64,000 nucleotides of DNA from Embleya hyalina (GTDB lineage: Bacteria > Actinomycetota > Actinomycetes > Streptomycetales > Streptomycetaceae), in assembly GCF_003967355.1 (NCBI RefSeq), contig NZ_BIFH01000016.1:425904-489903 (forward strand). The letters are read 5' to 3'. Shown in pieces: positions 1-64,000 of this stretch. Each line of letters begins with the position of its first letter. The first letter of the stretch is position 1. A program made the position numbers and the translations under genes. The notes under the pieces are model-generated. The model ran no database searches and was not told the origin of the DNA. It saw only the letters and a list, made by a program, of their open reading frames with translations.

Positions 1-1236
1 TACACCTTCCAGGTCACCGCGACCAACTCCGCCGGCGAGTCCCCCAAGTCGGCGACGGTGAGCGCGAGCACCACCGGCGGCGGCACCCAGATCCCGGCCA
101 CCCCGACCGGTCTCGCGGCCGGCGCGCCGACGTCCACGAGTGTTCCCCTCTCGTGGAACGCGGTGCCCGGTGCGACCGGCTACAACCTGTACCAGAACGG
201 CGCCAAGGTGCAGTCCGTGACCGGGACTTCCGCCACGGCAGGCGGGTTGACCCCGGCCACCGCGTACAGCTTCCAGGTCAGCGCCACCAACGCGGCCGGC
301 GAGTCGGCCAAGTCCGGCGCGGTGACCGCGACCACCACCAACGGCGGTGGCGGCACGCTGCCCAAGCACGTACTCACCGGCTACTGGCAGAACTTCAACA
401 ACGGCGCCACCATCCAGACCATCGCCCAGGTGCCCGCCGAATACGACATCATCGCGGTCTCGTTCGCCGACGCCACCGGCCAACCGGGCGGCGTCTCGTT
501 CACCCTCGACCCGGCGCTGAACTACTCCGAGGCGCAGTTCAAGGCCGACATCGCGGCCAAGAAGGCGGCCGGCAAGAAGGTGATCATCTCGGTCGGCGGG
601 GAGAAGGGCAGCGTCTCGATCAACAGCGCGTCCGCCGCGAGCAACTTCGCCAACACGCTGTACACCCTGTTCCAGAACTACGGGTTCGACGGCGTCGACA
701 TCGACCTCGAGAACGGCATCAACTCCACCTACATGACGCAGGCGTTGCGCTCGCTCTCCGGCAAGGTCGGCCCGAGCCTGGTGATCACCATGGCGCCGCA
801 GACCCTCGACATGCAGTCGACCGGAACCGAGTACTTCAAGACCGCGCTCGCGATCAAGGACATCCTCACCGTCGTCAACACCCAGTACTACAACAGCGGT
901 GCGATGCTCGGCTGCGACGGCAAGGTCTACAGCCAGGGTTCGGTGGACTTCCTCACCGGTCTCGCCTGCATCCAACTCGAAGGCGGCCTGGCGCCCTCGC
1001 AGGTCGGCCTCGGCCTGCCCGCCTCACCGCGCGGCGCCGGTTCGGGCTACATCTCGCCGACCGTCGTCAACAACGCCCTGGACTGCCTGGCCAAGGGCAC
1101 GGGTTGCGGCACGTTCAAGCCGAGCAAGACCTACCCGGGTCTGCGCGGCGCGATGACGTGGTCGACCAACTGGGACGCCCTGAACGGCAACCAGTTCTCC
1201 AACACCGTCGGCCCGCACCTCGACACGCTGCCGTAG
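1..1236 (+). CDS. Secreted GH18 chitinase with FnIII modules (5' end outside window)
   Basis: The frame is open from the first base, so the gene starts upstream of the window and 411 codons are visible. It opens in the last strands of one fibronectin type III module, followed by a complete FnIII module (about residues 32-113) and a GH18 barrel (about 120-410). The GH18 signature DGxDxDxE is intact as DGVDIDLE at residues 230-237; the last Glu is the catalytic acid in this family. The module order suggests an exported enzyme hydrolysing beta-1,4-N-acetylglucosamine polymers, though signal peptide and any binding domain lie outside the window. The next gene is a paralogue with the same FnIII linker and a related catalytic domain. 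A strong hairpin follows the stop. Whether it is an endo- or exo-chitinase cannot be told. Confidence 0.93.
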   Translation, partial: YTFQVTATNSAGESPKSATVSASTTGGGTQIPATPTGLAAGAPTSTSVPLSWNAVPGATGYNLYQNGAKVQSVTGTSATAGGLTPATAYSFQVSATNAAGESAKSGAVTATTTNGGGGTLPKHVLTGYWQNFNNGATIQTIAQVPAEYDIIAVSFADATGQPGGVSFTLDPALNYSEAQFKADIAAKKAAGKKVIISVGGEKGSVSINSASAASNFANTLYTLFQNYGFDGVDIDLENGINSTYMTQALRSLSGKVGPSLVITMAPQTLDMQSTGTEYFKTALAIKDILTVVNTQYYNSGAMLGCDGKVYSQGSVDFLTGLACIQLEGGLAPSQVGLGLPASPRGAGSGYISPTVVNNALDCLAKGTGCGTFKPSKTYPGLRGAMTWSTNWDALNGNQFSNTVGPHLDTLP

Positions 1237-1243
1237 CGCCACC

Positions 1244-1294
1244 GGGGCCTGTCCGGGCCCGCCGAGATCCACCGGGATCCGCCGGACAGGCCCC
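1244..1294 (+). terminator. Rho-independent-type hairpin after the first chitinase
   Basis: A perfect 13-bp inverted repeat (1244-1256 with 1282-1294) surrounds a 25-nt loop, 8 nt after the stop codon. There is no clear T-tract, as is common in streptomycetes. It separates the two chitinase genes, so they may be transcribed independently. Confidence 0.6.
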
Positions 1295-1363
1295 GCCCGG
1301 GCCGGACCACGCGACCGGCCCGGGCTCCCCGCACCGTCCCGTCCCGACCACGCGAGGAATCCC

Positions 1364-3481
1364 ATGTCCGGATCCACCAGCGTCCGTCCCCCCACGCGAG
1401 CACGCGCCGGGCGGCTGCGCCCGCTCGTCGCCGCGACGAGCACCGCGTTCCTGACCGCCGCCATGCTCACCGTCGCCGGCGGCGGTGCGGCCGACGCCGC
1501 GGACACCGCCGGCACCGCCGAACTGGTCCAGAACGGCGGCTTCGAGTCCGGCCTGACCGGCTGGACCTGCAGCGCCGGCAGCGGCGCCGCGGTGACCACC
1601 CCGGTGCACGCGGGCACCGGAGCCCTCAAGGCCACTCCCGCGGGCGGCGACAACGCCCGCTGTTCGCAGACCGTCACCGTGCAGCCCTCCTCGGACTACG
1701 TGATCTCCGGTTGGATGCGCGGCAGTTACGTCTACCTCGGGGCGACCGGCACCGGCACCACCGACCCCGCCACGTGGACCGGCTCCGCACCGGACTGGAC
1801 CCGCCTGACCACGAACTTCCGCACCGGGCCGAACACCACCTCGGTCACCCTCTACACGCACGGCTGGTACGGCACCGGCGCGTACTACGCCGACGACCTG
1901 TCCCTGGTCGGCCCCGGCGGCACCACCCAAATCCCGGCCGTCCCCACCGGATTGGCCGCCGGCGCGCCGACCACGACCACCGTGCCGCTGTCGTGGGCCG
2001 CGGTACCCGGCGCGACGAGCTACAAGGTCTACCGCGATGGGGTGTTGGCGCAGACCGTCACCGGCACGAGCACCACGGTGACCGGCCTGACCCAGGCCAC
2101 GGCGTACAGCTTCCAGGTCAGCGCGGCCAACTCGGCGGGCGAGTCGGCCAAGTCGGCCCCCGTCACCGCGACCACCACCGGAGGAGGCACCCAGATTCCC
2201 GCCACCCCGACCGGCCTCGCGGCCGGCACGCCGACCACGACCACCGTGCCGCTGTCCTGGACCGCGGTGTCCGGCGCGAGCGGCTACAACGTCTACCGCG
2301 ACGGGGTGCTGGCGCAGTCCGTGACCGGTGCCACCGCCACGGTGACCGGACTGACCGCCGCCACCGCGTACGGCTTCCAGGTCAGCGCGACCAACGCGGC
2401 CGGCGAATCGGCCAAGTCGGCGGTGCTCACCGTCACCACCGCGACCGACGGCGGCGGCGGCCAACTGCCCCCGCACGCCCTGATCGGCTACCTGCACGCG
2501 AGCTTCGCCAACGGCTCGGGCTACACCAAGATGGCGGACGTACCCGCGAGTTGGGACGTGATCAACCTGGCCTTCGGCGAGCCGACGTCGGTCACCTCCG
2601 GCGACATCCGGTTCAACCGCTGCCCGGTGACCGAATGCCCCGGCGTGGAGAGCGACGCCGACTTCAAGGCCGCCATCCGGGCCAAGCAGGCGGCCGGCAA
2701 GAAGGTACTGATCTCGATCGGCGGCCAGAACGGCCAGGTGCAACTGTCCACGACGGCCGCGCGGGACAAGTTCGTCCAGTCCGTCGGCGCGATCATCGAC
2801 GAATACGGACTCGACGGCCTGGACATCGACTTCGAGGGCCACTCGTTGTCCCTGAACACCGGTGACACCGACTTCAAGAACCCGACCACCCCGGTGATCG
2901 TCAACCTGATCTCGGCGGTCAAGACGCTCAAGGCCAAGTACGGCAGCCGGTTCGTGCTCACCATGGCGCCGGAGACGTTCTTCGTGCAACTGGGCTACCA
3001 GTACTACGGAGCCGGGCAATGGGGCGGCCAGGACCCGCGCTGCGGCGCCTACCTGCCGGTGATCTACGCCCTGCGCGACGACCTGACCCTGCTGCACGTG
3101 CAGGACTACAACTCCGGCTCGATCATGGGCCTGGACAACCAGTACCACAGCATGGGCGGCGCCGACTTCCACATCGCGATGACGGACATGCTGCTCACCG
3201 GCTTCCCGGTCGCGGGCAAGACCGAGAACATGTTCCCGGCGCTGCGCCCGGAGCAGGTCGCGATCGGCATGCCGGCCTCGACCCAGGCGGGCAACGGCTG
3301 GGTGTCCACCACCGAGGTCAACAAGGCCCTGGACTGCCTGACCAAGGGCACCAATTGCGGGAGTTACCAGACGCACGGTGTCCGTCCGAACCTGCGGGGC
3401 CTGATGACCTGGTCGATCAACTGGGACCGGTTCAACAACCTCGAGTTCTCGCGCAACTTCGACACGTACTTCCGCAGGTAG
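1364..3481 (+). CDS. Secreted GH18 chitinase with N-terminal carbohydrate-binding and two FnIII modules
   Basis: The 705-residue protein has an arginine-rich signal peptide (1-46, cleavage near ADA|AD). A beta-sandwich binding module beginning NGGFESGLTGW (about 55-185, CBM4/9-like) follows, then two FnIII modules (about 190-270 and 275-357) and a GH18 domain (about 370-705). The catalytic motif is intact as DGLDIDFE at residues 484-491, and the C-terminal MTWSINWD strand is typical of GH18. It hydrolyses chitin-like polymers outside the cell. The FnIII modules closely resemble each other and that of the upstream gene, pointing to duplication or gene conversion. No DasR box or the direct repeats common at streptomycete chitinase promoters were seen in the 128-bp upstream gap, so substrate regulation is unclear. 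Confidence 0.95.
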   Translation: MSGSTSVRPPTRARAGRLRPLVAATSTAFLTAAMLTVAGGGAADAADTAGTAELVQNGGFESGLTGWTCSAGSGAAVTTPVHAGTGALKATPAGGDNARCSQTVTVQPSSDYVISGWMRGSYVYLGATGTGTTDPATWTGSAPDWTRLTTNFRTGPNTTSVTLYTHGWYGTGAYYADDLSLVGPGGTTQIPAVPTGLAAGAPTTTTVPLSWAAVPGATSYKVYRDGVLAQTVTGTSTTVTGLTQATAYSFQVSAANSAGESAKSAPVTATTTGGGTQIPATPTGLAAGTPTTTTVPLSWTAVSGASGYNVYRDGVLAQSVTGATATVTGLTAATAYGFQVSATNAAGESAKSAVLTVTTATDGGGGQLPPHALIGYLHASFANGSGYTKMADVPASWDVINLAFGEPTSVTSGDIRFNRCPVTECPGVESDADFKAAIRAKQAAGKKVLISIGGQNGQVQLSTTAARDKFVQSVGAIIDEYGLDGLDIDFEGHSLSLNTGDTDFKNPTTPVIVNLISAVKTLKAKYGSRFVLTMAPETFFVQLGYQYYGAGQWGGQDPRCGAYLPVIYALRDDLTLLHVQDYNSGSIMGLDNQYHSMGGADFHIAMTDMLLTGFPVAGKTENMFPALRPEQVAIGMPASTQAGNGWVSTTEVNKALDCLTKGTNCGSYQTHGVRPNLRGLMTWSINWDRFNNLEFSRNFDTYFRR

Positions 3482-3525
3482 GCATCGCCCGGGAAGCACC
3501 CCGGGCGGCCCTCCCCGATGCGACC

Positions 3526-3560
3526 CCCGCCGCCGGCACCCACGTGAGACCGGCGGCGGG
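3526..3560. terminator. Bidirectional hairpin between convergent genes
   Basis: An 11-bp perfect stem (3526-3536 with 3550-3560) with a 13-nt loop sits between the convergent chitinase and pyridoxamine-oxidase-like genes and could serve both. Confidence 0.55.
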
Positions 3561-3592
3561 CCGGTCCATGTTCGGCGACCCGCCGAATCCCG

Positions 3593-4060
3593 CTACGGGT
3601 GCAGCCAGTCGCCGTCCCGCAGGAGGGTGCGGCCCTTCAGTTCGTCGGCTTCGCGCCAGGCCTGGAGGAGTCGCGGACGCAGGTGGAAGTAGTGGTACGG
3701 GGCGGCGGCTTCGCGCGGGTCGAAGCCGCAGGCGGCGGCGAACGCGTCCGCCGTCCCGGCCGCCATGTCGGCGACCGCCACGGGTTCGGCGTCGGCCTCG
3801 ATCATGATCACGTCACGGGTCGGCCCGATGCCGAGCCGGACCGTACCGCCCGCCAGCAGGTTGCGCGCGGTCGGGCTCGTGGAGACGGTCGCGATCAGGA
3901 TCGTCTCCCCGTCCCAGCGGAACGACAGCGGCACCAGGTACGGCGTTCCGGTCTTCGCGTCGGCGGTGGCCACCCACGCGTCCATGTCGTGTTCGAGGCG
4001 GTGCAGGGTGTCCAGACGGCGCTGTTCGGCGCTGCGGGCGGGCGGTCGCGGCGTGGTCAT
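3593..4060 (-). CDS. Pyridoxamine 5'-phosphate oxidase family protein
   Basis: A 155-residue protein with the split-barrel fold of the PNPOx/flavin-reductase group: an N-terminal helix, then the strand LVPLSFRWDGETILIATVSTSPTARNL typical of small actinomycete members that bind FMN or F420, and a C-terminal HLRPRLLQAWREADEL segment. The start is placed at 4060 because GGAGG lies about 10 nt upstream; a longer in-frame reading to 4183 has no coding character. Members of this family have various redox roles, so the substrate is not predictable. It is on the same strand as the HD-domain gene but 160 nt away. Confidence 0.8.
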   Translation of the reverse strand: MTTPRPPARSAEQRRLDTLHRLEHDMDAWVATADAKTGTPYLVPLSFRWDGETILIATVSTSPTARNLLAGGTVRLGIGPTRDVIMIEADAEPVAVADMAAGTADAFAAACGFDPREAAAPYHYFHLRPRLLQAWREADELKGRTLLRDGDWLHP

Positions 4061-4219
4061 GGTGCGGGTGCCTCCGAATTCCGTATGTTCGGTGCGTCGT
4101 GGTCGGACGGCACCCAGTCTCGCGGACGCGTCGGTCGCCGAAAACGGGGGGCCGATCTCCGGGGCGGGCGCCGGCGGGACCACGACGCCGCCGACCCGGT
4201 CCGCGCGACTCGCCGACCC

Positions 4220-4822
4220 TCAGTTGACGCGGTGGCCGAACTCGGCGGCCAGCGTGTCGAGTTCGGGGTTTCCGAACTCGGCCGTCAGGGCCTCGAAGGT
4301 GACCACCTTGTCGTCGCCGAAGCGGCGGATCCTGGCGGCGAACGTGTCCGGGCGCAGGAAGCGGGGCGGGTTCGACTTGCTGTGGAACTTGTCCGCGTAC
4401 ATCACCAGGCGCTCCTCGACCGACTCCGCGACGTAGTCGTCGACCGGGATCGGCAGTTGCTGGTTCACCACGTCGGCCCGGGTCACGCCGACCCCGGTGT
4501 GACAGGAGCAGAACCGGTGCAGCACCTCGGGCAGGCCCTCCTTGCGCAGGATCTCCGCGCCGAGCAGGCCGTGCCGTACGTAGTTGGCGCCGTCGAGTCG
4601 ACCGGTGCCGTCGTAGAGCCGGTACACGCCGATGTCGTGCAACAGGCACCCGGCCCGCACCAGGTCGTGGTCCACGCCCGCGCCGGCGGGGCCGGCCAGG
4701 AGCTGCTCCGCGATGCGCCAGACGATTCCGCAGTGGGTGTGCACCTTCTCGAAGACCGCTCGGGTGGGTGCGTACGCCTGGTGCAACGCGGTGATCTCGG
4801 CGACCGTCGGAAGTTGTGCCAT
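4220..4822 (-). CDS. HD-domain phosphohydrolase-like protein
   Basis: A 200-residue protein with the metal-dependent HD fold: His residues near position 28-30 (HTH), the diagnostic LLHDIG with His62-Asp63, a following H in YVRHG, CSCHTG, and a distal Asp in MYADK. These are the usual metal ligands of the superfamily, which hydrolyses phosphate esters of nucleotides or second messengers. No second domain is present to indicate a substrate. The start ATG at 4822 is the natural N-terminus of the fold. Confidence 0.82.
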   Translation of the reverse strand: MAQLPTVAEITALHQAYAPTRAVFEKVHTHCGIVWRIAEQLLAGPAGAGVDHDLVRAGCLLHDIGVYRLYDGTGRLDGANYVRHGLLGAEILRKEGLPEVLHRFCSCHTGVGVTRADVVNQQLPIPVDDYVAESVEERLVMYADKFHSKSNPPRFLRPDTFAARIRRFGDDKVVTFEALTAEFGNPELDTLAAEFGHRVN

Positions 4823-5165
4823 CAGGGGAGCCTAGCCGAGGGGGCGTCGGGTTCGTCCGCACGGGCGGCGGCTCCGCGTGGCGGCGACGCGGCGGACGCC
4901 AGGGCCCGGTCGGGGGCTCGGATCCGGGTCGGGAAGGTCCGGGACCGGGTGGTGTGCGGAGGTGAACGGGCCTGTGTCGAGCGTGAGTTCGATCTTCGGC
5001 GGCCCCGACGGGTATCCTCGTGGTCGCCTGATGTTCGCCCGGTCGATCCTGCGGGGGCATCCCGGGATCGGGCACCGTGGAGGGGCGACGGCCGGCGACG
5101 TGCGCGCGCACGCTCGGGCGAGTCCGTCCGCGACCGACGGCCATCCCAGCGAACCAGGACATGCG
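4823..5165. other. Divergent intergenic region, 343 bp
   Basis: This lies between the HD-domain gene (minus) and the kinase-like gene (plus). An open frame reaches back through it on the plus strand, but its translation is low-complexity and unlike a conserved N-terminus. A TATCCT sequence at 5013-5018 could be a -10 element. I see no hairpin or palindrome that stands out. Confidence 0.5.
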
Positions 5166-5801
5166 ATGACCCCGACCACGCTCGCAGGGCCCGCTCCCGC
5201 CGGGCGCACCGACCACCACGCGTTCATCGCGATCGAGGGACCGCCCGGCGCGGGTGCCGCCGCGCTCGCGGACACGCTCGGCGCGGCACTGGGCTGCACC
5301 CCGATCGCCGGACGCGCCGAATCGATCCGCCTGGACACCCGCCCCGGACACGGCCTGGGCCTGGCCGGGCTGCTGCGGGCCGACGCGCTGGTCAAGCGCC
5401 GCCGGCCGAGCGGGCCGGTGATCGTACACACGTGGGCGGCCGGCGTCGCCGCCGACGGGGCGGCGATCTACCGGGCCGACGGAACGCGGCTCAGCGCCCA
5501 GGTCGCGGAGTATCGGGCGGTGTTGGAGGAGCCCACCGTCACGGTGCACCTGACCGCCTCGGCCCGCACCCTGCGCGACCGCCTCTCCGGCCAGCGTGTC
5601 CTGTCCGCCGACGACCGCGGCTGGCTCACCCGCCGAGGCGCCCTCGAACGTGTGGCCGAGGCCCACCTGACCCTGGCCCACGAGGCCGACCCCCGACACG
5701 CGATCGTGATCGACATCGACGGCCACGACGCCGGCGCGGTGGCCGACGTGGTCATCACCACCCTCCAGTCCCGAAACATCACCACCCCCAACGCGGCATA
5801 G
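5166..5801 (+). CDS. dTMP-kinase-like P-loop protein with a degenerate Walker A
   Basis: A 211-residue protein with the overall plan of thymidylate kinases: IAIEGPPGAG near the N-terminus, a central hydrophobic strand (VIVHTWAAGV), the EPTVTVHLTASARTLRDRL strand-helix that resembles the kinase nucleotide-binding half, and a C-terminal DPRHAIVIDIDG strand. The loop GPPGAGAA occupies residues 25-32, so the expected Lys31 and Ser/Thr32 of GxxGxGK(S/T) are both Ala. The usual phosphate-binding chemistry is therefore missing, suggesting a non-catalytic or altered role. ATG 5166 is preceded by AGGAC. Family assignment is by fold resemblance only. Confidence 0.7.
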   Translation: MTPTTLAGPAPAGRTDHHAFIAIEGPPGAGAAALADTLGAALGCTPIAGRAESIRLDTRPGHGLGLAGLLRADALVKRRRPSGPVIVHTWAAGVAADGAAIYRADGTRLSAQVAEYRAVLEEPTVTVHLTASARTLRDRLSGQRVLSADDRGWLTRRGALERVAEAHLTLAHEADPRHAIVIDIDGHDAGAVADVVITTLQSRNITTPNAA

Positions 5802-6052
5802 CCACGGAAACACCCACACCGCGCCTCCGCGCCCGACGGAGCGCGGCGGAGGAGAATCACTTCGCCTCCTCCCCGATGAGCGCCCGGGTGCGGGCTCGCC
5901 CCGACACGGCCCGCCCGTTCGCCCTGACGACCCCGGCCGAGCCTCTGCGGCCGGGCCGGGTTCGTGGTTGTCGCGCGCAGTGGTCTCACCTGCGCCGCGC
6001 CCCGCCGCTGCCCGGCACCGGTGGGGTGTCGGGGTCACGTATCGTGACGGAT

Positions 6053-6685
6053 ATGGGTGTCGTGGGGCTTCGGGAGATGAAGCGGGCTCGGTTGGTGGGG
6101 GCGATTTCGGATACCGCCATCGGGCTGTTCGTGGCTCGGGGGTTCGACGCGGTGTCCGTTGCCGAGGTCGCGGCGGCCGTGGAGGTGTCCAAGCCGACCC
6201 TGTTCCGGTACTTCCCGACCAAGGAAGACCTCGTGCTGCATCGGTTCGCCGATCATCAGGACGAGGCCGGGCGGGTGGTGGCGGGGCGTCCGGGGGGTGT
6301 TTCTCCGCTGACGGCGCTGCGCCGGCACTTCGTGGCCGGGCTGGAGCGGTTCGATCCGGTGACCGGGCTCAGTGACGCGCCGGAGGTGTTGGCCTTTCAT
6401 CGGCTCCTGTACGGGACGCCGAGTCTGGTGGCCCGGCTGCTCGCGTACACCGATCGCGCCGAACACGCGCTGGCCGACGCGCTCGGCGGGCCGGATCCGC
6501 TGGAGGCCCTGTTGGCGGCCGGGCAGATCGTCACCGTCCAGCGCATTCTGGCCCGGGAGAACTGGCGCCGGATCGCCGAGGGGGAGCGGGCGACGGCGTT
6601 GCTCCCGGAGGCCCGCACGGCGGCCGAGGGGGCGTTCGACCGACTGGCCGGCGGGCTGACCCGCCTCGCGAGCGTTACTGAGTAA
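6053..6685 (+). CDS. TetR/AcrR-family transcriptional regulator
   Basis: A 210-residue regulator with an N-terminal TetR helix-turn-helix (VAEVAAAVEVSKPTLFRYFPTKEDLV, about residues 38-63) and an all-helical ligand domain. ATG 6053 is used; an in-frame GTG at 6044 would add three residues. The stop codon lies inside a perfect palindrome (GTTACTGAGTAAC) that sits between this gene and helD, a good candidate for its own operator. It probably represses helD or itself; the ligand is unknown. Confidence 0.9.
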   Translation: MGVVGLREMKRARLVGAISDTAIGLFVARGFDAVSVAEVAAAVEVSKPTLFRYFPTKEDLVLHRFADHQDEAGRVVAGRPGGVSPLTALRRHFVAGLERFDPVTGLSDAPEVLAFHRLLYGTPSLVARLLAYTDRAEHALADALGGPDPLEALLAAGQIVTVQRILARENWRRIAEGERATALLPEARTAAEGAFDRLAGGLTRLASVTE

Positions 6686-6686
6686 C
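6674..6686. promoter_or_regulatory. Palindromic operator candidate between tetR and helD
   Basis: GTTACT-G-AGTAAC is a perfect 6-1-6 inverted repeat of the kind bound by TetR dimers. It overlaps the tetR stop codon (6683-6685) and lies 32 nt before the helD ATG, in a short AT-rich stretch that probably holds the helD promoter. Confidence 0.5.
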
Positions 6687-6717
6687 ATATTTAACCGAGT
6701 TGCATTATCCTGGGCGT

Positions 6718-8796
6718 ATGACGTCCCTCGATGCCGAACTCGTCAGCGAGCGCTCCCACCACGAGACCTGCCGCGCCGTGATGGCCGCGATGGTCGAGGG
6801 CGCGGCCGAACACGTCGTCACCGGTGAGGACGTCTCGGCGTCCGGCGCCGACGCCGAGGCGCTGGGCTACACGCTGCGCAGCCGGGCCCGGGAGATGGCC
6901 GAACTGCCGGAGACGCCACTGTTCTTCGGCCGACTCGACTTCGCCGAGTCCGGGGCGGCCGGCGAGCATCGAGGCGGCCGGTACCACATCGGCCGGCGTC
7001 GCATCGGCATCGATCCGACCGTTCCGCCCCTGGTCGTCGACTGGCGCGCGCCGATTTCCCGGGCCTTCTACCGGGCGAGCGCCCGCGACCCGCAGGGCGT
7101 CGCGGTGCGTCGCCGCTTCGGCTGGGCGCCGCGCAGCGCCGGGGCCGCCGAGGACCTGACCAGCTTCGAGGACGAACACCTGGACACCCGCCCCGACCCG
7201 GGCGAACCCGATCCCGCGAGCGGCCCCGGCGCGATCCTGGCCGGCGAGATCAACCGGCCCCGCGTCGGTCCGATGCGCGACATCGTCGCCACCATCCAGC
7301 CCGAACAGGACGACCTGGTCCGCCGTGCCCTGACCGCGTCCATCTGCGTCCAGGGCGCACCCGGCACCGGCAAGACCGCCGTCGGCCTGCACCGCGCGGC
7401 CTTCCTCCTCTACACCCACCCCCGGCGCATCCAACGCGGCGGGCTGCTGATCGTGGGCCCCAACCGGGCCTTCCTGCACTACATCTCCGAGGTGCTGCCG
7501 GCCCTCGGCGAGACCGGCATCCGCCAGGCCACGATCGACGACGAGGTCGGCCGGCACCCGATCCGGGCCCGGGACGAACCGGCCGCCGAGGTGGTCAAGC
7601 ACGACGCGCGCATGGCGACCGTGCTGCGCCGCGCGCTGTACGCCCGGGTCGGCGCGCCGACCGAGCCGGTGGTGATCCCGGACGGCTCCTACCGACGCCG
7701 CATCCCGCTGGACGAACTCGCCCGCATCGTCGAGCGGGTGCGCGCCGAGGACACCCCCTACGAGGTCGGCCGGGAGCGGGTCCGGGCTCGCGCGGTGCGG
7801 GTGCTGCAACTGCAGGCCGAGCGCAACTCCGGGCCGCCGACGGGGGAATGGCTGCGCCGGATGGGCCGGGCCAGGGGCCTCGCCGCGTTCGTCGACGGAT
7901 CCTGGCCGAAGGCCGGCCCCGAGGAGGTGCTGGCCGAACTGCTGACCGACCCGGACGCCCTGGCGCGGGCCGCCGACGGTGTGCTGACCCCCGCCGAGCA
8001 GGCGGCCATCCACTGGACCAAGCCGCCGCGCTCGGCCAGGAGCGCCCGCTGGTCGGCCGCCGACCTGGTGCTGCTCGACGAGATCGCCGGACTGATCGAG
8101 CGGCCCGGTACCTACGGTCACGTCGTCGTCGACGAGGCCCAGGACCTGTCCCCGATGCAGTGCCGCGCCCTCGCCCGGCGGATCGGCTCCGGCTCGGTGA
8201 CCGTGCTCGGCGACCTGGCCCAGGGCACCACCCCCTGGGCCGCCCGCACCTGGCCCGACCTGCTCGCCCACCTGGGTCGCCCCGACGCCGAGGTGGCCCC
8301 GCTGACCGTCGGCTTCCGCGTCCCGGCGGTGATCGTGGACCTGGCCAACCGACTCCTCGCGAGCCTGGACGTGGACGTACCGGCGGCCCGATCGTTGCGC
8401 CGGGACGGCGAGTTGACCATCCGTGAGGTCGCCGACCCGGAACCCGCCACGGTCGCGGCCGTACGCGCCGCACTCGCCCGCGAGGGCTCGATCGGGGTGA
8501 TCGCCGCCGACACCGGGACCGAGCCGCTGCGCGCGGCCCTGACCGCCGCAGGCATCGCCACGACCACCGCCGACGCACCGGACCCGACCGGCGTCGTCCG
8601 GGTCACGGTCCTGCCCGCGACGCTGGCCAAGGGCCTGGAGTACGACCACGTCGTGGTGGTCGAGCCGGCCGCGATCGTGGCCGCCGAGGCCCGCGGCGCG
8701 GGGCGGCTGTACGTGGTGCTGACCCGGGCCGTCTCGCGACTGGACATCGTGCACGCCCAACCGCTGCCCCGGGTGCTGCGGGCCGCCCTGGAGTGA
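6718..8796 (+). CDS. helD: HelD-family RNA-polymerase-associated ATPase
   Basis: A 692-residue UvrD/PcrA-like superfamily 1 protein. An N-terminal helical section (about 1-195) precedes Walker A (GAPGTGKT, about residue 213) and the Walker B DEAQDLSP (about 472-479), followed by motif IV-VI segments (VTVLGDLAQGTTPWA, LAKGLEYDHVVVVEP, LYVVLTRAVSRLDIVH). HelD proteins bind RNA polymerase and release stalled complexes; in some actinobacteria relatives protect polymerase from rifamycins. A rifamycin-associated element was not seen upstream. ATG 6718 is preferred over a TTG at 6700. The preceding TetR and palindrome suggest local control. Confidence 0.9.
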   Translation: MTSLDAELVSERSHHETCRAVMAAMVEGAAEHVVTGEDVSASGADAEALGYTLRSRAREMAELPETPLFFGRLDFAESGAAGEHRGGRYHIGRRRIGIDPTVPPLVVDWRAPISRAFYRASARDPQGVAVRRRFGWAPRSAGAAEDLTSFEDEHLDTRPDPGEPDPASGPGAILAGEINRPRVGPMRDIVATIQPEQDDLVRRALTASICVQGAPGTGKTAVGLHRAAFLLYTHPRRIQRGGLLIVGPNRAFLHYISEVLPALGETGIRQATIDDEVGRHPIRARDEPAAEVVKHDARMATVLRRALYARVGAPTEPVVIPDGSYRRRIPLDELARIVERVRAEDTPYEVGRERVRARAVRVLQLQAERNSGPPTGEWLRRMGRARGLAAFVDGSWPKAGPEEVLAELLTDPDALARAADGVLTPAEQAAIHWTKPPRSARSARWSAADLVLLDEIAGLIERPGTYGHVVVDEAQDLSPMQCRALARRIGSGSVTVLGDLAQGTTPWAARTWPDLLAHLGRPDAEVAPLTVGFRVPAVIVDLANRLLASLDVDVPAARSLRRDGELTIREVADPEPATVAAVRAALAREGSIGVIAADTGTEPLRAALTAAGIATTTADAPDPTGVVRVTVLPATLAKGLEYDHVVVVEPAAIVAAEARGAGRLYVVLTRAVSRLDIVHAQPLPRVLRAALE

Positions 8797-8921
8797 CGCA
8801 CGGTGGTCGCGCGCCCGCCACCCGTTCGCGGTAGCCGGGCAGGCGGCGGGCGGGCGGCCAACCTAACGTGTGGGAGGGAACCGTCCCCGGACACGGCCGG
8901 TGATCGACCCGGGAGGCCACG

Positions 8922-9584
8922 ATGTCGGGCGCGACGCACGAGGTGCCGGTGATGATCGCCGGCGACGCGATCGGACACGTCGGCGGTGGCGCCCGGACCT
9001 GGCGATATCGGCTCTGGCGGCACCTGCGCGCCCACGATGTGCGGCTCGACCTGGTCGGCTCCGACGACCCCCTCGACGACATCCGGGCCGAGGTGGCCGA
9101 GTATCGGCCGGACTACCTGCTGGTCCTGCTCGGCGTCGACGAACTGCGCCGGCCGCCGGTCGATCCGGGTCGCTTCGAGGCCGACCTGCGGGCCTCCATC
9201 GCCGACGCCCGCCGCGCCAATCCGAACCTGCGGATCGTGCTCGGCCACGTCCTGCCCACACATCACGCGGGCCCCGACCCGGAGTTCGCGGCCCGCGCGG
9301 CCGGCTACAACACCCGCATCGACGCGATCGCCGCCGACCTGGACACCGCCGACTCGCCGATCGTGGTGGCCGGTACCGACGCCGAGTTCGACGCGGGCGA
9401 CCACACCGCCGACGGCCTGCACCCCAACCCGGCGGGCGAGGTCCGCATCGCGGCGGCCTTCGCCGACGCCCTCGCCGACCGGTTCCACCTGGGCGCCCAC
9501 TACCCGCGCCCCCTCCCCAGAGCGGCCGGCGGCGCCACGGGCCCGCACCCCCACCGCGACCGGGCCGACCTCGACCCCGAGTAG
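8922..9584 (+). CDS. SGNH/GDSL-fold protein lacking the catalytic serine
   Basis: A 220-residue protein following the SGNH hydrolase plan: block I strand VMIAGDAIGHVGGGARTWRYRLW, then LDLVGSDD, block III YLLVLLGVDEL, and block V DGLHPNPAGE. In active members block I reads GDS and block III GxND. Here the nucleophile position is Ala16 (GDA) and the oxyanion Asn position is Asp73 (GVDE), while Asp164 and His167 of the DxxH block remain. No signal peptide is visible. The protein is probably not an esterase of the usual type; a binding or regulatory role is inferred. Confidence 0.75.
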   Translation: MSGATHEVPVMIAGDAIGHVGGGARTWRYRLWRHLRAHDVRLDLVGSDDPLDDIRAEVAEYRPDYLLVLLGVDELRRPPVDPGRFEADLRASIADARRANPNLRIVLGHVLPTHHAGPDPEFAARAAGYNTRIDAIAADLDTADSPIVVAGTDAEFDAGDHTADGLHPNPAGEVRIAAAFADALADRFHLGAHYPRPLPRAAGGATGPHPHRDRADLDPE

Positions 9585-9666
9585 CCCCCTCGACGGGCCG
9601 CCCACGACCGCCCGCGCCGCGACCCCCGACCGGCTCAGCGGCACTGCGCCGGTCGGGGGATCAATC

Positions 9667-11262
9667 GTGCCGAAGCCGTGTCGCCGCGCCGCCGTGACGG
9701 GTTCGCTGCCCAGCCTTCGCTGGGTGAGCGAGTACACGACCGCCGTCGGCCCCCCGCTCCCGAGCCGGGTGCGACACGATCCGCGCCGGCCCGATCGGGG
9801 TGCTCCGGCGATCCCGGCCCGGTTCGTGTCCCGCGCGCTGCCCCTGCTGCTCGCGGGGTGCGCCGGCGCGCTCTACGCGGCGCACGGGGTACGCCGTCAG
9901 CACCGCCTGGAGACCACCGGATTCGACCTGGGCATCTTCGAGCAGGTGGTGCGGTCCTACGCGCACGGCCGCGCCCCGGTGGCCGACCTCAAGGGAGCCG
10001 GATACAACGTGTTCGGCGACCACTTCCACCCGATCCTGGCCCTGCTCGCGCCGGTGTACCGGATGTTCCCCGCCGCCGAGACGCTGCTGGTCGCGCAGGC
10101 CCTGCTGGTCGGGCTGTCCGTACTGCCGGTGACCCGGACGGCGGTGCGGCGCTGCGGAGTCGCCGGCGGCACCGCGCTGGGCGTGGCGTACGCCCTGTCG
10201 TGGGGCCTGCAGAGCCTGCTCCGCTTCGACTTCCACGAGGTCGCCTTCGCGGTGCCGCTGCTCGCCTTCGCGCTCGCGGCGCTGGTCGAGGGGCGTCTGC
10301 GGGCGGCGGTGGTGTGGTCGGTGCCGCTGGTCCTGGTCAAGGAGGATCTCGGCGTGACGGTCGCGGTGATCGGCCTGCTGGTCGCCCGCCGCGCCGCGCA
10401 CGCCCCCGAGCCGGACCGGGCGGCCGTGCGGTACGGGTTCGCCCTGGCCGTGTTCGGACTGGTCGTCGCGGCGCTCGTGGTGGGTGTGGTGCTGCCGGCC
10501 GCGAACCCGGACGGCGGTTATCCGTACTGGGATTCGTTCACCGGCGGGCCGCCGGACACTCCGGGGCCGGGTGCCCGGGTCGAGCGGCAACTGCACACGG
10601 TATGGCTGCTGTTGCTCGTCACGGGCGGCGCGGCGGTGCGCTCGCCGGTGGCGCTGGTCGCGCTGCCGACGCTGGGTTGGCGGTTCCTGTCGGATGTACC
10701 GCCGCACTGGGGCACGCACTTCCACTACAGCGCGACGCTGATGCCGGTGCTGTTCCTCGCGCTGATCGACGCCCGGCCGCGGTTGCGCACCGCGCGCCGG
10801 CGGGTCGTCCGGGGCTATGCCCGGGTGCTGCCGGTGGGTTGCCTGCTCGTGGCGGTGCTGCTGGTCCGCGACTTCCCGTTCCGGGATCTGGCGCGTGCCG
10901 ATTTCTGGCGCACCGATCCGCGTTACGCGGCGGCGCGGCACATGGTCGACCTGGTACCCGAGGGCGTGCCGGTGTCGGCGACCAACCATCTGGCGCCGCA
11001 GTTGACTTCGCGGAACGTGGTGTCGCTGCTCCCGGATCCGCGGATCCGTCCCCGATGGGTGTTCGCGGACACCTGGGCGGGCGGGTTCCCGGTGTCCGTG
11101 GCGGAACAGAACGCCTATCTTGGCCGGTTGCGCGCCGCCGGATGCGGACAGGTGGGCGAGGAACTGGGTTTCGTGGTGCTGCGCTGCGATCCACCGGGGC
11201 CGGCGCCGGCGGCCGGCACCGGGGGCGTACGCGCCTACAGGGCGGGCACGAGGGTGAAGTAG
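9667..11262 (+). CDS. DUF2079 polytopic membrane protein
   Basis: About 531 residues with many hydrophobic segments and the DUF2079 hallmark FDLGIFEQVVRSYAHGRAP followed by GDHFHPILALLAPVY near the N-terminus. The family is related in topology to GT-C glycosyltransferases, with periplasmic acidic loops, but its reaction is not established. GTG 9667 is chosen because GGGGGA lies 6 nt upstream; later GTGs at 9694 and 9724 are possible. Its 3' end overlaps the convergent maleylpyruvate-isomerase-like gene by 28 bp. Confidence 0.82.
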   Translation: MPKPCRRAAVTGSLPSLRWVSEYTTAVGPPLPSRVRHDPRRPDRGAPAIPARFVSRALPLLLAGCAGALYAAHGVRRQHRLETTGFDLGIFEQVVRSYAHGRAPVADLKGAGYNVFGDHFHPILALLAPVYRMFPAAETLLVAQALLVGLSVLPVTRTAVRRCGVAGGTALGVAYALSWGLQSLLRFDFHEVAFAVPLLAFALAALVEGRLRAAVVWSVPLVLVKEDLGVTVAVIGLLVARRAAHAPEPDRAAVRYGFALAVFGLVVAALVVGVVLPAANPDGGYPYWDSFTGGPPDTPGPGARVERQLHTVWLLLLVTGGAAVRSPVALVALPTLGWRFLSDVPPHWGTHFHYSATLMPVLFLALIDARPRLRTARRRVVRGYARVLPVGCLLVAVLLVRDFPFRDLARADFWRTDPRYAAARHMVDLVPEGVPVSATNHLAPQLTSRNVVSLLPDPRIRPRWVFADTWAGGFPVSVAEQNAYLGRLRAAGCGQVGEELGFVVLRCDPPGPAPAAGTGGVRAYRAGTRVK

Positions 11263-12026
11263 CGGTCGAGTACGGCCCGGTCGCCGGTCGTGGTCAGGCG
11301 GTCCGCCGGGATGCGCTGCCACAGGAACAACATCAGGTCCGACGCGGTGCCGGCCGGTTCGACGTCGGCGGTGCCCGGCGCGTCGAGGCGGACCACGTCG
11401 CCGTCGAAGCGCACGGACCACGCCTCCGGCCCGTCGGTGCGCCGGAAGCGCAGGTGTTCCCCGGCGCCCGGCGCGGCCTCTCCCCGCTCCCGTCGGGCCG
11501 GCGCCATCACCTCGAAGTTCTGCCGGATCGCGTCGACGGCCAACTCGGCCGCGATCGGCGCGGCGGGGCCGAGGCTGTTCTCGGCGTCCCAGCGGTGTAC
11601 CGCCGCCTCGATGGTCTGCATGCGCACCCAGAAGTCGACGGTCCGCTCCTCGGACCAGGTCCAGACCGCGGTCTCGCCGGGGGTGTTCGCGAACGCCGCG
11701 GCCAACGCGCCCGCGCCGTCGGCGAACCAGTCGACCAGGCCCACCGGCAGCGGCCCCGGGGTGGGCGCCTTGCCGGGGATCGGCCAGCCGTCGCGCTCGT
11801 CGGGCAGGTGGTACACCGACGCGTCGGCGTGATCCGGGATCGCGGTGAGCCGGCCCGCCACCACCGCCGTCACGAGGCGGTGCACGGCGCCGAGGTGGCC
11901 GACCAGGTCGGTGACGGTCCACTCCGGACAGGACGGTACGAACGGGGCCTCGTCCGCGTCGAGAGCGCGACGCGCGGCAACCTCGAAGGCCCGGACCTCG
12001 TGTCGAAAGTGCGCGAGATGGTCCAT
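11235..12026 (-). CDS. Maleylpyruvate isomerase-like mycothiol-dependent enzyme
   Basis: A 263-residue protein with the MDMPI N-terminal DinB-like helical bundle: [20 protein letters not shown] and later [14 protein letters not shown] supply the His/Glu/His metal triad of this fold. The C-terminal half has the SCP-like domain ([26 protein letters not shown]). Members use mycothiol in isomerisation or transfer reactions; most actinomycete paralogues have no known substrate. The start MDHLAHF at 12026 fits the family; a longer reading to 12053 lacks support. Confidence 0.85.
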
Positions 12027-12312
12027 GCCGCCATTATCGGTCGACCCGCGCACGGCCGGTGGGTTTCACCCGTTCCCGACCGACACACCGCACCCGCACC
12101 ACAGGGCGCGTTGCGCCGTACGGGTGTCCGGTCTCGCGGGGGATCGGGTTGTTGGCGACGCTGGTGGTGGGCGTGGTCGGTGGTCGTTCGCGCGTCGCCG
12201 GAAGAAGTTCGGGGGGTCGTGTGTTGGCGCGGTGGCGGATCGGGAAACGGCCCGGTTCGGGGCCGCGTCCACCAACCCGTCCCGTCACCCCCGATCACCT
12301 CGAGGAGCAGCC

Positions 12313-12591
12313 ATGAAGCAGGACAAGCACCCCGCCTACGGTCCGGTGGTCTTTCGGGACCGCTCCGCCGGATACGCCTTCCTGACCAAGTCCACCGCGG
12401 TCAGCGAGCAGACCATCGAGTGGGACGACGGCAACACCTATCCGGTCGTCGACGTGGAGATCTCCTCCAAGAGCCATCCCTTCTACACCGGCAACGCCCG
12501 CCCGGTGGACCCCGAGGGCGAGATCGCCAAGTTCGAGCGGCGTTACGGCGATCGGCACGCCGGTGGCGACGGCGGGAGCGGCACCGGGTGA
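12313..12591 (+). CDS. rpmE2: 50S ribosomal protein L31, type B (zinc-free paralogue)
   Basis: A 92-residue protein with the type B L31 core: [23 protein letters not shown], then [26 protein letters not shown] and FERRYG. It lacks the CxxC zinc motif of type A L31, matching the paralogue that replaces the zinc form under zinc limitation and is usually Zur-repressed. I could not find a convincing Zur palindrome in the 287-bp upstream gap. GAGGAG precedes the ATG by about 6 nt. The C-terminal Gly/Asp tail (GGDGGSGTG) is longer than usual. Confidence 0.95.
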
Positions 12592-12811
12592 CCCGTTCCG
12601 GATGAGATTCGGCCGGGATTCCGCGCCGACCGAGGGGGGTTCGCGCGTCCGGCGTACCGACTGCCGCTCACCGCAGGTGAGTTGGTCGGCCGCGTCGGGA
12701 TCGCGCGACCCCGGGGTTGGTCCTTGTTCGTGGCAACGAAACGGCAAGATCACCAATAGGCTTACCGTCAACGGGAACCCCTCATTCCTCTCCCGACGGA
12801 CGGAGACCCTC

Positions 12812-13669
12812 ATGACTGACGACGCGCGCGCGACCGACGAGCCCTCGGTCGACGGTGCGGACGGACCGGACGACGGCTGGCGGCCGGTCGGCATCGACAT
12901 CTCGACGCCCAGCATCGCCCGGGTCTACGACGCGGTGCTCGGCGGCAAGGACAACTATCCGGTCGACCGCGCGATCGCCGAGGCGTCGCTGGCGATCGTC
13001 GCGGAGATCGGCGACGTCGCCCGATACAACCGGGCGATACTCGGGCGGGCCGTGCGGTTCATGGCCGAACAGGGCATCCGCCAGTTCCTCGACCTCGGGT
13101 CCGGCCTGCCGACCGTGCAGAACACCCACCAGGTGGCCCAGGCGCACTCGCCCGAGGCCCGCGTGGTCTACGTGGACAAGGACCCGATCGTGCTGGCGCA
13201 CGGCCGGGCCCTGCTCGCCGAGAACGAGAACACCACGGTGGTCACCGCCGACCTGCGCGAGCCGGCCGAGATCCTGAACCACCCGGACGTGCGCGCGCTG
13301 ATCGACTTCGACCAGCCGGTCGGCCTGATGCTGGTCGGCGTGGTGCACCACCTCAACGACGACGAGGGCCCGGAGCGGATCGTCGAGGAGTACAAGGCGG
13401 CGCTCCCGGCCGGCAGCTTCCTGTTCCTCACCCACTTCTGCGCCTCCAGCCCGGACGCGGTGGCGCTGGAGAAGGCACTGCTCACCGACCTGGGGTCGGG
13501 CCGGTTCCGCACCCTGGAGGAGATCACCGCCTATTTCGACGGCTTCGAGTCGGTCGATCCGGGCGTGGTCTTCCTGCCGCAGTGGCGTCCCGAGGAGCCG
13601 GTCCAGGAGCCGCTGACGGTCGGTCAGCGACTGATGGCCGGCGGCATCGCCCGCAAGGTGACGGCCTGA
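12812..13669 (+). CDS. DUF574 SAM-dependent methyltransferase (Methyltransf_19)
   Basis: A 285-residue protein with the DUF574 signature: IDISTPSIARVYDAVLGGKDNYPVDR near residues 30-55, a Rossmann motif I QFLDLGSGLPT, acidic motif II VVYVDKDPIVLAHGRALL, and MLVGVVHHL. These are abundant in streptomycetes, and structures show a SAM-binding fold, but physiological substrates are generally unknown. GGAG lies about 7 nt before ATG 12812. The gene is monocistronic and converges on the following oxidoreductase. Confidence 0.9.
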   Translation: MTDDARATDEPSVDGADGPDDGWRPVGIDISTPSIARVYDAVLGGKDNYPVDRAIAEASLAIVAEIGDVARYNRAILGRAVRFMAEQGIRQFLDLGSGLPTVQNTHQVAQAHSPEARVVYVDKDPIVLAHGRALLAENENTTVVTADLREPAEILNHPDVRALIDFDQPVGLMLVGVVHHLNDDEGPERIVEEYKAALPAGSFLFLTHFCASSPDAVALEKALLTDLGSGRFRTLEEITAYFDGFESVDPGVVFLPQWRPEEPVQEPLTVGQRLMAGGIARKVTA

Positions 13670-13703
13670 TCCGGCGGCACGCCCACGTCGCGGCGCGCGT
13701 ACG

Positions 13704-14594
13704 TCAGCGTGCCGCGACGAGTTGTTCCTCGGCGCGGGCGATGATCTCCTGGAGATACAGCCCGCGACGCACATCGCACACGTGTTCGCCGCCGTCGCGG
13801 ACCAGGGCCGCGAACTCGGCCCGCAGCACGGCGAAGGCGGATGCCCCGATCGCCTCGCGCAGGTCGAGCGCGACGGCCTCGGCCGAGCCGAACACCTCCA
13901 GGTCGTACCGGTGGCCGCCGCTCGCGGTGCAACACAGCACCAGCTGGGACACCGCGCCGCCAGCGTGCCGCAGCTGCAGCGCGGTCCAGCCGGCACCGGG
14001 CGACTCGGCGCGCACGTCCACGATCTCGCCGAGCGCCACGCTCGTCAGGTCGAAGGCGTGCGGACCCACGTCGAGAATCGCCCCGCGGGCCTGCCGCCAC
14101 GGCGAGGCCGCGAACGGGCCGTCGAGGAACGCGTCCGTGACGCAGGCGAGTCGGCTACCCCGCCAGGGGGTCTCGACGCTCTCCAGATGGGCCAGGAACT
14201 CCCGGACGCGCGGCGCGTAGCGGGCGCTCAGCGTCACCATCGAGCCGACCCCCGCCTCGCCGATCACGTCGGCCAGCCGGCGGGCGGTGTCGAGGTCGGC
14301 CGCGATCGGCTTCTCCAGGAGCACCGCCTTGCCCGCCCGGGCGGCCCGCTCGGCCAACGCGGGCTGCGCCTCGGGCGCGACCGCGAAGACCACCGCCTCG
14401 CACCGGTCCAACAACTCGTCGAACTCCGCGCACGCCGCGGCGCCGTGCGCCCGGGCCAGGGCCTCGGCCGCCTCGGGCCGGCGCGCCCACACCGCGGCGA
14501 GCCGGGTCTCCGGACCGGCCGCGAACACCGGCGCGTGTACCGAACTCGCCCACGGTCCGGCCCCGACCAGTCCCACCGCGACCTGCTCGACCAT
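13704..14594 (-). CDS. Gfo/Idh/MocA-family NAD(P)-dependent oxidoreductase
   Basis: A 296-residue protein with an N-terminal Rossmann fold (VAVGLVGAGPWASSVHAPVF) and the family motif VLLEKPIAADLDTARRL, whose Glu-Lys-Pro contacts cofactor and substrate. The C-terminal alpha/beta domain holds GAILDVGPHAFDL, providing the usual Asp/His pair. The start at 14594 is favoured because GGAGG is 8 nt upstream; an ATG two codons earlier (14600) is only 2 nt from it. Substrates in this family are usually sugars or inositols. It is the last gene of a minus-strand run but separated by 118 bp from the next. Confidence 0.88.
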   Translation of the reverse strand: MVEQVAVGLVGAGPWASSVHAPVFAAGPETRLAAVWARRPEAAEALARAHGAAACAEFDELLDRCEAVVFAVAPEAQPALAERAARAGKAVLLEKPIAADLDTARRLADVIGEAGVGSMVTLSARYAPRVREFLAHLESVETPWRGSRLACVTDAFLDGPFAASPWRQARGAILDVGPHAFDLTSVALGEIVDVRAESPGAGWTALQLRHAGGAVSQLVLCCTASGGHRYDLEVFGSAEAVALDLREAIGASAFAVLRAEFAALVRDGGEHVCDVRRGLYLQEIIARAEEQLVAAR

Positions 14595-14717
14595 CGTCAT
14601 CGCCTCCGATACGCACCCTGCCCACCCCGCCGGGCGAGCGTACCGGCGCGCGGCACGCCTCGCCGCGACCGGCGCGGCGACGGCGGGGTCGGCCGGGGCC
14701 GGATCCGGCCCGGCCGG

Positions 14718-15206
14718 TCAGGCGTTCGAGCGGGTCACGCCGAACATGTAGCAGCCGTAGCCGATGTTGCGGCTGTGGATCAGGACCACCTCGGGGTCGG
14801 CGAACATCTCGGCCAGGACCGGTTCCGGCGCGTCGGCGTCGTACACGCGCGTGGCCGGGTGGATCCGGCCGCGCCGGTCGTAGGCGCGGAAGACCTGGGC
14901 GCGGGAGCGCCACTGGGTCGGATAGCCGGTGTCGGCCGGGCCGGCACAGGGCGCGGCGTGTGCGAAGACGGCGCCGATCTCGCGGTACGGGCTTGCCGGC
15001 AGCGGGGGTTCGTAGCCGAACAGGATCAACGCCTCGTCCGGCTCGGCCTCGCGCAGGCAACAGCGCAGCGGTTCGCCGCCCTTGGCGACGTGGGTCTCGA
15101 TCGCATGGCCCGAGACGTCGAGCCCGGCGGCGCGCACGTCGGCGAGGAGGTCGGCGGGAATCGGCTGTACGACGAAGGTCGGCGCGGGGCTCGTGGTGGT
15201 GGTCAT
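14718..15206 (-). CDS. DUF1203 domain-containing protein
   Basis: A 162-residue small protein with the DUF1203 pattern: CLREAEPDEALILFGYEP, then SPYREIGAVFAHAAPC and MFADPEVVLIHSRNIGYGCYMFGVTR at the C-terminus. The family is widespread in bacteria with no assigned function. The start ATG at 15206 gives a normal length for the family. It contains several cysteines (CC, PCAG, YGCY) but no obvious metal motif. Confidence 0.8.
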   Translation of the reverse strand: MTTTTSPAPTFVVQPIPADLLADVRAAGLDVSGHAIETHVAKGGEPLRCCLREAEPDEALILFGYEPPLPASPYREIGAVFAHAAPCAGPADTGYPTQWRSRAQVFRAYDRRGRIHPATRVYDADAPEPVLAEMFADPEVVLIHSRNIGYGCYMFGVTRSNA

Positions 15207-15279
15207 GCCCCAAGCCTGCGCCGCCGGCACCACCGATGCCGGCGGCATTCGGACACCGCGTTCTCGGCCGGCGGCGGCT

Positions 15280-16071
15280 TTACGGGCGTCGGCGGTCGCG
15301 GAAGCGGGCCAGGCCGTTCGCGACGCCCTCCGTCGGCACCGTGACCGCGAACCAGGACGCCTCGACCGCCAGGCCCTCGTCGATCGGCAGGCCGATGCCC
15401 CGGGTGACCGCGGCCAGGCACGCGTGTACCGCGCTCGCCGAGTGGCGGATGATCCGCTCGGCCAGCGCATTCGCCTCGGCGAGCAGGTCGGCGGCCGGCA
15501 CCACCCGGTTGACCAGGCCGAGTTCGGCGGCACGGGCCGCGTCGATCGGGTCGCCGGTGAGGATCATCTCCAGGCCGCGCTTGCGGCCGATGTGTCGGGG
15601 CAGCCGTTGCGAACCGCCGAACGGCGGCGGGAAACCGAGGCCGATCTCCGGCTTGGCGAAGGTGGCGTGTGCCGCCGCCAGGGCCAGCGGCGCGGCCTCG
15701 GTGACCTCGCAACCACCGCCGTAGGCGAGACCGTTGACCGCCGCGATGATCGGCTTGGGGAACTCCTCGATGCGCCGGGTCAGCCCCTGGCCCCGGCGGA
15801 CGATCTCGCGCAGCGCACGATCCACGCCGCCGGCGATGCTGCCCGCGAGGTCGGTGATGTCGGCACCGGCGCTGAACGCCCGCTCGCCGGCGCCGGTCAG
15901 GACGACGGCCTGCTGCGTGTCGTCGGCCTCCACCGCGTCCAGCGCGGCGGTGAGCGCGTCGATGGTGGCGTAGTCGAGCGCGTTGAGCTTGTCCGGGCGG
16001 TCGATGGTCAACGTGGTGATCGCGCCGTCGCGGGCCACGCGCAGGGTCGGTTCGATGACGGTGGCGCTCAC
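15280..16071 (-). CDS. Enoyl-CoA hydratase/isomerase family protein
   Basis: A 263-residue crotonase-fold enzyme. The oxyanion-hole strand AFSAGADITDL and the glycine-rich NGLAYGGGCEV are intact, followed by catalytic-region FAKPEIGLGFPPPFGGSQRLPRHIG. The glutamate of KPEIGLG matches one of the two hydratase glutamates; in the first region the sequence reads GGGCEVTEAA, so hydratase activity is plausible but not certain. GTG 16071 overlaps the stop of the upstream SCO6745-like gene as GTGA, indicating translational coupling. A role in fatty acid or polyketide-like acyl-CoA metabolism is inferred. Confidence 0.88.
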   Translation of the reverse strand: MSATVIEPTLRVARDGAITTLTIDRPDKLNALDYATIDALTAALDAVEADDTQQAVVLTGAGERAFSAGADITDLAGSIAGGVDRALREIVRRGQGLTRRIEEFPKPIIAAVNGLAYGGGCEVTEAAPLALAAAHATFAKPEIGLGFPPPFGGSQRLPRHIGRKRGLEMILTGDPIDAARAAELGLVNRVVPAADLLAEANALAERIIRHSASAVHACLAAVTRGIGLPIDEGLAVEASWFAVTVPTEGVANGLARFRDRRRP

Positions 16072-16928
16072 GGGCGGGGTGCTCCGATCGGGTTGGGTAC
16101 GGGGATCACGCCGTGGTCCACCAGGTGTCGGGCCAGCGGCGTGGCCAGGCGGATCGCCTCCTCGACGCCGGCCGCGCCGAGCCGGGTGACCGGGTCGGCG
16201 GCGAGGCGGTCGGTGGCGTGTTCGAGGTCGCGGCGCAGCGTGCCGCCGCTTCGGGTGAGTCGGGAGTCGCGGTCGAGCAGGCCCTTGGCGACCAGACGCC
16301 GCCGGGCCGCCTCCCATTGCGTGTCGGTCCAGCCCCGGGTGCTCCGCAGCAGCTCGTGCGGGACGTTGCCGGTGGCGGCGTGGGTCAGGCCGGCTTCGAG
16401 GCCGGTGAGGCCGGCGTGCGCGACCGCGATCACGTGGCCGTCGCCGCGGTGTTCGCGCAGTACGGTGCTCGCCAGCCACAACCGGCCGAGCACGCCGTCG
16501 GGACGCGGTACGCCCGACCACGCGGCGGCCAGCGCCCGGCCCTCGTGGCCGCAGCCCTCGACGGCGGTCTCCAGGAGTTCGGTCAGCTGTTCCAGGTGCC
16601 GCGCGCCCACCGGCGGCAACACCCGGGACAGCGCCGTCTCCACCGCGCCGAGCCGGGTGTCCAGCACCTTCTCGGGCGTGGTGTACGCCCACGCGTCGGG
16701 CAGCGCGCGGGCCACGCGGGCGGGCGCGAAGGCGAAGCACAGCGCGCTCGCCTCGGGGGCGCGGACCGGGCCGAGCGGGGCCAGGCGGCCCGCGAAGTAG
16801 CCCATCCACCAGCCGATCAGGCCGAGCGCGCGGGCCGCCTCGGCCGGTTCGGGCGCGAAGTAGGCGACCGCGTGCACGGGTTCGATCGCCTCCCAGAACC
16901 GCCGGGCGAGGGTGGGGGTGGGGGACAA
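16068..16928 (-). CDS. SCO6745-family protein
   Basis: A 286-residue mostly helical protein matching the actinomycete SCO6745 family in layout: ARRFWEAIEPVHAVAYFAPE at the N-terminus, a GWWMGYFAGRLAPLGPV segment, and a C-terminal winged-helix-like part (WTDTQWEAARRRLVAKGLLDRDSRLTRSGG). The last segment reads like a DNA-binding wing, but no function is established. It is translationally coupled to the downstream enoyl-CoA hydratase and is divergent from the MocR regulator, so the three may be linked. Confidence 0.8.
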   Translation of the reverse strand: MSPTPTLARRFWEAIEPVHAVAYFAPEPAEAARALGLIGWWMGYFAGRLAPLGPVRAPEASALCFAFAPARVARALPDAWAYTTPEKVLDTRLGAVETALSRVLPPVGARHLEQLTELLETAVEGCGHEGRALAAAWSGVPRPDGVLGRLWLASTVLREHRGDGHVIAVAHAGLTGLEAGLTHAATGNVPHELLRSTRGWTDTQWEAARRRLVAKGLLDRDSRLTRSGGTLRRDLEHATDRLAADPVTRLGAAGVEEAIRLATPLARHLVDHGVIPVPNPIGAPRP

Positions 16929-17074
16929 CGGCGGGGCCTTTCGTCGAATGCCGGGACCGGGTCACGGGTCGGCGGGCAGGGGTCGGCGGGCACGGGTCGG
17001 GCGACCGACGGGCCGCCCCCGTGTCGACCAGCGTGCCCGTTGTCGCCCGGCCCGGACAGTGCCAATCTGACCGA

Positions 17075-18535
17075 ATGGACCAGGATCCCGAATGGTGGGT
17101 GCGGATCGCCCTCGACGACTGGCGCTCCCGTACCGGACCTCGCCACCGGCGGATCACCGAGGCGCTGGCCGAGGCGATCGAGCGCGGCGTCGCCGGGACC
17201 GGCGCCCGGTTGCCCGCCGAACGCCCGCTCGCGGACGCCCTCGGGGTCGGCCGCGGCACCGTGGTGCGCGCCTACGAGACGCTGGTCGAGGCCGGCCTGG
17301 TGTCCCGCCGCCAGGGCGCCGGCACCTTCGTCGAGCGCCGGCCCGGATGGAGCCGGCCCGCCGTCGCCGCGCCGGTCCGCCGCCTGGTCGCCGACGACGA
17401 GGTGGTGGACCTGTCCCGGTCCGTACCGGCCGGGACCGGCCACCTGCCGCCGGTGGACGACACCATCGCGCTGTCCGGCCGGGACGGCCACGGGCGGCAT
17501 CCCGGCGGCCTGCCCGAGCTGCGCGAGGCCCTGGCCGCGCACCTGAGCGCACACCTGGGCCTGCCGACCACCGCCGAACAGGTGATCGTGACCGCCGGCG
17601 CCCGGCACGCGCTGTCCCTGGTGATCGCGGCGCTGGTCTCGCCCGGCCGCCCCGTACTCACCGGCTGCCCGACCACACCCGGCCTCGCGGCCTCCGTCAC
17701 CGCCGCCGGGGGCCGCCCGATCGGCATCGGTGTGGATCCCCTCGGCCTGGACGTATCCGCCGTCGACCGAGCCGCCGCCCGCCTGCACGCACCGCTGATC
17801 CTGGTCGCCTCCCCCGCCCACGACCCGACCGGCGCCCCGCTGTCCGCCCCGCGCCGCCGAGCCCTGCTCGCGGTGGCCCGCACCGCGAACGCGATCCTGC
17901 TCGAAAACCTCTCCGAAGCCGCGCTGGACCTTCCCGCCCCTCCCGACGGCCTCCCCACCCCTCCCGACAGCCTCCGCACACTCCCCGACGACCGCCTCGC
18001 CCCCCTCGCCGCCGCCGATGACGCGGTGATCGCCCTGGGGTCGATGTCGAAGATGTTCTGGGCCGGGTTGGGGGTCGGGTGGCTTCGGGTGCCGGACGCG
18101 CTTCGGGGTTACCTCGCGCAGACCGCCCAGGCCGCCGCCGTGGCGCCGAGTGTGCCCGCGCAGGTGTTGTCCGCCCGGCTCCTGCGCGCCGCCGATGCCC
18201 GCTGGCGGGAGGGGCTGCGCCAAACCCTGGCCGAGCGCCGCGACCTGCTGCTCGGGCTGGTGGCCGAGCAGCTGCCCGCCTGGCGGGTGACCGCGCCGCG
18301 CGCCGGCCTGTCGATGTGGGCCGAGTTGCCGGTCGCCGACAGCACGACCTTCGTACACCTGGCCGCGCGCTACGGCGTCCTGGTCGCGCCCGGCGCCGCC
18401 GCGTGTGTGGACGGCCGCCATCACCACGGCGTACGGCTGTCCTTCGCCGAGTCGGCCGACACCCTGGAAACCGGCGTCGACCGGCTGACCGCCGCCTGGG
18501 AGGAACACACCCGCCGACTGGCGGCCGGCCGCTGA
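17075..18535 (+). CDS. MocR-type regulator: GntR winged helix fused to PLP aminotransferase fold
   Basis: A 486-residue protein. An N-terminal GntR DNA-binding domain (RITEALAEAIERGVAGTGARLPAERPLADALGVGRGTVVRAYETLVEAGLV, about 25-80) is joined to a fold-type I aminotransferase domain. The PLP-binding lysine is in ALGSMSKMFWAGLGVGW, and CVDGRHHHGVRLSFAE lies near the C-terminus. A Pro-rich insertion (APPDGLPTPPDS) lies in the middle. MocR regulators sense PLP or amino-acid derivatives and often control a divergent gene; here that is the SCO6745/enoyl-CoA hydratase pair, 146 bp away. The start is the ATG beginning MDQDPEWW. Confidence 0.9.
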   Translation: MDQDPEWWVRIALDDWRSRTGPRHRRITEALAEAIERGVAGTGARLPAERPLADALGVGRGTVVRAYETLVEAGLVSRRQGAGTFVERRPGWSRPAVAAPVRRLVADDEVVDLSRSVPAGTGHLPPVDDTIALSGRDGHGRHPGGLPELREALAAHLSAHLGLPTTAEQVIVTAGARHALSLVIAALVSPGRPVLTGCPTTPGLAASVTAAGGRPIGIGVDPLGLDVSAVDRAAARLHAPLILVASPAHDPTGAPLSAPRRRALLAVARTANAILLENLSEAALDLPAPPDGLPTPPDSLRTLPDDRLAPLAAADDAVIALGSMSKMFWAGLGVGWLRVPDALRGYLAQTAQAAAVAPSVPAQVLSARLLRAADARWREGLRQTLAERRDLLLGLVAEQLPAWRVTAPRAGLSMWAELPVADSTTFVHLAARYGVLVAPGAAACVDGRHHHGVRLSFAESADTLETGVDRLTAAWEEHTRRLAAGR

Positions 18536-18581
18536 CCGAAGGGGTGGTTGCCCCCGTCCGCGCCTGGGCAGCGACAAGGAC

Positions 18582-19607
<1,026 letters not shown>

Positions 19608-19647
19608 GAGGCCGATAAGAGGGTGCTGCCGGACCCGATCGAGATGA

Positions 19648-19663
19648 TGTGACGCAGGTCACA
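19648..19663. promoter_or_regulatory. CRP-type palindrome
   Basis: TGTGACGCAGGTCACA matches TGTGA-N6-TCACA exactly, the classic CRP/FNR-family site, and fits the looser GTG-N6-CAC core known for actinobacterial Crp. It lies 115 bp before the TetR gene that heads the drug-exporter pair and 41 bp after the aldo/keto reductase stop. Confidence 0.5.
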
Positions 19664-19778
19664 GAGCCTCTCGAAATATCCGGGGACTTCCTGTCCGTTT
19701 AACCGAGCGGATCGACAATCGGGGAATCACTCCCCGCTTACCCGTCGGGCAACGGCAGACAAGGGAAGGAGCCGGATC

Positions 19779-20483
19779 ATGGGCAGCACGGTCACCCACC
19801 GCGTCACCCTCATCGACGTCGTCGAGGATCGGGGTCCGAAGCTTCGTGCCGATGCCCGACGCAATCGCGAGCGGATCATCGCCGCGGCCCGCGAGATGTA
19901 CGTCGAACACGGCGCCGAGGTGCCGTTCGACGAGGTCGCGCGGCGCGCGGGCGTCGGCAACGCGACCCTGTACCGCCACTTCGCCGACCGCGGCGAACTC
20001 GCCCACCGGGTGATCCTCTCCGTCCTGGAGCGCATCACCGAGCACGGCGAGCGCGCCGCGGCCGAGGAGTCGCGGGCCTTCACGGCCCTGCGACGCTTCG
20101 CGCACGCCGCGACGGAGGAGCGGATCGGGGCACTGTGCACGCTGATGTCCGACATCGTGGACAAGGCGCACCCCGAGCTGATCGCGGCCCGGAACCGCAT
20201 GGAGGTCCTGGTCGAGTCGCTGATGGCACGGTCCCGCGCCGAGGGCCTGCTGCGCGCCGACATCGGCTCGGGCGACCTGCTGGTCGCGATCACCCAGCTC
20301 ACCCGACCGCTGCCCGGGATGGGCGGCTGCGTGGCCAACGACCGGTTCGCGCACCGGCACCTCGACGTGCTGCTCGACGGCCTGCGCGTACCGGACCCCA
20401 CTCCGCTCCCCGGCGCCGTCGTGTCGATCCGCGACCTCGAAAACCTGAAGAAGGAGGGCGAGGCCCGGCCGACCCGGTCCTGA
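19779..20483 (+). CDS. TetR/AcrR-family regulator of the adjacent exporter
   Basis: A 234-residue regulator whose N-terminal helix-turn-helix (VPFDEVARRAGVGNATLYRHFADRGEL, about residues 48-75) is typical of TetR proteins. The C-terminal domain (ALCTLMSDIVDKAHPEL, LLVAITQLTRPLP) resembles the SbtR-like group that often accompanies DHA2 exporters. AAGGAG lies 8 nt before the ATG. Position directly upstream and co-directional with the MFS gene suggests it represses the exporter; repeated TACCGACAACG motifs in the gap could be the operator. Confidence 0.9.
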   Translation: MGSTVTHRVTLIDVVEDRGPKLRADARRNRERIIAAAREMYVEHGAEVPFDEVARRAGVGNATLYRHFADRGELAHRVILSVLERITEHGERAAAEESRAFTALRRFAHAATEERIGALCTLMSDIVDKAHPELIAARNRMEVLVESLMARSRAEGLLRADIGSGDLLVAITQLTRPLPGMGGCVANDRFAHRHLDVLLDGLRVPDPTPLPGAVVSIRDLENLKKEGEARPTRS

Positions 20484-20506
20484 CGTGCCCCTGCCTCGTG
20501 CGCGCG

Positions 20507-20569
20507 TACCGGTAGCGACGGTCGCGTGACCACATACCGACAACGCACGCAACGCACGTACCGACAACG
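20507..20569. promoter_or_regulatory. Repeated TACCG motifs upstream of the MFS exporter
   Basis: TACCGACAACG occurs twice (20535-20545 and 20559-20569), 24 bp apart. The self-complementary TACCGGTA at 20507-20514 begins a third related sequence. They lie in the 188-bp gap between tetR and the exporter, a plausible place for binding by the preceding regulator. Confidence 0.35.
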
Positions 20570-20671
20570 AACGCCGCACCTGCCGCTCGCCTCCTCCGCG
20601 CGAGCGAGGGCGCGCACCGTCCTTCCGCGACGCCCACCGTCGCGTCACACCCCCCAAGAGTGAGTACTTCC

Positions 20672-22201
20672 ATGTCTCAAACCGCTCCGGCCATGTCCGC
20701 CGCCCCCGATTCCAGGCGCTGGAAAGCGCTCATCTTCATCGCCATCGCCCAGTTGATGGTCGTCCTCGACGGCACCATCGTGAACATCGCGCTGCCGTCC
20801 GCCCAGACCGATCTGGGCATCTCCGACGGCAACAAGCAATGGGTGATCACCGCCTACGCCCTCGCCTTCGGCGGCCTGCTGCTGTTCGGCGGCCGGATCG
20901 CCGACCTGTGGGGTCGGCGCCGTACCTTCATCGTCGGCCTGATCGGCTTCGCCGCGGCCTCCGCGCTGGGCGGCATAGCACAGAGCAGCGGTCTGCTCCT
21001 CGGCGCCCGCGCGCTCCAGGGCGTCTTCGGCGCACTGCTCGCCCCGTCCGCACTGTCCCTGCTCGCGGTGATGTTCACCGACGCCAAGGAACGTGCCAAG
21101 GCGTTCGGCATCTTCGGCGCGATCGCCGGCGGCGGTGGCGCGGTCGGCCTGATCCTGGGCGGCGTGCTCACCGAGTACATGAACTGGCGCTGGACGTTCT
21201 TCGTCAACATCCCGTTCGCCGTGATCGCCGCGACCGGTGCGGTCCTGGTCATCCGCGAGCCCGAGGGCGCCCGCAACCGTTCGCCGCTGGACATCCCCGG
21301 CGTGCTGCTGTCCTCGCTCGGACTGGGCACCCTGGTGTACGCCTTCACCCGCGCCGAGAGCCACGGCTGGAGCGCGGGCAGCACGATCGGCCTGTTCGTC
21401 GCCGCCGCGGTGCTGCTCCTGGCGTTCGTCGCGGTGGAGGCGCGGGTCAAGGCCCCGCTGCTGCCGCTGCGGGTGGTCGCCGAGCGCAACCGGGCCGGCA
21501 TCTACCTCTCGCTCGGCCTCGCGATCATCGCGATGTTCGGCATGTTCCTGTTCCTCACCTACTACCTCCAGATCGTCAAGGGCTTCTCGCCGGTCAAGAC
21601 CGGCCTGGCGTTCCTGCCGATGATCGCGGGCATGATCACCGGCTCCACCCAGATCGGCGCACGGCTGATGACCCGGGTGCCGGCCCGACTGCTGATGGGT
21701 CCGGGCTTCCTGACCGCGGGCGTCGGCATGCTGATGCTGACCCAGATCGAGGTCGGCAGCTCCTATGCCGGGCTGATCCTGCCCGCGCAGATCCTGCTCG
21801 GCCTGGGCATGGGTACCGCGTTCATGCCGGCGATGAGCCTGGCCACCTACGGTGTGCAGCCTCGGGACGCGGGCGTCGCCTCGGCGATGGTCAACACCTC
21901 GCAGCAGGTCGGCGGCGCGATCGGTACGGCGCTGCTGAACACCATCGCCGCGAGCGCGACCACGTCCTACGTGGCCTCGCACGCGGTCGGCTCCGGCGGC
22001 CTGGACCAGCTGAAGATGCAGGCCATGGTGCACGGCTACGCCACCGCGATCTGGTGGGCGGTCGGGATCCTGGCGCTGGCCTCGACGATCGCGTTCACGT
22101 TCATCACCGTCGGGCACGGCGACAGCAAGCCGGTCGCCTCGGGCGGCAAGGACGGGGAAGCGGACTCGGACGAACTCGCGGTGCCGGTGCTGGTGCACTG
22201 A
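20672..22201 (+). CDS. DHA2-family MFS drug exporter (EmrB/QacA-like)
   Basis: A 509-residue polytopic membrane protein with about 14 transmembrane helices. Family motifs are intact: LMVVLDGTIVNIALPSAQTDL in helix 1 (motif D1), the loop GGRIADLWGRRRTF (motif A), and motif C-like sequence in helix 5 (GAIAGGGGAVGLILGGVLTE). These proton antiporters export drugs or secreted metabolites. ATG 20672 is used; an in-frame GTG at 20660 would add four residues. The upstream TetR gene probably controls it. A strong hairpin follows the stop. Confidence 0.93.
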   Translation: MSQTAPAMSAAPDSRRWKALIFIAIAQLMVVLDGTIVNIALPSAQTDLGISDGNKQWVITAYALAFGGLLLFGGRIADLWGRRRTFIVGLIGFAAASALGGIAQSSGLLLGARALQGVFGALLAPSALSLLAVMFTDAKERAKAFGIFGAIAGGGGAVGLILGGVLTEYMNWRWTFFVNIPFAVIAATGAVLVIREPEGARNRSPLDIPGVLLSSLGLGTLVYAFTRAESHGWSAGSTIGLFVAAAVLLLAFVAVEARVKAPLLPLRVVAERNRAGIYLSLGLAIIAMFGMFLFLTYYLQIVKGFSPVKTGLAFLPMIAGMITGSTQIGARLMTRVPARLLMGPGFLTAGVGMLMLTQIEVGSSYAGLILPAQILLGLGMGTAFMPAMSLATYGVQPRDAGVASAMVNTSQQVGGAIGTALLNTIAASATTSYVASHAVGSGGLDQLKMQAMVHGYATAIWWAVGILALASTIAFTFITVGHGDSKPVASGGKDGEADSDELAVPVLVH

Positions 22202-22236
22202 CCCCGCGCGGTACGTGAGCCGCGGTACGTAAAGCA

Positions 22237-22267
22237 GGGCCCCACCGCCGAATCGGCGGTGGGGCCC
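22237..22267. terminator. Bidirectional terminator hairpin
   Basis: A perfect 15-bp inverted repeat (22237-22251 with 22253-22267) lies between the convergent exporter and peptidase genes; the physical loop will open a few of the central pairs. Confidence 0.7.
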
Positions 22268-22290
22268 TCGTCGTTCGTGCGGGGCGCGCC

Positions 22291-23955
22291 CTATCGGGTC
22301 GGGCGTTCGTCGCGCGGCGGCGGCGGTGGACCGGCCGGGCCGACCGGGTGGACCGCGTCGTCGAGCGGGAGCGGCAGGCCGGCGCAGATCGTGGTGGTCG
22401 GACGGAGGCCGCGGACGAGATAGTCGGCGATCCGGGCGTCGACGCAGGCGTTGCCGTCGTCGAAGGCGATGTGGTCGCCCGCGTCCCGGACGAAGACCAT
22501 CGGCTGGTGCGCCGTCGCGGCGACGGCGAGGGCGCCCTCGGCGGGGGTGGCCGGGTCGAGCTGATTTTGTACCAGGAGCATCCTCGGGAGCTTGGCCGGG
22601 TCCGGGACGGCCGGGTGTGCGGTCGTGAACGGATAGGCGGCGCAGGGTTGTTCGGTGGCGAGCGAGCCGACGAGCGGATAGCGCGCGGCGAGGCGGTCGC
22701 CCTTGTCCACCCAGTGGGCGGGATCGCCGGCCCAACGGGCGTCGCCGCACCGGATCGCCCAGTGCGCCCCGCTCTCCGGTACGCCGACCGGCACCCTCGG
22801 TGCGGCCAACAGGGCCGGCGCCCGCGTCGGATCGTCCCGCAACTCCCGCAACCGCTCGGCCCATTGCGGCCAACCGGCCGCGTCGTACAGGACGTTCGCC
22901 TGCATCGTGTCGAAGGCGGTGCCGCGCTCGTGTCCGGCCACGGCGGCCCGCAACTCGTCGTACGCGGCGCGCGCCGCCTCGACGTCGCCGCCGAATCCGT
23001 ACCGGTCGTCGTGGCGCGCGAGCCAGGGCAGGAACTGTACGTCGAAGCGCCGTTGCAGGCCGCGCGCCCACGCGTCGACGAAGACCTCCTCGGGGTCGGC
23101 CGACCAGTCCATCGTCGAGTCCAGCACGAACCGGTCCACGCGGGAGCGGAATCGGTCCGCGTACCACGCGCCGAGCAAGGTGCCGTAGGAGAAGCCGAGA
23201 TAGTCGATCCGACGCTCGCCGAGCACGGCCCGGATCAGGTCCAGGTCCCGCGCGGTCTGGTCGGTGGTCACGTACGGTGCGAACGCCGCGCCCGCGCAGG
23301 CCAGTCCGACCAGGCGCGCGTCGGCGAGTTGGCGTGCGGTGTTGGCCGGCGAGCGGTCGCGGGTGTCGGCGACGGGCTCGTACCGGGACCAGTCGACGCC
23401 GCAGTCCACACTCGTCGAGGGCGCGACGCCGCGGGGCGCGAAGCCGATGATGTCGTGGGTCCGGAGCAGCTCCGGCTGCGCCTCGGCGACGCGGCCGGCC
23501 AGGGCGGAGCCGTCGGTGCCGGGGCCGCCGGGGTTGACGAGGAGCACGCCGCGCCGGGCGGGGCCACCGGTGGCGGGCACGCGGGTGACCCGGAGGGTGA
23601 TGGTGCCCTTGGCGCGGTCGTACCAGTCGAGCGGGGCGCGCAGGTCGGCGCAGTAGGTCACGGGCTGTGCGGGCGAGGCGGGGCCGCCCGGTCGGTTCGG
23701 GTTCGGGTCGTTCGGCTCGGCGGCGCGGTACCACTCGCAGACCTGCCACCGGGGGCGCTGCGCCCCGAGGACCCCGTACGGATTCACCGGCTCGGCACCG
23801 CCGTCCGCCTGCGCGTTGGTCCCCACGAGCATGCCGGCGACCCCGGCGAGCAACACCGCCCCGGTCACGACGAGGCGCACGCCCGGAAGCGGCCCCCGGC
23901 GACGCCCGGGGCGCACCGCCGACGGCACGACCGACGAGGGACGGATCGGGCGCAT
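22291..23955 (-). CDS. Secreted alpha/beta-hydrolase of the tripeptidyl aminopeptidase type
   Basis: A 554-residue protein with an N-terminal hydrophobic anchor or signal (about 28-50). NPGGPG at 141-146 forms the oxyanion loop, the nucleophile elbow GFSYGTLLG has Ser256, LVQNQLDPATPAEGA carries the Asp and RDAGDHIAFDDGNACVD the His. The C-terminal TAP-like domain is typical of SlpD/SlpE and tripeptidyl aminopeptidases (peptidase family S33), which trim short peptides outside the cell. Several Cys pairs suggest disulfides. The exact peptide specificity is not predictable. Confidence 0.9.
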   Translation of the reverse strand: MRPIRPSSVVPSAVRPGRRRGPLPGVRLVVTGAVLLAGVAGMLVGTNAQADGGAEPVNPYGVLGAQRPRWQVCEWYRAAEPNDPNPNRPGGPASPAQPVTYCADLRAPLDWYDRAKGTITLRVTRVPATGGPARRGVLLVNPGGPGTDGSALAGRVAEAQPELLRTHDIIGFAPRGVAPSTSVDCGVDWSRYEPVADTRDRSPANTARQLADARLVGLACAGAAFAPYVTTDQTARDLDLIRAVLGERRIDYLGFSYGTLLGAWYADRFRSRVDRFVLDSTMDWSADPEEVFVDAWARGLQRRFDVQFLPWLARHDDRYGFGGDVEAARAAYDELRAAVAGHERGTAFDTMQANVLYDAAGWPQWAERLRELRDDPTRAPALLAAPRVPVGVPESGAHWAIRCGDARWAGDPAHWVDKGDRLAARYPLVGSLATEQPCAAYPFTTAHPAVPDPAKLPRMLLVQNQLDPATPAEGALAVAATAHQPMVFVRDAGDHIAFDDGNACVDARIADYLVRGLRPTTTICAGLPLPLDDAVHPVGPAGPPPPPRDERPTR

Positions 23956-24198
23956 GGGGCTCCAGGTGGGCGGGGCGCGGCGGCGTCGGGGGCAGGCGGA
24001 TGGGACGAGTGTGGACCGGACGGGGCGGGCGGGATACGGCGGGGTACGGCGGAGCGGACGCGGGCGACGTCACGGCCCCGCCGAATGGCGGCGTATCACC
24101 CGACTGTGTGGTGTCGAATCCCACGAAGCAAGCCGGAGCAGGGCCGGCCGGCGGTCCACATCACCCACGTGGGTGACCCCGGCGGGCGGGCCCGCGCG

Positions 24199-24585
24199 TC
24201 AACGGATCACGCGGATCACCGGCATCGGCGGACGCCGGTCGCCCACCCACTCGACGAGCAACCGGCGGGACACCGCACGAGCCCGTGCCCACGCCGGGTC
24301 GTCCGCCAGGGCCGCCACAGCCCACCGGGCGGGGTCGCCTTCGTCGGTCAGGCCCGTGAACAGGGCATCGAGCGCGCGCAGTTCGGCCACCGCGTCCGCG
24401 TCCAGGCGCCCGGCCGCCGCGAGTTGCGGAACGAGGCGGTAGGCGTCGTCGAAGCCCAAAGCGAGTTCGTCCGGCGGCACGCCGTACCGATCCGACCACG
24501 CACACTGCTCGGCGGGATCGGCGGCGAGGGCGGTCAGGGCCTCGACCAACAGCCGCCACAGGAAGGCGATATCGGGATCGGACAC
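24199..24585 (-). CDS. Hypothetical protein, 128 aa
   Basis: The coding part starts at GTG 24585 (VSDPDIAFLWRLLVEALTAL); the frame stays open to 25065 but the upstream translation is basic low-complexity text. The protein is helical and acidic, with ALGFDDAYRLVPQLAAAGRLDADAVAELRALDALFTGL and a C-terminal VSRRLLVEWVGDRRPP. No catalytic motif, signal peptide or membrane segment is visible and I do not recognise the family. It may be transcribed ahead of the peptidase gene 244 bp downstream. Confidence 0.6.
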   Translation of the reverse strand: MSDPDIAFLWRLLVEALTALAADPAEQCAWSDRYGVPPDELALGFDDAYRLVPQLAAAGRLDADAVAELRALDALFTGLTDEGDPARWAVAALADDPAWARARAVSRRLLVEWVGDRRPPMPVIRVIR

Positions 24586-24984
24586 CAACCCATCCTCGCA
24601 CCGCCCCGAGAACCCACCCGCCACCCGCCCCCGCCCACCGGCGGCAGGCCGGCGGCGACCGATCGCCGTCGGTGGGCCGAGGGTGGCGTCCGGTCGGGGC
24701 CGGGACGCGGTCGACCGCCTTTCGGGCGCGGACCGGGAGGTCGGTTGGTGCGGCCGGGGGAGCCGGAGGGAGCCGGCCTCGGTCGGGGCGGACCACGAGG
24801 ACGCGTGGAATCGGTGGAATACGATGCGCACGACCGCGTCGGCCGCCGTCTTCGAGGGTCGGCGAGCGTGGCGTCGGCGCCGACTCGGCCGCGTCGGGAG
24901 GTGCGAGGCGGCAGCGCCCGTCCGGAGCCGGCCGTGGCCGCGGTGCCCGGGATCCGGCTGGGGTGGTACAGCCCACGACCCTTC

Positions 24985-25008
24985 GGGGGTGGGCTCAGGC
25001 CCACCCCC
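24985..25008 (+). terminator. Hairpin in the ABC-operon leader
   Basis: A perfect 10-bp stem (24985-24994 with 24999-25008) and a TCAG loop lie 92 bp before the ABC ATPase start. It could be an attenuator in the leader or an isolated terminator for leftward readthrough; the sequence does not decide. Confidence 0.35.
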
Positions 25009-25061
25009 GTTCGGCCCGCCTTCCCCATGTTCCGGGGCGTCTCGCCTCCGTAGCGTCGTGG

Positions 25062-25077
25062 ACATCGAATCCGATGT
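25062..25077. promoter_or_regulatory. Palindromic operator candidate before the ABC exporter
   Basis: ACATCG-AATC-CGATGT is a perfect 6-4-6 inverted repeat ending 22 bp before the ATPase start codon, next to the GGAGG ribosome binding site. No regulator gene is adjacent. Confidence 0.4.
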
Positions 25078-25099
25078 TCATTTCTTTGCGGGAGGCACC

Positions 25100-25969
25100 A
25101 TGTTCGGGCGAGGCAAGCGAGGCGAGCGGCGGGCGCGGACGGGACCCGTCGTACCTCCCCGCCCGGACCACGACACGTTCGGCACGCCGCCGCACCCGTT
25201 GCACACCCCGCGCGCCCACACCTCCGCGGTGCGCCTCGACAAGGTCGCCAAGGCATACGGGCGCGGTGCCGAGGCGGTGCACGCGCTGCGCGGGGTCGAC
25301 CTCGACATCCCCCGAGGCACCTTCACCGCCGTCATGGGCCCGTCCGGATCCGGGAAGAGCACCTTCCTGCACTGCGCCGCCGGGCTCGACAAGCCCGACT
25401 CCGGGCGGGTGCTGCTGGGGGACGACGACCTCACCGCGATGAACGAGAACCAGCTCACCCGGCTGCGCCGGACCCGGCTCGGCTTCGTGTTCCAGGCGTT
25501 CAACCTGCTGCCCTCGCTGACCGTGGAGAAGAACGTACTGCTCCCGCTGCGGCTCGCGGGGCAGCGGCCGGAACGCGGCCGGGCCGCCGAGGTGTTGGGC
25601 ATGGTCGGCCTGCACGCACACGCCGGCCGCCGGCCCGCGCAGTTGTCCGGCGGCCAGCAGCAGCGCGTCGCCATCGCCCGCGCCCTGGTCACCCGGCCCG
25701 ACGTGCTGTTCGCCGACGAGCCGACCGGCGCGCTGGACACCACCACCGCCGCCGAGGTGCTGGCGCTGCTGCGCCGGGCCGTCGACGACACCGGCGCCAC
25801 CGTCGTGATGGTCACCCACGACCCGGTCGCCGCCTCCTACGCGGACCGGGTCGTCTTCCTGGCCGAGGGCAACCTCGCCGGTCACCTCCACGCGCCCACC
25901 CCCGAGGCCGTCGCGGCCCGGATGGTCGGCCTGTCCCAGCCCGCCCACGCCCGGGGACGGGCCGCCTGA
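25100..25969 (+). CDS. ABC transporter ATPase, MacB/LolD type
   Basis: A 289-residue ATPase with an unusual 45-residue N-terminal extension rich in Arg/Pro before the standard domain. Walker A is GPSGSGKST (80-88), the Q-loop is VFQAFNLLPSLTV, the signature LSGGQQQR, Walker B VLFADEPTGALD, and the H-loop MVTHDP. The ATPase pairs with FtsX-like permeases that act by mechanotransmission or export rather than by import. Its TGA shares the A with the ATG of the permease, so the two are co-translated. GGAGG precedes the start. Confidence 0.94.
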   Translation: MFGRGKRGERRARTGPVVPPRPDHDTFGTPPHPLHTPRAHTSAVRLDKVAKAYGRGAEAVHALRGVDLDIPRGTFTAVMGPSGSGKSTFLHCAAGLDKPDSGRVLLGDDDLTAMNENQLTRLRRTRLGFVFQAFNLLPSLTVEKNVLLPLRLAGQRPERGRAAEVLGMVGLHAHAGRRPAQLSGGQQQRVAIARALVTRPDVLFADEPTGALDTTTAAEVLALLRRAVDDTGATVVMVTHDPVAASYADRVVFLAEGNLAGHLHAPTPEAVAARMVGLSQPAHARGRAA

Positions 25970-28512
25970 TGGGCCGGCCCAACGGGCTCGCCCGCACCTC
26001 CGTACGGTTTCGGCCCGCCTCGTTCGCCGGCTCGTTCGTCGCCCTGCTGTTCGCCGCCATGCTCGTCACGATGTGCGGGATCTTCCTGGAGAGCGGGATC
26101 CGCGCCCACGTGCCGGCCGGCCGCTACGCCGACACCCCCATCGTGGTCGCCGGGCCGACCGGCACGAGCAAGACCTTCGGCAGCGGCGAGGACAAGGAGA
26201 ACGTGAAGGTCGCGCTGCCCGAGCGGGCCCGTGTCGACGCCGCGCTCGCCGCCCGGATCGCGGCCGTGCCCGGCGTCGCCGCGGTCCTGCCCGACCTGAC
26301 CTTCCCCGCGCAGACCCCCACCGCAGTACTCGACGCGCACCCCTGGTCCGCCGCCCGCCTGGCCGGCACCCCGTACGAGGGCGCCGCGCCGCGCCCGGGC
26401 GACGTCGTACTGACCACCGAGGCCGCGCACCGGATCGGCGCCGGCGCGACCGCCGGCGGCACGGTCCGGGTGACCACACCCGCCGGCGAGGTCCCGCTGC
26501 GCGTGTCGGCCGTACTCCCCGGCAGCGGCGCCCGGCTCTACGTCGCCGACACCGAAGCCGCGCGCCTGGCGGGCAACCCCGACAAGGTGACCGCGTTCGG
26601 CGTGCTGCTCGAGGACCGCACCGCGACCGGCAAGGTCGCCGGCGAGTTGCGCAAGGCGTTGAAGGGCACCGGCGCCGAGGTCCGCACCGGCGACGGGCGC
26701 GGCGAGGTGGAACACCCCGGCCTGGGCGACACCAAGGAACTGCTCATCGCCGTCGGCGCGTCCTTCGGCGGCATCGTCGCCGCGGTCGCGGTGTTCGTCG
26801 TGGCGGGCGCCACCTCGCTGTCCGTGGCCCAGCGGCGCCGCGACTTCGCCCTGCTGCGCGCGGTCGGCGCCACCCCCTGGCAGATCCGCCGGACGATCGC
26901 CACCGAGACCGCGATGATCTCCCTGCTCGCGGGCCTGGTCGGCGTGTTTCCCGGGACGCTGCTCGCCCGCTGGTGGTTCGACACCATGGTCGGCCGCGGC
27001 ATGATCGAGGACGGCGTCACCCTCGCCGTCGGCCCGGTCCCGATGCTGGTCGCGGTCGGCGCGGGCCTGCTGTCCGCGCTGCTCGCCGGCCTGATGGCGG
27101 CGCGGGCCAGTGCGCGGACCAAGCCGACCGAGGCGCTGGGCGAGGCGGGTGTCGAGCGGGCCCGCGTCGGCTGGGTCCGGCTGGTCCTGGGCCTCGCCGC
27201 GCTGGCCGGCGGCGGCGTACTCTCCGGCATCGCCATGAAGGCCACCGGAGACCAGGCCGTCGGCGCGGCGGGCGGCGTGATCATGCTGTTCATGCTCGGC
27301 GTCGGACTGCTCGGCCCGCTGATCGCCCACCTGTTCGTGTACGCGACCGGATTCCTCCTGCGCCTGTTCGGCGCCCCGGGCCGGCTCGCCTTCGACAACG
27401 CCCGCGCCAACTCGCGCCGGCTCGCCTCGGCGATCACCCCGATCACCCTCACGGTCGCCTTCGCGACCACGCTGATGTTCATGTTCGCCGCGCAGGACCA
27501 CTACAGCGAGAAGCAGTCCAAGGCCGCGTTGACCGCCGACCGGGTGATCGGCGGACCCGGATTCCCGGCCGGCACCACGAGCGAGGTCGCCCGCGTGCCC
27601 GGGGTCGCCGCGGTGACCTCGGTTCTGACCACCAACGTGGTCATGGCCGGCTCCGACGAGTTGCGGAAGTATTCGACCCAGGCCGTCGGCGGCACCGACA
27701 CCGACCTGGCCCGCGTGCTCGACCTCGGGGTACGCGCGGGCGACACCCACGCGCTGCGCCCCGGCGCCGCGCAGCCGCCCGGCGGCGCGGTGGCGATGGA
27801 CCGGCTCACCGCCGACGCGGTCGAGGCCCGGCTCGGCAAGCCGATCGAGATCCGCCTCGGCGACGGCACCCGGATCAAGCCGACCCTGGTCGCCACCTAC
27901 GACCGCGGCCTCGGCACCGCCGCCGTCACCCTCCCGCGCGCCACCGTGGAACACCACGTCGACGCCGCCCTGGACACCCGCCTGCTGGTACGCCTCGCCG
28001 ACCGGGCCGACCCGGCCGCGGTGGACGCGGCCCTCGCCGAGGTCGCCCGACGCCACCCCGACACCCGGATCTCCGACCGGGCCGGCTACGCCGCGGAACG
28101 CGACCGGGACCTCGAGACCAACAAGTGGACCAACCAGGTGATGCTGGTCATCCTCGCGGGCTTCGCGACCATCGCCGCGGTCAACACGATGATCGTGTCC
28201 ACCGCCGCCCGGCGTCGCGAACTCGGCCTGATGCGGATGATCGGCAGCACCCGCACCCAGGTCCGCGCGGTCGTGCGCGGCGAGGCCGCCCTGGTCGGGG
28301 TGATCGGTCTCGCCCTCGGCCTGACCATCGCGATGATCACCCTCGTCCCGTTCGGCAAGGGCGCGTTCGGCGAGAGCACTCCCTACGTGCCGATCCCGCT
28401 GCTCCTGGGAATCAGCGCCGCCGCGCTGCTCCTGGCACCGCTGTCGGTCGCCCCGATCACCCGACGGCTGCTGCGCGTCGAACCCATCGACGCGGTGGGC
28501 GCGAAGGAGTAG
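25969..28512 (+). CDS. ABC transporter permease with two FtsX domains
   Basis: An 847-residue membrane protein in the duplicated MacB/FtsX arrangement common in streptomycetes. An N-terminal membrane helix and a long extracytoplasmic domain (about 45-245) precede three helices beginning LLIAVGASFGGIVAAVAVFVV. A second helix-ectodomain-helices unit (about 455-847) ends with FATIAAVNTMIVSTAARRRELGLMRMIGSTRTQVRAVV. FtsX-domain cytoplasmic motifs (RRRDFALLRAVGAT and RRRELGLMRMIGST) appear in both halves. Possible cargoes include lipoproteins, peptides or antibiotics; none is shown by the context. Confidence 0.93.
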   Translation: MGRPNGLARTSVRFRPASFAGSFVALLFAAMLVTMCGIFLESGIRAHVPAGRYADTPIVVAGPTGTSKTFGSGEDKENVKVALPERARVDAALAARIAAVPGVAAVLPDLTFPAQTPTAVLDAHPWSAARLAGTPYEGAAPRPGDVVLTTEAAHRIGAGATAGGTVRVTTPAGEVPLRVSAVLPGSGARLYVADTEAARLAGNPDKVTAFGVLLEDRTATGKVAGELRKALKGTGAEVRTGDGRGEVEHPGLGDTKELLIAVGASFGGIVAAVAVFVVAGATSLSVAQRRRDFALLRAVGATPWQIRRTIATETAMISLLAGLVGVFPGTLLARWWFDTMVGRGMIEDGVTLAVGPVPMLVAVGAGLLSALLAGLMAARASARTKPTEALGEAGVERARVGWVRLVLGLAALAGGGVLSGIAMKATGDQAVGAAGGVIMLFMLGVGLLGPLIAHLFVYATGFLLRLFGAPGRLAFDNARANSRRLASAITPITLTVAFATTLMFMFAAQDHYSEKQSKAALTADRVIGGPGFPAGTTSEVARVPGVAAVTSVLTTNVVMAGSDELRKYSTQAVGGTDTDLARVLDLGVRAGDTHALRPGAAQPPGGAVAMDRLTADAVEARLGKPIEIRLGDGTRIKPTLVATYDRGLGTAAVTLPRATVEHHVDAALDTRLLVRLADRADPAAVDAALAEVARRHPDTRISDRAGYAAERDRDLETNKWTNQVMLVILAGFATIAAVNTMIVSTAARRRELGLMRMIGSTRTQVRAVVRGEAALVGVIGLALGLTIAMITLVPFGKGAFGESTPYVPIPLLLGISAAALLLAPLSVAPITRRLLRVEPIDAVGAKE

Positions 28513-28557
28513 CCGGGGGAGCACACACCGGGTGCCGGAAAGCGGGTGCCGGACATC

Positions 28558-28597
28558 GGGTGATGGGGAGCGCCGAGTCCGGCGCTCCCCATCACCC
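28558..28597. terminator. Bidirectional terminator hairpin
   Basis: An 18-bp perfect stem (28558-28575 with 28580-28597) with an AGTC loop lies between the convergent ABC permease and the AsnC regulator and overlaps the regulator's stop codon (28592-28594). Confidence 0.75.
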
Positions 28598-29590
28598 GTT
28601 CCGCACCGTGCGCCCCACCGCCCCCACCCGCTTGACCGTGCGGATGATCGGCGCCGTCTCCACCGCGTCGATGCCCGGCAGCGCGCCGATCCGGTCGGCG
28701 AGGTAGTCGTACAGCGCCTCGTCGCCGGCGCACAGGACCGTGGCGTACAGGTTGGTACGGCCCGTGGTCGCCGCCGCGTAGGCCACCTCGGGGTGGTCGG
28801 CCAGCGCGGCGCCGGTGGCGGCCAGATACGCGGGCCGGACCGACATCCACATCGTGGTCGCGGTCGGATTGCCCAGCGGGCGCTCGTCCACCTCCAGGTC
28901 GAAGAACAACGCGCCGGCCCCGCGCAACTGTGCGATCCGGCGGCGCACCGTGGACTCGTGTCGGCGGACCTCGACGGCGAGCGCGGCGTGCGACGCGCGC
29001 CCGTCCCGGCCCAGCGCGGCGACCAGGGCGTGGTCGAGCTCGCCCAGTTCCACCGCCTCGGCCCAGGTGGTCGGCGGCGGGAACCCGGGGGCGAGCGCGT
29101 CCTGCTGGGCCCGGTCCAGGGCCGGTCGGCCGAGCACCCACGCGGGGCCGTCCCAGGAGGAGGGGCCGCCCTTGAACATGCGCAACAACCGATGCGCGCT
29201 GATCGAGAGCACCCGCCGGGCGGCCGGGATCCGGTCCAGGAGCAGCGCGTCGCGATCCGCGTCGTCGGCGCCGGCCGCGACCAGGTGGCAGATGATCTCC
29301 GTACCGCCCGAGGCCAGCCGGACCCAGCGGGTGTCCTCCCGCTCGGCCAACGCCCGGGCCAGGCCGAGCGCCGCGCTGGGCACGCACCGCAGCCGCAGCA
29401 GCCACACGGCCTGTCCCACCGGGCGGGGATTGAGCCGCCCGACCACCCGCAGCCCGGCCGTCTCGCGCAGCCGCGCGTAGTGCCGGGCGACCATCTGGTC
29501 GGAGACGCCGAGCACCGAGGCGATTCGGCGCAGCGGCGCCCGTCCGTCGATTCCGAGTGCATGGATCAGCTGCAGATCGAGGTATTCCAC
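28592..29590 (-). CDS. Lrp/AsnC-family regulator with two fused units
   Basis: A 332-residue protein, about twice the usual length. The first half has an AsnC helix-turn-helix (LDLQLIHALGIDGRAPLRRIASVLGVSDQMVARHYARLRETAGL) and an effector domain. The second has another (LDHALVAALGRDGRASHAALAVEVRRHESTVRRRIAQLRGAGAL) followed by a second RAM-like domain ending LPGIDAVETAPIIRTVKRVG. This two-repeat form is common in actinomycetes. It is divergent from ubiD/ubiX with an 86-bp gap and likely controls them; the effector is probably the aromatic acid or an amino acid. Confidence 0.9.
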   Translation of the reverse strand: MEYLDLQLIHALGIDGRAPLRRIASVLGVSDQMVARHYARLRETAGLRVVGRLNPRPVGQAVWLLRLRCVPSAALGLARALAEREDTRWVRLASGGTEIICHLVAAGADDADRDALLLDRIPAARRVLSISAHRLLRMFKGGPSSWDGPAWVLGRPALDRAQQDALAPGFPPPTTWAEAVELGELDHALVAALGRDGRASHAALAVEVRRHESTVRRRIAQLRGAGALFFDLEVDERPLGNPTATTMWMSVRPAYLAATGAALADHPEVAYAAATTGRTNLYATVLCAGDEALYDYLADRIGALPGIDAVETAPIIRTVKRVGAVGRTVRNG

Positions 29591-29627
29591 GCATCCGGAG
29601 TCTATCCTCGGCGAAATCCGGCGTTCG

Positions 29628-29639
29628 CGAGCATGCTCG
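29628..29639. promoter_or_regulatory. Palindrome in the asnC-ubiD divergent promoter
   Basis: CGAGCATGCTCG is a perfect 12-bp palindrome in the 86-bp gap between the AsnC gene and ubiD, and is the only strong dyad there. It is a candidate AsnC binding site. Confidence 0.35.
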
Positions 29640-29676
29640 TTGCCGCCGCCCTCGACCGCTTCGGATCCTCGTCCCC

Positions 29677-31116
29677 ATGAGCGCTTTCACGGATCTGCGG
29701 CACTACATCGAGCATCTGACCGAAACCCTCGGCTCCGACGAGGTCCGCCGCGTGGACGGCGCGGACCGGGACGCGGACATCGGCGGGATCACCGAGCTGA
29801 TGGCGGAACGCGAGGGGCCCGCGCTGCTGTTCGACAACATCCCGGGATTCCCGCCCGGGTACCGGGTGTTCACCAATTTCATGGGCACGGCGGCGCGGAC
29901 CGCGGTGGCCCTGGGACTGGCGCCGGACACCCCCAAGCTGGACATCGTCCGGGCCTGGAAGGACCTGGCCGGGCGGCTGGAGCCGATCCCGCCGGTGCGG
30001 GTGGAGACCGGCGCGGTGCTGGAGAACGTGCTGGTCGGCGACGACGTCGACCTCGGCGTCTTCCCCACGCCGCGCTGGCACGACGGCGACGGCGGTCGCT
30101 ACATCGGCACGGCGTGCATGGTGATCACGCGCGACCCGGACACCGGCTGGGTCAACATCGGCACCTATCGGGCCTGCGTCCAGGGACGGGATCGGTTGTC
30201 CCTGTGGATGCTGGGCAATCGGCACGCCCTGGCCATCGCGCGCAAGTACTGGGCGCGCGGGCGGACCTGTCCGATCGCCGTGGTGGTGGGCCAGGACCCG
30301 ATCCTGTCCACCGCGGCGGCGATGGCGGCACCCGCCGGGATGTCGGAGTACGACCTGGCCGGCGGGCTGCGCGGGCGTGGTGTGGAGGTGCTGCTGCCGC
30401 CGGGCAGCGAACTGCCCGTCCCGGCGCACGCGGAGATCGTGATCGAGGGCGAACTGCCACCGGTCGAGGAGGAGTCGGTCCTGGAGGGTCCGTTCGGCGA
30501 GTGGACCGGCTACTACACCCACTCGGGTCAGGAGACCGTGGTGCGGGTGACCCGGATCCTGCACCGCGACGATCCGATCATCCTCGGCGCGCCGCCGATG
30601 TTGCCGACCGTGCCGGCCGGCGACCAGGCGGTTCCGCTCTACTCGGCCTCGGTGACGTGGGAGCACCTGGAGGCGTCCGGCGTCCAGAACGTCAAGGGCG
30701 TGTGGGCGTACGCCCGGCAGTTGATGATGGTCGTCTCGATCGAGCAGACCGGTGCGGGCGACGCGATGCACGCGCTGTTCGCCGCGCTGGGCCGCAAGCG
30801 CACCGGCGGCATGGAGCGCTACTTCGTGGTGGTCGACGAGGACATCGACATCACCGACATCAACCACGTGTTGTGGGCGATGTTCACCCGGGTCGACCCG
30901 AAGGAGTCGATCCAGGTGCTGCGCGCCCCGACCACCGCGATCGACCCGCGCCTGGCGCCGGAGCGGCGGGAGGCGGGGGATCTGTCGATGGGCGTCGTGC
31001 TGATCGACGCGTGCAAACCCTTCGCCTGGAAGGACCGGTTCCCGGCGGCGAATCGCTTCGACGAGGCGACCCGCGAGGCACTGCGTGGGCGCTGGAAGGG
31101 AGTCCTGCCCCTGTGA
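29677..31116 (+). CDS. ubiD: UbiD-family decarboxylase (prenylated-FMN dependent)
   Basis: A 479-residue protein of normal UbiD length. The characteristic N-terminal DLRHYIEHL, the central prFMN-binding region (GRYIGTACMVITRDPDTGWVNIGTYR), and the catalytic ELPPVEEESVLEGPFGEWTGYY with the conserved glutamates are present. The C-terminal DIDITDINHVLWAMFTRVDP segment is also typical. UbiD enzymes reversibly decarboxylate aromatic or alpha,beta-unsaturated acids using prenylated FMN made by UbiX, which is encoded next. A catabolic hydroxyarylic acid decarboxylase is more likely than a ubiquinone role, because actinomycetes use menaquinone. The substrate remains unknown. Confidence 0.93.
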   Translation: MSAFTDLRHYIEHLTETLGSDEVRRVDGADRDADIGGITELMAEREGPALLFDNIPGFPPGYRVFTNFMGTAARTAVALGLAPDTPKLDIVRAWKDLAGRLEPIPPVRVETGAVLENVLVGDDVDLGVFPTPRWHDGDGGRYIGTACMVITRDPDTGWVNIGTYRACVQGRDRLSLWMLGNRHALAIARKYWARGRTCPIAVVVGQDPILSTAAAMAAPAGMSEYDLAGGLRGRGVEVLLPPGSELPVPAHAEIVIEGELPPVEEESVLEGPFGEWTGYYTHSGQETVVRVTRILHRDDPIILGAPPMLPTVPAGDQAVPLYSASVTWEHLEASGVQNVKGVWAYARQLMMVVSIEQTGAGDAMHALFAALGRKRTGGMERYFVVVDEDIDITDINHVLWAMFTRVDPKESIQVLRAPTTAIDPRLAPERREAGDLSMGVVLIDACKPFAWKDRFPAANRFDEATREALRGRWKGVLPL

Positions 31117-31754
31117 CCGGCGCTCCGACTCCTCGGGAGCCCGCCGTGTCGACCGTTGCCCCCACCCGCCTCGTCGTCGGGATCACCGGCGCCACCGGCG
31201 CGCCGATCGCCGTTCGCCTGCTGGAGGTCCTGCGTGAACTGCCGCGGGTGGAGACCCATCTCGTGCTCAGCCCCTGGGGTCGCACCACGATCGGGGTGGA
31301 GACCCCGTACCCGGTGCGCAAGGTCGTCGAACTCGCCGATGTCACACACCGGTTCGGCGAGTTGGGGGCGACCGTCTCGTCCGGGTCGTATCCGGTGTCG
31401 GGCATGGTCGTGGTCCCGTGCAGCATGAAGACGCTGGCGGCGATCCGGCACGGCCTCGCCGACAATCTGATCACCCGAGCGGCCGATGTCACGCTCAAGG
31501 AGCGCCGACCGCTGGTCCTGGTGCCCCGGGAGACGCCGTTGAGCGAGATCCATCTGGAGAACATGCTCGCCCTGGCCCGGATGGGTGCGCGGATCGTGCC
31601 GCCGATGCCGGCGTTCTACGACAACCCGGGCAGTGTCGCCGACATCGTCGACCACATCGTGATGCGGCTGCTGGACCAACTGGGGTTGCCCCCGGGGGAG
31701 ACGGATCTCGCCGAGCGGTGGCCGGGTCTCGGCGACGTGCGAGGTCGGGACTGA
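31113..31754 (+). CDS. ubiX: UbiX flavin prenyltransferase
   Basis: A 213-residue flavoprotein with the UbiX signature: RLVVGITGATGAPIAVRLLEVL, then VSGMVVVPCSMKTLAAIRHGLADNLITRAADVTLKERRPLVLVPRETPLSEIHLENML. It joins dimethylallyl phosphate to FMN to make the UbiD cofactor. GTG 31113 overlaps the ubiD stop as GTGA and has GGGAG upstream; a second GTG at 31146 (MSTVAPTRL) would give a protein closer to usual length, so the start is uncertain by 11 codons. Co-translation with ubiD is clear in either case. Confidence 0.92.
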   Translation: MTGAPTPREPAVSTVAPTRLVVGITGATGAPIAVRLLEVLRELPRVETHLVLSPWGRTTIGVETPYPVRKVVELADVTHRFGELGATVSSGSYPVSGMVVVPCSMKTLAAIRHGLADNLITRAADVTLKERRPLVLVPRETPLSEIHLENMLALARMGARIVPPMPAFYDNPGSVADIVDHIVMRLLDQLGLPPGETDLAERWPGLGDVRGRD

Positions 31755-31758
31755 CCCG

Positions 31759-31794
31759 GGGGGCGGCGAGGTACGGGCACTCCTCGCCGCCCCC
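31759..31794. terminator. Bidirectional terminator hairpin
   Basis: A 13-bp perfect stem (31759-31771 with 31782-31794) and a 10-nt loop between convergent ubiX and the beta-propeller gene. Confidence 0.65.
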
Positions 31795-31800
31795 GGACGG

Positions 31801-33024
31801 TCAGCGGAAGACGCCGGTGTGGCCGAGCGAGTAGCGGCCCGGCTGCGGGTAGACGCACAGGCCGTGCGGGCCCACGCCGACCGGGATCCGGGCGAGCAGT
31901 TTGCCGTCGGTGGTGTCGATCGCGTACACCTCCGCGTTGTAGCGCCCGCTGAGCCACAACACCTTGCCGTCGGCGGACACCCCGCCCATGTCCGGGCTGC
32001 CGCCGCCGGGGAGTTCCCACTTGGCGGTCAGCGCGCCGGTGGCGAAGTCGAGGACCGAGATCGAGCCCTCGCCCCGGTTGGAGATGTACAGGCTCTTCGA
32101 GTCGCGGCTGGGGTACAGGCCGTGCGCGCCCTTGCCGGTGCGCAGCCGGGTCGGGGTGCCGAAGGTGTCGCCGTCGAGCACCCACACGCCGTCGGCCATC
32201 ATGTCGGCGATGTACCAGGTCTTGCCGTCGGGGGAGATCTTGACGTCCTGCGGCATCGAGCCCGACAGCGGGATCTTCTGCTTGGCCACCACCTTCATCT
32301 CGGCGGTGTCGACCTTGAGCAGTTCGCCGGAGAACTCGCAGGAGACGATGAAGTACTTGCCGTCGGGGGAGAAGTCCGCGTGGTTGACGCCCGCGCACTG
32401 ACTGGGCTCCGCCTTGACCACGGCCATCGTGTGCGCGTCGCGGAAGACCAACTGGCGGTCCATCGAGGCCATCACGACCGCGTACTTGCCGTCCGGGGTG
32501 AAGTAGAGGTTGTACGGGTCGTCCACCGGCACCGGCGTGCCGACCTTGCCGGTGGCCGGGTCGAGCGGGGTGAGTGTGTCGCCGAGGTCGTTGTTGACCC
32601 ACAACGTCTTCAAGTCCCAGGAGGGCACCACGTGTTGCGGCTGGTGGCCGACCTTGATCGTCTCGATCACCTTGTAGGTGGCCGGGTCGATCACGCTCAC
32701 CGTGTTCGACTCGGTGTTGGGTACGTACACCCGCGACGGGAAGCCCTTGACCGCGTCGGCGAGCATGCCGGGGCGGTCGGCGGCGTACAGGTCGTGCGGG
32801 TCCAGCGGCGGCGGCATGCCCGGGAGCAGGTTGGCCGGTACGGGGGCCGGCTGAGCGGGGACCGGAGCGGCCTCCACCGGTGCGGCCGAGGACTTGACCG
32901 GGGCGGGATTCGCCGTGGTGTCCGTCGACGACGCGCACGCGGCGGAGCCGACCAGACAGCAGCCGGCCAGGAACAGCGCGGTGCGGCCGGGGCGGCGGCG
33001 GGTGGGGGAGAGGTGAGTGGTCAT
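31801..33024 (-). CDS. YncE-like beta-propeller lipoprotein
   Basis: A 407-residue exported protein. The N-terminus carries a lipobox LAGC with Cys22, followed by an Ala/Pro-rich linker (about 30-65). The rest is a seven-bladed propeller made of repeats such as RVYVPNTESNTVSVIDPATYKVIETIKVG, LYFTPDGKYAVV and LYISNRGEGSISVLDFATG. These folds bind ligands or partners on the cell surface; no active site is evident. The ATG shares one base with the stop of the upstream NodB-like gene, so the two are co-translated and probably act together at the cell envelope. Confidence 0.87.
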   Translation of the reverse strand: MTTHLSPTRRRPGRTALFLAGCCLVGSAACASSTDTTANPAPVKSSAAPVEAAPVPAQPAPVPANLLPGMPPPLDPHDLYAADRPGMLADAVKGFPSRVYVPNTESNTVSVIDPATYKVIETIKVGHQPQHVVPSWDLKTLWVNNDLGDTLTPLDPATGKVGTPVPVDDPYNLYFTPDGKYAVVMASMDRQLVFRDAHTMAVVKAEPSQCAGVNHADFSPDGKYFIVSCEFSGELLKVDTAEMKVVAKQKIPLSGSMPQDVKISPDGKTWYIADMMADGVWVLDGDTFGTPTRLRTGKGAHGLYPSRDSKSLYISNRGEGSISVLDFATGALTAKWELPGGGSPDMGGVSADGKVLWLSGRYNAEVYAIDTTDGKLLARIPVGVGPHGLCVYPQPGRYSLGHTGVFR

Positions 33025-33821
33025 CAGGTGACGAGCTCCGACATCGTGACCGCCCGCAGTCCGCGGGTGCGTAGGCCGTCGAGGATGGCGGGCATCGCGG
33101 CTACGGTGCCCGGGTGTCCGAAGTGCAGGCTGACCACCGAACCGGGTCGCACGTTGTCGAGCACGGTGCGGGTGACGGCGGTGGGGCCGGGGTCGGTGAA
33201 ATCCAGTGAGTCCAGGTCGTAGCCCAGGCAGTGGGCGTATCCGGCGCGCCGGGCCTGGGCGGAGACGACGGGGGTGCAGTCCTCGGCCCGGGAGGGCCGG
33301 AACCAGCGTCCGATCGAGCCGGTGAGCCGCCTGAGTCGGTCGGCGCAGTCGGTGATCTCGGCGTAGGTGCGTTCGGCGGACATCGTGGAGATGTCGCCGT
33401 GGTTCATCGTGTGGTTGCCCAGTTCGTGCCCACCGGCCAACACCCGTCCGGCCATGCGCGGTTGTTCGTCCAGCCACGACCCCACGGCCAGGACCGTCCC
33501 GCGCGCCCCGGCCGCCTCCAGGAGGCCGAGCAGCGAGTCGGCGCTCTCCGCGCTGCCCTGACCGTGGAAGGTCAGCGCCACGCCCGGCCGATCGGGCGGG
33601 CCGGAGGCGACGTGGAACGGCAGGTCGGCGGGCAGCGGCGGCGGTTCGGCGCCGGCGCTCGGGCCGGAAGATCCGCTCGGAGCGGGGGTGTTGCCGCCGG
33701 GCGCGGCGGCGGGGGTGCGGATCGCCGAGGGGTGGGAGTCGTCGCCGCAGCCGCTCACGGCCGCACCGAGCGCGGCCGCTCCGGCGAGACGTCGAAGCAC
33801 GCTTCGGCGATCCAGAGGCAT
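33024..33821 (-). CDS. Atypical NodB-type polysaccharide deacetylase-like lipoprotein
   Basis: A 265-residue protein with a twin-arginine-like signal (DRRSVLRRLAG) and lipobox VSGC at Cys25. The NodB fold is recognisable: ALTFHGQG at the first motif, HELGNHTMNHGDISTM at the second, RPSRAE at the third, and VVSLHFGHPG at the last. Canonical enzymes have TFDDGP with the catalytic and metal-binding Asp pair; here positions 84-89 read TFHGQG, while His137 and His141 of the HxxxH motif remain. Activity, if any, must use different chemistry. Co-translated with the beta-propeller lipoprotein. Confidence 0.85.
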   Translation of the reverse strand: MPLDRRSVLRRLAGAAALGAAVSGCGDDSHPSAIRTPAAAPGGNTPAPSGSSGPSAGAEPPPLPADLPFHVASGPPDRPGVALTFHGQGSAESADSLLGLLEAAGARGTVLAVGSWLDEQPRMAGRVLAGGHELGNHTMNHGDISTMSAERTYAEITDCADRLRRLTGSIGRWFRPSRAEDCTPVVSAQARRAGYAHCLGYDLDSLDFTDPGPTAVTRTVLDNVRPGSVVSLHFGHPGTVAAMPAILDGLRTRGLRAVTMSELVT

Positions 33822-34068
33822 CACCCTCGCGACCTTACGGGCCGAAACCGGGAACGAACGGTATGTACACGCTCGATTACCGTACGTGTCGCGGGGTGGG
33901 TGTGCGGTGGGTGGGTGGAGCGTGTGGCGGGTGCGCGGTAGGCGTGCGATGGGCGTGCGGCGGGGGCGGCGCCCGGCCGGAGCGCTCCGTGCGTCGCCGC
34001 CGGCCGGGCCGCGTACCGGACCCGGACCCGAGGTGGACGGCCTCGGGGCGGGTGGGTCCGGCGGACGA

Positions 34069-34394
34069 TCAGTGGTGCGGCCGGAGGCCGACACCCACGC
34101 CGTTGCCGGTCGGCACGCACACGTGGTTGTCGAACCTGCCGCGGTCGCCGGTCACCCGCTCGGTGACCGCCTTGCCGTGGTTGTCGTGGGTCGGGTACCA
34201 GGTCCGATGTTCCCGGCGGGGCTTGTGGTCGCGGTTGTTCGAACGGTTCGGTGCCGGCTCGGTGTCGGCCGGGCGGCTCGGTGCCGCGGGGGTGTCGCGC
34301 TCGGCGGCGTGGGCCCGGGTCACCACGGCCCCGAATCGCCGAGCGCGGCCGTCGTGGCGAGCACGGCGACCGCCGTGCGCGCAGGCATCTTCAT
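34069..34394 (-). pseudogene. Frameshifted gene for a small secreted protein
   Basis: ATG 34394, with GAGGA about 8 nt upstream, starts MKMPARTAVAVLATTAALG, a clear signal-peptide beginning, but the frame stops at 34320 after 24 codons. The adjacent frame continues with FGAVVTRAHAAERDTPAAPS and then a hydrophilic region ending FDNHVCVPTGNGVGVGLRPHH at 34069. Joining the two frames near 34333-34345 restores an uninterrupted signal peptide ending AHA|AE and a mature protein of about 75-80 residues. A single missing base (or two extra) explains this. I do not recognise the mature sequence. A sequencing error cannot be excluded. Confidence 0.6.
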
Positions 34395-34624
34395 CGCTGG
34401 GTCCTCTTCTCTCGGTGCGGGCCGCACACCCCACGCGGCGGCGCCGCAGTCGCTCGCGGAGGGCGGGCAGGCCCTCCGGGGCCGGGCCTACCCAGGTGAA
34501 CGCCCGGGACGACTTCGGAGCGTGAATGCCACTCCGATGGCGTAACGGGTTCGTCGGGCGGTCCGGTACCGGGGGGTTCGAGCGGGGGTTCGAGCGCGTG
34601 GGCGGGACACGCTAGGGTCCGGCG

Positions 34625-35290
34625 ATGCGCATGTATCTCTCGTCGTTTCGGCTCGGTGAACACCCGGACCGGCTGGTCGCGTTGCTGGGTGGGGTGGATG
34701 GTGCCGGTGCGGGAGGCGTGCCGATCGCGGTGATCGCCAACGCGATCGACGACCGGCCGGCCGAGGTGCGGGCCGCCTGCGTCGGCTCCGAGTTCGTCGC
34801 GCTGCGCGAGCTGGGACTGCGTCCGACCGAGGTCGACCTGCGGACGTTCTTCGACCGGCCGCCGGGCGAAGTCGCCGCCGCGCTGGCCGGGTTCCCGGCC
34901 GTCTGGGTGCGCGGCGGCAACGTGTTCCTGCTGCGCCACGCGCTCGCCCGCAGCGGTGCGGACGGTGTCCTGGTCGATCTGCTGCGGCGCGACGCGGTGG
35001 TCTACGGCGGGTACAGCGCGGGCGCCTGTGTGCTCGCGCCCGACCTGCGCGGCCTGGAGCGCTGCGACGACGCGGACGCGGTGACCGAGGTGTACGGCCG
35101 GCCGGTGCGGTGGGACGGGTTGGGCGTGCTGGACCACGCCGTCGTCCCGCACGTGGACTCCCCGGACCACCCCGAGTCGGCTCTGCTCGCCGCGGTCGTG
35201 GCCGATTACCGTGCCCGGGGTGTACCGCATCGCACGTTGCGGGACGGGCAGGTGCTGCTGGTCGACGGGGAACGGACGACCGTCGTGTGA
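34625..35290 (+). CDS. Peptidase S51-like protein (peptidase E / cyanophycinase fold)
   Basis: A 221-residue protein with the class I glutamine-amidotransferase-like fold of family S51. The nucleophile elbow is VVYGGYSAGACVLAP with Ser131; AVWVRGGNVFLLRHAL provides the glycine-rich strand, and HVDSPDHPES supplies acidic and His residues. Peptidase E cleaves Asp-X dipeptides; related proteins act on cyanophycin or other substrates. The start ATG 34625 gives the normal N-terminus of the family. It is separate in orientation from both neighbours. Confidence 0.85.
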   Translation: MRMYLSSFRLGEHPDRLVALLGGVDGAGAGGVPIAVIANAIDDRPAEVRAACVGSEFVALRELGLRPTEVDLRTFFDRPPGEVAAALAGFPAVWVRGGNVFLLRHALARSGADGVLVDLLRRDAVVYGGYSAGACVLAPDLRGLERCDDADAVTEVYGRPVRWDGLGVLDHAVVPHVDSPDHPESALLAAVVADYRARGVPHRTLRDGQVLLVDGERTTVV

Positions 35291-35347
35291 GGCGGCGGGC
35301 CCACGCGGTGACCCGCCTCGGGGCGCGCGCCGCGACCCGTGCCCCTG

Positions 35348-36322
35348 CTACGCCGCGCCCGAGAGCGCCCCGTCGTACGCGCGCAGCACGTTCAGCGCGT
35401 CGACGGTGATCGCCGGGCGGGCCTCGGCGCGCACCGTGGGCGACCACTCCGCCCAGCGCAGCGGCCAGCCGCCGTCCTCCTCCTGCGCGGCGGCCAGTGC
35501 GCGCAGGCCCCGGCGCAGTTCGGCGTCGGTGAACCACGCGCGGGCCGTGCTCTCGGGGTTCGGCGCGAAGTCGTGCGGCAGGTGGTACTCGCCGACGGCG
35601 TACCCCGGGGCGAGCCGGGCCTGCTCCGGATGGGCCGGGTCGAGCAGCACCAGCCGCTGTTCGCGCACCAGTTCGCCCAGTCGGCGAGCCTGCGTCCGGG
35701 CCCACCGCCGGTCCGGGACGCCGTCGAGGAAGGTCACCGCCGCCTCGACCTCGTAGGGGTGGGTGGTCCGCAACCGCTCGACGGCGGTGCGGCAGAACTC
35801 GGTCGCGGCCGGCAGCCACGGGTGTTCGACCCCGGCGCGCAGCAGCGGGCCGACGATCCAGCCGGTCGGGATCAGTCCCGGGACCGGCGGGTCCGGCACG
35901 ATCAGCCACGGCGGGTGCGGGTAGTCGCGCAGCCCGGGCAGGGCCGGCGGCACCCCGCCCGCGTCGCCGGCCACGTCCGCCAGCCAGTCGCACAGGCGGG
36001 TCGTGTCCGGGCCGTGCAGCGCGTCCGCCTCGGCCAGGATCGGCATGGTGGTGCGCAGCGTGGCCGGTTGCGGCTCGGGTCCGCGCACGTCGGGCTCCAA
36101 GCCGTACGCGTAGGCACCCTCGGGGGTGCGATATCCGGCCAGGGCGGCGAGCAGTCCGGCCCGATCGGGCTCGGTCCGCGCCGTGCGCCCGCCGCCGGCC
36201 CCCGGCTCGGCCGGCTTGCCGGTGCCGAACAGGTAGGCGAATCGGCGCTGTTCCAGTACTCGGCCCGAGGCCCACAGGAAACGTTCGGCCCGGTCGATCG
36301 TGTCGTTCGTGATCCACTCCAT
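35348..36322 (-). CDS. Predicted alpha/alpha-toroid protein of unknown function
   Basis: A 324-residue soluble protein. GLLAALAGYRTPEGAYAYGLEPDVRGPEPQPATLRTTMPIL and ALAAAQEEDGGWPLRWAEWSP look like prenyltransferase/terpene-cyclase-type alpha/alpha-barrel repeats (the GGW motif), and there is an acidic TFLDGVPDRRW segment. No DxDD or aspartate-rich catalytic motif of terpene cyclases is present, so enzymatic function is not claimed. The start MEWITNDTIDRAERFLW at 36322 is a natural N-terminus. The gene is divergent from the secreted-protein gene that follows. Confidence 0.7.
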   Translation of the reverse strand: MEWITNDTIDRAERFLWASGRVLEQRRFAYLFGTGKPAEPGAGGGRTARTEPDRAGLLAALAGYRTPEGAYAYGLEPDVRGPEPQPATLRTTMPILAEADALHGPDTTRLCDWLADVAGDAGGVPPALPGLRDYPHPPWLIVPDPPVPGLIPTGWIVGPLLRAGVEHPWLPAATEFCRTAVERLRTTHPYEVEAAVTFLDGVPDRRWARTQARRLGELVREQRLVLLDPAHPEQARLAPGYAVGEYHLPHDFAPNPESTARAWFTDAELRRGLRALAAAQEEDGGWPLRWAEWSPTVRAEARPAITVDALNVLRAYDGALSGAA

Positions 36323-36529
36323 GGTTCGACGCTAGGCGCCCGGACGGGTCGGGTATTGAACGAATCGGACATCGGCGTGCCGCCGGCCCGCCGCGTGGCC
36401 GGGGCGTGTCGGGACGTGGGCCCGGTGATGACGGTTGGTGGAATTTGCCCGTGCGGGGGTTGGCCCGCGCCCGTTCCGCCGGCCACGGTGGGCAGGTCGG
36501 ACTCACCCATCTCGTTCGGGGGATTGCTC

Positions 36530-38002
36530 GTGTTCGCTCGATCTCGTACCCATCGTCCGCGTCGATTCGTGCTGACCGGGGCGGTGCTCGCCGCCGCGGC
36601 GGGACTGGCCGGCCCGGCCTCGGCGGCGCGGGCGGCCGAGCCCGCCGATGCGGCCGCGGCGACCACGGGAGCGCACGGCACCCTCTCGGTGCACCGCGAC
36701 GGCCGCCCCGCGGTGGTCCCCTTCCGGACCGGGCGCGACGGCGAGGCGCTGGTGACGCTGACCGTGGCGGCGCCGGGCGTGGACTGGGGCAAGGCGGGCG
36801 CGGAGTCGGCGGTGGTGCAACTGTTCGTGGACGGCCGGTCCGCCGGTGACGTGGTGGTCTTCGGCGCCACGCCCACCGAGCGCAGCTTCGCCCTGGGCGC
36901 GCTGCGCAAGGGGCGGCACGAGCTGAGCATCCGCTTCGCGGCCGACCGGTCGTCGCCGGCCGGGTCGGTGGTGCGCGTCTCCCGGCTGCGGACGCGGACG
37001 ATCGCGACGGGGGACCGGGAGCACGCGGTCGCCGCGAACGCACCGGTCCTGTACGGCCGGAACATCCCGGGCGCGCCGGGCGGCGCGACCGGTCCGTTCC
37101 AGAACGCGGTCACCGACACCCCGGTGCTGGCCTGGTACCAGGAGGCCCCGGCGGCGACCGCCGGGAACCGGGTGTTGACCTACACGATCGTGTGGAGCAA
37201 CGAGGACGGCGGCACGTCGACGCCGGCGCTGATGGCCCGCTGGGGCCGGACCACCGACATCGAGTGGGCGTACCGGGTCGAGGTGGACCGGCAGGGTCGG
37301 GCGGTGCCGGGCACGGCGTTCTTCCAGTCGCCGAACCACGGCACGACGCCGTTCGCCGGACGCTACGAGGACGGCCATCCGCTGTTGCAGACCTGCACGT
37401 CGAACAACAACCTGTGCGACGTGGTGGACGACCCGATGCGGTTCGCGCCGGCGGCGGTGGAGCGGTTGGCGGACCCGACCCGGACCGCGCGCGAGGAGAT
37501 GGTGGACCGGCACCCGTGGGTGTATCCGGTGATGGTCCGGGAGATGCGGCGCGAGGGCCGGGTGGTGGCCGACCCGCCGGCCGACACCACCACGCTGATC
37601 GCCGACCCGACGGACTACCTGTACGCGGTGGTCCGCAAGACCACGTCGGCGCCGCCGGCGGGCGCGGCCGGGTGGAACGGGGTCGCGCTGGGCGTGCGGG
37701 TCAAGGGGGACCCGACGCTGTACCGCTCGGACCGCGGGCGGGTGGACTGGTCGTTGCAGCGCGACGATCCGGCGGCGACGACCGTACGGCTGCCGCACGG
37801 GACGCAGGCGTCGGACATCGTCGAGGTGGTGGCGATCCGTACCGTCGCGGGTGTCGACCCGGGCAGCACGATAACCGTGAACGGGATCAACCGGGCGTTC
37901 CTGCTCGGTCGGGACGACCGACCCGGGCGGGCAGTGCCGGTCCACCCGAAGTCGGTAACGCTGACCGCGGCGGCGCCGGAGGCGGTGTTGTACCGCCGGT
38001 GA
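36530..38002 (+). CDS. Large secreted protein of unknown function
   Basis: A 490-residue protein with a clear signal peptide (RRFVLTGAVLAAAAGLAGPASAARA, cleavage near residue 33-36). The mature protein is rich in beta segments: a first domain (about 45-165, VVQLFVDGRSAGDVVVFG...HELSIRFAADRSS), then a middle domain with YTIVWSNEDGGTSTPALMARWGRTTDIEWAYRVEVD, and a CTSNNNLCDVV cysteine pair. No known catalytic motif was recognised. GTG 36530 is supported by GGGGGA 5 nt upstream. Two strong hairpins follow the gene. Confidence 0.75.
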   Translation: MFARSRTHRPRRFVLTGAVLAAAAGLAGPASAARAAEPADAAAATTGAHGTLSVHRDGRPAVVPFRTGRDGEALVTLTVAAPGVDWGKAGAESAVVQLFVDGRSAGDVVVFGATPTERSFALGALRKGRHELSIRFAADRSSPAGSVVRVSRLRTRTIATGDREHAVAANAPVLYGRNIPGAPGGATGPFQNAVTDTPVLAWYQEAPAATAGNRVLTYTIVWSNEDGGTSTPALMARWGRTTDIEWAYRVEVDRQGRAVPGTAFFQSPNHGTTPFAGRYEDGHPLLQTCTSNNNLCDVVDDPMRFAPAAVERLADPTRTAREEMVDRHPWVYPVMVREMRREGRVVADPPADTTTLIADPTDYLYAVVRKTTSAPPAGAAGWNGVALGVRVKGDPTLYRSDRGRVDWSLQRDDPAATTVRLPHGTQASDIVEVVAIRTVAGVDPGSTITVNGINRAFLLGRDDRPGRAVPVHPKSVTLTAAAPEAVLYRR

Positions 38003-38105
38003 TCCCGATCCCGGGGGAGACCGGGCCGGCGGCGCCATATCGCCGGGTCCCGGGAACACCGGGTTCCGGCCGGGCTTGATGAGGTGTTCTCAAGCCGCGG
38101 CCGGA

Positions 38106-38139
38106 CGCCGGTGCCGCGCTCCGCGACGGGCGCGGCACC
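38106..38139 (+). terminator. Terminator hairpin 1
   Basis: A 12-bp perfect stem (38106-38117 with 38128-38139) with a 10-nt loop, first of a tandem pair. Confidence 0.5.
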
Positions 38140-38146
38140 GGGAACC

Positions 38147-38181
38147 CCGGGCGCCGGACGGGATTCGATCCCGTCCGGCGC
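38147..38181 (+). terminator. Terminator hairpin 2
   Basis: A 16-bp perfect stem (38147-38162 with 38166-38181) closed by TCG, immediately after hairpin 1. Confidence 0.65.
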
Positions 38182-38392
38182 CCGGCGCGCACCTGCCGCG
38201 GGTCGGCGGCGGCTCGGGTGCGAAGTGGCGCTCGTGGGCGCGCCGTTCCGGCTCCGTGGCGCCGATTCGCCGCTTCTTCGCTTCTTCTTCGTCCGGGCGC
38301 CACGAGCCGCCTCCCCGCGCATCATGTGGCGCGGGACAGGGTGTGGGCGTCGACGGTCGAGGGCCGCCGAACGAAGCGAGAAGGAGACGTCC

Positions 38393-39454
38393 ATGTCCGG
38401 ATGGAAGACCGTCACGGCCGCGATCCTGGCCGGGGCGGCGGTCGTTGCCGCGCCGGGAGTGGCCGCCGCGGCGGACCGCCACGGGAATCACCACAGGACC
38501 TTCGACCTACAGGCGCACCGCGGCGGTCTCGGGCTGACCGTGGAGAGCACCATCGCGTCCTTCGCCAAGGGCCTGGACCTGGGGGTCTCCACGCTCGAAC
38601 TGGACGTCCAGATCACCGAGGACGGCCGGGCCGTGGTCACCCACGACCGCAAGGTCGACGGCCGCAAGTGTGCCGACACCGGTCCCGCGCGGGCCGGCGA
38701 CCCGGAGTTCCCCTACGTCGGGAAGTACGTCAACACGCTCTCCCTCGCCCAGGTCCGCACCCTCGACTGCGGGTCGCGGCAGTTCCCGGGCTTCCCCGGC
38801 CAGGCCACCTCGCCCGGCGCCCGAATGCCGCTGCTCTCCGAGGTGTTCGACCTGGTCAACCGGCGGCACGCGCGCGGTGTGAAGCTCAACGTGGAGACCA
38901 AGGTCGAGGCGGGCGCGCCGAACGAGACGGCGCCGCGCGAGCAGTTCGTCCGGACGGTGGCCGCTGAGGTGCGCCGGGCCGGGCTGTTGCGCCAGGTCAC
39001 CATCCAAAGCTTCGACTGGGGCTCGCTGATGAGGATGCGTCGGATCGAACCCCGGTTGCCGCTGGTCGCGTTGACCAACTACGACTTCCTCCAGGTCGGC
39101 AGGCCCGGCGCCTCGCCCTGGCTGGGCGGCCTGGACATCGACGACTTCGGCGGCGACCCGCTGCGGGCGATCGCGTCGTTCGGCGCGACCTCGTTCTCCC
39201 CGGTGCACGGCTTCCCGCAGGACGGCAAGGTGGGCGACCCGAACTACCGTCCCTACGTGACCCGGGCGATGGTCGACGAGGCGCACCGACTGGGCATCGA
39301 GGTGGTGCCGTGGACCATCGACGACCCGGCCACCATGGCGAAGCTGATGGACGACGGCGTGGACGGTCTGATCACCGATTATCCCGACCGGCTGCGGGAG
39401 TTGATGGCGGCGCGCGGCCTGCCGCTGCCGAAGCGCTACCCCGCGCGGGGCTGA
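38393..39454 (+). CDS. Secreted glycerophosphodiester phosphodiesterase
   Basis: A 353-residue exported GDPD-family TIM barrel with a signal peptide (cleavage near AAA|AD, about residue 27). Active-site motifs are intact: DLQAHRGGLGLTVESTIASF with the first catalytic His, TLELDVQITEDGRAVVTHD with the metal-binding Glu and Asp and the second catalytic His, and LNVETKVE. It hydrolyses glycerophosphodiesters from phospholipid or teichoic acid turnover to glycerol 3-phosphate, outside the membrane, perhaps for phosphate scavenging. AAGGAG precedes the ATG. A PHO box was not seen but was not searched exhaustively. Confidence 0.94.
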   Translation: MSGWKTVTAAILAGAAVVAAPGVAAAADRHGNHHRTFDLQAHRGGLGLTVESTIASFAKGLDLGVSTLELDVQITEDGRAVVTHDRKVDGRKCADTGPARAGDPEFPYVGKYVNTLSLAQVRTLDCGSRQFPGFPGQATSPGARMPLLSEVFDLVNRRHARGVKLNVETKVEAGAPNETAPREQFVRTVAAEVRRAGLLRQVTIQSFDWGSLMRMRRIEPRLPLVALTNYDFLQVGRPGASPWLGGLDIDDFGGDPLRAIASFGATSFSPVHGFPQDGKVGDPNYRPYVTRAMVDEAHRLGIEVVPWTIDDPATMAKLMDDGVDGLITDYPDRLRELMAARGLPLPKRYPARG

Positions 39455-39534
39455 CGCCGGGGAGGCGCCGTTCGCTCGGTGCGCGGCGGACACCGCGCGT
39501 GCGGCGGACGGCGCGTGCCGGCGGACACGGAACA

Positions 39535-39573
39535 GGGCCGGGCCCGTCGACGCGTGGTCGACGGGCCCGGCCC
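39535..39573. terminator. Bidirectional terminator hairpin
   Basis: A perfect 17-bp stem (39535-39551 with 39557-39573) and a GCGTG loop separate the convergent GDPD and M23 genes. Confidence 0.75.
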
Positions 39574-39597
39574 TGGAACTTCCCGGTTGTGCTCGGA

Positions 39598-40899
39598 TCA
39601 GAGGTTGACGCCGTGCGCGCGCAGGTAGGTGACGGGGTTGATGCCGCTGCCGTAGTTCGGGGTGGTGCGGATCTCGAAGTGCAGGTGCGGGCCGGTCACG
39701 TTGCCGGTCGCGCCCGAGAGGCCGATCTGCTGGCCGGTGCTCACCGTCTGGCCGGCGCGGACGCCGATGCTGGACAGGTGGGCGTACTGCGAGTACTTGC
39801 CGTCCGCGTGCTTGATGACGACCTCGTTGCCGTAGGCACCACCGTTGCCGGCGCTGACCACGGTGCCCGAGGTGATGGCCTTGACCGAGGTGCCGGTGCC
39901 GACCACGAAGTCCTGGCCGGTGTGGCTGCCGCTGGACCACATGGAGCCACCGGTGCCGAACGCGGTGCCCAGAGAGCCGTTCACCGGAGCGACGTAGCCC
40001 GAGGAGTTGACCGCGGTGCTGCCGGACTTGGCCGAGGAGTCCTTGGCCACGACGGGGGCCTTCTCCTTGGTCACGGGCTTGGGCGCGACCTTGACCGACA
40101 CGGAGGGCTTGGCCTCGGTCTTGGTCTCGGTCTCGACCTTGGTCTCGACCTTGGCCTCGGCCTTCGGCGCGGCCTCGGTCTTGGTGGCGGCCGCGGCCTT
40201 GCCGGAGAGCGAGAGCTTCTGGCCGACCAGGATCAGGTTGGGGTTGCCGCCGATGACGGACTTGTTGTCGGTGTACAGCTTGTGCCAGCCGCCCTCGACG
40301 TCCTTGGCCGCGGCGATCTTGGACAGGGTGTCGCCCTTGACCACGGAGTAGGTGGTGGTCGTGGTCGTGGCCGTGGTCTCGGCGGCCGGGACGACCTCGA
40401 TCTTCGGGGCCTTCGGGGCCGGCGCGGCCTCGACCGGCTTCTCGGCGACCTTCGGGGCGACCTTGACGGTGCTCTTGGTCGAGCCCGACTTGGCGTTGGG
40501 GGAGACGGCCGGAGCGGCGCCGCCACGGGTCAGGCCCGCGGGGCCCGAGGTGTTCGGCCACGCGCCGGGACCCTGTACGGCGAGAACCTTCTCCGCGATG
40601 GCGATCTGCTGGTCCTTGGTGGCCAGGTCCGCACGCGGGGCGTACTGCTGACCGCCGAACTCGTTCCAGGTGCTCTGGGTGAACTGCAGGCCACCGTAGA
40701 AACCGTTGCCGGTGTTGATGTGCCAGTTGCCGGAGCTCTCGCCCATGGCGACCTTGTCCCAGACGGAGACCGGGGCGGCGGTGGCGGAGGTGGCGAAGCC
40801 GGTGATCAGCGGGGCGGCGACGATGGCGCCGGCCATGCCGAGGGTGAGCGCGAGACGCGTGTTCTTGGGCTTGCGGGCAGGGGTGATGAACGACTGCAC
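39598..40899 (-). CDS. Secreted Rpf-like / LysM / M23 muralytic enzyme
   Basis: A 433-residue protein. A signal peptide ends near ATSATA|AP (about 41). It is followed by an Rpf-type transglycosylase domain (about 43-120, catalytic Glu54 in AMGESSGNWH), an Ala/Lys/Pro linker, a LysM domain (about 185-235, YSVVKGDTLSKIA and NPNLILVGQKLSL), a Lys/Glu/Thr/Val-rich spacer, and an M23 metallopeptidase domain (about 315-433) with the metal ligands in HTGQDF and HLHFE. It can cut both glycan strands and peptide crosslinks of peptidoglycan, for growth or spore resuscitation. GTG 40899 is supported by AGAAGGA about 9 nt upstream, just after a c-di-AMP riboswitch. Confidence 0.93.
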   Translation of the reverse strand: MQSFITPARKPKNTRLALTLGMAGAIVAAPLITGFATSATAAPVSVWDKVAMGESSGNWHINTGNGFYGGLQFTQSTWNEFGGQQYAPRADLATKDQQIAIAEKVLAVQGPGAWPNTSGPAGLTRGGAAPAVSPNAKSGSTKSTVKVAPKVAEKPVEAAPAPKAPKIEVVPAAETTATTTTTTYSVVKGDTLSKIAAAKDVEGGWHKLYTDNKSVIGGNPNLILVGQKLSLSGKAAAATKTEAAPKAEAKVETKVETETKTEAKPSVSVKVAPKPVTKEKAPVVAKDSSAKSGSTAVNSSGYVAPVNGSLGTAFGTGGSMWSSGSHTGQDFVVGTGTSVKAITSGTVVSAGNGGAYGNEVVIKHADGKYSQYAHLSSIGVRAGQTVSTGQQIGLSGATGNVTGPHLHFEIRTTPNYGSGINPVTYLRAHGVNL

Positions 40900-40917
40900 G
40901 AAGATTTTCCTTCTCCC

Positions 40918-41140
40918 ACGCCTACGAAGTGAGCTGTCGGATTCGGGCTGGAGAGTCTCGCCCGGCCGGCGTCGACTCCTCGGGTGTCGAGGAGACGGGC
41001 ACGGCTTCACCCCAAGCCGTCGTTATCGGATGTCCGCGACATGCGGACGCCCGGGACGGCATTCCACTTGGTTCCCCCGCTCCTGCCTTTCGGGTTTCGT
41101 ACCGTGGCCTCTCCGGCGGCAGGATTCGGCGAACCGGGAG
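40918..41140 (-). ncRNA. ydaO/yuaA-type c-di-AMP riboswitch
   Basis: In the leader of the Rpf-LysM-M23 gene the minus strand carries the conserved blocks of the c-di-AMP riboswitch in order. These are a 5' GAATCC-type segment near 41120-41130, GGGGGAACCAAG (41067-41078), TTGGGGTGAA (41006-41015), CCGACAGCT (40932-40940) and the 3' closing GTAGGCGT (40918-40925). The last block ends 18 nt before the GTG start and the ribosome binding site lies in that gap. The class is a genetic OFF switch for cell-wall and potassium genes: c-di-AMP binding lowers expression. Short open frames across this region should be ignored. Confidence 0.88.
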
Positions 41141-41918
41141 ACACATTCCGCCGAACACCGGACCGGTGCGGCGAAGCACCAAGCTACGCATACACCCGAC
41201 TCGGATCCAAACATCACGTTTCGCCGAAACCGAAGATTCGGGTCGGAAGGGTGGAATTCCGGGACCGAAAGTCCCGAAGCGTCCACGCATTGTGCCCGGG
41301 ACGTTCACCGAGGGGTGATGTCGAAAACGCGTGGAGTGAGAATCGTGGAAACTCGGTTCACGGTGCGTGCGAGTTCCTGACAATCGGTGCGCGGAATGTG
41401 ACGTGCGCCACGTGATTTGTCGGAAACGGCGGTCTCGGACCGGTGAAAACGGGGCGAAACCGGGGCCGACCTGGCCATTCGTGGGATGCGACGACGGCGA
41501 AGGCGCGTGTGGTCGCGGTGTTGGTGTTCGACGGGATGGTTCGTTCGAACCGCGTGTCGCGGTGAGGGTCTCCGGTCTGGCTCACTCAAAATTGGGTGAT
41601 TTGCCCTGATATGAACCGTGGATGTGCGCCGAGTATTCACACCGGGACCCTGCGTGTGGTCGAGGCGGGCGGGGAGGTGTCGCCCGCCCTGGTGGCCGCG
41701 CCGCGTCGCGTCGCCCGCACGCGCGTGGCGCGCGGTGGGCGGGGTGGGGGCGGCCGGCCCGCGTCGTCCTGGAGCGCCGGACGGGTCGGATGTGCGTTCG
41801 CGCCCGTCGCGACGTGCGCCACGCCGCCTGCGGCCCGCGGCAGCATCGGCGCGCGATCGACGATCCGGCCGCACCGCGTTCGGGCGTCGCGTGCGGGTGC
41901 GCGGCGGGTCGGGGTGGG
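41141..41918. other. Intergenic region between riboswitch and glcF, about 780 bp
   Basis: No supported gene. The part 41141-41620 is less GC-rich than its surroundings and probably contains the promoter for the riboswitch transcript. The part 41620-41918 is a G- and CG-rich stretch whose open frames give only Arg/Gly-rich translations. A long two-tier hairpin at its end is listed separately. Confidence 0.5.
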
Positions 41919-41990
41919 CGTCTCGGGCCGGGTACGGCGTACGCGGCTCCCCCCGTGTGGAGTCGCGTACGCCGAACTCGGCCCGAGACG
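41919..41990 (-). terminator. Long two-tier hairpin downstream of glcF
   Basis: A 12-bp outer stem (41919-41930 with 41979-41990), a symmetric 4-nt internal loop, a 16-bp inner stem (41935-41950 with 41959-41974, one G-T pair) and an 8-nt loop. It lies 23 bp beyond the glcF stop and probably ends the glcD-glcF transcript. Confidence 0.6.
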
Positions 41991-42013
41991 GCCGGTGTTC
42001 GTGCCTGCGGCGG

Positions 42014-43144
42014 TCAGCGCGTCCGGGCGCCGCCATCGGGTTTGGTGAGGAATTCGGCGAGATGTACCGCGCGTACGCGCGACTTGCGGCGCCGCAGGCC
42101 GGTGCGGAGTTGGCGCAGGCAGCCCGGGTTGACCGCGACCACGACGTCGGCGCCACCGGCCTCGATCGCGTCCAGCTTGCGGTCGAGGATGCGGCGGGAT
42201 TCGATCGGGCGCAGGAGGGAGTGGGTGCCGGCCGCGCCGCAGCACTCGTTCGCGCCCGGGGTTTCCACGAAGTCGGCCACCGCGGACAGGATTTCGCGGG
42301 GTTCGCGCCATACGCCGAGGCCGTTGCGCAGGTGGCAGGAGTCCTGGAGGGTGACCCTGACCCGGCGGCCGGCCACCCGGCGTTCGGGGAGGGCCGAGAC
42401 GTCGACCACCTCGGACAGTTCGGCGACCCGGTCGCGGCCGATGACGTCGGCCAGGTGCGCGGCACAACCGCCGGAGGTGGTGACGATCCGGCCGGGAAGG
42501 CGTTCGCCGAGGCGGCGGGCGAGGGCCCGGCCCTTGGTCGACTCGCCGTTGTGCGCGTGCAGCGCTCCGCAGCAGCCCTGGTCGTCGGGCACCTTCAGGC
42601 CCGGCAGCAGGGTACGGGCCGCGCGGGAGACGTTGGGGAACATGGCGCGTTCGAAGCAGCCGAGCATGAGGGAGGCACCGGTGCCGGCGGGTGGCGTGGG
42701 TTGTGCGGGTTGCTTCGGTGTTCCGGGTGTGGCCGGACGGGTTGCCTTGTCGATGCCGCGCCCGGCCGGTAGGACGAAGCGGCCCCAGCCCATTGCGCGG
42801 ACCACCGGCGGCAGGCTCGCCACGATCGTCAACAGCCGGGCCAGTGGCGGCCGGTGTCTGCCGCGCCACTGGTGGTCGCGCCACTGTTCCAACAAGGAGC
42901 CGTACGGGACGCCCGCCGGGCACACCGGTTCGCAGGCGCGGCAGCCCAGGCACGCGGAGGACTGTTCCAGCAGGGTCGGGTCGTCGGCGTCCAGGCGACC
43001 GGTCTCCAGCGCGCGCATCAGGTTGATCCGGCCGCGCGGTGAGGACGCCTCGTCGCCGGTGGCGGCGTAGGTCGGACACGCGGGCAGGCAGAAGCCGCAG
43101 GAGATGCAGCGCGAGAGTTCCTCGGGATCGAACACACCGGTCAT
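42014..43144 (-). CDS. glcF: Iron-sulfur subunit of a GlcF-like 2-hydroxyacid oxidase
   Basis: A 376-residue electron-transfer subunit. Two ferredoxin [4Fe-4S] motifs are present near the N-terminus: CISCGFCLPACP (about residues 13-24) and CLGCRACEPVCP (about 64-75). Two CCG-domain motifs (DQGCCGALHAH and NECCGAAGTHS) are typical of GlcF/LutA and heterodisulfide-reductase-like proteins. It passes electrons from the FAD subunit to the quinone pool. ATG 43144 overlaps the glcD stop as ATGA, so the two subunits are co-translated. GlcE is absent, so the complex differs from the E. coli glycolate oxidase. Confidence 0.92.
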   Translation of the reverse strand: MTGVFDPEELSRCISCGFCLPACPTYAATGDEASSPRGRINLMRALETGRLDADDPTLLEQSSACLGCRACEPVCPAGVPYGSLLEQWRDHQWRGRHRPPLARLLTIVASLPPVVRAMGWGRFVLPAGRGIDKATRPATPGTPKQPAQPTPPAGTGASLMLGCFERAMFPNVSRAARTLLPGLKVPDDQGCCGALHAHNGESTKGRALARRLGERLPGRIVTTSGGCAAHLADVIGRDRVAELSEVVDVSALPERRVAGRRVRVTLQDSCHLRNGLGVWREPREILSAVADFVETPGANECCGAAGTHSLLRPIESRRILDRKLDAIEAGGADVVVAVNPGCLRQLRTGLRRRKSRVRAVHLAEFLTKPDGGARTR

Positions 43145-44526
43145 GAGCCGAGCTTTCCGGGATTGAGGATGCGGGCGGGATCGAAGGCCGACTTGATTCG
43201 GCTCAGCAATTGCATTTGGTCGTCGCCGAGTTGGGCGCGCAGGTGCGGCAACTTGGCCGCGCCGACGCCGTGTTCGCCGGTGATGGTGCCGCCGAGTTCG
43301 ATCGCGGTGCGGAAGATGTCGTCGAAGGCGGCGTGCGCGCGCTCGATCGATTCGGTGTCGTTCGGGTCGGCCACCACGCAGGTGGGATGGAGGTTGCCGT
43401 CGCCCGCGTGGCCGAAGGTGGCGATGGTGACGGTGTGCCGGTCCGCGATGGCGTCGATCCGGTCGACCATCTCGGCGATCCTGGGGCGTGGCACGGTGGC
43501 GTCCTCGAGGATGGTCAGCGAGCCGAGTCGGGACAGCGCGGGCAGCGAACACCGGCGGGCGGTCAGCAGTGCCTCGGCGCCGGCCACGTCCTCGGCCAGG
43601 GTCCATTCGGTGGCGCCGGCCGCGTCGCACAACTCGGCCATGCGGTTCAGGTCGCGGCGGACCGCGTCGGACGTACCGTCGTCGCCGAACAGGAGCAGTG
43701 CGCCGGCGTCCCGGCGCAGGCCGAGGTCGGCGAAGTCCTCGACCGCGTTGACGCAGCTCCGGTCCAGGAATTCCAGGGTGGCCGGGACGATGCCGGCGGA
43801 GAGGATGTCGGCTACCGCGCGGCCGGCGTGGGCCAGGTCGGGAAAGTAGGCGATCCCGGTGCCGGTGTCGGCCGGGGCGGGCAGCAGGGCCATGGTGATC
43901 TCGGTGATCACGGCGAGGGTGCCCTCGGAGCCGGTGAGCAGACGGGTGAGGTCGTAGCCGGCCACGTCCTTCCAGAGCCGGCCGCCGGTGCGGATCACCT
44001 CGCCGGTGGGCAGCACCGCTTCCAGGCCCAGCACGTAATTGCGGGTGACGCCGTACTTGAGGCCGCGCAGCCCGCCCGCGCACGTGGCCACGTTGCCGCC
44101 GACGGTGGAGACCGTGCGGCTGCCCGGGTCGGGTGGGAAGAGCAGGCCGTGTGCGGTCGCGGCGTCGGCCAGGGCGGCGGTGGTCACGCCCGGTTCGACC
44201 ACGGCGAGCAGTTCGGTGGGGCTGATCTCGCGGATTCGGTTCATCCGCGTGGTGACCAGGACGATGCCGCCGTTCAGGGCCACGGTGGCCGCGCACAGGT
44301 TGGAGCCGGCGCCCCGGGGGACGACCGGGACGCGGTGCTCGGTCGCCAGGCGCAGCACGGCGGCGACCTCGGCGGTGTCGGCCGGGAAGACCACGGCGTC
44401 CGGGAGCCGGTCGAACAGGGGGGTGGCGTCGCGGGCGTACGGCGTCAGGTCGCCGGTGGTGTGGCGGACGTGTTCGGCGCCGACGATCGCGCGCAGGCGG
44501 TCGAACAGGTCGGTGGACAGGGGCAT
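43141..44526 (-). CDS. glcD: FAD-binding subunit of a GlcD-like 2-hydroxyacid oxidase
   Basis: A 461-residue FAD-linked oxidase of the VAO/PCMH fold. The PCMH FAD domain has VPVVPRGAGSNLCAATVALNGGIVLV and the substrate-side GSRTVSTVGGNVATCAGGLRGLKYGVTRNYVLGLE. The C-terminal domain has the metal-histidine motif ATFGHAGDGNLHP and GEHGVGAAKLPHL. Such enzymes oxidise glycolate, lactate or other 2-hydroxyacids; D- or L- selectivity cannot be read. The position 460 bp from an SDR and close to a sugar-catabolic train suggests it may oxidise a hydroxyacid product of that pathway, but no IclR-type palindrome was found directly upstream. Confidence 0.92.
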   Translation of the reverse strand: MPLSTDLFDRLRAIVGAEHVRHTTGDLTPYARDATPLFDRLPDAVVFPADTAEVAAVLRLATEHRVPVVPRGAGSNLCAATVALNGGIVLVTTRMNRIREISPTELLAVVEPGVTTAALADAATAHGLLFPPDPGSRTVSTVGGNVATCAGGLRGLKYGVTRNYVLGLEAVLPTGEVIRTGGRLWKDVAGYDLTRLLTGSEGTLAVITEITMALLPAPADTGTGIAYFPDLAHAGRAVADILSAGIVPATLEFLDRSCVNAVEDFADLGLRRDAGALLLFGDDGTSDAVRRDLNRMAELCDAAGATEWTLAEDVAGAEALLTARRCSLPALSRLGSLTILEDATVPRPRIAEMVDRIDAIADRHTVTIATFGHAGDGNLHPTCVVADPNDTESIERAHAAFDDIFRTAIELGGTITGEHGVGAAKLPHLRAQLGDDQMQLLSRIKSAFDPARILNPGKLGS

Positions 44527-44984
44527 CTTCCGTGCGTCTCCCTCGGGCGGGGGGCCGTCGTGATGGGGTGGGTTGGTGGTGGTCGCGTCGGCGGCGTGGT
44601 TCGGCAGGGCGGCCTGCGGCCGGCTCGTCCTCAAACGCCGGACGGGCTGAGAGGTGTTGCGGGCCCGGCTGGGATGGCTGCGGGCCTGCTGAGATGGGTT
44701 GCGGCCCGGGCCGGGATTGGCTTACGGCCGGGCTGGGAGGGGCTGGGGCCCGGGCTGGGATGGGCTGGGGTCCGGGCTGGGATGGGTTGCGGCCCCGGCT
44801 GGGATTGGGTTGCGCGGCCCGGGCTGGGGTGGGGTGCGGGACTGGTTGGGATTGGGTTGGGCCGGATGGGGTGGGTTGTGGGACTGGCTGGAGGGGCTGT
44901 GGGTTCGGGTGGGGTTGGGGGGCGGCTGGATTGTGGGTTGGGTGGGGTGGGCTGTGGGGTGTGGGGTGGGGGCCGACGTGGGTG
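44527..44984. repeat. G-skewed degenerate repeat region with one 23-bp element
   Basis: Between glcD and the SDR lies 458 bp in which the plus strand is extremely G-rich and C-poor from about 44640. It is built from imperfect copies of a GGGCTGGGATGGG-like unit roughly 20-40 bp apart. It begins with one copy (44627-44649) of the CCTCAAACGCCGGACGGGCT element also found at 46.7-47.0 kb. Frames across it give only Gly/Trp/Leu repeats and are not genes. Confidence 0.7.
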
Positions 44985-45755
44985 CTACATGATTGCCAGT
45001 TGGCCGCCGTCCACGACCAGTTCGGTGCCGTGGATGAAGGCCGCGTCTTCCGAGGCCAGGAACGCGTAGGCGGCGGCCACGTCTTCGGGGCGGCCGGCGC
45101 GGGACAGGGGGATTCGGGTGGTGATGTAGGTGGATTCGAAGTCGGGGTCCGTCATTGCGCCTGCGATCGAGGCGTTGAGTGGTGTACGGATGTATCCGGG
45201 GCACAGGGTGTTCACCCGGATCCCGTACCGGCCCAGTTCCACCGCCATCGTCTTGCCGAGCAGGAGGACACCTCCCTTGGAGGCGTTGTAGTGCGCGTAG
45301 TCCTCCTCGCCCGCGATCCCGTTCGTGGACGACATGTTGACGATCACCCCGCCGCCGCCGCCGCGTTCGACCATGTGCCGGCCGACCGCCTGGCCGACCA
45401 GGAACATGCCGCGCAGGTTGACCGCGAGCATGCGGTCGAAGTGCTCGGGGGTGATCTCCAGGAACGGTTCGCGCCAGGCGATGCCGGCGTTGTTCGCGAG
45501 TACGTCGATGCCGCCGAGTTCGCGGACGGCGGCCTCGACGAGGGCGGTCACGTCCGGCTCGTGGCTGACGTCGACGGCGAGGCCGGAGACCTCGCCGAGC
45601 GGGCGCAGGTCGGCGACGGCCTCGTTGACCTCGGCCGGATCCAGGCCGCTCACCAGGACGCGGCACCCCTCTTCGAGGAAGCGCCGGGCGGCCGCGAGGC
45701 CGATGCCGCTGCTGCCGCCGCTGACGAGTACCCGCTTGCCGATGAGCCCGCGCAT
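44985..45755 (-). CDS. Short-chain dehydrogenase/reductase
   Basis: A 256-residue classical SDR. The cofactor motif is VSGGSSGIG (11-19), the structural NNAG is at 88-91, Ser142/143 is in the VNMSS strand, and Tyr156-x3-Lys160 is the catalytic pair. The C-terminal CPGYIRTPL and GTELVVDGGQ are standard. Sugar, sugar-acid or keto-acid substrates are common. It is divergent from the IclR gene; the 19-bp palindrome between them is shared with the FAH operon, placing it in the same regulon. GGAGGAG precedes ATG 45755. Confidence 0.93.
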   Translation of the reverse strand: MRGLIGKRVLVSGGSSGIGLAAARRFLEEGCRVLVSGLDPAEVNEAVADLRPLGEVSGLAVDVSHEPDVTALVEAAVRELGGIDVLANNAGIAWREPFLEITPEHFDRMLAVNLRGMFLVGQAVGRHMVERGGGGGVIVNMSSTNGIAGEEDYAHYNASKGGVLLLGKTMAVELGRYGIRVNTLCPGYIRTPLNASIAGAMTDPDFESTYITTRIPLSRAGRPEDVAAAYAFLASEDAAFIHGTELVVDGGQLAIM

Positions 45756-45791
45756 CGTTTCTCCTCCGTGACCGGTCGACGAGCCGGGACG

Positions 45792-45821
45792 TTATCAGCG
45801 ATGCGCGGTACGGTCTATCAT
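45792..45821 (+). promoter_or_regulatory. Putative iclR promoter
   Basis: TTATCA (45792-45797) and TATCAT (45816-45821), 18 bp apart, resemble -35 and -10 elements. The -10 overlaps the palindrome at 45819-45837, which would allow autorepression. Confidence 0.4.
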
Positions 45822-45837
45822 TCCATCAGACGGAATG
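45819..45837. promoter_or_regulatory. IclR operator candidate 1 (iclR/SDR intergenic)
   Basis: CATTCCATCAGACGGAATG is a 6-7-6 inverted repeat in the SDR-iclR divergent gap. Nearly the same sequence recurs at 47355-47373 before the FAH operon: 13 of 19 positions match, including the central AGACGGAA half. It could let the regulator act on itself and on the SDR. Confidence 0.65.
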
Positions 45838-45872
45838 CCATCCCATTAATGCCTTGTTCCCTAGGGGGGCCC

Positions 45873-46646
45873 TTGACCGGCAACAGCGATTCGCCCGTGA
45901 TCAGCGTGGATCGAGCACTGCGGATCCTGATGCGGATGGGCGAAATGCCCCGAGGCATCGCCTTGGAGGAGCTTGCGAGTGATCTGGACATCCCGAAGAG
46001 CACGCTCCACCGGCTGCTCGGGGCGCTCAAGCACCGCGGGTTCGCCGCCCAGCCCGAGGTGAACGGCCCCTACTTCATCGGGAGCCAACTGCTGGCCACC
46101 GCGTTCCGCTTCCACGACGACATCGACCTGCGTTCGATGGTGCATCCGCTGCTCGCCGACCTGCGCCGGGTGACCGACGAGACGGTGCACGTGGCGATCC
46201 TGGACGCGGGCGAGGTGGTCTACCTGGACAAGGTCGAGGCGTCCGGCGCGATCAAGCTCTCGTCCGTGATCGGCGGACGGAATCCCGCGCACAGCACGGG
46301 AGTCGGCAAAGCGCTGCTGGCCTGGACGTATCCCACCGACGAGGCGTTGCGGGCCTGGGCGACGCCTCGGCTGCCGCTGCGGGCGGCGACTCGACACACG
46401 CTCACCTCGGTGCCGAAGCTGGCCGCCGAGCTGGACGAGGTGCGGCGTCGTGGTTGGGCCGCGGACCTGGAGGAGAACGAGTTGGGGCTGCGGTGTGTGG
46501 CGGTGCCGCTGTTCCTGGGGCGGTCGGCGCCGGCGGCCGCGATCAGCGTGACCGGGTTGAAGTCGCGGATGACGTCGGCGCGGATGACGGAGCTGGCCGA
46601 GGCGCTTCGCTCGCGCGTGGCCGAGTGGGCGGGATCGGCGACCTAG
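45873..46646 (+). CDS. IclR-family transcriptional regulator
   Basis: A 257-residue regulator. The winged helix-turn-helix is ISVDRALRILMRMGEMPRGIALEELASDLDIPKSTLHRLLGALKHRGFAAQ, and the IclR effector domain includes ETVHVAILDAGEVVYLDKVEASGAIKLSSVIGGRNPAHSTGVGKALLAW and ENELGLRCVAVPLF. The TTG start at 45873 follows AGGGGGG; an in-frame ATG at 45849 would add eight residues, so the start is uncertain. It probably controls the divergent SDR, itself and the operon beginning at 47393 through the shared palindrome; its inducer is likely a sugar acid. Confidence 0.9.
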   Translation: MTGNSDSPVISVDRALRILMRMGEMPRGIALEELASDLDIPKSTLHRLLGALKHRGFAAQPEVNGPYFIGSQLLATAFRFHDDIDLRSMVHPLLADLRRVTDETVHVAILDAGEVVYLDKVEASGAIKLSSVIGGRNPAHSTGVGKALLAWTYPTDEALRAWATPRLPLRAATRHTLTSVPKLAAELDEVRRRGWAADLEENELGLRCVAVPLFLGRSAPAAAISVTGLKSRMTSARMTELAEALRSRVAEWAGSAT

Positions 46647-46725
46647 TTCGCGCCCCGAGATCGGCCCGGCGGCCGAGGCTGCGCCCCCGAGGCTTGGCTC
46701 GCGGCCAGGCCCGGCGGCCGAGGCC

Positions 46726-47015
46726 GTCCTCAAACGCCGGACGGGCTGAAGTCGGCCCCGGTCCCAGCTGCGCCCTGCCGATACGCGGGCGCCGCGCGGC
46801 GTCCTCAAACGCCGGACGGGCTGGGATCGGCGGGTCCCGGGTATGCCTGCGGGCGCGCAGGCGCGTGGCGTCCTCAAACGCCGGACGGGCTGGGGTTGCT
46901 CGGGTTTCGGGTGTGGCTGCGGGTGTGTGGTGTCCTCAAACGCCGGACGGGCTGGGGTTGCTCGGGTTTCGGGTGTGGCTGCGGATGCGTGGCGTCCTCA
47001 AACGCCGGACGGGTT
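46726..47015 (+). repeat. Five copies of a 23-bp element at 61-75-bp intervals
   Basis: Copies of a 23-bp sequence containing CCTCAAACGCCGGACGGGCT start at 46726, 46801, 46870, 46932 and 46993 (the last with one change). A lone copy lies at 44627 and a degraded one near 47119. The 46870 and 46932 units, with their following about 38 bp, are almost identical, showing recent tandem duplication. The element includes a short CGCCGGAC-type dyad and resembles a repeat I know to be frequent between streptomycete genes. Related spacers and absence of cas genes rule out a CRISPR array. Confidence 0.85.
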
Positions 47016-47304
47016 GGGGCTGTCCGCGTTGCGGGGTGAGCGCGGATGTGTAGGTGTGGCCTGTCCTGACGTGGTGGATGGGTGGGGTTGCTCGATTCGG
47101 TGGCTTGGGTGCGGGGTGTTCTGAAGCGCTGGGCGGGCTTCGGGGCGTGGTTGCGGCGAGGTGGGTGTGACGGGTCCGCACGTGTCGGGTGGGCTGGGGT
47201 GTCGTGTGTGGGCTTGGTGGTTGGTTGTTCCGGTGGGGGTGGTGTTGGGCAACCTTCCTGTTTGGTGGGGGGATTGGGGCGGAGGGCGGGTTCGGCGGGG
47301 GCTC

Positions 47305-47334
47305 TTGACAGGTTTGGCGGGGCGTTGTTTTACT
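47305..47334 (+). promoter_or_regulatory. Promoter of the FAH-to-spherulin operon
   Basis: A consensus -35 TTGACA (47305-47310) is followed after 18 bp by TTTACT (47329-47334) as a -10. This sharply contrasts with the surrounding G-rich DNA. The IclR-type palindrome lies just downstream, in the expected initial transcribed region. Confidence 0.6.
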
Positions 47335-47354
47335 CGCTTCGCTACTTGGAATTG

Positions 47355-47373
47355 CGTTCCGCTAGACGGAACG
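47355..47373. promoter_or_regulatory. IclR operator candidate 2 (FAH operon)
   Basis: CGTTCCGCTAGACGGAACG is a 7-5-7 perfect inverted repeat 20 bp downstream of the -10 and 19 bp before the FAH start. It matches the palindrome in the iclR/SDR gap in layout and core, so bound regulator would block the operon promoter. Confidence 0.65.
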
Positions 47374-47392
47374 ACGGACAACGGGGAGCGGC

Positions 47393-48244
47393 ATGAGATT
47401 GGCGACAGTCGACTGCGAGGGACGGGCAGTGGCCGTGGTCGAGCGGGACGGGGGGCTGTACCGGCTCGACGTGCCCGGTGGCGGGACGCTCGGGGCGCTG
47501 ATCGCGGCCGGCCCCGAGGTGGTGCGGGCGGTGGTCGATGCCGCCGTCGAGCCGGTTCGGGCGACTCGCCACCTGGCGCCGTTGCGGCCGGGGAAGATCG
47601 TCGCCATCGGCCTGAACTACCTGGACCACATCCGCGAGGCCGGCGTGGAGCCGCCGGGCAACCCGCTGGTGTTCGCCAAGTTCCCGTCCAGCGTGATCGG
47701 CAGCGGCGATGCCATCGTCGTCGACGCCGAACTGACCAAGGACGTGGACTGGGAGGTCGAACTCGGCGTGGTGCTCGGCCGAACGCTGCGCAACGCGGAC
47801 AAGGACGAGGCGATGGCGGCGATCGCCGGCTACACCGTCGCCAACGACGTCTCCGCCCGCGACCTCCAGTTCGGCGACGGCCAGTGGGTGCGTGGGAAGA
47901 GCCTGGATACGTTCTGCCCGCTGGGCCCGGTCCTGGTCACCCCCGACGAGGTGGCCGACCCGCAGGCGCTCGCGCTGCGCACCCGGGTCAACGGGCAACT
48001 CGTGCAGGACTCCTCGACCGCCGAAATGCTCTTCGGCGTCGCCGAGTTGTTGTCGTACTGCTCGCGGGCCTTCACCCTCGAACCCGGCGACCTGGTGCTC
48101 ACCGGCACCCCCTGGGGTTGCGGCGCGTTCATGGACCCGCCGCGCCGGCTGGCACCGGGCGACGTGCTGGAGACCGAGATCGAGGGCATCGGCGTACTGG
48201 TCAACCCGGTCGTCGGCGCCGAGGCCCGACCGGGACGTTCGTGA
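47393..48244 (+). CDS. Fumarylacetoacetate hydrolase (FAH) family protein
   Basis: A 283-residue enzyme. The FAH catalytic domain (about 70-280) has KIVAIGLNYLDHIREAG, DWEVELGVVLGRTLR with metal-binding Glu residues, GYTVANDVSARDLQ, and VLTGTPWGCGAFMDPP. These enzymes split C-C or hydrate beta-diketo acids; sugar-acid pathways use members on 2,4-diketo-3-deoxy acids. As the first gene of an IclR-type operon with a lactonase and dehydrogenase, a late sugar-acid step is the best inference. GGGGAG precedes the ATG. Confidence 0.92.
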   Translation: MRLATVDCEGRAVAVVERDGGLYRLDVPGGGTLGALIAAGPEVVRAVVDAAVEPVRATRHLAPLRPGKIVAIGLNYLDHIREAGVEPPGNPLVFAKFPSSVIGSGDAIVVDAELTKDVDWEVELGVVLGRTLRNADKDEAMAAIAGYTVANDVSARDLQFGDGQWVRGKSLDTFCPLGPVLVTPDEVADPQALALRTRVNGQLVQDSSTAEMLFGVAELLSYCSRAFTLEPGDLVLTGTPWGCGAFMDPPRRLAPGDVLETEIEGIGVLVNPVVGAEARPGRS

Positions 48245-49146
48245 TCCTCGGCGGTTCCGTCCCCGGCGCGGGGGCGGGGCCGGTCCCGCTGTCGCCGCCG
48301 GCGGCCACACTCGGCGAGAGCCCGTGCTGGGACGTGCGCGGCGGCCGGCTACTGTGGGTGGACATCCCGGCGGGCCGGGTCCACTACCTGGTCCCCGACA
48401 CCGACCTGCACGGCTGGTACGACATCGGCCGACCGGTGAGCGCGATCGTCCCGCGCGTGGTCGGCGGCTTCGGCCTCGCCGTGCGTGAGGGATTCGCCGT
48501 CCTGGAGCCGGACGGCACGGTCCGGATCGTCGCCCCCGTGGAGGCCGACCGACCCGGCAACCGGATGAACGACGGGGCCTGCGACCGGGCCGGCCGCTTC
48601 TTCGCCGGAACCAAGGCGGAGGACGACACCCCCGGCGCCGGCGCGCTCTACCGACTCGATCCGCCCGACACCGCCCACCCGAGCCGACCGCCGGTACTCG
48701 TCCGGGTGTTCGCCGACGTGACCAATTCCAACGGGATCGCCTGGAGCCCGGACGAGCGACTGGTCTACTACGTGGACACCGGCACCGGCCGGATCGACGT
48801 CTGCGCCTACGACCCGACCGACGGAACCGTCTCCGACCGCCGACCCTTCGCCGAGATCCCGGCGGAGGCGGGCCTGCCCGACGGCCTGACCGTCGACGCC
48901 GACGGCGGTGTGTGGGTCGCGTTGTGGGAGGGCGGGGCACTGCGCCGCTACACCCCCGACGGCCGGCTCGACCGCACCCTGTCCGTCCCGGTACGGCGGG
49001 TGACGAACTGCGCGTTCGGCGGACCCGACCTGGACGTGCTCTACGTGACCACGGCCGCGACCGACGGCCGCGAACCGCTGGGCGGCCGGTTGTTCGCGTT
49101 CCGACCCGGAATCCGCGGCCTGGCCGCGCACCCCTACCGAGGCTGA
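48241..49146 (+). CDS. SMP-30/gluconolactonase family protein
   Basis: A 301-residue six-bladed propeller. Metal ligands of the family are recognisable: Glu in TLGESPCWD, Asn in DVTNSNGIAWSPDERLVYYVD, and Asp in AGLPDGLTVDADGGVW. They hydrolyse sugar-1,4/1,5-lactones to aldonic acids. GTG 48241 overlaps the FAH stop as GTGA, so the two are co-translated. A lactonase next to a sugar-acid hydrolase and a dehydrogenase fits an oxidative (non-phosphorylating) sugar pathway. Confidence 0.9.
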   Translation: MILGGSVPGAGAGPVPLSPPAATLGESPCWDVRGGRLLWVDIPAGRVHYLVPDTDLHGWYDIGRPVSAIVPRVVGGFGLAVREGFAVLEPDGTVRIVAPVEADRPGNRMNDGACDRAGRFFAGTKAEDDTPGAGALYRLDPPDTAHPSRPPVLVRVFADVTNSNGIAWSPDERLVYYVDTGTGRIDVCAYDPTDGTVSDRRPFAEIPAEAGLPDGLTVDADGGVWVALWEGGALRRYTPDGRLDRTLSVPVRRVTNCAFGGPDLDVLYVTTAATDGREPLGGRLFAFRPGIRGLAAHPYRG

Positions 49147-49300
49147 CCTCCCCTTCGCGGCCGACCACGCCCGCGACCCGCGGCCGACCTCCGCCGCGAC
49201 CCCACGATCGACCCCACACCCGCCCCGGCAGGGCGAGATGGAGAGTGCACGTGAAGGCCAACCGGTACACCGGCGACGAGGCGACACAGGGGGCACGACG

Positions 49301-50236
49301 ATGAGGGCGCTCGTGTTCACCGGACCCGCCACCGTCGAGATGGACGACGTGGCCGAACCCGAGCCGGCCGAGCACGAAGTACTGATCCACGTGCGCAGCG
49401 CCGGCATCTGCGGCAGCGAACTGCACGGCGTGCGCACCCCCGGCTTTCGCGTCCCGCCCCTGGTGATGGGACACGAGTTCGCGGGCGTGACCGACGACGG
49501 AACCTCGGTCACCGTCAACCCGATCCTGTCCTGCGGCACCTGCGACCTGTGCCGGGGCGGCCTGCGCCAGGTCTGCCGCGACCGCCGGATCATCGGCGTA
49601 CACCTGCCCGGCGGCTTCGCCGAGCGGGTCGCGGTACCGCGCTCCGCGCTGCACAAGCTCCCCGACGACATGTCGTGGGAGGCCGCCGCGGTGGTCGAGC
49701 CCGCCGCCAACGCGGTACACGCCTGGCGGCTCGCCGACGTCGCGCCCGGCGCCCGGGTCGGCGTGATCGGCGCCGGCGCGATCGGCCTGGTCTGCCTCCT
49801 GGCCGCCGCCGGCGAGGAGACCGCGAGCATCGCGGTCGCCGACCGCTCGCCCGAACGCCGCCGGATCGCCGCCAAGTTGGGCGCCACCACCGTGTCCGGC
49901 GAACTCACCGGCGAGTTCGACGTGGTCTTCGACGCGGTCGGCAGCAGCGACACCCACGAGCAGTCGGTGCGCCTCCTGCGTCCGGGCGGGGTGGCCATCT
50001 GGCTCGGCCTGGCCGGCGCGGAGGCCGGGTTCGACGCGACCGTGCTGGTCCGTACCGAAAAGCGCGTGCTCGGCTCGTTCGCCTACACCAACGCGGAGTT
50101 CGAGCGCGCCGTCGACCTCGTCGGCGGCTGGGGCCTGGGCTGGACCGCGAGTTACCCCCTGGAGTCGGGCGCGGAGATCTTCACCGACCTCATGCGCGGC
50201 GGCAGCCACCCGGTCAAGGCGATCCTGCGCCCCTGA
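49301..50236 (+). CDS. Zinc-dependent alcohol/sugar dehydrogenase (MDR family)
   Basis: A 311-residue medium-chain dehydrogenase. The catalytic zinc ligands appear as SAGICGSELHG (Cys), VMGHEFAG (His-Glu) and VEPAANAVH (Glu). The structural zinc lobe is CGTCDLCRGGLRQVC, with the usual four cysteines. The NAD site is GVIGAGAIGLVC. It is shorter than typical 340-residue relatives. Polyol and sugar dehydrogenases share this form; oxidation of a sugar or its alcohol is inferred from the operon. CAGGGGG lies about 8 nt before the ATG. Confidence 0.92.
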   Translation: MRALVFTGPATVEMDDVAEPEPAEHEVLIHVRSAGICGSELHGVRTPGFRVPPLVMGHEFAGVTDDGTSVTVNPILSCGTCDLCRGGLRQVCRDRRIIGVHLPGGFAERVAVPRSALHKLPDDMSWEAAAVVEPAANAVHAWRLADVAPGARVGVIGAGAIGLVCLLAAAGEETASIAVADRSPERRRIAAKLGATTVSGELTGEFDVVFDAVGSSDTHEQSVRLLRPGGVAIWLGLAGAEAGFDATVLVRTEKRVLGSFAYTNAEFERAVDLVGGWGLGWTASYPLESGAEIFTDLMRGGSHPVKAILRP

Positions 50237-50300
50237 CCGACCCCACGGAGCACCGACCCCACGGAGCACCGACCCACCGGAGCGCCCACCCACCGGAGCG
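50237..50300 (+). repeat. Four tandem 16-bp repeats
   Basis: Four 16-bp units lie end to end starting at 50237: two identical (CCGACCCCACGGAGCA), then two related (CCGACCCACCGGAGCG, CCCACCCACCGGAGCG). They occupy the gap between the dehydrogenase and GH4 genes and have no obvious hairpin. They may be slippage-generated spacer DNA. Confidence 0.75.
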
Positions 50301-50384
50301 CCCGCCGACCATTCGAGCGTCCGCCACCCCGAGCCTCCCGCCCCCGACCACCCGCCCCGAAACCCACAGCGAGGTGACCGCACC

Positions 50385-51680
50385 ATGGCAAGGATCGTGC
50401 TCATCGGAGCCGGCAGCATCACGTTCGCCAAGAACCTGCTCTCCGACCTGCTGACCTACCCCGAACTGGCCGACGAGACGACCGTCGTCCTGCACGACAT
50501 CGACGTCGAACGGCTCAACACCGCCGAGCGGATGACCCGGTGGATGATCGACAAGCTCGGCGTCGGCGCCAAGGTGGAGGCCCACCTCGGCCGCCGCCGG
50601 GCGCTGGCCGGCGCCGACTACGTGATCAACGAGATCGCGGTCGGCGGTGTCAAGGCCGCGCACATCGACTTCGAGATCCCCGCCCGCTACGGGCTGCGCC
50701 AGACCATCGGCGACACCCTCGGCATCGGCGGCATCTTCCGCGCGCTGCGCACCATCCCGGTCATGGTCGGCATCGGCAGGGACATGACCGAGCTGTGCCC
50801 CGACGCGATCCTGATCAACTACACCAACCCGATGTCGATGATCCCGCGCGCGGTCTACGAGGGCACCGGCCTGAAGAAGGTCGTCGGCGTCTGCCACTCG
50901 GTCCGCGACACCGAGGCCACGCTGGCGCGCCTCGTCGGCATCCCGAAGGAGGAGATCTCCTTCCGCACGGCCGGCGTCAACCACCAGGCGTTCGTCCTGC
51001 GCTTCGAACACCGCGGCGAGAACCTCTACCGACGCCTGGACGAGGTGATCGAGGCCGACCCGGAGATGCGGCGCCGGGTACGGGTCGAGGTCTACCGCCG
51101 CTTCGGCTACTTCCCCACCGAGTCCAGCGAGCACGGCTCGGAGTACCTGCCCTGGTTCCTGCCGCACCAGGACCAGGTGGACCACTTCCGACTGCCGATC
51201 GGCACCTACCTGGACTGGCTCCAGGACAACCTCGACACCTACGAGGCGCTGGTCGCCGGGCTGCGCGCGGGCAACGGCGTGGAGATCGCGCCCGGCAACG
51301 AACTCGCCTCGCTGATCATCCACTCCATCGAGACCGGTACCCCGCGCGTGCTGCACGGCAACGTGGTCAACGACGGGCTGATCGGCAACCTGCCGTCGGA
51401 CGCGTTCGTCGAAGTCCCCTGCCTGGTCGACAAGGCGGGCGTACAGCCCACCACGATCGGCGCGCTGCCGGCGCAACTGGCCGCGCTCAACCGGAACTAC
51501 CTCAACGTCGGCGACCTGACCCTGCGCGCCGCACTGGAAGGCCGCCGCGACCACGTCTACCACGCCGCGATGCTCGACCCGAACGCGTCCGCGACCCTGA
51601 CGCTGCAACAGATCCAGGACCTGGTCGACGAGTTGATCGTCGCGCACGGTGCCTCGCTGCCCGACGGCATTCGCAACTGA
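50385..51680 (+). CDS. GH4-family alpha-galactosidase/glucosidase (NAD- and metal-dependent)
   Basis: A 431-residue cytoplasmic glycosidase. The N-terminal Rossmann fold is IVLIGAGSITFAKNLLSDLL. DALINYTNPMSM-like DAILINYTNPMSM contacts substrate, VGVCHSVRDTE carries the Cys-His metal ligands, and TAGVNHQAFVLRF the second His. GH4 enzymes cleave alpha- (and some beta-) glycosides by NAD-assisted oxidation-elimination and need Mn2+. The CHS motif is like that of MelA-type alpha-galactosidases. In this operon it probably cleaves oligosaccharides imported by the adjacent ABC system. Confidence 0.93.
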   Translation: MARIVLIGAGSITFAKNLLSDLLTYPELADETTVVLHDIDVERLNTAERMTRWMIDKLGVGAKVEAHLGRRRALAGADYVINEIAVGGVKAAHIDFEIPARYGLRQTIGDTLGIGGIFRALRTIPVMVGIGRDMTELCPDAILINYTNPMSMIPRAVYEGTGLKKVVGVCHSVRDTEATLARLVGIPKEEISFRTAGVNHQAFVLRFEHRGENLYRRLDEVIEADPEMRRRVRVEVYRRFGYFPTESSEHGSEYLPWFLPHQDQVDHFRLPIGTYLDWLQDNLDTYEALVAGLRAGNGVEIAPGNELASLIIHSIETGTPRVLHGNVVNDGLIGNLPSDAFVEVPCLVDKAGVQPTTIGALPAQLAALNRNYLNVGDLTLRAALEGRRDHVYHAAMLDPNASATLTLQQIQDLVDELIVAHGASLPDGIRN

Positions 51681-51709
51681 TCCGCCCGACCCAGACAGGG
51701 AGCGAGTAG

Positions 51710-52801
51710 ATGATCCCGCACTTCCCCCACGAAACCGTCGTGCCGGCACACCTGAAGGATCTGCCGCTGGCGCGGTACACGCCGCGCTCACGGCTCGTCG
51801 TCGGGGCGCACGAGGTCGAGCGGGCCTCGCTCCCGGTCGTCGACGCGCACATCCACCTCGGTCGCTGGCTCAGCGAGGACGGCGGCTGGGTGGTGCCCGA
51901 CGTCGGCGCGCTGCTCGCGATGATGGACGAGTTGAACATCCGCGGCATGGTCAACCTCGACGGTCGTTGGGGTACCGAACTCGACGAGAACCTGGCCCGC
52001 TACGACCACGCCCACCCCGGCCGGTTCGCCACGTTCTGCCACGTCGACTGGCGCGAGTTGGCCACCCCCGGATTCGAGGAGCGGATCGCGGCCGGGATCC
52101 GCCGGGCCGCCGAGACCGGCGCGGTCGGACTCAAGGTCTGGAAGGACCTCGGCCTGCAACTGCGGGACCACGCCGACACGTTGGTCATGGTCGACGACCC
52201 GCGCCTGGACACCCTGTGGGCCACCGCCGGCGAGGTCGGCCTGCCGATCTGGATCCATACCGCGGACCCGGTCGCCTTCTTCGACCCCATCGACGAGCAC
52301 AACGAACGCCTCGAACTGCTCCTGGCCCGCCCGGACTGGTCGTTCGCCGACGAACGATTCCCCAGCTTCGAACGACTGGTCCAGGCGCTGGAGAACGCGG
52401 TCGCCCGGCACCCCGGCACCACCTTCGTCGGCGTGCACATGGGCTGCTACCCGGAAAACCTGCAATGGGTGGGCCGGATGCTGGACACCTACCCCAACTT
52501 CCACGTCGACATCGCGGCCCGCATCGCCGAACTCGGCCGCCAGCCCAGGGCCACCACCGAGTTGATCCTGCGCCACCCCGACCGGGTGCTCTTCGGCACC
52601 GACGAGATCCCGCCGGACCGGGCCTCCTACCGGCGGCACTTCCGCTTCCTGGAGACCGCCGACGAGGGTTTCCCGCACTCCGACCAGGACCCGCCCCTGA
52701 TGGGCCGCTGGGCGATCAGCGGACTCGACCTGCCACGGGACGTGCTGGCCAAGGTCTACACCGACAACGCACTGCGACTCGTCCCCAGGCTGGCCTCATG
52801 A
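51710..52801 (+). CDS. Amidohydrolase-family metal-dependent hydrolase
   Basis: A 363-residue TIM-barrel enzyme of the amidohydrolase-2 type. Metal-ligand motifs are LPVVDAHIHLGRW (HxH), LPIWIHTADP (His), FVGVHMGC (His) and LFGTDEIPPD (Asp). Members hydrolyse lactones, decarboxylate or deacetylate; L-fuconolactonase belongs to this group, which would fit a sugar-lactone step, but the assignment is open. Its TGA overlaps the ATG of the first permease (ATGA), binding it to the import genes. Confidence 0.85.
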   Translation: MIPHFPHETVVPAHLKDLPLARYTPRSRLVVGAHEVERASLPVVDAHIHLGRWLSEDGGWVVPDVGALLAMMDELNIRGMVNLDGRWGTELDENLARYDHAHPGRFATFCHVDWRELATPGFEERIAAGIRRAAETGAVGLKVWKDLGLQLRDHADTLVMVDDPRLDTLWATAGEVGLPIWIHTADPVAFFDPIDEHNERLELLLARPDWSFADERFPSFERLVQALENAVARHPGTTFVGVHMGCYPENLQWVGRMLDTYPNFHVDIAARIAELGRQPRATTELILRHPDRVLFGTDEIPPDRASYRRHFRFLETADEGFPHSDQDPPLMGRWAISGLDLPRDVLAKVYTDNALRLVPRLAS

Positions 52802-53727
52802 GCATGACCCTCGGCCGGCGCAAGGGCCGCCCCGCCCGCCCCCGAACCGGCAACCGCGCGCGGTCGAAGGAGAATCGGGCCGCCGGCCTGTTCCTGCTCC
52901 CCGCGTTCGTCGGCTTCGCCGTCTTCTACCTCTACCCCACCGGTCGCGGCATCTGGATCTCGCTCACCGACTGGAACCTGCTCTCCGACCCGAAGTACGT
53001 CGGCGCCGACAACTACGTCGAGGTGGCCGAGGACCCGCTGTTCTGGAACGCCCTCAAGGTCACCGCGTACTTCGTCTTCATCACCCTCGGCGTACAGGTC
53101 GGCGTCGCCCTCCTGCTCGCCGCGATCATGGTCCGGCTCACCGGATCCGTCGTGGTCCGTGCCCTGCTCCTGGTGCCCTGGCTGGTGCCGAACGTGACCA
53201 TCGGGCTGATCTGGCTGTGGATGCTCGACGCCAACCTCGGCTTCGTGAACCACCTGATGGGCAAGACCGGGAGCGACACGCACGGCTTCTTCGCCTCGCC
53301 GGACGAGGCCCTGCTGAGCGTGTCCGCGGTCAACATCTGGGCGGGCACCGGATACGTGGCACTGCTCCTGTACGCCGGGATGTTGCAGATCCCGGGCGAG
53401 CTGTACGAATCCGCGTCCCTGGACGGCGCGGGCGAGATCCGGATGTTCTTCACGATCACCCTGCCGCTGCTGCGGCCGATCCTCGCCCTGGTGATGGTGG
53501 TCTCGGTGATCGGCTCGTTCCAGATCTTCGACACGATCGCGGTGACCACCAAGGGCGGCCCGGTCGACGCCACCCGCGTCGCCTACTACTACATCTACCA
53601 GGAGGCGTTCACCCACTTCCGCATGGGCTACGCCGCCGCGATGGCGCTGTGCCTGGTGGTCGTGCTCGGCGGACTGACCTACCTCCAGATGCGCCTGCTG
53701 CGCGCATCCACCTCCGACCTGGCCTGA
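52798..53727 (+). CDS. Sugar ABC transporter permease 1 (MalF-like)
   Basis: A 309-residue membrane protein with six predicted helices, beginning ENRAAGLFLLPAFVGFAVFYLYPTGRGIWISLTDWNLLSDP, typical of carbohydrate-uptake (CUT1) permeases. The EAA loop that contacts the ATPase reads ELYESASLDGAGEIRMFFTITLPLLRPIL. It pairs with the next permease. No ATPase gene is present, so a shared MsiK-like ATPase elsewhere is likely, as in many streptomycete CUT1 systems. Confidence 0.94.
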   Translation: MSMTLGRRKGRPARPRTGNRARSKENRAAGLFLLPAFVGFAVFYLYPTGRGIWISLTDWNLLSDPKYVGADNYVEVAEDPLFWNALKVTAYFVFITLGVQVGVALLLAAIMVRLTGSVVVRALLLVPWLVPNVTIGLIWLWMLDANLGFVNHLMGKTGSDTHGFFASPDEALLSVSAVNIWAGTGYVALLLYAGMLQIPGELYESASLDGAGEIRMFFTITLPLLRPILALVMVVSVIGSFQIFDTIAVTTKGGPVDATRVAYYYIYQEAFTHFRMGYAAAMALCLVVVLGGLTYLQMRLLRASTSDLA

Positions 53728-53737
53728 GGGGTCGACC

Positions 53738-54700
53738 ATGTCCACATCCATCCAGGCCCGACCGACCACCCGGGCCACACCCGCGAAGCCGGCGGCCGGT
53801 GCGAGCGAACGCCGCTCGTCGCGAAGGAAGTTCAGCCTCGGACGGGTACTGGCCTGGCTGGTGCTCGGCGTCTCGCTGCTGATCACCCTCTTCCCCTTCT
53901 ATTGGATGTTGCGCACCGCGCTGACCGACGGCAACCACCTCTACTCCGACAGCACCTCGCTGTGGCCCGAGAACTTCACCTTCGCCAACTTCAAGCGGGT
54001 GCTCGGGCTCGCGTCGGACGAGGAGAGCCGCGCGGCCGGCGGATCGGGCGCCGACCTCGACTTCCTGCTGTACACCCGGAACTCGATCGTCTACACCACG
54101 GCGATCGTGGTCGGGCAGACCCTCTCCTGCGCGATGGCCGGCTACGCGCTCGCCCGACTGCGTTTCCGCGGGCGCGAGTTCGCCTTCGCCGTGGTCGTGG
54201 GCGCGCTGATGGTGCCGCCGATCTTCACGCTGCTGCCCAACTTCGTGATGGTCAAGGACCTGGGCATGCTGAACAGCTTCGCCGGCATGGTCGCGCCGAC
54301 GCTGCTGATGACCCCGTTCACGGTGTTCTTCCTGCGCCAGTTCTTCATGTCGATCCCGCGCGAGATCGAGGAGGCGGCGATGCTGGACGGCGCCGGCCAC
54401 TGGCGGATCTTCTGGCGGGTGGTGCTGCCGATGAGCAAGGGCCCGATCCTGACCATCGCGCTGACCACCGCGGTGTGGGCGTGGAAGGACTACCTGTGGC
54501 CGCTGTTGGTCGGCAACGAGCCGGACAACCGGGTACTGACCACCGGCATCGGCGTGTTCCTCCAGCAGTCGCCCAACGCCCGTCCCGACTGGACCGGCCT
54601 GATGGCCGCATCCACGCTCTCGGTCGTGCCGATGCTGATCCTGCTGGTGGTCTTCGGTCGACGGATCGTCAACGGCCTCGATTTCACCGGCCTCAAGTGA
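53738..54700 (+). CDS. Sugar ABC transporter permease 2 (MalG-like)
   Basis: A 320-residue CUT1 permease. A helical segment (LAWLVLGVSLLITLFPFYWMLRTALTDG) starts the membrane part; the EAA loop is EIEEAAMLDGAGHWRIFWRVVLPMSKGPIL, and the protein ends FGRRIVNGLDFTGLK as usual for this family. The N-terminal 35 residues are an Arg/Ala-rich cytoplasmic tail. It forms the heterodimeric channel with permease 1, 10 bp upstream. Confidence 0.94.
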   Translation: MSTSIQARPTTRATPAKPAAGASERRSSRRKFSLGRVLAWLVLGVSLLITLFPFYWMLRTALTDGNHLYSDSTSLWPENFTFANFKRVLGLASDEESRAAGGSGADLDFLLYTRNSIVYTTAIVVGQTLSCAMAGYALARLRFRGREFAFAVVVGALMVPPIFTLLPNFVMVKDLGMLNSFAGMVAPTLLMTPFTVFFLRQFFMSIPREIEEAAMLDGAGHWRIFWRVVLPMSKGPILTIALTTAVWAWKDYLWPLLVGNEPDNRVLTTGIGVFLQQSPNARPDWTGLMAASTLSVVPMLILLVVFGRRIVNGLDFTGLK

Positions 54701-54730
54701 CCCCCTGAGTCCTACTCCGAGGAGATCCCC

Positions 54731-56104
54731 ATGTCCCGTCCCGTGATCCGCCGTTCGCTGAGATCGCCCGCCGTCCGTATGTCCGCCGTGGTCGCCGGTG
54801 TGGTGCTCGTCGCCGCCGGGTGTGGTTCCGGCGGCTCCTCGGGCGGCGGCGGTGGGGGCTCGGTGAAGCTGAAGTATTCGCTGTGGGACGACAACCAGCT
54901 TCCGCAGTACAAGAAGTGCGCGGAGGCCTTCCACGCCAAGAACCCGAAGATCACCGTCGAGGTGACCCAGACCGCGTGGGCGCAGTACTGGCAGAACCTG
55001 ACCACGCAGGTCGTCTCCGGGACCGCGCCGGACGTGTTCACCAACTCCGTCCTGTACTTCCCGCAGTTCCAGAAGAACAACCAGATCCTGGACCTCACGT
55101 CCTACATCCGGCGCGACGCGGTGGATCTGCAGCAGTACCAGGCCAACCTGGCCGACGTGTGGACACGTGACGGCAAGCGCTACGGCCTGCCCAAGGACTG
55201 GGGCACCATGGGTGTCGCGTACAACAAGGAGATGGCGCAGCGCGCCCGACTCACCCCGCAGGCACTGGATGCCTGGAACTGGAACCCGGTCGACGGTGGC
55301 GACTTCGGCCGCGCGGTGGCCGCGATGACCGTCGACGAGAACGGCCGCACCGGTCTGGAGCCGGGCTTCGACAAGAACAAGGTCAAGACCTACGGTCTGG
55401 CCATCGCCTACGAGGGCGGCGCCGTCGGCCAGGACTCCTGGGGCCCGTTCGCGGTCTCCAACGGCTTCCAGTACGTGGACAGGAACCCGTTCGGCACCAA
55501 GTACAACTACACCGACCCCAGGCTCACGCAGACCCTCGACTGGTTCGCGGGGCTGATCAGGAAGGGGTACATGCCGGCGTACGACAAGCAGTCGACGGTC
55601 GGCGCCGACGGGCTGCTCCAGTCCGGCAAGGCCGCGATGACCATCGCCGGTTCGTGGATGGCCAAGACCTACACGGCCGACGGCAAGGTCGCCTTCGCCG
55701 GCATGCCGACCGGCCCCACCGGGCGCAAGACGCCGATCAACGGCCTGTCCGACGCCGTGTACGCCAACGGCAGGCACAAGGAAGAGGCCTGGCAGTGGGT
55801 GAAGTTCCTGGCCTCCACCGAGTGCCAGGACATCGTCGCGGGGGAGGCGGTGGTCTTCCCGGCGATCACCACGTCCTCCGCCAGGGCCGAGGCCGCGCAG
55901 CAGGCCGCGGGCCGCGACATGCGGATCTTCACCCAGCCGGTGGCAACCCCCGGCGAGACCTTCGTACTTCCGGTCACCGACCAGGGCGACCGGATCCTGG
56001 ACATCGTGCAGAGTGCCGTCGACCGGGTCTGGCTCGGCCAGACCGACGCCAAGTCCGCGCTCGGTCAGGCGAACAGCGATGTCAACGCCCTACTGAAGAA
56101 GTGA
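54731..56104 (+). CDS. Extracellular sugar-binding lipoprotein (CUT1)
   Basis: A 457-residue solute-binding protein. Lipobox VAAGC gives lipidated Cys31, followed by a Gly/Ser spacer. The substrate-binding fold includes LKYSLWDDNQLPQYKKCAEAFHAKNPKITVEV and GTAPDVFTNSVLYFPQFQKNNQILDLTSYI, and later AAMTIAGSWMAKTYTADGKVAFAGMPTGPTGRKTPINGLSDAVYA. It captures oligosaccharides at the cell surface for the two permeases. The aromatic and polar residues lining such pockets cannot be interpreted for specificity by eye. Confidence 0.94.
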   Translation: MSRPVIRRSLRSPAVRMSAVVAGVVLVAAGCGSGGSSGGGGGGSVKLKYSLWDDNQLPQYKKCAEAFHAKNPKITVEVTQTAWAQYWQNLTTQVVSGTAPDVFTNSVLYFPQFQKNNQILDLTSYIRRDAVDLQQYQANLADVWTRDGKRYGLPKDWGTMGVAYNKEMAQRARLTPQALDAWNWNPVDGGDFGRAVAAMTVDENGRTGLEPGFDKNKVKTYGLAIAYEGGAVGQDSWGPFAVSNGFQYVDRNPFGTKYNYTDPRLTQTLDWFAGLIRKGYMPAYDKQSTVGADGLLQSGKAAMTIAGSWMAKTYTADGKVAFAGMPTGPTGRKTPINGLSDAVYANGRHKEEAWQWVKFLASTECQDIVAGEAVVFPAITTSSARAEAAQQAAGRDMRIFTQPVATPGETFVLPVTDQGDRILDIVQSAVDRVWLGQTDAKSALGQANSDVNALLKK

Positions 56105-56145
56105 GCCACCGTCCCATCCGGAAGGCCATTCCAGAAGGAGTACGC

Positions 56146-58038
56146 ATGCGCACGGATTCTCGTGCCCGCTCGTGGAGAGCGCGCACTGCCGCGGCGGGAA
56201 CCGCCGCCGCCGCACTGCTCGGCGGGTCGCTGATCGCGACCGCGCCGGCCGCCCACGCCGACCCCGGCCCGGGCATCAACCAACAGGTCGGTGTACCGGC
56301 CTACTTCCACCCGGGCGTCCCGTCCGGCGGGACGGCCTGGGCCACCCTCGCCAGTGGTACGGGCACCCCGGGGCTGACCGTCGTGAACATCGCCAACGGG
56401 CCGAACTTCGAGGAGAACGCGCCCAACGAGACGTTCAAGTCCGCGATCCGGCAGGTGCGTCAGGCGGGCGGCAGGGTGATCGCCTACGTGGACACCGGCT
56501 ACTTCGGCACCAATACCATCGGTGCCCCGAAGACGACCCGGCTCGGCGACACGAGCATCGCGGCGTGGCGGATCCAGATCCAGCACGACGTGGACAAGTG
56601 GTACCGGCTCTACGGTCCCGAGATCGACGGCATCTTCTTCGACCAGGGCCAGAACAGCTGCGGCCCGAACGGGACGAACGCGTACGCCGACGAGTATCGG
56701 GCGCTGACCGCGTACACCAAGCGCAACCACCCGGGCGCACTGGTGGTGGACAATCCCGGCATCGACATCCCGCAGTGCTACGAGAACGTGGCCGACATCC
56801 AGGTCACCTTCGAGGGCAGCTACACCGACTACCAGGCGTTCACCCCGCCGCAGTGGGAACTCGACGCCGACCCGGCCAAGTTCTGGCACCTGATCTACGA
56901 GACCACCGAGGCGCAGCTGCCGTCGGCGGTGGCGCAGAGCAAGCAGAAGAACGCCGGCACGGTCTACGTCACCCCGGACCACCTCGACCCCAACCCGTGG
57001 GACAGCCTTCCGGACACCTCCTACTGGTCGACGGAACTGGCCGCGGCCAAGGTCGCCCCGACCGCCGCTCCGGCGACGCCGGCGCAGCCCGCGGCCGGCA
57101 CCGTCTCGGCCACGTCGGTACAGCTGAGCTGGCCGAACTCGGGCCCGAGCACGGTGGCCGGCTACGACGTCTACCGGGACGGTGTCCCGATCGGTTCGGT
57201 GCCGCACCGCACCACCGGCACCTCGCAGTTCACCGCGACGGACCTGAACCCGTCGACGGCCTACGCGTTCACGGTTCGCGCCCGCAACGACGCGGGGGTG
57301 TTGTCGGCCGCGAGCCCGGCGCGCGGTGTCACCACCTCGGCGGCGGGCGCCAACCCGCCGGGGGTGCCCGGGTCCTTCACCGGCGCCACCGCGGGCCCCA
57401 CCTCGGTGCAGCTGTCCTGGACGGCGTCGACGCCGGGTTCGGCCGCCGTCGAGGCGTACGACATCTACCAGGACAACGCTCGGATGGCGACGGTGCCGGC
57501 GAGCCAGACCTCGGCGCGGCTCGGTGACCTGACGCCCGGTACGACCCACACGTTCGACGTGGTCGCCCGGGATGTCACCGGTCGGGTGTCGGCGCACACC
57601 GCGCAGGTCTCGCTGACCCCGCCGCCGCCGGTGGGCGGGCCGATCGTGGACGTCTCGGCGACCCTGACGGCCACCCAGGCCGAGTACAAGGCGACCTACC
57701 AACTGCCGTTCGGCACGCACCGGGTCTTCATCGACGCGGACAACAACGCGAACACCGGATACGTCACGGGCCCGGTGTACCCGGGCGTCGGGGCCGACTT
57801 CATGCTCGAGAACGGCTTCCTGTACCGGGCCACCAAGAACGGCGCGGACTGGACCGGGATGTGGCAGACGGTGTCGCTGACGCCGTCGCCGCTGGTCTCC
57901 GGCACCAACGACCAGTTCGTGTGGCGGATTCCGACCTCGGTGTTCGGCACCCTGAACGGGGGCACGCAAAAGCTGGCCATCCAGGGCGGCGAGCCGAGTA
58001 CCTGGGCGGCCGCCTACCTGACCATCGTCCAGCAGTAA
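56146..58038 (+). CDS. Secreted spherulin-4-like (GH135-type) glycosidase with two FnIII modules
   Basis: A 630-residue exported protein with a signal peptide to about residue 38 (AHA|DP). A spherulation-specific family 4 domain (about 46-305) contains VGVPAYFHPG, VIAYVDTGYFGT and IDGIFFDQ with acidic Asp161 and Asp166. FnIII modules occupy about 312-398 and 405-495, and a beta-rich C-terminal domain about 500-630. Fungal relatives (Sph3, GH135) cut alpha-1,4-linked galactosamine in galactosaminogalactan. It lies in line with the ABC importer, so it could generate the imported oligosaccharide; this link is inference. AGAAGGAG precedes the ATG by about 5 nt. Confidence 0.85.
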   Translation: MRTDSRARSWRARTAAAGTAAAALLGGSLIATAPAAHADPGPGINQQVGVPAYFHPGVPSGGTAWATLASGTGTPGLTVVNIANGPNFEENAPNETFKSAIRQVRQAGGRVIAYVDTGYFGTNTIGAPKTTRLGDTSIAAWRIQIQHDVDKWYRLYGPEIDGIFFDQGQNSCGPNGTNAYADEYRALTAYTKRNHPGALVVDNPGIDIPQCYENVADIQVTFEGSYTDYQAFTPPQWELDADPAKFWHLIYETTEAQLPSAVAQSKQKNAGTVYVTPDHLDPNPWDSLPDTSYWSTELAAAKVAPTAAPATPAQPAAGTVSATSVQLSWPNSGPSTVAGYDVYRDGVPIGSVPHRTTGTSQFTATDLNPSTAYAFTVRARNDAGVLSAASPARGVTTSAAGANPPGVPGSFTGATAGPTSVQLSWTASTPGSAAVEAYDIYQDNARMATVPASQTSARLGDLTPGTTHTFDVVARDVTGRVSAHTAQVSLTPPPPVGGPIVDVSATLTATQAEYKATYQLPFGTHRVFIDADNNANTGYVTGPVYPGVGADFMLENGFLYRATKNGADWTGMWQTVSLTPSPLVSGTNDQFVWRIPTSVFGTLNGGTQKLAIQGGEPSTWAAAYLTIVQQ

Positions 58039-58048
58039 CCCCATGAAC

Positions 58049-58166
58049 GGGCATCCCGGCCGCCGTCCTCGGTCGGGATGCCCTCCACCGAACGGCGTGG
58101 CGACCGTGTCGCCACGCCGCGAACCGCCCGCCCCGTCCCCGCCCCGATTCGGGGACGGGGCGGGCG
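58049..58166. terminator. Three consecutive hairpins after the operon
   Basis: Three perfect stems follow the spherulin gene: 10 bp (58049-58058 with 58074-58083), 11 bp (58094-58104 with 58108-58118) and 17 bp (58125-58141 with 58150-58166, loop CCCCGATT). The last can also serve the convergent aldo/keto reductase. Together they are a strong stop for a long transcript. Confidence 0.7.
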
Positions 58167-58173
58167 TCGTGTG

Positions 58174-59049
58174 TCACAGGCCGATGGCGGACAACGTCTC
58201 GAAGTCGTCGTCGGTGAGCCGGACCCGGGCCGCCTCGGTGTTCTCCTCCAGGTGCGCCACGCTCGACGTGCCGGGGATCGGGAGCATCACCGGCGAGCGA
58301 CGCAGCAGCCAGGCCAGCGCCAGCTGCGCGGGGGCCGCCTCCCGTTCCTTCGCGAGGGTGTCCAACGGCCCGCCCGGGCGGGCGAGTTGCCCGGTGGCGA
58401 TGGGATGCCACGGGATGAAGGCGATGCCCTCCGCCGTGGCGTAGTCGAGTACGGACTCGGCCCTGCGGTCGACCAGGTTGTACTGGTTCTGCACGGAGAC
58501 GATCTCGACGATCTCGCGTGCCTCGCGCAGTTGCGCGACGGTGACCTCGGACAGGCCGATGTGCCGGATCTTGCCCTCCTCGCGCAGCCGGGCCAGTTCG
58601 CCGAGCTGGTCCGCGAGCGGGACCCGCGGGTCGATCCGGTGCAGCTGGTAGAGGTCGATCCGGTCCAGACCCAGGTGGCGCAGGCTCAGTTCGGTCTGCT
58701 GGCGCAGGTATTCGGGCCGGCCCAACGCGTGCCACTCGCCCGGACCGGTGCGGGCGAAGCCGCCCTTGGTGGCGATCACCACGTCGTCGGCGTACGGGTG
58801 CAGGGCCTCGCGGATCAACTGTTCGCTGACGAACGGGCCGTACGAGTCGGCGGTGTCGATGAGGGTCACCCCCAGTTCGACGGCGCGTCGCAACACCCGG
58901 ATCGCCTCCGGGCGGTCCTTCGGCTCGCCCCAGACACCGGTCCCGGTGAGCTGCATGGCACCGAATCCGAGCCGACGCACCGGCAGGTCGCCGCCGATCG
59001 GGAAGACACCGGACGCCTGGGCGGGGCCGGACGCGGACGAGACGGTCAT
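58174..59049 (-). CDS. Aldo/keto reductase
   Basis: A 291-residue NADPH-dependent oxidoreductase with intact tetrad regions: [14 protein letters not shown] (Asp and Tyr), [11 protein letters not shown] (Lys) and [17 protein letters not shown] (His). The C-terminal [21 protein letters not shown] binds cofactor phosphate. It belongs to the AKR11/YajO-like group. The start MTVSSASG at 59049 has GGAGAA about 6 nt upstream; the frame continues to 59112 without support. It is separated from the sugar operon by terminators, so functional linkage is not implied. Confidence 0.9.
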
Positions 59050-59300
59050 GGGTTCTCCGTAGGGGTCGGGCGGCCCGACGGGCCGGACGGCACGGACGAG
59101 GTCGAGGCCCATTCTGCCCCCATGAACCGCCCGGACGGCGATGACCTGCGATCACGGCTGCCCGCGCGCGGCTCGGATGTCCATCCACGAGGTGACCAAG
59201 TCGGGGCACGCACTTGTACACAACGACACATTCGCCGCGGGCCGGCGCTGCCTAGTGTGTGGCACTCGTCGAGGCACCGGATCCACGGATGGAGCGATTC

Positions 59301-60575
59301 ATGGTCTGGCTGGTACAGGACTATCGCGAGGAGGACCTCGCGGCGGTGGTGCACCTGATCGACACCACGACCGGGCTCGGTCAGGAGTCGGTGTTCTCGC
59401 TGTCGGAGTGCATCCACGCACTGGCCTCGCGCCAACCGGCGGTGGTGGCCCGGCGCGACGGCGCGGTGGTCGGCGCGGCGCTGGCCACGGTGTCCGAGGG
59501 ACGGGCCTGGGTGATGCGGATCGCCATCTCGCCCGGCGCGCGCGGCCTGGGTCTGACCAGCACGCTGCTGCTCGCCCTGGAGCGCCGACTGGTCGAGGAG
59601 CGGGTGCGGCGGATCGCGTACGTGCTGCCCGAGGAGGACTCGCGCGAGCTGGGGCTGCGCAACGCCGGCTACGAACGGCGGCCAGCGGTGGCCTACTTCG
59701 AGAAGGTCGAGCCGGTCGACGACCACGCCGCGGAGACCCTGGACCGGCTCGGCGGGCGCATGTTGCCGGGCGACCTGTGGTCGAAGGTGGCCGGCATGGA
59801 GGTGGAGAAGAACCTGATCGAGCGGCGTGTGGTGCTCCCGCTCGCCGATCCGGGGCGAGCGCTGCGGCACGGGGTCGAACCGCCGCGCGCCATCGCCCTG
59901 TTCGGGCCGCCGGGGACCGGCAAGACCACCTTCGCGCGGGCCATCGCCTCCCGGCTCGGCTGGCCGTTCGTGGAACTGCTGCCCTCGCGTCTGGCCGACG
60001 GCGGCAACCTCGCCGCGGCGTTGCGCGAGGCGTTCGGGCGGCTGGCCCGACTGGAGCGGATCGTGGTGTTCATCGACGAGGTCGAGGAGATCGCGCCGAT
60101 CCGGCACGCCCGACCCGGCGCCGGGCACGCGGTGACCAACGAACTGCTCAAGCTGATCCCGGCGTTCCGCGAACACGGTGATCGGCTGCTGGTCTGCGCG
60201 ACCAACTCGGTGCGCTCGCTCGACCCGGCGTTCCTGCGGCCCGGCCGGTTCGACTACATCATCCCGGTGGGCACCCCGGACGCGGACGCCCGCCGGGCGA
60301 TGTGGACCCACCACGCCTCGGCCCGGCCGGACGTGGACCTGGACGCGCTGGTGGCGGCGAGCGACCTGCTCACCCCGGCCGACATCGGGCACGCGGCGCG
60401 GATCGCGGCCCAGGCGTCCTTCGAGCGCGACCTGTTCGACGGCGCCGTCGGCGCGGACGGCCCGGGCGCGCAGACCCGCGACTACCTGGACGCGCTCGCC
60501 CAGTCCCGCCCCACGGTGACCGCGAGCATGGTCGAACTCTTCGAGGAGGACATCACCACCCACGCGCGGGTGTGA
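59301..60575 (+). CDS. GNAT acetyltransferase-like domain fused to AAA+ ATPase
   Basis: A 424-residue protein with an unusual architecture. Residues 1-137 read as a GNAT fold: YREEDLAAVVHLI, AVVARRDGAVVGAALATV and the acetyl-CoA loop VMRIAISPGARGLGLTSTLLLALERRL. Residues about 165-415 form an AAA+ module: Walker A FGPPGTGKTT (201-210), Walker B VVFIDE (255-260), sensor-1 N302 and RPGRFD (313-318) with the arginine-finger region. The AAA part resembles FtsH/CDC48-type ATPases. ATG 59301 is preferred over 59289 because GGAG is about 7 nt upstream. Substrate and partner are unknown. Confidence 0.85.
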   Translation: MVWLVQDYREEDLAAVVHLIDTTTGLGQESVFSLSECIHALASRQPAVVARRDGAVVGAALATVSEGRAWVMRIAISPGARGLGLTSTLLLALERRLVEERVRRIAYVLPEEDSRELGLRNAGYERRPAVAYFEKVEPVDDHAAETLDRLGGRMLPGDLWSKVAGMEVEKNLIERRVVLPLADPGRALRHGVEPPRAIALFGPPGTGKTTFARAIASRLGWPFVELLPSRLADGGNLAAALREAFGRLARLERIVVFIDEVEEIAPIRHARPGAGHAVTNELLKLIPAFREHGDRLLVCATNSVRSLDPAFLRPGRFDYIIPVGTPDADARRAMWTHHASARPDVDLDALVAASDLLTPADIGHAARIAAQASFERDLFDGAVGADGPGAQTRDYLDALAQSRPTVTASMVELFEEDITTHARV

Positions 60576-60776
60576 CCCGAACGCCGGCCGGCGGGTTCGA
60601 CCACGACCCGGGCCGCGGTGGTCGGCCCGGTCACCCGCTCGCGGGTGACCACCTCGTCGCCGTGCACCACGGCGGGCACCCGCCGGCCGTCCTCGACCCC
60701 GGCGCGACCGGGTGATCGCGGTCCCCGACCACCGCGGTCCCGGGCGTGGTCCCGACGAGCCTCGGCGTTCCCGGCC

Positions 60777-60806
60777 TTGACGTGCTCTCGGTGGTGGACG
60801 TACGTT
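60777..60806 (+). promoter_or_regulatory. Rhamnose operon promoter
   Basis: TTGACG (60777-60782) and TACGTT (60801-60806), 18 bp apart, resemble a -35/-10 pair ending 13 bp before the LacI-type palindrome. Confidence 0.5.
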
Positions 60807-60819
60807 CCCTTCCAGCGAT

Positions 60820-60831
60820 TGAAACGTTTCA
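60820..60831. promoter_or_regulatory. LacI-type operator before rhaI
   Basis: TGAAACGTTTCA is a perfect 12-bp palindrome with the central CG typical of LacI-family sites, 21 bp before the rhaI start and just downstream of the promoter. Binding would block initiation until rhamnose or a derivative is present. The regulator gene is not in this window. Confidence 0.7.
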
Positions 60832-60852
60832 TTTTTGGTGTCAGGAGTCCCC

Positions 60853-62019
60853 ATGCAGGACATCGAGGCGGTGCGGGCAGCCCTGCGCGCCCAGCGGATC
60901 GAGACGCCCTCGTGGGCCTACGGCAATTCCGGTACACGCTTCAAGGTGTTCGCCCAGGAGGGCGTCCCGCGCGATCCGTACGAGAAGATCGCGGACGCGG
61001 CCCGGGTGCACGCCCTCACCGGCGTGGCACCGCTCGTGTCCCTGCACATCCCCTGGGACCGGGTCGACGACTACGCGCACCTGGCCGCCCACGCCCACGA
61101 CCACGGGGTGCGGATCGGCGCGATCAACGCCAACGTCTTCCAGGACGACGCCTACCGCCTGGGCAGCGTGACCAACCCCGACGCCCGGGTGCGCCGCAAG
61201 GCCGTGCACCACCTGCTCGCCTGTGTGGACGTACTGGACGCCACCGGATCGCGCGACCTGAAGCTCTGGTTCGCCGACGGCACCAACTACCCGGGCCAGG
61301 GCGACATCGCCACCCGACAGGCCTACCTCGCCGAGGCGTTGGCCGAGGTGTACGCGCGCCTCTCCGCCGACCAGCGCATCCTGCTCGAGTACAAGCTCTT
61401 CGAGCCCGCCTTCTACATGACCGACGTCCCGGACTGGGGCACCGCCTACGCGCACGGCCTCGAACTCGGGCCCCGAGCCGTGGTCTGCGTGGACACCGGA
61501 CACCACGCGCCGGGCACCAACATCGAGTTCATCGTCGCGTTCCTGCTGAGCCGGGGCCGGCTCGGCGCGTTCGACTTCAACTCGCGCTTCTACGCCGACG
61601 ACGACCTCATGGTGGGCGCCGCCGACCCGTTCCAGCTCTTCCGGATCATGCACGAGGTGGTGCGCGGCGGCGGCCTCGACCCGGCGGCGGGGGTGAACTT
61701 CATGCTCGACCAGTGCCACAACATCGAGCCGAAGATCCCCGCCCAGATCCGCTCGGTCGCCAACGTCCAGGAGGCCACCGCCAAGGCGCTCCTCGTGGAC
61801 GCCGAGGAGTTGGCCGCCGCCCAGCAGGCGGGCGACGTACTCGCCGCCAACGCCGTACTGATGGACGCCTACGCGACCGACGTCCGGCCGCTGCTCCGGG
61901 AGTTGCGCGAGGAGCAGGGCCTTGCGCCCGACCCGGTGGCCGCCTACCACGCGTCCGGCTACGCGGAGCGGATCCGCGCCGAGCGCGTCGGGGGTACACA
62001 GGCCGGCTGGGGCGCCTGA
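60853..62019 (+). CDS. rhaI: L-rhamnose isomerase (RhaI type)
   Basis: A 388-residue TIM-barrel isomerase of the Pseudomonas/actinomycete RhaI type rather than RhaA. Metal- and substrate-binding segments include ILLEYKLFEPAFYMTDVPDWGTAY, AVVCVDTGHHAPGTNIEF, GAFDFNSRFYADDDLMVGA, and the N-terminal SWAYGNSGTRFKVFAQEG. It converts L-rhamnose to L-rhamnulose in the cytoplasm. AGGAG lies about 7 nt before ATG 60853. It is followed by the aldolase/dehydrogenase fusion; the kinase expected between the two steps must lie downstream or elsewhere. Confidence 0.92.
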   Translation: MQDIEAVRAALRAQRIETPSWAYGNSGTRFKVFAQEGVPRDPYEKIADAARVHALTGVAPLVSLHIPWDRVDDYAHLAAHAHDHGVRIGAINANVFQDDAYRLGSVTNPDARVRRKAVHHLLACVDVLDATGSRDLKLWFADGTNYPGQGDIATRQAYLAEALAEVYARLSADQRILLEYKLFEPAFYMTDVPDWGTAYAHGLELGPRAVVCVDTGHHAPGTNIEFIVAFLLSRGRLGAFDFNSRFYADDDLMVGAADPFQLFRIMHEVVRGGGLDPAAGVNFMLDQCHNIEPKIPAQIRSVANVQEATAKALLVDAEELAAAQQAGDVLAANAVLMDAYATDVRPLLRELREEQGLAPDPVAAYHASGYAERIRAERVGGTQAGWGA

Positions 62020-62113
62020 TCCCCTTCGGGCCCGGCCGACCCACCCGCTCGGCCGTCCGTTCCATCCCGTCACGCCCCCGTCCCGACCCCTCCAGGCACG
62101 AGGAGACCCGCCG

Positions 62114-64000
62114 ATGTCCGGCACCCCACCCGAGGTCGAGCACCTGCTCCGTCGCTCGCACGCGCTCGGCGCGGATCCACGCAACACCAACTACGCCGGG
62201 GGCAACACCTCCGCCAAGGGCGTCGGCACCGACCCGGTCACCGGCACTCCGGTGGACCTGCTCTGGGTCAAGGGCTCCGGCGGCGACCTGGGCACGCTCA
62301 CCGAGGACGGACTCGCGGTGCTGCGCCTGGATCGGCTGCGCGCGTTGGCGGCGGTGTACCCGGGGGACGACCGCGAGGACGAGATGGTCGCCGCGTTCGA
62401 GTTCTGCGGGCACGGTCGCGGCGGTGCCGCGCCGTCCATCGACACCGCGATGCACGGCCTGCTCGACGCCGCGCACGTGGATCACCTTCACCCCGACTCG
62501 GGCATCGCGCTCGCCACCTCCGCCGACGGCGAGAAGCTGACCGCCGAGTGCTTCGGCGACACCGTGCTCTGGGTGCCGTGGCGTCGCCCCGGTTTTCGGC
62601 TCGGCCTGGACATCGCGGCGATCCGGGCGGCGAACCCGCGGGCGATCGGGTGCGTCCTCGGCGGGCACGGGATCACCGCGTGGGGTGAGAGCAGTGCCGA
62701 GTGCGAGCGCAATTCGCTGCACATCATCCGCACCGCCGAGGAGTTCATCGCGGCCCGATTCGACCCCGCCCGCCATCCGTTCGGCGAGCCGATCGCCGAA
62801 CCGCTGCCCGAACCCGAACGCCGGGCCAGGGCCGCCGCGTTGGCCCCGCTGCTGCGCGGCCTGGCCTCGACCGACGGCGCCCGGGTCGGGCATTTCACCG
62901 ACACCGCACCGGTGCTGGAGTTCCTGTCCCGCGGCGAGCACCCCCGCCTCGCCGCGCTCGGCACCTCCTGCCCGGACCACTTCCTGCGCACCAAGGTCCG
63001 CCCGCTGGTACTGGACCTGCCGGCCGACGCGCCGCTCGACCGGGTCGCGGCCCGCCTGCGCGAACTGCACGCCGACTACCGGGCCGACTACGCCGCCTAC
63101 TACGCGCGCCACGCCGAACCCGACTCGCCGGCCATGCGCGGCGCCGACCCGGCGATCGTCCTGGTGCCCGGGGTGGGCATGTTCTCGTTCGGCGCGGACA
63201 AGCGCACCGCCCGCGTGGCGGGCGAGTTCTACCTCAACGCGATCAACGTGATGCGCGGCGCCGAGACCGTCTCCACCTACGCGCCGATCGACGAGCGGGA
63301 GAAGTTCCGGATCGAGTACTGGGCCCTGGAGGAGGCCAAGTTGGCCCGCCTGCCCCGGCCGCGCCCGCTGGCCGCCCGGGTGGCCCTGGTCACCGGCGCC
63401 GGTTCGGGTATCGGCCGGGCCATCGCGGAACGCCTGGTCGCGGAGGGCGCGTGCGTGGTGGTCGCGGACCGGGACACGGCGAGCGCGACGGCGGTGGCCG
63501 CCTCCCTGGGCGGTGCGGACCGGGCCGTGCCGGTGACCGTGGACGTGACCTCCGAGGCGGGCGTCGCGGCCGCCTTCGCCACCGCCGCGCTGGCGTTCGG
63601 CGGGGTGGACCTGGTGGTCAACAACGCCGGACTGTCCATCTCCAAGCCGCTGTTGGAGACCACGGCACAGGACTGGGACGTGCAGCACGACGTGATGGCG
63701 CGCGGCTCGTTCCTGGTCGCGCGCGAGGCGGCCCGGACCATGATCGAACAGGGCCTGGGCGGCGACATCGTCTACATCGTGTCCAAGAACGGCGTCTTCG
63801 CCGGCCCGAACAACATCGCCTACGGCGCGACCAAGGCCGATCAGGCCCACCAGGTGCGGCTGTTGGCGGCCGAACTCGGTCCGCACGGGATCCGGGTCAA
63901 CGGCGTCAACCCCGACGGCGTGGTGCGCGGATCCGGCATCTTCGCGGCCGGGTGGGGCGCGCAACGGGCCGCGGTGTACGGGGTCGAGGAGGAGAAGTTG
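62114..64000 (+). CDS. rhaD: Bifunctional rhamnulose-1-phosphate aldolase / lactaldehyde dehydrogenase (3' end outside window)
   Basis: From ATG 62114 (AGGAG 8-13 nt upstream) the frame is open to the last base, 629 codons, with no stop. The first about 415 residues form a class II aldolase domain (NYAGGNTSAKG, VKGSGGDLGTL, VDHLHPDS with metal His residues, GCVLGGHGITAW). The rest is an SDR domain with VTGAGSGIGRAIAERL, VNNAGLS, and YGATK as the catalytic YxxxK. It splits L-rhamnulose 1-phosphate to dihydroxyacetone phosphate and L-lactaldehyde and then oxidises the aldehyde. This fused form is known in actinomycetes and Bacillus. It runs off the window near the end of the SDR domain. Confidence 0.93.
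   Translation, partial: MSGTPPEVEHLLRRSHALGADPRNTNYAGGNTSAKGVGTDPVTGTPVDLLWVKGSGGDLGTLTEDGLAVLRLDRLRALAAVYPGDDREDEMVAAFEFCGHGRGGAAPSIDTAMHGLLDAAHVDHLHPDSGIALATSADGEKLTAECFGDTVLWVPWRRPGFRLGLDIAAIRAANPRAIGCVLGGHGITAWGESSAECERNSLHIIRTAEEFIAARFDPARHPFGEPIAEPLPEPERRARAAALAPLLRGLASTDGARVGHFTDTAPVLEFLSRGEHPRLAALGTSCPDHFLRTKVRPLVLDLPADAPLDRVAARLRELHADYRADYAAYYARHAEPDSPAMRGADPAIVLVPGVGMFSFGADKRTARVAGEFYLNAINVMRGAETVSTYAPIDEREKFRIEYWALEEAKLARLPRPRPLAARVALVTGAGSGIGRAIAERLVAEGACVVVADRDTASATAVAASLGGADRAVPVTVDVTSEAGVAAAFATAALAFGGVDLVVNNAGLSISKPLLETTAQDWDVQHDVMARGSFLVAREAARTMIEQGLGGDIVYIVSKNGVFAGPNNIAYGATKADQAHQVRLLAAELGPHGIRVNGVNPDGVVRGSGIFAAGWGAQRAAVYGVEEEKL

Follow-up and report, generated by a model that had tools for sequence, protein, structure and literature searches.

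The riboswitch and its target gene

The window, a 64-kb stretch of DNA from Embleya hyalina, carries on its minus strand a gene for a predicted secreted cell wall hydrolase, preceded by a leader that matches the c-di-AMP riboswitch family RF00379. This was the only Rfam match above gathering score in the whole window (cmscan, covariance model). It covers 41105-40904 on the minus strand with 52.4 bits against a gathering score of 38 (E 2.8e-9), and the GTG start codon of the gene lies 4 nt beyond its 3' end. The features of the locus are listed below.

40905-41131, minus: riboswitch aptamer as re-delimited from the RF00379 match, the blocks and the P2 of paralogues; spans the P1 5' strand through the tail with the ribosome-binding site (RBS)
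41131-41122, minus: conserved block CGCCGAATCC, from the sequence
41128-41131, minus: P1 5' strand CGCC, pairs with GGCG at 40922-40919, from the sequence
41118-41124, minus: P2 5' strand TCCTGCC, pairs with GGCAGGA at 41087-41081, from the sequence; both sides change in the paralogues L003 and L004
41081-41087, minus: P2 3' strand GGCAGGA, from the sequence
41070-41080, minus: conserved block GCGGGGGAACC, aligned to the RF00379 consensus
41016-41060, minus: inserted hairpin GCCGTC...GACGGC with inner stem GTCCGC/GCGGAC, from the sequence and also present in the computed fold
41006-41013, minus: conserved block GGGGTGAA, from the RF00379 match and block position
40950-40954, minus: terminal-hairpin loop strand UCUCC, proposed pseudoknot partner of GGAGA in the RBS, from the loop-tail analysis
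40948-40938, minus: conserved block GCCCGAATCCG, from the RF00379 match and block position
40937-40929, minus: conserved block ACAGCTCAC, from the RF00379 match and block position
40924-40919, minus: conserved block TAGGCG, from the sequence
40919-40922, minus: P1 3' strand GGCG, from the sequence
40909-40917, minus: ribosome-binding site GGGAGAAGG, from the sequence
40916-40912, minus: GGAGA in the RBS, proposed 3' strand of the pseudoknot, located 12 nt upstream of the start codon, from the loop-tail analysis
39598-40899, minus: CDS with GTG start at 40899, encoding a secreted protein of 433 aa (plus stop) of the Rpf-LysM-M23 type
40552-40776, minus: Rpf (transglycosylase-like) domain PF06737, residues 42-116, 112.4 bits (cut-off 27)
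40207-40350, minus: LysM domain PF01476, residues 184-231, marginal at 22.1 bits (cut-off 20.9)
39661-39927, minus: Peptidase_M23 domain PF01551, residues 325-413, 103.3 bits (cut-off 28.7)

The first-pass annotation, made from the letters of the window, had placed the conserved ydaO/yuaA blocks in order on the minus strand, and they are indeed found in that order from 41131 to 40919. The covariance-model search that it proposed as a check gave the significant hit described above, and the same model describes the B. subtilis ydaO/kimA element (ydaO/yuaA, RF00379; structures 4QLN and 4QLM). Both the ordered blocks and a P1 of 4 bp (CGCC/GGCG) that closes the element, by which membership of the class was judged, are present. 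A chance match was rejected in view of the E value and of the joint retention of leader and gene in L206-L209, four loci from the genus of the window. As judged from its sequence, the leader is confirmed as a real c-di-AMP riboswitch of class RF00379.

The Rfam alignment seems to begin 26 nt too late, probably because of the long insert in P2, whose two strands are separated by 30 nt in the window. The paralogous aptamers of the same genome form P2 with other letters, cctgtcg/CGACAGG in L004 and cccgtcg/CGACGGG in L003, and reading P2 and P1 in this way, against the six other RF00379 leaders of the genome, puts the 5' end at about 41131. The 5' boundary first proposed, 41140, is therefore better than that of Rfam, whereas the 3' boundary proposed with it, 40918, omits both the RBS and the pseudoknot strand.

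Rpf, LysM and M23 domains had all been assigned to the target in the first-pass annotation, and all three exceed their Pfam cut-offs, LysM marginally, in the order that is typical of Rpf5, which we take to be the protein later named RpfD. The glutamate of Rpf (GES) and the M23 motifs HTGQD and HLHFE were recognised by eye, and these presumably supply the catalytic residues of the two domains. The cysteine pair flanking the Rpf fold, which we assume forms a disulphide, was not found in the window gene. Both cysteines are replaced (GES, WPNTS) in the six rows from the genus Embleya in the tree described below (L206-L209, L015 and L016); CES and a second cysteine occur in the other 27 of its 33 rows, and the paralogue L004 keeps both. 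The three-domain target was rejected as a novelty, since the architecture was already published in 2005 for the Rpf5 proteins of S. coelicolor and S. avermitilis, which are described with the same three domains as that of the window (PMC1084345). Single near-full-length matches to the target (query from at most 23 to at least 432) were found in at least 44 of 101 family genomes. Among named relatives, Embleya scabrispora (79%) and Streptomyces sp. SID3343 (70%) come closest, very near records possibly being excluded from this comparison.

Folding of the isolated leader gave a structure with a z of -2.46 (2 of 200 shuffles were equally stable). This is not the aptamer fold and is uninformative on the pseudoknot, and it was dropped as evidence for the latter. 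In the computed structure the conserved block GGGGUGA (41013-41007) forms a helix with UCACCCC in the opening codons (40886-40880), which may possibly reflect a ligand-free alternative fold, or chance.

Other leaders in the genome, family and class

Seven RF00379 matches were found in the genome, six of them above gathering score, and all precede wall-hydrolase genes. Two of these genes encode Rpf-LysM-M23, two NlpC/P60, and one each Rpf-LysM, Rpf-LysM-NlpC/P60 and LysM-NlpC/P60. Judged by domains, the leaders would thus stand before predicted glycan cutters, predicted peptide cutters and three predicted two-cutters. It had been suggested that at the window gene a single second messenger gates both glycan lysis and crosslink cleavage. 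This is a fair inference as regards the two predicted activities, but it is less special than implied, with two-cutters behind three of the seven leaders. Four of the seven PF06737 genes of the genome sit right behind an RF00379 leader, and a DAC (DisA-type) domain is also found in the genome. The Rpf-LysM-NlpC/P60 gene (L007, 1662-2702) represents another type of two-cutter fusion and follows a weak match of 32.6 bits, below gathering score.

RF00379 was detected in all 101 sampled genomes of the family and in 141 of 197 sampled genomes of the class. Thirty-one targets had no recognised motif; among the 20 of them that were scanned, 15 carry peptidoglycan-hydrolase domains, one is a GH16 protein and four gave nothing. 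In the GH16 case (L134, 1309-2541) the leader precedes a member of glycosyl hydrolase family 16 and not the usual peptidoglycan hydrolase. In another genome two RF00379 leaders (L187 and L188, G078:C1 about 5446196-5447894) are found approximately 1.5 kb apart on one strand, each preceding its own gene with an NlpC/P60 motif, and similar pairs at about 1.5 kb occur in G054:C107 and G093:C44.

Loop and tail across the Actinomycetes

In the aptamers of Actinomycetes pyrimidines predominate in the hairpin loop preceding the CCCGAA block, and purines in the tail following P1. The pairing of loop and tail was compared over 185 loci, mostly top-scoring RF00379 hits. Seven without the 3' core were left out (L019, L025, L031, L034, L037, L040 and L041; L025 and L031 had only 67 and 134 nt available before the protein match), as were nine of the 178 core-bearing loci in which no ORF of 90 aa or more started within 60 nt, making 16 loci excluded from the counts on start codons and on the pseudoknot. 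Loops and ORFs were picked by custom regular expressions, with preference for ORFs carrying hydrolase motifs; the stacking energies were entered by hand, with a flat -1.0 for steps containing a G-U pair.

Over 137 unique pairs, the pairing of a loop with its own tail had a mean of -11.4, against -9.7 when tails were swapped, and none of 300 swaps was as low. The advantage of the own tail persisted on reduced sets of 77, 50 and 24 loci, which still share some common descent, where 0, 0 and 2 of 20,000 swaps were as low. At least five contiguous pairs are possible in 123 of the 137 own pairs, yet the same is true of about 110 of 137 swapped pairs because of the pyrimidine-rich loops and purine-rich tails, and the former count therefore means little. 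The own tail is among the best tenth for only 32 of the 137 loops. Examples of fitting loop/tail pairs are UCUUCCG/CGGAAGA (L088), CCCUUCG/CGAAGGG (L121), GCUUCCA/UGGAAGC (L099), CUUCCUCU/AGAGGAAG (L100) and GUUAACUUC/GAGGUUAAU (L146). The paralogue L007 of the window's genome does not fit, its best loop-tail helix being just 3 bp and off site. The loop-tail pseudoknot is supported at the level of the family; the window alone offers 5 bp, which is achievable by chance.

The tail strand of these pairings lies on or beside the RBS. In the same 137 pairs its 3' end is located a median of 14 nt upstream of the start codon, and it overlaps the best Shine-Dalgarno match by at least 1 nt in 122 and by at least 3 nt in 75; for long NlpC/P60 and M23 targets, as a class, the overlap does not exceed 1-2 nt. 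A pseudoknot is already known in the ydaO aptamer, where the RNA described in PMC5393176 has the loop CUCCUUCG and the tail CGAAGGAG and the structure contains the pseudoknot. What differs in the Actinomycetes is its position on or beside the RBS. In the literature searched, to which Block 2010, Nelson 2013, St-Onge and Elliot 2017 and Sexton 2020 did not belong, no study was seen that tested the complementarity of loop and RBS comparatively, and we therefore claim no priority.

Spacing and terminators

In 169 of the 178 core-bearing loci the distance from P1 to the start of an ORF of 90 aa or more, searched for within 60 nt, is 14-33 nt, which leaves little room for a terminator. No terminator-like site was found in 40600-41700 of the window, where shuffled sequences gave a mean of 1.0. 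As a contrast we used six plasmid-borne aptamers from outside the Actinobacteria, five from Bacillota and one from a cyanobacterium, all of which match RF00379. Four of them have an annotated gene, which lies 97-131 nt from the Rfam match. Terminator-like sites occur downstream of the aptamer in L199, L200, L201 and L205, of which L199 and L205 bear the same site and are not independent. The stretches scanned held no such site in L203, nor on the aptamer strand of L204, so Actinomycetes are not alone in lacking a terminator. L200, from a megaplasmid of Niallia taxi, carries tandem RF00379 aptamers (1143-1288 and 1368-1509) that lie downstream of several tRNA genes in a row.

Distribution of the riboswitch before Rpf-LysM-M23 genes

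Thirty Rpf-LysM-M23 loci (L206-L235), the best matches in 101 family genomes, were inspected for the riboswitch. It is present in eight, of which four are from the genus of the window, three from genus g2 and one from g12, and absent in 22, all from two other genera, g6 and g9. By cmscan, L206-L213 and L020 have an RF00379 match, whereas L214-L235 and L019 (Streptomyces montanisoli) have none. Copies of gene and leader were found in three further genomes of the same genus (L207-L209). The use of Embleya and Yinghuangia as genus labels is based on three named loci (L015, L017 and L018) together with labels by kinship.

A tree of 33 rows, 29 of them different, from which the proteins of L214, L218, L228 and L019 were left out, requires a single change of riboswitch label, with a support of 96/92; none of 500 shuffles was as low. 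L020 is on a long branch of this tree. The single change suggests that the coupling of the Rpf-LysM-M23 enzyme to the riboswitch is lineage-specific. The root of the tree is not fixed, so gain and loss of the riboswitch are indistinguishable. The idea that the riboswitch always accompanies this enzyme was rejected, given its absence from 22 of the 30 loci and from L019.

Proposed mode of control

We consider it probable that the c-di-AMP riboswitch of the window is a translational OFF switch of the secreted Rpf-LysM-M23 predicted wall hydrolase. When c-di-AMP is plentiful it would be bound by the leader RNA, the aptamer would fold and P1 would close. In this state the loop strand UCUCC would pair with GGAGA in the RBS, 12 nt upstream of the GTG, so that the pseudoknot of the aptamer itself covers the landing place of the ribosome and no separate expression platform would be needed. 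A fall in c-di-AMP would free the tail, and the enzyme, with presumably both catalytic domains active, would be made. The stronger pairing of loops with their own tails, the tail strand that overlaps or adjoins the RBS, the short distance to the start codon and the window leader without a terminator-like site favour this mode of control; the matched aptamer core, the same-genus copies of leader and gene and the DisA-type domain of the genome also agree with it. Against it stand the transcription control reported for rpfA, the computed leader fold, which is not that of the aptamer, the window pseudoknot of only 5 bp, the many swapped pairs that also reach 5 bp, the few loops whose own tail is among the best tenth, the small overlap in the long NlpC/P60 and M23 targets, the lack of a terminator-like site in L203 and L204 and the misfit of L007.

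Docking of an aptamer loop on a downstream RBS region is found in interdomain-docking riboswitches such as preQ1-III and cobalamin. These are other aptamers with other ligands, and the likeness is one of mechanism and not of kinship; ydaO is listed among docking riboswitches in the review PMC10907184. The element of S. coelicolor seems to block the RBS, according to PMC8079986, which cites Haiser 2009 and Block 2010. A close parallel in control is nlpC of C. glutamicum, described in PMC9960051 as an actinobacterial OFF switch without a canonical terminator, as we propose for the window. Translational OFF control was shown for nlpC, and a CTCC-GGAG pseudoknot was suggested in the same account. 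The target there is NlpC/P60 and not Rpf-LysM-M23, and the pseudoknot is a speculation for one gene, whereas the loop-tail swaps extend over many loci. B. subtilis ydaO acts via a terminator (PMC9960051), in contrast to the window, where the tail strand lies in the RBS and no terminator-like site was seen.

It had been given as known in the first-pass annotation that this class of riboswitch controls rpf-type genes in streptomycetes, and this is already in print for rpfA (PMC10117811). The rpfA riboswitch of S. coelicolor and S. venezuelae is like that of the window in that the same aptamer class precedes an Rpf gene. RpfA is described in PMC12011840 with Rpf and LysM only, unlike the window protein, and its counterpart by domains in this genome is L006. 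c-di-AMP lowers rpfA expression, and a five-fold rise in transcript was seen in an S. venezuelae disA mutant (both PMC10117811).

For rpfA of S. coelicolor control of transcription, by termination, has been reported (PMC10117811, PMC5133688), while translational control is favoured for the window. On the strength of these reports, ligand binding might halt RNA polymerase within the aptamer or shortly beyond it through a non-canonical signal, a reading to which the lowering of transcript by the mere presence of the riboswitch, whatever the c-di-AMP level (PMC9960051), is also congenial. We regard it as unlikely, because 40600-41700 lacks terminator-like sites, the start codon follows P1 by so few nucleotides in nearly all loci, and the loop-tail complementarity touches the RBS; a lower transcript could itself follow from blocked translation.

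Within translational control, the RBS of the window and its nearest Embleya relatives might be hidden mainly by UCUCCC at 41141-41136, which extends P1 and pairs with GGGAGA, leaving a minor part to the loop. Seven contiguous pairs (UCUCCCG/UGGGAGA) are possible in L005, L015, L207 and L208, against the 5 bp of the loop, but L016 and L209 have only five pairs in another register, and L004 and L020 only four. Moreover, this stretch pairs no better with its own tail than with those of others (3,465 of 20,000 swaps as low on 39 reduced loci, the P1 block being located in only 90 of 172 loci). An extended P1 was rejected as a general mechanism, since the stretch before P1 gives no swap signal, and as a local one we think it rather improbable. 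Very improbable is a degenerate aptamer that has lost c-di-AMP binding: its 52.4 bits fall below the 73-103 bits among the family RF00379 matches listed, which we ascribe to P2 and two hairpins carrying long inserts, but other members of the set have 47-66 bits, all 26 scored positions of the 3' core are matched, and leader and gene are retained side by side in each of the four genomes sampled from the genus (L206-L209).

Extended to the Actinomycetes, the translational reading would be that of a c-di-AMP riboswitch without a separate platform, its loop-tail pseudoknot fused with the RBS region, in which the ligand closes the RBS before Rpf, M23, NlpC/P60, CHAP and SLT genes, and control of Rpf-LysM-M23 was gained or lost once in the family. 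The balance tips only slightly in favour of this wider proposal. If it is true, a reduced transcript would be a consequence of blocked translation, and the accounts of rpfA and of nlpC would no longer conflict.

Implications

This class of riboswitch, its targets of the Rpf type and the enzyme with three domains (Rpf5) were already known, and the riboswitch of the window is itself ordinary, given its presence throughout the sampled family. The comparison appears to add the pairing of each loop with its own tail near the RBS, and a lineage-specific coupling to Rpf-LysM-M23. Such data are useful because the printed accounts disagree, with transcription reported for rpfA and translation for nlpC of C. 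glutamicum, and they yield a simple testable prediction on the joint role of loop and RBS. The pseudoknot-RBS result is the part most worth following. Furthermore, the lineage-specific coupling would provide a natural comparison of one type of enzyme with and without control by c-di-AMP.
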